DNA of 17,741 nt from an uncultured Panacagrimonas sp. (lineage in GTDB: Bacteria; Pseudomonadota; Gammaproteobacteria; Nevskiales; Nevskiaceae). The position numbers were made by a program, and so were the translations under genes. Under the pieces are notes generated by a model. It did no database searches, had not been told where the DNA came from, and saw only the letters and a list, made by a program, of their open reading frames with translations. Every line of letters starts with the position of its first letter. Within the stretch, counting starts at the first letter, position 1. Shown in pieces: positions 1 through 17,741 of the stretch. The DNA lies in contig CAMLNE010000043.1 of the NCBI GenBank assembly GCA_946481265.1, positions 1 to 17,741 of the forward strand, given 5' to 3'.

Positions 1-1286
1 GCCGCTCCCAGCGCGAGCGCCACCCCATAGGCGATCGCCCGAATCGCCCCCTTCAGCAAGGTCGAATCGCGGCGCAGGACTCCCATCGCCAGTGACACGA
101 TCGGCGACATCAGCGGCGCCAGCACCATGGCGCCGATGATCACCGCGGGACTGTTCAGGATCAGGCCCAGCCCGGCGAGCAGGGTCGCGGTGACCATCAG
201 CACCACGTAGTCCGGCGTCACCCGCGCATTGTCGCGCAGCAGCAGGAACAATTCGCGAAAATCCTCCTCGAGCGCATGCGTGAACAGCGGAAGGCCCTCG
301 CGCAGCGAGGCCAGGCGCAGCTCGTTCTCGGGCAGGGTGCGCAGTCGCAGCGAGTCGCGCGACTCGGTGCCGACCGGGTGATTGTCGACGAACGCCGGTC
401 CCGGACGTACGCGCAGGTCCTTGGCCGACACCGAGAACTCGATCCGATTCGCCTGCCGTCGGCGACCATCGATGCGGTATGCCAGCGGCTGCTCGGACTC
501 GATCGACAAGCGCCGCGACCGCACGAACGACAGGGCGCGCGGCAGGCTCGTGCCACCGAACACCGCGCGCAGCAGCACCGCCAGGTAGGCGCTCACCGAG
601 GCCGGTGCGAACAGCATGGCGGACAGCCGCGCGTCGCGCGCGGACAGGCGCTCCCCCATCAGGGCTGCGCTGATCTTGTCGATATCGTTTTCCATCACGA
701 CGATGCCGGTCACGGCGCTGCGACGCGGCTTCTCTTCCTCGCCGATGTGCAGCTTGACCGAGCTCGGCCGGATCGCCAGCAGGCGCCGCGCCGCGCTCCA
801 GAACACGCCCAGCGCCATCCAGGCACGTCGCCAGCGTGTGGGCTGCATGCGCAGGAAGGCGCGACCGCGCTGATCCAGGAACGGAACGTCGCCGATCGCC
901 ACGGCGGTGAGCACCAGCTCGCCGTTGCAGCGCGTGACATCGATCGCCACCGGCTCGGCGTCGAGTGCGCAGGTGACCTGTGCGTCGGTACCGCGCGGCA
1001 GGTCGAACAATCGCGGCAGCATCGAACCGCGCGTGGGCAGGAAGGCGACCGTCGCATGCGCCGCGATCGCCTGTTCCAGCAGCGCCGGCAAGGCCTCGTC
1101 ACGAACCGCCAGCACCCAGTCCAGGGGCAGGCCCTCCGGATCGATCGGGGCACCGGCGTCACGTTCGACCAGCGGTATGCGCCGCGTCGCCGCCGCGCGG
1201 CGCAACGTCTCCAGCGCCGGATGTCCGTCCTCGCACAGCAGCAGCACCGGTCCGCCTGGCGTCCCGGTCGGGTTCGTTTCATTCAT
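1..1286 (-). CDS. Degenerate lipid-kinase-like domain fused to DUF389 membrane domain (3' part missing)
   Basis: The reading frame stays open from an ATG at 1286 to the window edge, giving 428 codons. Residues about 13-295 resemble the YegS/diacylglycerol-kinase fold. They hold a small nucleotide-binding-type half, then a beta-rich half with 'NGELVLTAVAIGD' near residues 120-135 and 'RRLSIESEQPLAYRIDG' followed by 'LRVRPG' near 255-295, which is how these kinases end. The catalytic motifs are gone: the expected GGDGT reads AVRDE (about 60-64) and the PLGTGND loop reads PTRGSML (84-90). From about residue 330 the protein matches DUF389 (TIGR00341/TIGR00271): 'DNARVTPDYVVLM', then membrane helices including 'SPAVIIGAMVLAPLMSPIV'. 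The function of DUF389 is unknown, and a role as transporter or membrane sensor is a guess. The start lacks a well-spaced Shine-Dalgarno sequence, so it could lie further upstream. The C-terminal helices are outside the window. Confidence 0.85.
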   Translation of the reverse strand, partial: MNETNPTGTPGGPVLLLCEDGHPALETLRRAAATRRIPLVERDAGAPIDPEGLPLDWVLAVRDEALPALLEQAIAAHATVAFLPTRGSMLPRLFDLPRGTDAQVTCALDAEPVAIDVTRCNGELVLTAVAIGDVPFLDQRGRAFLRMQPTRWRRAWMALGVFWSAARRLLAIRPSSVKLHIGEEEKPRRSAVTGIVVMENDIDKISAALMGERLSARDARLSAMLFAPASVSAYLAVLLRAVFGGTSLPRALSFVRSRRLSIESEQPLAYRIDGRRRQANRIEFSVSAKDLRVRPGPAFVDNHPVGTESRDSLRLRTLPENELRLASLREGLPLFTHALEEDFRELFLLLRDNARVTPDYVVLMVTATLLAGLGLILNSPAVIIGAMVLAPLMSPIVSLAMGVLRRDSTLLKGAIRAIAYGVALALGA

Positions 1287-1611
1287 GAGCGTCGACGCTG
1301 GCGTCCTGTCCCCGGATTCCCTGATGAATTCGCGCGTCGCTTCTGGCGACCGGTCTGCGACGGGGCCACGCGCGGCGGTGCGCCATGCCGGCCAGTGCTG
1401 GGCAGGCGCAATGCCGCCAAGTGCGCAGAGACGCCGCAAATCCGTGTACAAACTTTTGAAGCAGGACCCTAGCACGCGCTGCGCGATGCGCGATCGGGGG
1501 CACGTCATGGCGGTCCGACCGGTGGCCTTGAAGGGGTCGCGGTGGAGGCGTAGAACCAATGCAACTGCATGGAGAAACGATTCCCCGCCAGCAACGGGGA
1601 GGAGGCGGGAA
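1287..1611. other. Gene-free divergent intergenic region
   Basis: This stretch of about 325 bases separates the leftward DUF389 gene from the rightward DUF6763 gene. Frames crossing it are shadows of neighbouring genes and none has a recognisable product. It is slightly less GC-rich around 1438-1470, with an AT-rich patch (tgtacaaacttttgaag). The only element I can propose is the promoter-like pair at 1528-1556. Promoters for both genes are expected here, but I could not find a convincing leftward one. Confidence 0.5.
1528..1556 (+). promoter_or_regulatory. Candidate sigma-70 promoter for the DUF6763 gene
   Basis: TTGAAG (1528-1533) and TAGAAC (1551-1556) are separated by 17 bases. Each hexamer matches four of six consensus positions. 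Transcription would start near 1563, leaving about 50 bases of leader before the ATG at 1612. This is pattern matching only, and such pairs occur by chance. Confidence 0.3.
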
Positions 1612-1914
1612 ATGGCCGAATGGTTGCGTGAGATGTCCGTCGGCGAATGGTACGAGGCCGGCGATCGGCCCTTCGAGATCGTCGGGGTGGATGCGCAGGC
1701 CGGCATCGTCCTCGTCCAGCATTTCGACGGCTCCCTCGAGGAGTTCGACTTCGACAGCTGGCTCGAACTCAACGCGCGTCCCTGCGCGGCACCGGAAGAC
1801 ATATCCGGCGCACTGGACCTGGACCGCGACGACGTCTACGACCACGACACACCGCACACGGGTCTCAACGGAAGCCTGCTGGACGAGCTCGGCTCGCGGC
1901 TCGACGACTACTAG
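1612..1914 (+). CDS. Small acidic DUF6763-family protein
   Basis: The 100-residue protein starts at an ATG preceded by a very purine-rich Shine-Dalgarno region (ggggaggaggcggga, 1596-1610), which decides the start over the long upstream extension of the frame. The N-terminal half carries 'VGEWYEAGDRPFEIVGVD', then 'VQHFDGSLEEFDFDSW'. This looks like the small beta domain of the gammaproteobacterial DUF6763 family, assigned from memory of the family pattern. The C-terminal tail is strongly acidic (DLDRDDVYDHD and a final DELGSRLDDY) and probably disordered. There is no signal peptide or membrane segment, so it should be cytoplasmic. Function unknown. It stands alone and converges on ampG. An 11-bp tandem duplication spans its stop codon. 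Confidence 0.8.
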   Translation: MAEWLREMSVGEWYEAGDRPFEIVGVDAQAGIVLVQHFDGSLEEFDFDSWLELNARPCAAPEDISGALDLDRDDVYDHDTPHTGLNGSLLDELGSRLDDY

Positions 1915-1925
1915 ACGACTACTAG
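1904..1925. repeat. 11-bp perfect tandem duplication over a stop codon
   Basis: ACGACTACTAG occurs at 1904-1914 and again directly at 1915-1925. The first copy contains the last codons and the TAG stop of the DUF6763 gene. The second copy lies just downstream and changes nothing in the protein. It looks like a replication-slippage duplication. Confidence 0.9.
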
Positions 1926-1979
1926 CATGCCAACTGCAGTCCGTACGCCGCCGCGCGCGTCGTCCGATCGCGTCGGCGT

Positions 1980-3350
1980 CTACGCGGGGTCGTTCGATCG
2001 GCCCACGACCAGCCGGCGGTCCAGCCACACGATCAGCAGCAGCGCCGGGATGCCCAGCGCCGAGGTGTAGAGAAAGAATCCCGGCCAGCCCAAGGCCTCG
2101 GACACGTAGCCCGAAGCGCCACCGAGCAGCTTGCCCGGCAACGTGAACAGCGATGAGAACAGCGCGTATTGCGTCGCGGTGTATGCCGTATTGGTCAGGC
2201 CCGAGAGATACGCGATGAATGCCGATCCGGCGAAGCCCGAGGCGAGGTTGTCGCCACTGATCACCATCGCCAGGCCTGGCACGCTCGCCTCCCCGTGCAT
2301 GGCGAGCGCGGCGAAACCGAGATTGGAGACGATCACCAGCACGCCGCCCGCCATCAGCGATCGTGAGGCGCCGTAGCGCGCCACCGCGATGCCGCCGAGA
2401 AACGCGCCGACGATGGACAGGACCACGCCGTAGAGCTTGGCGATGGCAGCGACCTGCTTGAGCGTGTAGCCCAGCGCCAGGTAGAAGGGGTTGGCCATCG
2501 ACCCCATGGTGATGTCGGTCAGGCGGAACAGGCCGACGAAGCAGAGGATCGCCACGCCCAGTTGCAGGCCGTTGCGCTGGAAGAAATCCAGGAAGGGACA
2601 GACCACCGCCCCGACGAACCAGGCGCCGGCATCGCGCAGTCCGGCCGGCCAGTGTCCCCTGCGCTCGATCCAGGACAGTACCCGCGCCTCCGACTGCGGG
2701 GTGCCGCGCTGGCCGGGCTGCGGTTCGGGCACGCATAGCGTGGTCAGGACCCCGACCAGGGCCAGGCCGGCCATCGCCAGGTAGGCCACGCGCCAGCCGT
2801 ATTCGGCGGCCAGGTACAGGCAGCCGGCGCCGGCCACGATCAGCGCGATGCGATAGCCCAGCTGGTAGGACGCCGACATCGCGCCCTGCAGTTCGAGCGC
2901 GGTCGCCTCGATGCGCCAGGCGTCGATGGCGATGTCCTGCGTGGCCGACGAAAAGGCCACGAGCAGCGCATAGCCGACCATGGCGCCGAGCTGCGTGGCC
3001 GGATCGAGCTGCGCAAGCCCGGCCAGGCCGGCCGCCATGCCGAGCTGCGCCAGCAGCATCCAGGAGCGGCGGCGTCCGAGCAGGCCATGCAGCAGCGGCA
3101 GGCATAGGCGGTCCACCACCGGCGCCCAGAAGAACTTGATCGAATACGTGACACCGACCCAGGACAGCAGGCCGATGGTGCCGCGCTCGATTCCCGCCTG
3201 GGCCAGCCAGGCCGACAGGGTGGAGAACACCAGCAGGAACGGCAGGCCCGCGGAGAAGCCCAGGAACAGCATCGCCGCCACGCGGCGGTGCAGGTAGATC
3301 GCCAGCGCGTCGGACCAGCCCGCCACCGGGCCGGTGCGCTCAGTCGGCAT
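1980..3350 (-). CDS. ampG: AmpG-family muropeptide MFS permease
   Basis: This 456-residue inner-membrane protein has about twelve or more hydrophobic segments and fits the AmpG branch of the major facilitator superfamily, whose members import GlcNAc-anhydroMurNAc-peptides for cell-wall recycling (E. coli AmpG is 491 residues). Family-typical stretches are 'GFSAGLPFLLVFSTLSAWL' near residue 31, 'FFWAPVVDR' near 73, 'SSATQDIAIDAWRIE' near 135 and 'TATQYALFSSLFTLPGKLLGG' near 390. The ATG at 3350 lies inside the end of the upstream xthA-like gene with an 11-bp overlap, so the two are probably co-transcribed and translationally coupled. AmpG affects ampC beta-lactamase induction in species that have AmpR. 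No ampR or ampC is visible here. AmpG-like proteins occur in several copies in some genomes, so orthology to the canonical permease is likely but not proven. Confidence 0.9.
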   Translation of the reverse strand: MPTERTGPVAGWSDALAIYLHRRVAAMLFLGFSAGLPFLLVFSTLSAWLAQAGIERGTIGLLSWVGVTYSIKFFWAPVVDRLCLPLLHGLLGRRRSWMLLAQLGMAAGLAGLAQLDPATQLGAMVGYALLVAFSSATQDIAIDAWRIEATALELQGAMSASYQLGYRIALIVAGAGCLYLAAEYGWRVAYLAMAGLALVGVLTTLCVPEPQPGQRGTPQSEARVLSWIERRGHWPAGLRDAGAWFVGAVVCPFLDFFQRNGLQLGVAILCFVGLFRLTDITMGSMANPFYLALGYTLKQVAAIAKLYGVVLSIVGAFLGGIAVARYGASRSLMAGGVLVIVSNLGFAALAMHGEASVPGLAMVISGDNLASGFAGSAFIAYLSGLTNTAYTATQYALFSSLFTLPGKLLGGASGYVSEALGWPGFFLYTSALGIPALLLIVWLDRRLVVGRSNDPA

Positions 3351-4116
3351 AGTCGACGGTCAGCGGCGCATGGTCCGAGAAACGCGTGTCCTTGTAGACC
3401 TTCGCCGCCTTGAGCCTGTCGGCCACTCCCGGCGTGCACAGCTGGTAGTCGATGCGCCAGCCCACGTTCTTGTTCCAGGCGTCGCCGCGGTTGGACCACC
3501 AGGTGTAGAGCTCGCCCTCGCCGTCCGGCTGCAGGCGGCGGTGGGCATCCACCCAGCCCTGTTCACCGAGCACGCGCGTCATCCAGGCGCGCTCGTGCGG
3601 CAGGAAGCCCGAGTTCTTCTGGTTGGATTTCCAGTTCTTCAGATCACGCTCGGTATGCGCGATGTTCCAGTCGGCGCAGACAACGTAGTCACGCTCGCCC
3701 TTGGCCCACAGCGCGAGCACCGGCAGGAAGAATTCCAGGAAGCGGTCCTTCGAGGCCTGGCGCTCCGGGCCTGCCGAGCCCGAGGGCAGGTACAGCGAGA
3801 CCACCGAGAGCTTGCCGAAGCGGAACTCCAGGTAGCGACCCTCGTCGTCGAATTCCGGCACGCCGAGCGAGTCGAGCACCGCATCCGGCGCCTGGCGCGA
3901 GTAGATCGCCACGCCCGCGTAGCCCTTCTTCCGGGCGCTGTTGAAGCGCACGGTCCAGCCAGCCGGAAAGAAGACATCCGACTTCTCGATATCCGCGAGC
4001 TGTGCCTTGGTCTCCTGGATGCAGAGCACATCGGCCTGCTGCTGCGGCAGCCATTCGAACAGGCCCTTGGAGGCGGCGGACCGGATGCCGTTGGCGTTGA
4101 GGGTGATGATGCGCAT
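3340..4116 (-). CDS. xthA: Exodeoxyribonuclease III (ExoIII/Crc family), catalytic residues intact
   Basis: The 258-residue protein belongs to the exonuclease III / AP endonuclease family, which cuts DNA at abasic sites and degrades 3' ends in base excision repair. Visible motifs are NANGIRSA (7-14), CIQETKAQ with metal ligand E35, 'ADWNIAHTERDLKNWKSN' with D149 and N151, 'GWRIDYQL' near 222, and FSDHAP with catalytic H249. The start is the MRIITLNANG methionine, since the upstream extension has no family counterpart. The gene diverges from pyrE, as crc (an ExoIII homologue that lost catalysis and became a translational repressor with Hfq) does in Pseudomonas. This protein has the length of Crc but keeps the ExoIII active site, so I call it a nuclease. 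It overlaps ampG downstream by 11 bp. Confidence 0.9.
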   Translation of the reverse strand: MRIITLNANGIRSAASKGLFEWLPQQQADVLCIQETKAQLADIEKSDVFFPAGWTVRFNSARKKGYAGVAIYSRQAPDAVLDSLGVPEFDDEGRYLEFRFGKLSVVSLYLPSGSAGPERQASKDRFLEFFLPVLALWAKGERDYVVCADWNIAHTERDLKNWKSNQKNSGFLPHERAWMTRVLGEQGWVDAHRRLQPDGEGELYTWWSNRGDAWNKNVGWRIDYQLCTPGVADRLKAAKVYKDTRFSDHAPLTVDYAD

Positions 4117-4239
4117 GGGGTCGGGGAGGCTGTTGCTGCGGGTCGACGCGGCGCGCCGGCGGCCCCGTGGCATGCGTCTCGGGCTGGCCCGCGGGCCGGG
4201 GCATGTTCCACAATCCGCCGCTCAAAAGCGACCCGCCCC

Positions 4240-4881
4240 ATGCACGACTACCAACGTCACTTCATCGAGCTGGCCCTGGCCCACGAGGTCCTGCGCTTCG
4301 GCCGTTTCACGCTCAAGTCGGGACGCGTCAGCCCCTACTTCTTCAATCTCGGGCGCATCAGTTCCGGCGCCGCCATGCTGCGCCTGTCGCAGGCCTATGC
4401 CGACTGCCTGCAGGCCAGCCAGCTGGATTTCGACATGCTGTTCGGTCCGGCCTACAAGGGCATCCCGCTGGTCGCGACGGTGGCCTGCGCGCTCGCGCGG
4501 TCGGGCCGCGACGTGCCCTACGCGTACAACCGCAAGGAGACCAAGGACCACGGCGAGGGCGGATCGCTGGTCGGCGCCCCGCCCGAGGGGCGGGTCGTGA
4601 TCGTCGACGACGTCCTCACCGCCGGTACCGCGCTGCGCGAGGCCATCGGCCTGCTGCGCGCCGCCGGTGCGCGTCCGACCGCCGCGCTGGTCGCGCTCGA
4701 TCGCCAGGAGACAGGTCCTTCCGGCCGCTCCGCGGTGGCGGAGCTGGAACGGGAAAGCGGTGTCCGCGTGATCCCGCTGGTGACGGTGACCGACGTCATG
4801 GGCTTCCTGGCCCAGGATCCACGGCACGCCGCGACGCTCGCCGACATGCGCGCCTACCAGGAACGCTACGGCGTACACTGA
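4240..4881 (+). CDS. pyrE: Orotate phosphoribosyltransferase
   Basis: The 213-residue enzyme joins orotate to PRPP to give orotidine 5'-monophosphate, step five of pyrimidine synthesis, in the cytoplasm. The length is typical of the E. coli-type enzyme. Signatures are 'FTLKSGRVSPYFFNLG' (23-38), 'FGPAYKGIPL' (68-77), 'YNRKETKDHGEGG', which is the flexible catalytic loop, and the PRPP-binding loop VVIVDDVLTAGTA (about 119-131). The start is fixed by the conserved N-terminal helix and lies 123 bp from the divergent xthA-like gene. The next gene downstream is 31 bp away on the same strand. Confidence 0.97.
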   Translation: MHDYQRHFIELALAHEVLRFGRFTLKSGRVSPYFFNLGRISSGAAMLRLSQAYADCLQASQLDFDMLFGPAYKGIPLVATVACALARSGRDVPYAYNRKETKDHGEGGSLVGAPPEGRVVIVDDVLTAGTALREAIGLLRAAGARPTAALVALDRQETGPSGRSAVAELERESGVRVIPLVTVTDVMGFLAQDPRHAATLADMRAYQERYGVH

Positions 4882-4912
4882 ATCGGACGCGGCCGCGTGA
4901 CCGACACGACAC

Positions 4913-5638
4913 ATGAGAGCTGATTGCCCGGTATCCAAGTTTCCATGGCCCGGTGTCATTGCCGCCCTGATGGCGCTGTCGATCACGGCTGTCGGCCACG
5001 CGCAACCCAGGGACGGCAGGCGCCTGGTCTGCTGGCAGGACGACGCCGGGCGGCGCGCCTGCGGCGACTCGATCCCGCCCCAGCACATGAACAAGAAGAG
5101 GATCGTCCTGGACTCCGCCGGCCGCACGGTCAAGGTGATTCCCGGCACGCTCACGCCCGAGGAGCGGGCCGCGCAGGAAGCCAGGGCGCGCGAGGAAGCC
5201 GCGGCCAAGCGCATGGCCGAACAGCAGGCCGCCTATGACCGCGCGCTGCTGGCCACCTACAGCAAGCCGCAGGAACTGGCCGCGCTGCGCGACGATCGCC
5301 TCGCCGCCCTCGACACCCGCATCGAACTCTCGGAATCGGCGGCCCGCCGCACCACGGTTTCCGTTGCCGAACTGCGCACCCGACTCCCCGAAGCGGGCTC
5401 CAGCCACAAGGCCGACCCGCGGCTGCTCAAGCAGATCGCCGATTTCGAGGAAGCGCTGGCCAGCACCCAGCAATCCCTGGCCGAGCAGCGCCGCAAGCGC
5501 GAGGCGCTGTGCGCCAGCTTCGAGCACGACATCAAGCGCTTCCAGGAGCTGAAGTTTCCGGCGGTGATCTACGACAGCCCCTGCCCGCCGCCGGGAAGCC
5601 TGACGCCGGAGAGCCGGGCGCCGCTGGCGGGCCCGTGA
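4913..5638 (+). CDS. Exported DUF4124/coiled-coil protein of unknown function
   Basis: The 241-residue protein begins with a signal peptide (hydrophobic 'GVIAALMALSITAVGHA', about residues 14-30), so it should be periplasmic or surface-attached. After it comes 'LVCWQDDAGRRACGDSIPP' (about 38-56), which resembles the DUF4124 pattern W-D-G-GD-P. From about residue 78 to 200 the protein is rich in Ala, Glu, Arg and Leu with heptad-like spacing and is probably a long coiled coil. A Pro-rich tail follows with a last Cys in 'DSPCPPPG'. It follows pyrE by 31 bp and may share its transcript. No strong ribosome-binding site is seen before the ATG. I do not recognise a function; cell-envelope association is inferred from the signal peptide. 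Confidence 0.8.
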   Translation: MRADCPVSKFPWPGVIAALMALSITAVGHAQPRDGRRLVCWQDDAGRRACGDSIPPQHMNKKRIVLDSAGRTVKVIPGTLTPEERAAQEARAREEAAAKRMAEQQAAYDRALLATYSKPQELAALRDDRLAALDTRIELSESAARRTTVSVAELRTRLPEAGSSHKADPRLLKQIADFEEALASTQQSLAEQRRKREALCASFEHDIKRFQELKFPAVIYDSPCPPPGSLTPESRAPLAGP

Positions 5639-5645
5639 ACAGCAT

Positions 5646-5665
5646 GCCGGCTGCGTAGTGCCGGC
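5646..5665. terminator. Weak hairpin between convergent genes
   Basis: GCCGGC at 5646-5651 and 5660-5665 can pair as a 6-bp all-GC stem with an 8-base loop, in the 59 bp between the convergent DUF4124 gene and argB. There is no T-run on either side, so this is at best a weak or Rho-assisted terminator. Confidence 0.25.
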
Positions 5666-5697
5666 CGTGCGGTCGCCGCCCTTTCGCCCCGACCGGC

Positions 5698-8180
<2,483 letters not shown>

Positions 8181-8275
8181 GGTCTGCGCGCACGGTGATC
8201 GCCGCCACTTGCGCGAGCGCGGCAAAAGCGGAAGCATCGGTTCCCCTTTGATTCGACGAGCCGGGAGCCGCGACC

Positions 8276-8914
8276 ATGAAGCTCTACAACTGGCAATTTG
8301 CACCCAATTGCCGTCGCGTGCGCATGTTCATGCTGGAAAAGGGACTCGATCTGCCGGCGATCGAGGAGGTCATCGGCAGCGGGCTGCGCCTGCTGCCGCA
8401 GTATGTCGATACCTGGCCGCATGCGATGGTGCCGATGCTCGAACTCGACGACGGCACGCGCATCGGCGAGGCGATGGCGATCTGCCGCTATCTCGAGGAC
8501 GAGTACCCGGAGCCGAACCTGATGGGCCGCGACGGCCGCGAGAAGGGCCTGGTCGAGATGTGGGAGCGGCGCGCCTACGACGAATGCATGATCGGCACCG
8601 CGGAAGTGTTCCGCAATTCGCATCCCGAGTTCGTCGATCGGGGGATTCCGGGAACCACCGAGCCGGTGCCGCAGATCCCGCAGCTGATCGAGCGCGGCAA
8701 GGGCCGCGTGCGGCGCTACTACCGCAAGATCGAAGCGCAACTCCGCGACAACCGCTTCATCGCCGGTCCGCGCTTCTCGGTGGCCGACATCACCACGCTG
8801 TGCTCGGTGGATTTCGCACGTGCCGTCGACATGCCGATACCGCCGGACTGCAAGGGCGTGGCGCGCTGGCACGAGGAAATCTCGGTACGGCCAAGCGCAC
8901 GGAGCAGTCTCTAG
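8276..8914 (+). CDS. Glutathione S-transferase family protein
   Basis: The 212-residue protein is a cytosolic-type GST. The N-terminal thioredoxin-like domain reads 'KLYNWQFAPNCRRVRMFM', with 'MVPMLELDDGTRIGEAMAIC' (about 53-72) carrying the cis-proline and the glutathione gamma-glutamyl site (E-A in place of the usual E-S). The helical C-terminal domain ends with 'FIAGPRFSVADITTLCSVDFA' (about 162-182), the conserved N-capping motif. The first strand has no clear catalytic Tyr, Ser or Cys; N13 and C14 are nearest. The ATG at 8276 begins the conserved first strand. The halohydrin dehalogenase-like gene starts 5 bp after the stop, so the two are almost certainly one operon. GSTs commonly conjugate epoxides and halides, which would fit that partner, but no substrate can be read from the sequence. 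Confidence 0.9.
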   Translation: MKLYNWQFAPNCRRVRMFMLEKGLDLPAIEEVIGSGLRLLPQYVDTWPHAMVPMLELDDGTRIGEAMAICRYLEDEYPEPNLMGRDGREKGLVEMWERRAYDECMIGTAEVFRNSHPEFVDRGIPGTTEPVPQIPQLIERGKGRVRRYYRKIEAQLRDNRFIAGPRFSVADITTLCSVDFARAVDMPIPPDCKGVARWHEEISVRPSARSSL

Positions 8915-8919
8915 TCGCC

Positions 8920-9603
8920 ATGGACCTGATCTCGCTCAAGGGCAAGCGCATCCTGCTCACGCAGGCCGCCGAATTCATGGGGCCCACCCTGATCCCACTG
9001 CTCACGCAGCTCGGCGCGACCGTGATCGTGGACGACCGCGCACTGACCGATCCTGCCCTGCCCGCCGAACTGGTGCGCACCGCGGGCCACGTCGATGTGC
9101 TGATCGCCCACCTCGGCTCGCCGCGCCAGCAGCTGCTGGTCACCGAGGGCACCGAGGAGGACTGGCGCTCGATGTTCGCCGAGCTGGTCGATCCGCTGCC
9201 GCGCCTGGCGCGCGCCGTGCTGCCGCAGATGATCGAGCGGCGCTCGGGCAAGATCCTGGTGATGGGCAGCGCCGCCGCGCTGCGCGGCATGAAGCGCACC
9301 TCGTCGTACAGCGCGGCGCGCGGTGCGCAGCTGGCCTGGGCGCAGGCGGTGGGCGTGGAGATGGCGCCGCACAACATCCAGGTCAATGCCATCGCGCAGA
9401 ACCTGGTCGACAACCCCACCTACTTCCCGCCGGAAGTGCAGGCGCTGCCGAAGTTCAAGGAGCGCATCAAGTGGGAGGTGCCGCTGGGGCGGCTGGTCTC
9501 CGCGCAGGAGGACGCGCACTTCGCCGCCTATCTGTGCAGCGAGGCGGCGAACTGCTTCGTCGGCCAGGTGTTCCCGGTGTGCGGTGGCTGGGTGCCCCGA
9601 TAG
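8920..9603 (+). CDS. Halohydrin dehalogenase-like protein (SDR fold)
   Basis: The 227-residue protein has the short-chain dehydrogenase fold but not its chemistry. Where an SDR has the glycine-rich NAD(P) loop, it reads TQAAEFMG (T14, F19, G21), the T-X4-F-X-G pattern of halohydrin dehalogenases, in which an aromatic residue fills the cofactor site. The SDR Tyr-X3-Lys is replaced by Y130-SAA-R134, and S117 lies 13 residues before Y130, giving exactly S-X12-Y-X3-R. The stretch 'NLVDNPTYFPPE' and the ending 'VGQVFPVCGGWVP' correspond to the halide-site loop and C-terminus of HheC, as recalled from that family. These enzymes close vicinal halohydrins to epoxides and open epoxides with halide, azide, cyanide or nitrite, without a redox cofactor. 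The ATG at 8920 is 5 bp after the GST stop. No strong ribosome-binding site is visible, which suggests translational coupling. The natural substrate is unknown, and the subtype cannot be set by eye. Confidence 0.85.
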   Translation: MDLISLKGKRILLTQAAEFMGPTLIPLLTQLGATVIVDDRALTDPALPAELVRTAGHVDVLIAHLGSPRQQLLVTEGTEEDWRSMFAELVDPLPRLARAVLPQMIERRSGKILVMGSAAALRGMKRTSSYSAARGAQLAWAQAVGVEMAPHNIQVNAIAQNLVDNPTYFPPEVQALPKFKERIKWEVPLGRLVSAQEDAHFAAYLCSEAANCFVGQVFPVCGGWVPR

Positions 9604-9698
9604 GGATTTCGAAGTCACGGCGGGCGCCCGGAGCCCCGCGCATCCATCCGTACGCGGCGGCGCCTGCGCTGGCGGGCTCGTCCAGGCGGCCGTGTGCT

Positions 9699-9716
9699 CG
9701 CGGCGCCTGCGCCGCG
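9699..9716. terminator. Hairpin between convergent genes
   Basis: CGCGGCGC and GCGCCGCG are perfect inverted repeats around a CT centre, giving a 7-bp stem with a 4-base loop. It lies between the convergent halohydrin dehalogenase-like gene and ybbP, 5 bp from the ybbP stop. It could serve both strands. No T-run follows, so termination is not assured. Confidence 0.4.
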
Positions 9717-9721
9717 CCTTC

Positions 9722-12190
9722 CTAGATGCTCGCGGCCAGCGCCCGAGTCGGCGGCGTGCGCAGGGTGTGACGCAGTGACAGCCAGCCGAGCAGGCTCACC
9801 AGCAGGCATCCGCCGAGCGCACCGGCCAGCCACAGCGGCAGGCTGAAGACGTACGGCAGCTCGAACACGCGGCGCGCCAGGCCCCAGCCGATCGCCTGCG
9901 CCGCCGCCGCGGCGACGATGCCCGCGACCAGGCCGAGCACGGCGTACTCGGCCAGCAGCCCGAGCACGATCGTGCGATCGCCGGCACCGAGCGCGCGCAG
10001 CAGGGCGGTCTCGCGCACGCGATCCGCACGTGTCCCCTCGATGGCGGCCAGCAGCACGGCCAGGCCGGCGGCGAGCGTGAACAGGAAGATGAATTCCACC
10101 GCGCGCACCACGCGATCAAGGATGCCGCGCACCTGCGCCATCGCCGCGTCGAGATCCAGCGCGGTGACATTGGGGAACTGCGTGATCAGTTCGCGCAGCA
10201 GCGGGCGCTGGTCGGGCGCGAGGTAAAAGCTGGTCAGCCACTGCGCCTCGCTGCCCTCGATCAGGCCCGGCGGAACGACCAGGAAGAAGTTGGGGCGAAA
10301 GCTGTCCCAGCTGACCTTGCGCACGTTGTAGACGCGCAGCTCGACGCTGCGATCCGCGATCTGCAGGGTCAGCGTGTCGCCGATCTTCAGTTCCAGGCGC
10401 TCCACCGCGTACTCGTCGACCGACAGCCAGGGCTCGCCTCGCGTGGCCGGGTCCCACCACTCGCCCTCGATCAGGCGGTTGTCGTCGCCGAAGCGGTCGG
10501 TCCACGAAATGTTGAACTCGCGGTTGATCCAGTTCCGCGTCTGTTCGTCGTCGAAGCTCTCCGCCGTCACCGGCTCGCCGCGCAGCGCCGTCATGCGTGC
10601 ACGCGTCATCGGCCACAGGCGCAGGTCCTCGAAGCCGCGCTGCGCGAAGAACGCCTGCAGCGCCTCCAGCTGTGGTGTCTGGATGTTGATCAGGAACTGG
10701 TTCGGCGCGTCCTCGGGAAGACGCTGCTCCCAGGCACCGAGCAGATCGTCACGCACGATGCCGACCAGCAGCAGGGCCAGCAGGGCCAGTCCCAGCGCCA
10801 CCGCCTGGCCGACGCTGGCCAGGCGCCGCCGCGCGATGTTGGCCAGGCCGAAGCGCAGGGCGGTGCCGCCGCGGCTGCGCAGGGCACCCAGCAGCCAGAC
10901 CAGCATCCAGGCCATCAGCCCGAGCACCACGGCGGCGCCCGCCGCACCGACGATCACCAGCCAGGCGAGCTTGGCGTCGCCTGCATGCCAGGCCACCAGG
11001 GCGGCGGCGGCCAGGGCCGCGACCACGCCGGTGGCGCGGCTGCCGCCGCGCGCATCGGCACGCTGCAGCACGCGCATGGGCGAACTGCGTCGCGCGGCGA
11101 GGAAACTCGGCGCAGCGAAGCCGAACACCAGCAGCAGGGCCAGGCCCAGGCTCCACAGCGAGGCGCGCGGATCGGGTGCGGGCAAGGGGTCACGCATCAG
11201 GCCGCCCGCCACGCCCGCGACCACGAACTGCGCCGCGAACCCGATCAGCAGTCCCACCGTGCCGGCTGCCAGGGTCAGCATCAGCAGGCGCAGCAGCGCA
11301 TGGCGCGCAATCCGGCCCGAGGTCGCACCGAGCGCCTTCCAGATCGCCGCCTCGTCGCGCAGGCGCTGCCCGTGCTGGTGCGCCGAGGCCCCGATGGCCG
11401 CGCCGGCCAGCAGCATGGCTGACAGCACGGCGATATCCAGGAACTGGCGTGCGCGCGCCAGCGAGTTGCCGATCTCGCGCCGCCCGTCCTGCGCGGTCTG
11501 CAGGCGCACGCCCGTCGGCAGCGCCATCTCGCGCAGGACCGCGATGCGCGGCGCCGGGCCCGCGACCATCGTCGTGTACTGCACCCGCGAGCCGGTGGTG
11601 ACCAGGCCGGTGGCGGGCAGATCCTCCAGTCCGATCATCAGGCGTGGCGCAAGGTCCGAGAAACCACCCCCGCGATCCGGTTCGTAGACCAGGATGCGCG
11701 CGACCCTCAGGCTCGAGCGGCCGATCTGGATCTGCATGCCGATCGACAGGCCCAGGTCCTGCCACAGGCGCAGATCCACCCAGGCCTCGCCCGCGGCCGG
11801 GCCGTGCGGCTCGCTGCGCTCGGCGCCGAAGGGCTGGTCGGTCGTGCGCAGCTGGCCGCGCAGCGGATAGTTCGCATCGACCGCCTTGACCGCGGCCAGC
11901 GAGGATTTGTCGCCGACGAAGGCCACGCTCGGAAACTGCACCAGCCGGGCGCGGCGCAGTTCCTGGCCCCGCAGCGTGCCCACCAGGGTCTCGGGCAGCG
12001 GATCGCGCGAGCGCAGCGCGGCGTCGGCGCCGAATGCCTCGCCCGACTGGTCCTCCAGCGCGCGCGCGACGCGGTCGCTGAACAGGCCGACCGCGCTGCT
12101 GGCGGCCACCGCCACCACCACGGCGCCAGCCAGGATCAAGAGTTCGGGCGTGCGCAGCCAGCGGCGCAACAGCGGTTCGAGGAAGCTCAC
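9722..12190 (-). CDS. ybbP: YbbP-like ABC transporter permease (FtsX family)
   Basis: The 822-residue inner-membrane protein has the architecture of E. coli YbbP (about 800 residues). An N-terminal helix (about 16-36) is followed by a periplasmic domain (about 40-245). An FtsX-type helix set follows, with 'LRDEAAIWKALGATSGRIARH' near 280, and a middle helix group at about 390-480. A second periplasmic domain spans about 490-680, and a C-terminal FtsX domain has 'VRETALLRALGAGDRTIV' near 735. Its ATPase is expected to be YbbA, here about 2 kb upstream behind four metal-related genes on the same strand. Work on the E. coli system links YbbA, YbbP and TesA in removal of hydrophobic molecules from the membrane. 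The start is GTG at 12190; no in-frame ATG fits better. Confidence 0.88.
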   Translation of the reverse strand: MSFLEPLLRRWLRTPELLILAGAVVVAVAASSAVGLFSDRVARALEDQSGEAFGADAALRSRDPLPETLVGTLRGQELRRARLVQFPSVAFVGDKSSLAAVKAVDANYPLRGQLRTTDQPFGAERSEPHGPAAGEAWVDLRLWQDLGLSIGMQIQIGRSSLRVARILVYEPDRGGGFSDLAPRLMIGLEDLPATGLVTTGSRVQYTTMVAGPAPRIAVLREMALPTGVRLQTAQDGRREIGNSLARARQFLDIAVLSAMLLAGAAIGASAHQHGQRLRDEAAIWKALGATSGRIARHALLRLLMLTLAAGTVGLLIGFAAQFVVAGVAGGLMRDPLPAPDPRASLWSLGLALLLVFGFAAPSFLAARRSSPMRVLQRADARGGSRATGVVAALAAAALVAWHAGDAKLAWLVIVGAAGAAVVLGLMAWMLVWLLGALRSRGGTALRFGLANIARRRLASVGQAVALGLALLALLLVGIVRDDLLGAWEQRLPEDAPNQFLINIQTPQLEALQAFFAQRGFEDLRLWPMTRARMTALRGEPVTAESFDDEQTRNWINREFNISWTDRFGDDNRLIEGEWWDPATRGEPWLSVDEYAVERLELKIGDTLTLQIADRSVELRVYNVRKVSWDSFRPNFFLVVPPGLIEGSEAQWLTSFYLAPDQRPLLRELITQFPNVTALDLDAAMAQVRGILDRVVRAVEFIFLFTLAAGLAVLLAAIEGTRADRVRETALLRALGAGDRTIVLGLLAEYAVLGLVAGIVAAAAAQAIGWGLARRVFELPYVFSLPLWLAGALGGCLLVSLLGWLSLRHTLRTPPTRALAASI

Positions 12191-12253
12191 GTCAGGGTCG
12201 ATCGCCTTCGGATCTGAGAAATGAACGAGGGCGACGCGCTCCGGCTTCGCCCC

Positions 12254-12649
12254 TCATCCGGTCGATGGTCCAAGCAAGGGCAGCACGAACGCAAACAGCG
12301 CGCCGATCGTGATGGCCAGCGCCGATGCGAACCACAGGCCCGCGCTCCAGCGCCGCAGCCGCGTGCAGGCTGCGGCCAGGCGCGGATCCACCGGGCAAGG
12401 CAGCATCCGCGCGCGCCACAGCGCGCCCCCGGACAGCGCCAGCATGACCGCCGCCAGGCCGAAGACCCAGGCCTTGTGCGCGGACAGCCACACCAGCTGG
12501 GGCACCGCCGTCACCAGCCCGGCAAGCGCGGCGCCGGCGCCCAGCGCCACCATCACCGCCGGCAGCACGCAGCACACCAGGGTGCCGCTGCCGGCCAGCA
12601 GGGCAAGCAGGGAGAGGCCGAGGTTGCGTCGCAGCGGCGCGTCAGTCAC
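12254..12649 (-). CDS. MerT-like heavy-metal transport membrane protein
   Basis: The 131-residue protein has about four hydrophobic segments. The cysteine layout copies that of the mercury importer MerT: a vicinal pair C26-C27 in 'TLVCCVLPAVMVALGAG' of the first helix, and two more cysteines, C85 and C95, in the loop after the next helices ('LPCPVDPRLAAACTRL'). In MerT these pass metal from periplasm to cytoplasm. The start is GTG at 12649, overlapping the stop of the upstream CxxC protein by 8 bp (GTGACTGA), so the two are translationally coupled, like merT and merP. No merR or merA is visible, so mercury may not be the substrate; copper or zinc are alternatives. ybbP follows after 63 bp. 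Confidence 0.75.
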   Translation of the reverse strand: MTDAPLRRNLGLSLLALLAGSGTLVCCVLPAVMVALGAGAALAGLVTAVPQLVWLSAHKAWVFGLAAVMLALSGGALWRARMLPCPVDPRLAAACTRLRRWSAGLWFASALAITIGALFAFVLPLLGPSTG

Positions 12650-13004
12650 CGGCGCCGTCCGACTTCTTGCCGACCCGCGCGCGGATCTCGTCGAGGGTCG
12701 CCTCGCTGCGTTCGATCTGCACCGTGGTGTAGCCGGCCCCGGTGACCGCGGCGGTCAGGTCGGCGTCCGCGATGTCCTGGCCGTCGACCAGTTGCACCGC
12801 GACCAGGCGGTTCTCCAGGCTGACGAAGACGTCATGCGCCGCCGGGAACTTGCGGATGCTCTTCTGGATGCCCTGCGCGCAGAAGGCGCAGACCAGGCCG
12901 TTGACCTCCATCTCCACGCTGCGGGCGCTGGCCGAGGCAGCAAAGCCCAGCAGCAGGGCGCACAGCGCGGCGGACATGAAGCGGGTGTTGTGGAAGCGGT
13001 TCAT
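12642..13004 (-). CDS. Periplasmic heavy-metal-associated (MerP-like) protein
   Basis: The 120-residue protein has a signal peptide (about 1-27, 'SAALCALLLGFAASASA') followed by a heavy-metal-associated domain. The metal site is GLVCAFCAQGI with C39 and C42, one turn of the CxxC type, and the fold continues to 'VTGAGYTTVQIER' near residue 95. A charged tail ends the protein. It probably binds one soft metal ion in the periplasm and hands it to the MerT-like protein encoded just downstream, which overlaps it by 8 bp. The motif is not the GMTCAAC of true MerP, so the metal is uncertain. A GGAG sequence lies about 9 bases before the ATG. The putative outer-membrane protein gene ends 15 bp upstream. 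Confidence 0.82.
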   Translation of the reverse strand: MNRFHNTRFMSAALCALLLGFAASASARSVEMEVNGLVCAFCAQGIQKSIRKFPAAHDVFVSLENRLVAVQLVDGQDIADADLTAAVTGAGYTTVQIERSEATLDEIRARVGKKSDGAGD

Positions 13005-13019
13005 GGAGGATTCTCCGTA

Positions 13020-13673
13020 TCAATAGTTGATCATGAGCATGGCCTGCAGCTCGCCTTTCGAGGTGCCGCCGAGTTCGACCCAGACGGGGCCCTTGAACAG
13101 GCGCAGCACCAGTGCCGGTTCGATGCCGTCGTAGAGCCCGCTGGTGTAGTGGCGCGCCTGCACCACCAGCCAGGTCGCAAGCGACTCGTAGTCATGCGCG
13201 TAGGGCGCCCAGCCGAGCTGGACGGTGTCGATGCGATGCGAGAAGCGGCGGCTGTAATGCAGGTCCGAGCGCAGCGACGCGTAGACGCGGCGCGTCTCGT
13301 AGTCGGCCTGGAAGCCGGTGTTGGCCGCGGTGGTGGTGCCGTCGAAGTCGCTGCCGGTGGCCCGCCCCACGCCGCCCCACGCGAACAGGTTGCCCTGCGC
13401 CTGTGGCAGGTTCCAGCGCTTGAGCAGGGCATTGGCGCGCAGGTAGGCGATGCGGCGATCGAAGTCGCCGTCGGCCTGCTCCAGCTCGATGCGGCCGCCG
13501 CCGAGCGAATACCAGTAGCGGGGCGCGTAGTACAGCTGCGCCTCGTTCATGCCACCGCCACCGTATTCACCCATCAGGGTCCAGCCGTGGGCAAAGGCGA
13601 TGGGCTTGGCTGCCAGTGGTGTCGCGATCAGGCCCAGCGCGAGCGCGCAGAGGCCGAGGATTCCGCTCTTCAA
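13020..13673 (-). CDS. Putative outer-membrane beta-barrel protein in a metal cassette
   Basis: The 217-residue protein has a signal peptide ('GILGLCALALGLIATPLAA', residues 4-22). The mature part has alternating polar and aromatic strands: 'WTLMGEYGGGGMNEAQLYY', 'YWYSLGGGRIEL', 'RRVYASLRSDLHYSRRF', 'LATWLVVQARHY'. It ends in an aromatic residue (MLMINY), as outer-membrane barrels commonly do. I infer a small beta-barrel; the family and cargo are not recognised. The start codon is TTG at 13673, chosen because AGGAGC (13679-13684) sits 5 bases upstream and the signal peptide begins right after it; the next Met falls inside the mature protein. It is 15 bp from the CxxC protein gene and 74 bp from the CopL-like gene, all on the minus strand. 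Confidence 0.68.
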   Translation of the reverse strand: MKSGILGLCALALGLIATPLAAKPIAFAHGWTLMGEYGGGGMNEAQLYYAPRYWYSLGGGRIELEQADGDFDRRIAYLRANALLKRWNLPQAQGNLFAWGGVGRATGSDFDGTTTAANTGFQADYETRRVYASLRSDLHYSRRFSHRIDTVQLGWAPYAHDYESLATWLVVQARHYTSGLYDGIEPALVLRLFKGPVWVELGGTSKGELQAMLMINY

Positions 13674-13678
13674 GGGAT

Positions 13679-13684
13679 GCTCCT
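13679..13684 (-). promoter_or_regulatory. Shine-Dalgarno that fixes a TTG start
   Basis: The minus strand reads AGGAGC followed by five bases and TTG. The strong match and good spacing support TTG at 13671-13673 as the start of the outer-membrane protein gene. Confidence 0.65.
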
Positions 13685-13747
13685 GCAGGTCGCCGCGATA
13701 CGCGGCGGTGCGTCGCGCACGCGCGCGACGTCCGGGTCAGCAGGACA

Positions 13748-14182
13748 TCAGGCGATCGGGGGTCGCAGGCGCTCGCAGGCCAGCAGTTCGCCGTGGGCGG
13801 CGGGAATCCGGTCGGCCCGGCCCGCGCCGGGCGCGAGCAGCACGATCGTCGCCAGCGCCGGCAGCGGGCTCAGGGCATGCCCGGGACCGCAGAACGACAG
13901 GGCACAGGCCGTGGTGTGTGCGCAGCCGCTGTCGTCATCACAGCAGTCGGGCGCCGCAACGGCAGCGACCGGCGCGGTGTGCGCGGGACAGGGCGCGAGC
14001 ATGTCCTGCCCGTCGACGGCCGCGTGCGCGGCGTGCAGGGGGGCGGCGGAGTCATGCGCCGGACCGGCATGCGCCACGCCGGCCGGCATGGATGACGCGG
14101 CCAGCGCCGATGGCCAGGGGCCGACCGCCAGTCCGAAGACCAGCAGCACCGCACCCGCCTTCTGCAACCAGCCCGATCGCAT
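13748..14182 (-). CDS. CopL-like Cys/His-rich metal-binding protein
   Basis: The 144-residue protein begins with a signal-like hydrophobic segment ('GAVLLVFGLAVGPWPSALA', about 10-28). The mature part is rich in His (H38, H43, H50, H53, H68, H89, H102) and Cys (C65, C80-C81, C87, C93, C98), with a 'PDCCDDDSGC' cluster. It ends LRPPIA, like the RPPI-type ending of the Xanthomonas CopL family, which is needed for copper-inducible expression of copAB. The similarity is one of composition, layout and ending, so the homology is likely but not certain; DUF2946-type proteins are an alternative. It would bind copper or a similar metal outside the cytoplasm. It stands first in the four-gene metal cassette, 68 bp after ybbA. 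The ATG at 14182 gives the best signal peptide; a longer frame to 14254 adds a charged non-signal stretch. Confidence 0.7.
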   Translation of the reverse strand: MRSGWLQKAGAVLLVFGLAVGPWPSALAASSMPAGVAHAGPAHDSAAPLHAAHAAVDGQDMLAPCPAHTAPVAAVAAPDCCDDDSGCAHTTACALSFCGPGHALSPLPALATIVLLAPGAGRADRIPAAHGELLACERLRPPIA

Positions 14183-14250
14183 CGCGTGGAATCGTTCCCG
14201 TGGACCGCACACCGACCCGGTGCGCGGCGCAAAGGTTCCGCCTTTCCGGT

Positions 14251-14922
14251 TCAATTTTCCAGACGGCCCGCCCGCAGGGTGAGGACGCGACCGCAGCGCC
14301 GCGCCAGGCCGTCATCGTGGGTGACCAGGACCAGGGTGGTGCCGCGCGAGCGGTTGAGCGCGAACAGCAGGTCGATGATCCCGGCGCCGGTGGCGCTGTC
14401 GAGGTTCCCGGTCGGCTCGTCGGCGAACAGGATCGAGGGGCCGGCCGCGAAGGCGCGTGCGATCGCCACCCGCTGCTGCTCGCCGCCGGAGAGTTGGTGC
14501 GGCAGGTGCGTGGCGCGCGGGCTCAGGCCCACTTGGTCGAGCGCCTCGCGTGCCCGCGCCGCGGCGTCGGCGTGACCCGCCAGATCCGCGCCCAGGCGGG
14601 CATTCTCCAGTGCGGTGAAGCCGGCGAGCAGCTGGAAGGACTGGAAGACGAAACCGACACGGCCAGCCCGCAACCGCGCGCGCCCGTCCTCGTCGAGCGG
14701 CCCGAGGTCGACCCCGGCCAGCTCGATGTGGCCGCGCGTGGGGCTGTCGAGTCCGGCCAGCAGCGACAGCAGGGTCGTCTTGCCCGAACCGCTGCGGCCG
14801 ACGATGGCGACCGATTCCCCTTGCGCGATGGCCAGGTCGACCCCATCGAGGATCGTCAGCCGCCGCTGGCCGCTGCTAATCTCGTGTGCAACCCCTTGGG
14901 CGCGCACGGCCCATTCGTTCAT
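14251..14922 (-). CDS. ybbA: YbbA-like ABC transporter ATP-binding protein
   Basis: The 223-residue ATPase is of the LolD/MacB-type group and closest in pattern to E. coli YbbA. Visible motifs are Walker A GRSGSGKTT (about 42-50), Q-loop 'VGFVFQSFQLL' near 92, signature LSGGEQQR near 145, Walker B 'ILFADEPTGNLDS' near 164 and the switch His in 'LVLVTHD' near 200. It should drive the YbbP permease encoded 2 kb downstream. Two starts are possible, 14922 and 14931. I prefer 14922 (MNEWAVRAQ) because GGAGGG on the minus strand is only 2-3 bases from the 14931 ATG. It diverges from tesA, with starts 7 bp apart, so its promoter must lie inside tesA. Confidence 0.9.
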   Translation of the reverse strand: MNEWAVRAQGVAHEISSGQRRLTILDGVDLAIAQGESVAIVGRSGSGKTTLLSLLAGLDSPTRGHIELAGVDLGPLDEDGRARLRAGRVGFVFQSFQLLAGFTALENARLGADLAGHADAAARAREALDQVGLSPRATHLPHQLSGGEQQRVAIARAFAAGPSILFADEPTGNLDSATGAGIIDLLFALNRSRGTTLVLVTHDDGLARRCGRVLTLRAGRLEN

Positions 14923-14929
14923 GCGTGCC

Positions 14930-15565
14930 ATGTCCCTCCGAATCCTGATTCCGCTGTTCTGGTGCTTTCTCGGCCTGCTGCCCACGGTGACCCGCGGCGA
15001 CGCGGCGACGCCCGCGCCGGTGATCCTGGTGCTGGGAGACAGCCTTTCCGCCGGCTACGGCCTGGATGCCGGGCAGGGATGGGTCTCGTTATTGGAGCAG
15101 AAGCTGAAGTCTCAAGGCTCGGCGTACCGGGTGGTCAACGCTTCGGTCAGCGGCGAGACCACCGCCGGCGGCCTGGCGCGACTGCCCACGCTGCTCGAAC
15201 GTCATCGACCGGCGTTCGTGCTGGTCGAGCTCGGCGGCAATGACGGCCTGCGCGCGCTTCCCCTCGACGCGCTGCGCGTCAACCTCGAAAAGATCGTCGC
15301 GCGCTCGCGTGCGGCAGGCGCCACGCCGGTCCTGTTCGAGATGCGCATTCCGGAGAACTATGGCCCCACCTACAGCGAGGCCTTCACGCGCAGCTTCACC
15401 GGCGTCGCCGCAGCGCAAGAGGTACCGATCGTCCCCTTCCTGCTGAAGGACTTCGCCACCGATCCGGATTTCTTCCAGGACGACGGCATCCATCCTTCGG
15501 CGGCCGCCCAGCCGCACATCCTCGGCGCGATCTGGCCGACGCTGCAGCCGCTGTTCGTGCGCTGA
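14930..15565 (+). CDS. tesA: TesA-like periplasmic GDSL esterase/lysophospholipase
   Basis: The 211-residue enzyme has a signal peptide ('LRILIPLFWCFLGLLPTVTRGDA') and the SGNH hydrolase blocks in order: VLGDSLSAGYG with the nucleophile Ser near residue 38, 'NASVSGETTAGG' with the block II Gly, 'ELGGNDGLR' with the block III Asn, and 'DDGIHPSAAAQ' with the catalytic Asp-x-x-His. This is the layout of E. coli TesA, a periplasmic acyl-CoA thioesterase, esterase and lysophospholipase. It diverges from ybbA, as in E. coli, and TesA is thought to work with the YbbA-YbbP transporter on extracted lipids. An alternative ATG at 14921 would overlap the ybbA start by 2 bp. Neither start has a good Shine-Dalgarno sequence. 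Confidence 0.93.
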   Translation: MSLRILIPLFWCFLGLLPTVTRGDAATPAPVILVLGDSLSAGYGLDAGQGWVSLLEQKLKSQGSAYRVVNASVSGETTAGGLARLPTLLERHRPAFVLVELGGNDGLRALPLDALRVNLEKIVARSRAAGATPVLFEMRIPENYGPTYSEAFTRSFTGVAAAQEVPIVPFLLKDFATDPDFFQDDGIHPSAAAQPHILGAIWPTLQPLFVR

Positions 15566-15675
15566 CCGGCTTCGGGTCGCGCCGGCAGGTCCAGGACGAT
15601 GGCGACCCGCCGCTCGAGCCGGTCCCGCAGGCCGCCCGCCGGTCGGCGCAGCGCAAAGCCGCCGGACTTGCGCGC

Positions 15676-16194
15676 ATGAATGGGGTCGCCGACACCGTGC
15701 CCGCCCGCGAATCCTGGTGGCGTCGACACCTGCTTGCCCCGCTGGTCGCACAACTACGCCAGGGCACGACCCCGAGGAAGCTCGCGCTGACGCTCGCCGC
15801 GGGCGCCGTGCTCGGCCTGTTTCCGGTCCTGGGCAGCACCACCCTGCTGTGCGCGCTCGCAGCCGCGCGGTTCCGGCTCAACCAGCCGCTGATCCAGACC
15901 GTGAACTACCTGCTCTACCCGGCGCAGCTCGCCCTGCTGCTGCCGCTGCTGCGCGCGGGCGAATGGCTGTTCCGGCAGCCGCCGGTTCCGCTGCTCTCGC
16001 TCACCCAACTGAGCGCGCGCTTCCGGCAGGCGCCCGCGCAGTTCCTGGTCGACTACGGACTGGTTGCCGCCTACGGCGTGGTGGCCTGGGCGCTGATGGC
16101 TGTACCCCTGTTCGCGCTCCTGTACTTCGCAACGGATGCACCGATCCGCCGCCTGGCCCGGCGCCTGCGTCGCGTCCCCGGACCGCAGCCCTGA
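15676..16194 (+). CDS. DUF2062 membrane protein
   Basis: The 172-residue protein matches the DUF2062 family: 'AAGAVLGLFPVLGSTTLLCA' (about 41-60), then 'RFRLNQPLIQTVNYLLYPAQL' (65-85), followed by a second helix pair 'VAAYGVVAWALMAVPLFALLYF' near 130-151. Three to four membrane segments and a strongly basic tail (RRLARRLRRV) place it in the inner membrane with the C-terminus inside. The molecular function of the family is unknown. It starts at an ATG 110 bp after tesA on the same strand and might share its transcript. No ribosome-binding site stands out. Confidence 0.88.
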   Translation: MNGVADTVPARESWWRRHLLAPLVAQLRQGTTPRKLALTLAAGAVLGLFPVLGSTTLLCALAAARFRLNQPLIQTVNYLLYPAQLALLLPLLRAGEWLFRQPPVPLLSLTQLSARFRQAPAQFLVDYGLVAAYGVVAWALMAVPLFALLYFATDAPIRRLARRLRRVPGPQP

Positions 16195-16264
16195 GTCGGA
16201 CGGCAGGGCGCGATGCGCCTGCCGGGTGCGAGCTCGGCAGCGTGCGTCCGGTCGACGCATCGCA

Positions 16265-16281
16265 ATTACGCCCGAAGTAAT
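16265..16281. promoter_or_regulatory. Inverted repeat ATTAC-N7-GTAAT, candidate operator
   Basis: ATTAC (16265-16269) and GTAAT (16277-16281) form a perfect 5-7-5 inverted repeat, centred about 43 bases before the start of the XRE/MmyB regulator. It is a conspicuous AT-containing palindrome in a very GC-rich region. Regulators of this type are dimers that often bind near their own gene, so autoregulation is a reasonable inference. Confidence 0.45.
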
Positions 16282-16315
16282 GGCCAGGACGTGGCTCCAT
16301 GCCCAGAATCGGCGC

Positions 16316-17146
16316 ATGGACACTCTCGCCCCGTCCCGCGCCGACGCCGCGGCCGGCATCGACGACTTCGGTCGCCTGCTGCGCGACTGCCGCCGCGGGC
16401 GGCGCCTGTCGCAACTGGACCTGGCCCTGCACGCAGAGGTCTCGCAGCGACACCTGAGCTTCCTGGAGTCCGGCCGCGCCCGGCCCAGCCGCGAAATGGT
16501 GGTGCAGCTCGCCGAGGCCCTGGACCTGCCGCTGGAGACACGCAACCGCCTGCTCGGGGCCGCGGGCTTCGCGGGGCTGTATCCGCGACGCCGGCTGGAT
16601 GCCGAGGCGATGGCACCGGTGCGCGGCGCGCTCGAACGCATGCTCGCCGTCCACGAACCGTTTCCGGCGATGGTCGTGGACCGCGCCTGGAACGTGGTGA
16701 TGGTCAATCGCGCGCTGCCCAAGCTGCTCGGCCTGATCGGCGGCATGGAGGAAATGGCCGCGCGCGTCGGCGGCCCCAACATGCTGCGCATGACCCTGCA
16801 TCCGGGAGGGCTGCGGCCCTACATCACGAACTTCGACGAGATCGCCGCGCATCTGCTGTCACGCAGCGCACACGAGGCGCTCGATCATCCCGCGCTCGAT
16901 GAGACGCTCAAGGACGTGCTGCGCTATCCCGGCCTGCCGACGCGCGGTCGCAACGTGGACTGGGCCGTGCCCATGCTGCCGGTGCTGCCGACCCACCTGT
17001 CCATCGGCAGCGTGTCGCTGAGCCTGATCACCACCCTGACCAGCTTCGGCACGCCCCAGGACATCACCGCGGACGAGTTGCGCCTGGAAAACCTGTTTCC
17101 CGCCGATGCGCAGAGCGAGGTGCTGCTGCGGCAACTCCTGGCCTAG
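16316..17146 (+). CDS. XRE/MmyB-type transcriptional regulator
   Basis: The 276-residue protein has an N-terminal helix-turn-helix of the XRE type (about 17-75, 'RLSQLDLALHAEVSQRHLSF' then 'LESGRARPSREMV'). A C-terminal MmyB-like ligand-binding domain (about 100-265) follows, with 'VVDRAWNVVMVNRALPKLL', 'NMLRMTLHPGGLRPYI', 'LKDVLRYPGLP' and 'TTLTSFGTPQDITADELRLENLFPAD'. In this family the second domain has a PAS-like fold thought to bind small lipophilic ligands such as fatty acids. Target genes are unknown; such regulators often sit beside a dehydrogenase gene, but here the neighbours are a DUF2062 gene and a convergent carboxypeptidase. The ATG at 16316 is chosen over one at 16280, which would overlap the inverted repeat upstream. 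Confidence 0.9.
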   Translation: MDTLAPSRADAAAGIDDFGRLLRDCRRGRRLSQLDLALHAEVSQRHLSFLESGRARPSREMVVQLAEALDLPLETRNRLLGAAGFAGLYPRRRLDAEAMAPVRGALERMLAVHEPFPAMVVDRAWNVVMVNRALPKLLGLIGGMEEMAARVGGPNMLRMTLHPGGLRPYITNFDEIAAHLLSRSAHEALDHPALDETLKDVLRYPGLPTRGRNVDWAVPMLPVLPTHLSIGSVSLSLITTLTSFGTPQDITADELRLENLFPADAQSEVLLRQLLA

Positions 17147-17171
17147 CTGCCCTGTCTCGTCCGGCGGGCAG
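17147..17171. terminator. Possible hairpin between convergent genes
   Basis: CTGCCC (17147-17152) and GGGCAG (17166-17171) pair as a 6-bp stem around a 13-base loop, starting right after the regulator stop codon and 8 bp from the end of the convergent carboxypeptidase gene. No T-run is present. Confidence 0.25.
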
Positions 17172-17179
17172 GCCAGCCG

Positions 17180-17741
17180 CTAGCGCAGCACCCATTGCAG
17201 GTCGCCGAGCCTCTGGAACAGCGGCGGCTCGCCCTGCGGAAGGCTGCGCTCCAGCCAGCCGAGCATGTCGGCCCAGATGCGCTGTGACTGCGCGTTGGTC
17301 GGCATGTCCCAGGCGTTGGGCAGCTCGAGGGTGATCGTCGGCACGCGCAGCACCATGCCCGCGTAATTGCCGAGCGAGCCCGGGTAGACGCCCAGCGGCT
17401 GCAGGCGCAGGTAGCCGAAACGCTGCGGCGGATCGAGCGGGCCGTCGTAATCGAGCACGCCCCAGGGCGCATGGATCGAGACGATGGCATCCGGGCGGAA
17501 CTCGCGGATCTGGTCCATCAGCCAGCGTGTCTCGAACTCCGAGGCGGCGGTCGACCCCGGGAAGCGGCGCGGGTCGTAGCGCGTGACCTTGCGCCAGCGA
17601 TCCAGTGCCTTGGCGTCCCAGTCCGGCGTGGCGAAATTGCGATTGAGGTCGACGCCGCGGGCGTTGGTGCGGGTCGCATCCGGCACGAGCAGGCCATCGG
17701 GGTTGGCGCAGGGCACCACGCGCCAGTGGAAGGGTTGAAGG
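17180..17741 (-). CDS. M14-family zinc carboxypeptidase, MpaA-like (5' part missing)
   Basis: About 187 codons are visible, from the window edge to a TAG at 17180. 'VPCANPDGLL' and 'TNARGVDLNRNF' are the M14 substrate-binding motifs (Asn-Arg), 'DAIVSIHAPWG' holds the third zinc ligand His, and 'TITLELPNAW' the catalytic Glu. The HxxE pair of zinc ligands would lie in the missing N-terminal part. The compact C-terminal half and 'YPGSLGNYAG' region resemble E. coli MpaA, the amidase that removes diaminopimelate from murein tripeptides during recycling. That would suit the AmpG permease elsewhere in the window, but other M14 carboxypeptidases are possible. The frame continues beyond 17719 with residues typical of the family, so the GTG there is not the start. 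Confidence 0.85.
   Translation of the reverse strand, partial: LQPFHWRVVPCANPDGLLVPDATRTNARGVDLNRNFATPDWDAKALDRWRKVTRYDPRRFPGSTAASEFETRWLMDQIREFRPDAIVSIHAPWGVLDYDGPLDPPQRFGYLRLQPLGVYPGSLGNYAGMVLRVPTITLELPNAWDMPTNAQSQRIWADMLGWLERSLPQGEPPLFQRLGDLQWVLR

What the first reader, a model, noticed from the sequence alone, without database searches (positions are those of the whole stretch)
8920..9603. Hidden halohydrin dehalogenase: an 'SDR' with the full dehalogenase signature
The sequence shows T14-X4-F19-X-G21 in place of the NAD(P) glycine loop, and S117-X12-Y130-X3-R134 in place of Ser-Tyr-Lys. Both patterns are the established diagnostic motifs of halohydrin dehalogenases, and both fit with exact spacing. 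The halide-site region (NLVDNPTYFPPE) and C-terminus also fit. The family is small and most members are annotated as SDR oxidoreductases, so this is probably an uncharacterised member in a genome with no obvious link to halo-organic degradation.
Basis: partly seen in the sequence, partly recalled or inferred. Interest (0 to 1): 0.8.

Follow-up and report, generated by a model that had tools for sequence, protein, structure and literature searches.

The report
Ordinary D-type halohydrin dehalogenase gene
The gene most likely encodes a cofactor-free enzyme that turns haloalcohols into epoxides and back, a clear but ordinary new member of a known and now very large enzyme subfamily that automatic annotation files as an oxidoreductase.

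Summary
The 227-residue protein at 8920-9603 (+) carries both published halohydrin dehalogenase (HHDH) motifs with exact spacing and neither SDR motif. It is 65% identical to HheD2 (PDB 7b73), 44% to HheB and under 29% to the 13 cofactor SDRs compared, and lies inside the D-type clade (support 99/98). None of 30 SDRs from the related Panacagrimonas perspica has both motifs. I file it as a D-type HHDH from Panacagrimonas or a close relative: a new member of a known kind. 'Small family' is out of date: 5,142 protein clusters match a D-type query at E<=1e-90. Its physiological role stays open. No neighbouring gene family recurs in more than 7 of 78 loci. Here a glutathione transferase gene ends 5 bp upstream, kept in two relatives: a possible epoxide sink. 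The oddest thing lies beside the target: natural relatives with Trp or Met/Val at motif 1's aromatic position, the Trp group also changed at Q160; a 2025 paper calls that motif highly conserved in nature.

The parts
8920..9603 (+). D-type halohydrin dehalogenase, 227 aa
8959..8982 (+). Motif 1 T14-X4-F19-X-G21 (nucleophile pocket, in place of the NAD(P) glycine loop)
   Evidence: role from PMC11976700 passages
9268..9321 (+). Motif 2 S117-X12-Y130-X3-R134 (catalytic triad)
   Evidence: mechanism from PMC4989007 section 4
9400..9435 (+). Loop N161-E172 (NLVDNPTYFPPE), inferred further wall of the halide pocket by alignment with solved HHDHs
   Evidence: alignment; conservation; placement is inference
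8276..8914 (+). Glutathione transferase family protein, 212 aa, ends 5 bp before the HHDH start; possible partner
6684..8180 (+). Flavin amine oxidase-family protein (start by my gene caller; longest ORF starts 6609); upstream of HHDH in all three Panacagrimonas loci fetched

Best explanation
The gene encodes a D-type halohydrin dehalogenase. S117 holds the substrate hydroxyl. Y130, its pKa lowered by R134, takes the proton. The alkoxide displaces the neighbouring halide to form an epoxide. The leaving halide sits in the pocket built from motif 1 (T14, F19, G21) and the N161-E172 loop, where SDRs bind NAD(P). The reverse reaction opens epoxides with halide, azide, cyanide or nitrite. Shown here: the residues, their conservation and the phylogenetic placement. 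Inferred from characterised relatives: fold, lack of cofactor, chemistry. Unknown: the natural substrate.
For: 312.6 bits to 7b73 (E 1.8e-92) and 289.7 bits to 8xxb over nearly the full length, against 172.4 for HheB and 72.8 for the best FabG. PMC9629495 names 7b73 as HheD2, a halohydrin dehalogenase (passages). Identities 64.9%, 61.2% and 44.1% to 7b73, 8xxb and HheB, against at most 28.7% to the 13 SDRs in the tree; D clade of 36 rows on one side of a branch with 99/98 support; SDRs apart with 100/96. Exact motifs; 0 of 30 control SDRs with both. Catalytic residues identical in 80 of 80 genome relatives. Mechanism and motif definition from PMC4989007 and PMC11976700.
Against: No assay and no structure model. 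Pfam and NCBIfam file the protein only under SDR families; the 25 of 174 NCBIfam models shown all lie far below their cut-offs. By score alone the A/C/G-type HHDHs (60-79 bits for most) are no closer to it than FabG is, so the case rests on the D and B relatives, the motifs and the tree. No epoxide hydrolase was recognised among the window genes scanned. HheB, the HheC variant and several SDRs are long branches and the bootstrap had not settled, so their attachment is rough.
Confidence: 0.93

Rival explanations
1. A cofactor-dependent SDR oxidoreductase, as databases label it, that resembles HHDHs by convergence.
For: Where a source names one of the 120 listed relatives, the name is SDR family oxidoreductase, 2-keto-3-deoxy-L-fuconate dehydrogenase, NAD(P)-dependent dehydrogenase or the like; Pfam adh_short_C2 matches at E 3e-27.
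Against: The Pfam match starts only at residue 46 and leaves out the cofactor loop; glycine motif and Tyr-Lys pair absent; tree and identities place it with D-type HHDHs.
Confidence: 0.03
2. HHDH fold and chemistry in vitro (so not exclusive of the best explanation), but the cellular reaction is something other than haloalcohol dehalogenation: opening or closing an epoxide with another anion, or another detoxification.
For: No neighbouring gene family recurs in more than 7 of 78 loci. D-type genes also occur in Desulfatitalea, recalled by me as anaerobic sulfate reducers (L025, L045, L067). The 2016 review says only two HHDH genes then known sat in an operon with an epoxide hydrolase and other physiological functions cannot be excluded (PMC4989007, passage). 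Staar et al. 2025 say the tested compounds are probably not the natural substrates of HheC (PMC11976700, passage).
Against: All circumstantial; a free-standing gene fits general haloalcohol detoxification as well, the role predicted for HheC with its epoxide hydrolase.
Confidence: 0.35

Closest known systems
HheD2 (PDB 7b73), D-type halohydrin dehalogenase
   Same: Both motifs, 64.9% identity over 222 aa, NPTYFP loop, GGW near the C-terminus
   Different: About a third of residues; window protein untested
PDB 8xxb (deposited as an SDR)
   Same: 61.2% identity over 224 aa, both motifs in the printed alignment, falls inside the D clade
   Different: No paper on it was seen, so its activity is not known to me from a call
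HheB (PDB 4zd6)
   Same: 44.1% identity over 220 aa, both motifs
   Different: Tyr at position 19; outside the D clade
HheC (PDB 1pwx; variant 3zn2 used in the tree)
   Same: Same motifs and chemistry
   Different: 32.6% identity over 175 aa (3zn2); the review says only HheC of the solved ones has the C-terminal extension with Trp249
FabG-type SDR oxidoreductases
   Same: Shared SDR superfamily
   Different: Glycine-rich NAD(P) loop and Tyr-Lys, both absent here

Membership tests
Halohydrin dehalogenase | Motif 1 T-X4-F/Y-X-G | tested here: met
   T14/F19/G21; definition
Halohydrin dehalogenase | Motif 2 S-X12-Y-X3-R | tested here: met
   S117/Y130/R134; definition
Halohydrin dehalogenase | Absence of the SDR glycine-rich cofactor motif and Tyr-Lys motif | tested here: met
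   Neither found in the window protein; 26 of 30 control SDRs have both. Against: the loose glycine pattern alone turns up somewhere in 18 of 218 relatives, the strict one and the Tyr-Lys motif in 0 of 218
Halohydrin dehalogenase, subtype D | Phylogenetic placement with D-type enzymes | tested here: met
   Clade support 99/98 with 7b73 HheD2
Halohydrin dehalogenase, subtype D | Identity above the level between subtypes (review: below 30%) | tested here: met
   64.9% to HheD2. HheB at 44.1% shows that the review's figure does not hold strictly between B and this protein
Halohydrin dehalogenase | Nucleophile pocket in place of the cofactor site, homotetramer | not testable with these tools
   Structure job failed, then prediction switched off
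Halohydrin dehalogenase | Dehalogenation and epoxide ring opening without NAD(P) | not testable with these tools
   Needs an assay
NAD(P)-dependent SDR oxidoreductase | Glycine-rich loop and Ser-Tyr-Lys | tested here: not met

The most novel reading that the evidence does not exclude
In one Panacagrimonas lineage the HHDH works in a co-transcribed pair with a glutathione transferase that takes up the epoxide product, in place of the epoxide hydrolase found beside HheC. Around it the D-type subfamily has split into natural clades whose halide pocket is rebuilt (Trp19 with Ala160; Met19), hinting at nucleophiles other than chloride and bromide.
Probability: 0.15. Interest if true: 0.45.

Novelty: new member of a known kind. 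Interest (0 to 1): 0.2.

Why it matters
The enzyme itself adds one more sequence to a biocatalytically useful subfamily. More useful is the pattern around it: D-type HHDHs are far commoner in sequence databases than 'small family' suggests, show no widely shared neighbour gene in the loci examined, and vary at a motif position that database mining treats as fixed. Strict motif mining would miss the Trp and Met/Val groups.

Tried and rejected
Convergent SDR: rejected by tree and motif control. Conserved operon across the subfamily: looked for within 6 genes either side in 78 loci (77 fetched plus the window) with my own gene caller. Apart from HHDH itself, the widest neighbour families occur in 7 loci, all Noviherbaspirillum, Herbaspirillum and an Oxalobacteraceae isolate; some families in 4 loci do cross genera (for example the one in L017, L023, L034, L057), so 'genus-specific' would be too strong. 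The caller missed HHDH in L014, L054 and L065, took a wrong SDR in L075, and misplaced the start in L048, L049 and L079, so 76 of 80 fetched loci are sound; several lie on short contigs. Pfam tally: 79 of 109 operon-like neighbours were scanned, chosen by hand; 25 of 96 families were shown; the commonest was the alpha/beta hydrolase fold, 4 of 79, and whether those are epoxide hydrolases was not tested; GST domains in 2 of 79, one of them L001. Plasmid carriage: the best listed plasmid match is 42% identical, so not D-type level; one record counted in the 60-80% identity band was not among the 15 rows listed. First attempts at the SDR control failed, probably by reading the wrong strand, or found only 14 of 30; one search replaces them. 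Literature on a physiological role: the listings showed no title on it (30 of 8,298, 8 of 8 and 15 of 610 listed); the passages in PMC4989007 and PMC11976700 are what I saw; the other papers listed were not opened for this.

Full report
What is there. The ORF 8920-9603 (+) reads as a 227-residue protein. These are the published HHDH fingerprints T-X4-F/Y-X-G and S-X12-Y-X3-R, as against T-G/A-X3-G/A-X-G and S-X10-14-Y-X3-K in SDRs (PMC11976700, passages; PMC4989007, passages). Neither SDR motif is present.

Control. From Panacagrimonas perspica (G001, the genome of L001) I took the 30 best of 107 PF13561 matches. None of 30 has both HHDH motifs; 26 have both SDR motifs, two of these with a stray motif 1 hit as well; the other 4 lack one or both SDR motifs and have no HHDH motif. 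So the pattern separates this protein from ordinary SDRs in a sister genome.

Relatives. The best PDB matches are 7b73 (312.6 bits) and 8xxb (289.7), then HheB (172.4) and 6a41 (106.3); the other HHDHs listed score 60-79 bits, no better than FabG (72.8), so by score alone only the D and B types stand out. PMC9629495 identifies 7b73 as the halohydrin dehalogenase HheD2 (passages). In a tree of 52 rows the window protein groups with P. perspica L001 (99/82) and L002 (100/95), inside a D clade of 36 rows (99/98) that holds 7b73 and 8xxb; HheB is next, then 6a41 and the HheC variant 3zn2; the 13 cofactor SDRs (13 of the 30 control SDRs) form the other side (100/96). The bootstrap had not fully settled, and HheB, 3zn2 and several SDRs are long branches.

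Host. Nine window proteins around and beside the HHDH are 63-93% identical to, and in the same order as, those of P. perspica DSM 26377 (L001), so the window comes from Panacagrimonas (Nevskiaceae) or a close relative. No whole genome is held for it.

Distribution. A genome scan gave 486 stretches encoding a relative, of which the best 80 were kept; by record titles they are mostly beta- and gammaproteobacteria, with some alphaproteobacteria, 'Deltaproteobacteria', a Polyangiaceae MAG and Desulfatitalea. In the family of P. perspica, 7 of 58 genomes, itself included, have a match at E<=1e-40 (in genomes with many candidates only 50 were scored). With the relative P0063 as query, 5,142 of 7,999 scored candidates pass E<=1e-90; the candidate cap makes this a lower bound. 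HheB scores 172 bits against the window protein, far short of that level, so I infer that these are D-type. 'Small family' is therefore out of date.

Neighbourhood. In the window an amine-oxidase-family gene (ends 8180), a glutathione transferase (8276-8914) and the HHDH (8920) follow one another on the + strand. Both upstream genes are kept in L001 and L002. In L003 no such GST is found, and the amine oxidase stop overlaps the HHDH start (ATGA). L001 has a further gene with a GST_N_2 match just over its cut-off between the two. A search of all fetched loci with the window's GST found no relative beside HHDH elsewhere, though one other of 79 scanned neighbours has a GST domain. Across 78 loci no neighbour family recurs in more than 7, and 26 of 77 fetched loci have no same-strand neighbour within 120 bp. 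The GST partner is thus a trait of part of one genus. That it consumes the epoxide is my inference; bacterial GSTs that open epoxides are known to me from recall only. The 2016 review notes that only two HHDH genes then known sat in an operon with an epoxide hydrolase, and that other physiological functions cannot be excluded.

Variation in motif 1. Among the 120 nearest proteins, 21 fail strict motif 1, all at position 19: 15 Met, 5 Trp, 1 Val. Over all 218 listed proteins from three searches, two of them seeded with a Met19 or Trp19 sequence and so not a random sample: 193 Phe, 18 Met, 5 Trp, 1 Val, 1 truncated; S117 and R134 are kept in 218 of 218 and Y130 in 217, the other being a gap. In the tree, 3 of the 5 Trp proteins were included and form one clade (100/97), sister to the group of the window protein, L001 and L002; 8 of the 19 Met/Val proteins, with locus L004, form another (99/97). 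All 5 Trp proteins also have Ala at Q160 and Ala at D198, which 0% and 1% of the Phe proteins have. Q160 lines up, by my reading of the alignments, with the Pro of HheC's GPNY stretch, recalled by me as Pro175 at the halide site. This may be one ancestral branch, and drift cannot be excluded. Staar et al. 2025 say the motif 1 residues appear highly conserved in natural HHDHs, noting two variants at the threonine (passage). Their list of HheC F12 mutants active in both reactions holds Gly, Ala, Cys, Ser, Gln, His and Tyr, not Trp; F12M could not be made; [quoted passage not shown] Natural Trp and Met groups are thus a fair test case. In the 80 best genome loci 79 have Phe and 1 Val, so in this sample these groups come almost only from the wider protein collection, not from species genomes.

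Mechanism. Ser positions the hydroxyl, Tyr is the base, Arg lowers its pKa; backbone amides and the motif 1 region hold the anion (PMC4989007 section 4). Residue presence is shown; action in this protein is inferred.

Limits. No structure model, no assay, founding paper PMC4249193 not held.

Verdict.

Noticed in passing
P0038, P0040, P0041, P0047, P0052 (relatives of 8920-9603): Natural D-type relatives with Trp at the motif 1 aromatic position, all five also with Ala at Q160 and at D198; the three put into the tree form a clade.
   Followed up: partly
P0063 and 18 other listed proteins; L004: Second natural group with Met (18) or Val (1) at motif 1 position 19; strict motif mining would miss it.
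   Followed up: partly
L003:2519-2522: Amine-oxidase-family gene and HHDH overlap by ATGA, suggesting translational coupling in a relative where no such GST was found.
   Followed up: partly
L001:6379-7173: Extra gene between amine oxidase and GST in P. perspica with a GST_N_2 match just over the Pfam cut-off.
   Followed up: no
window 12254-13004 (-): Small protein with an HMA domain (over the Pfam cut-off; the MerP model stays below its own) next to a 131-aa protein with no Pfam or NCBIfam match; looks like a MerP/MerT-type metal pair.
   Followed up: no
window 8047-9603 (+): The HHDH frame stays open upstream through the GST gene (518 codons), an annotation trap; the start at 8920 is supported by the length of relatives.
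   Followed up: yes
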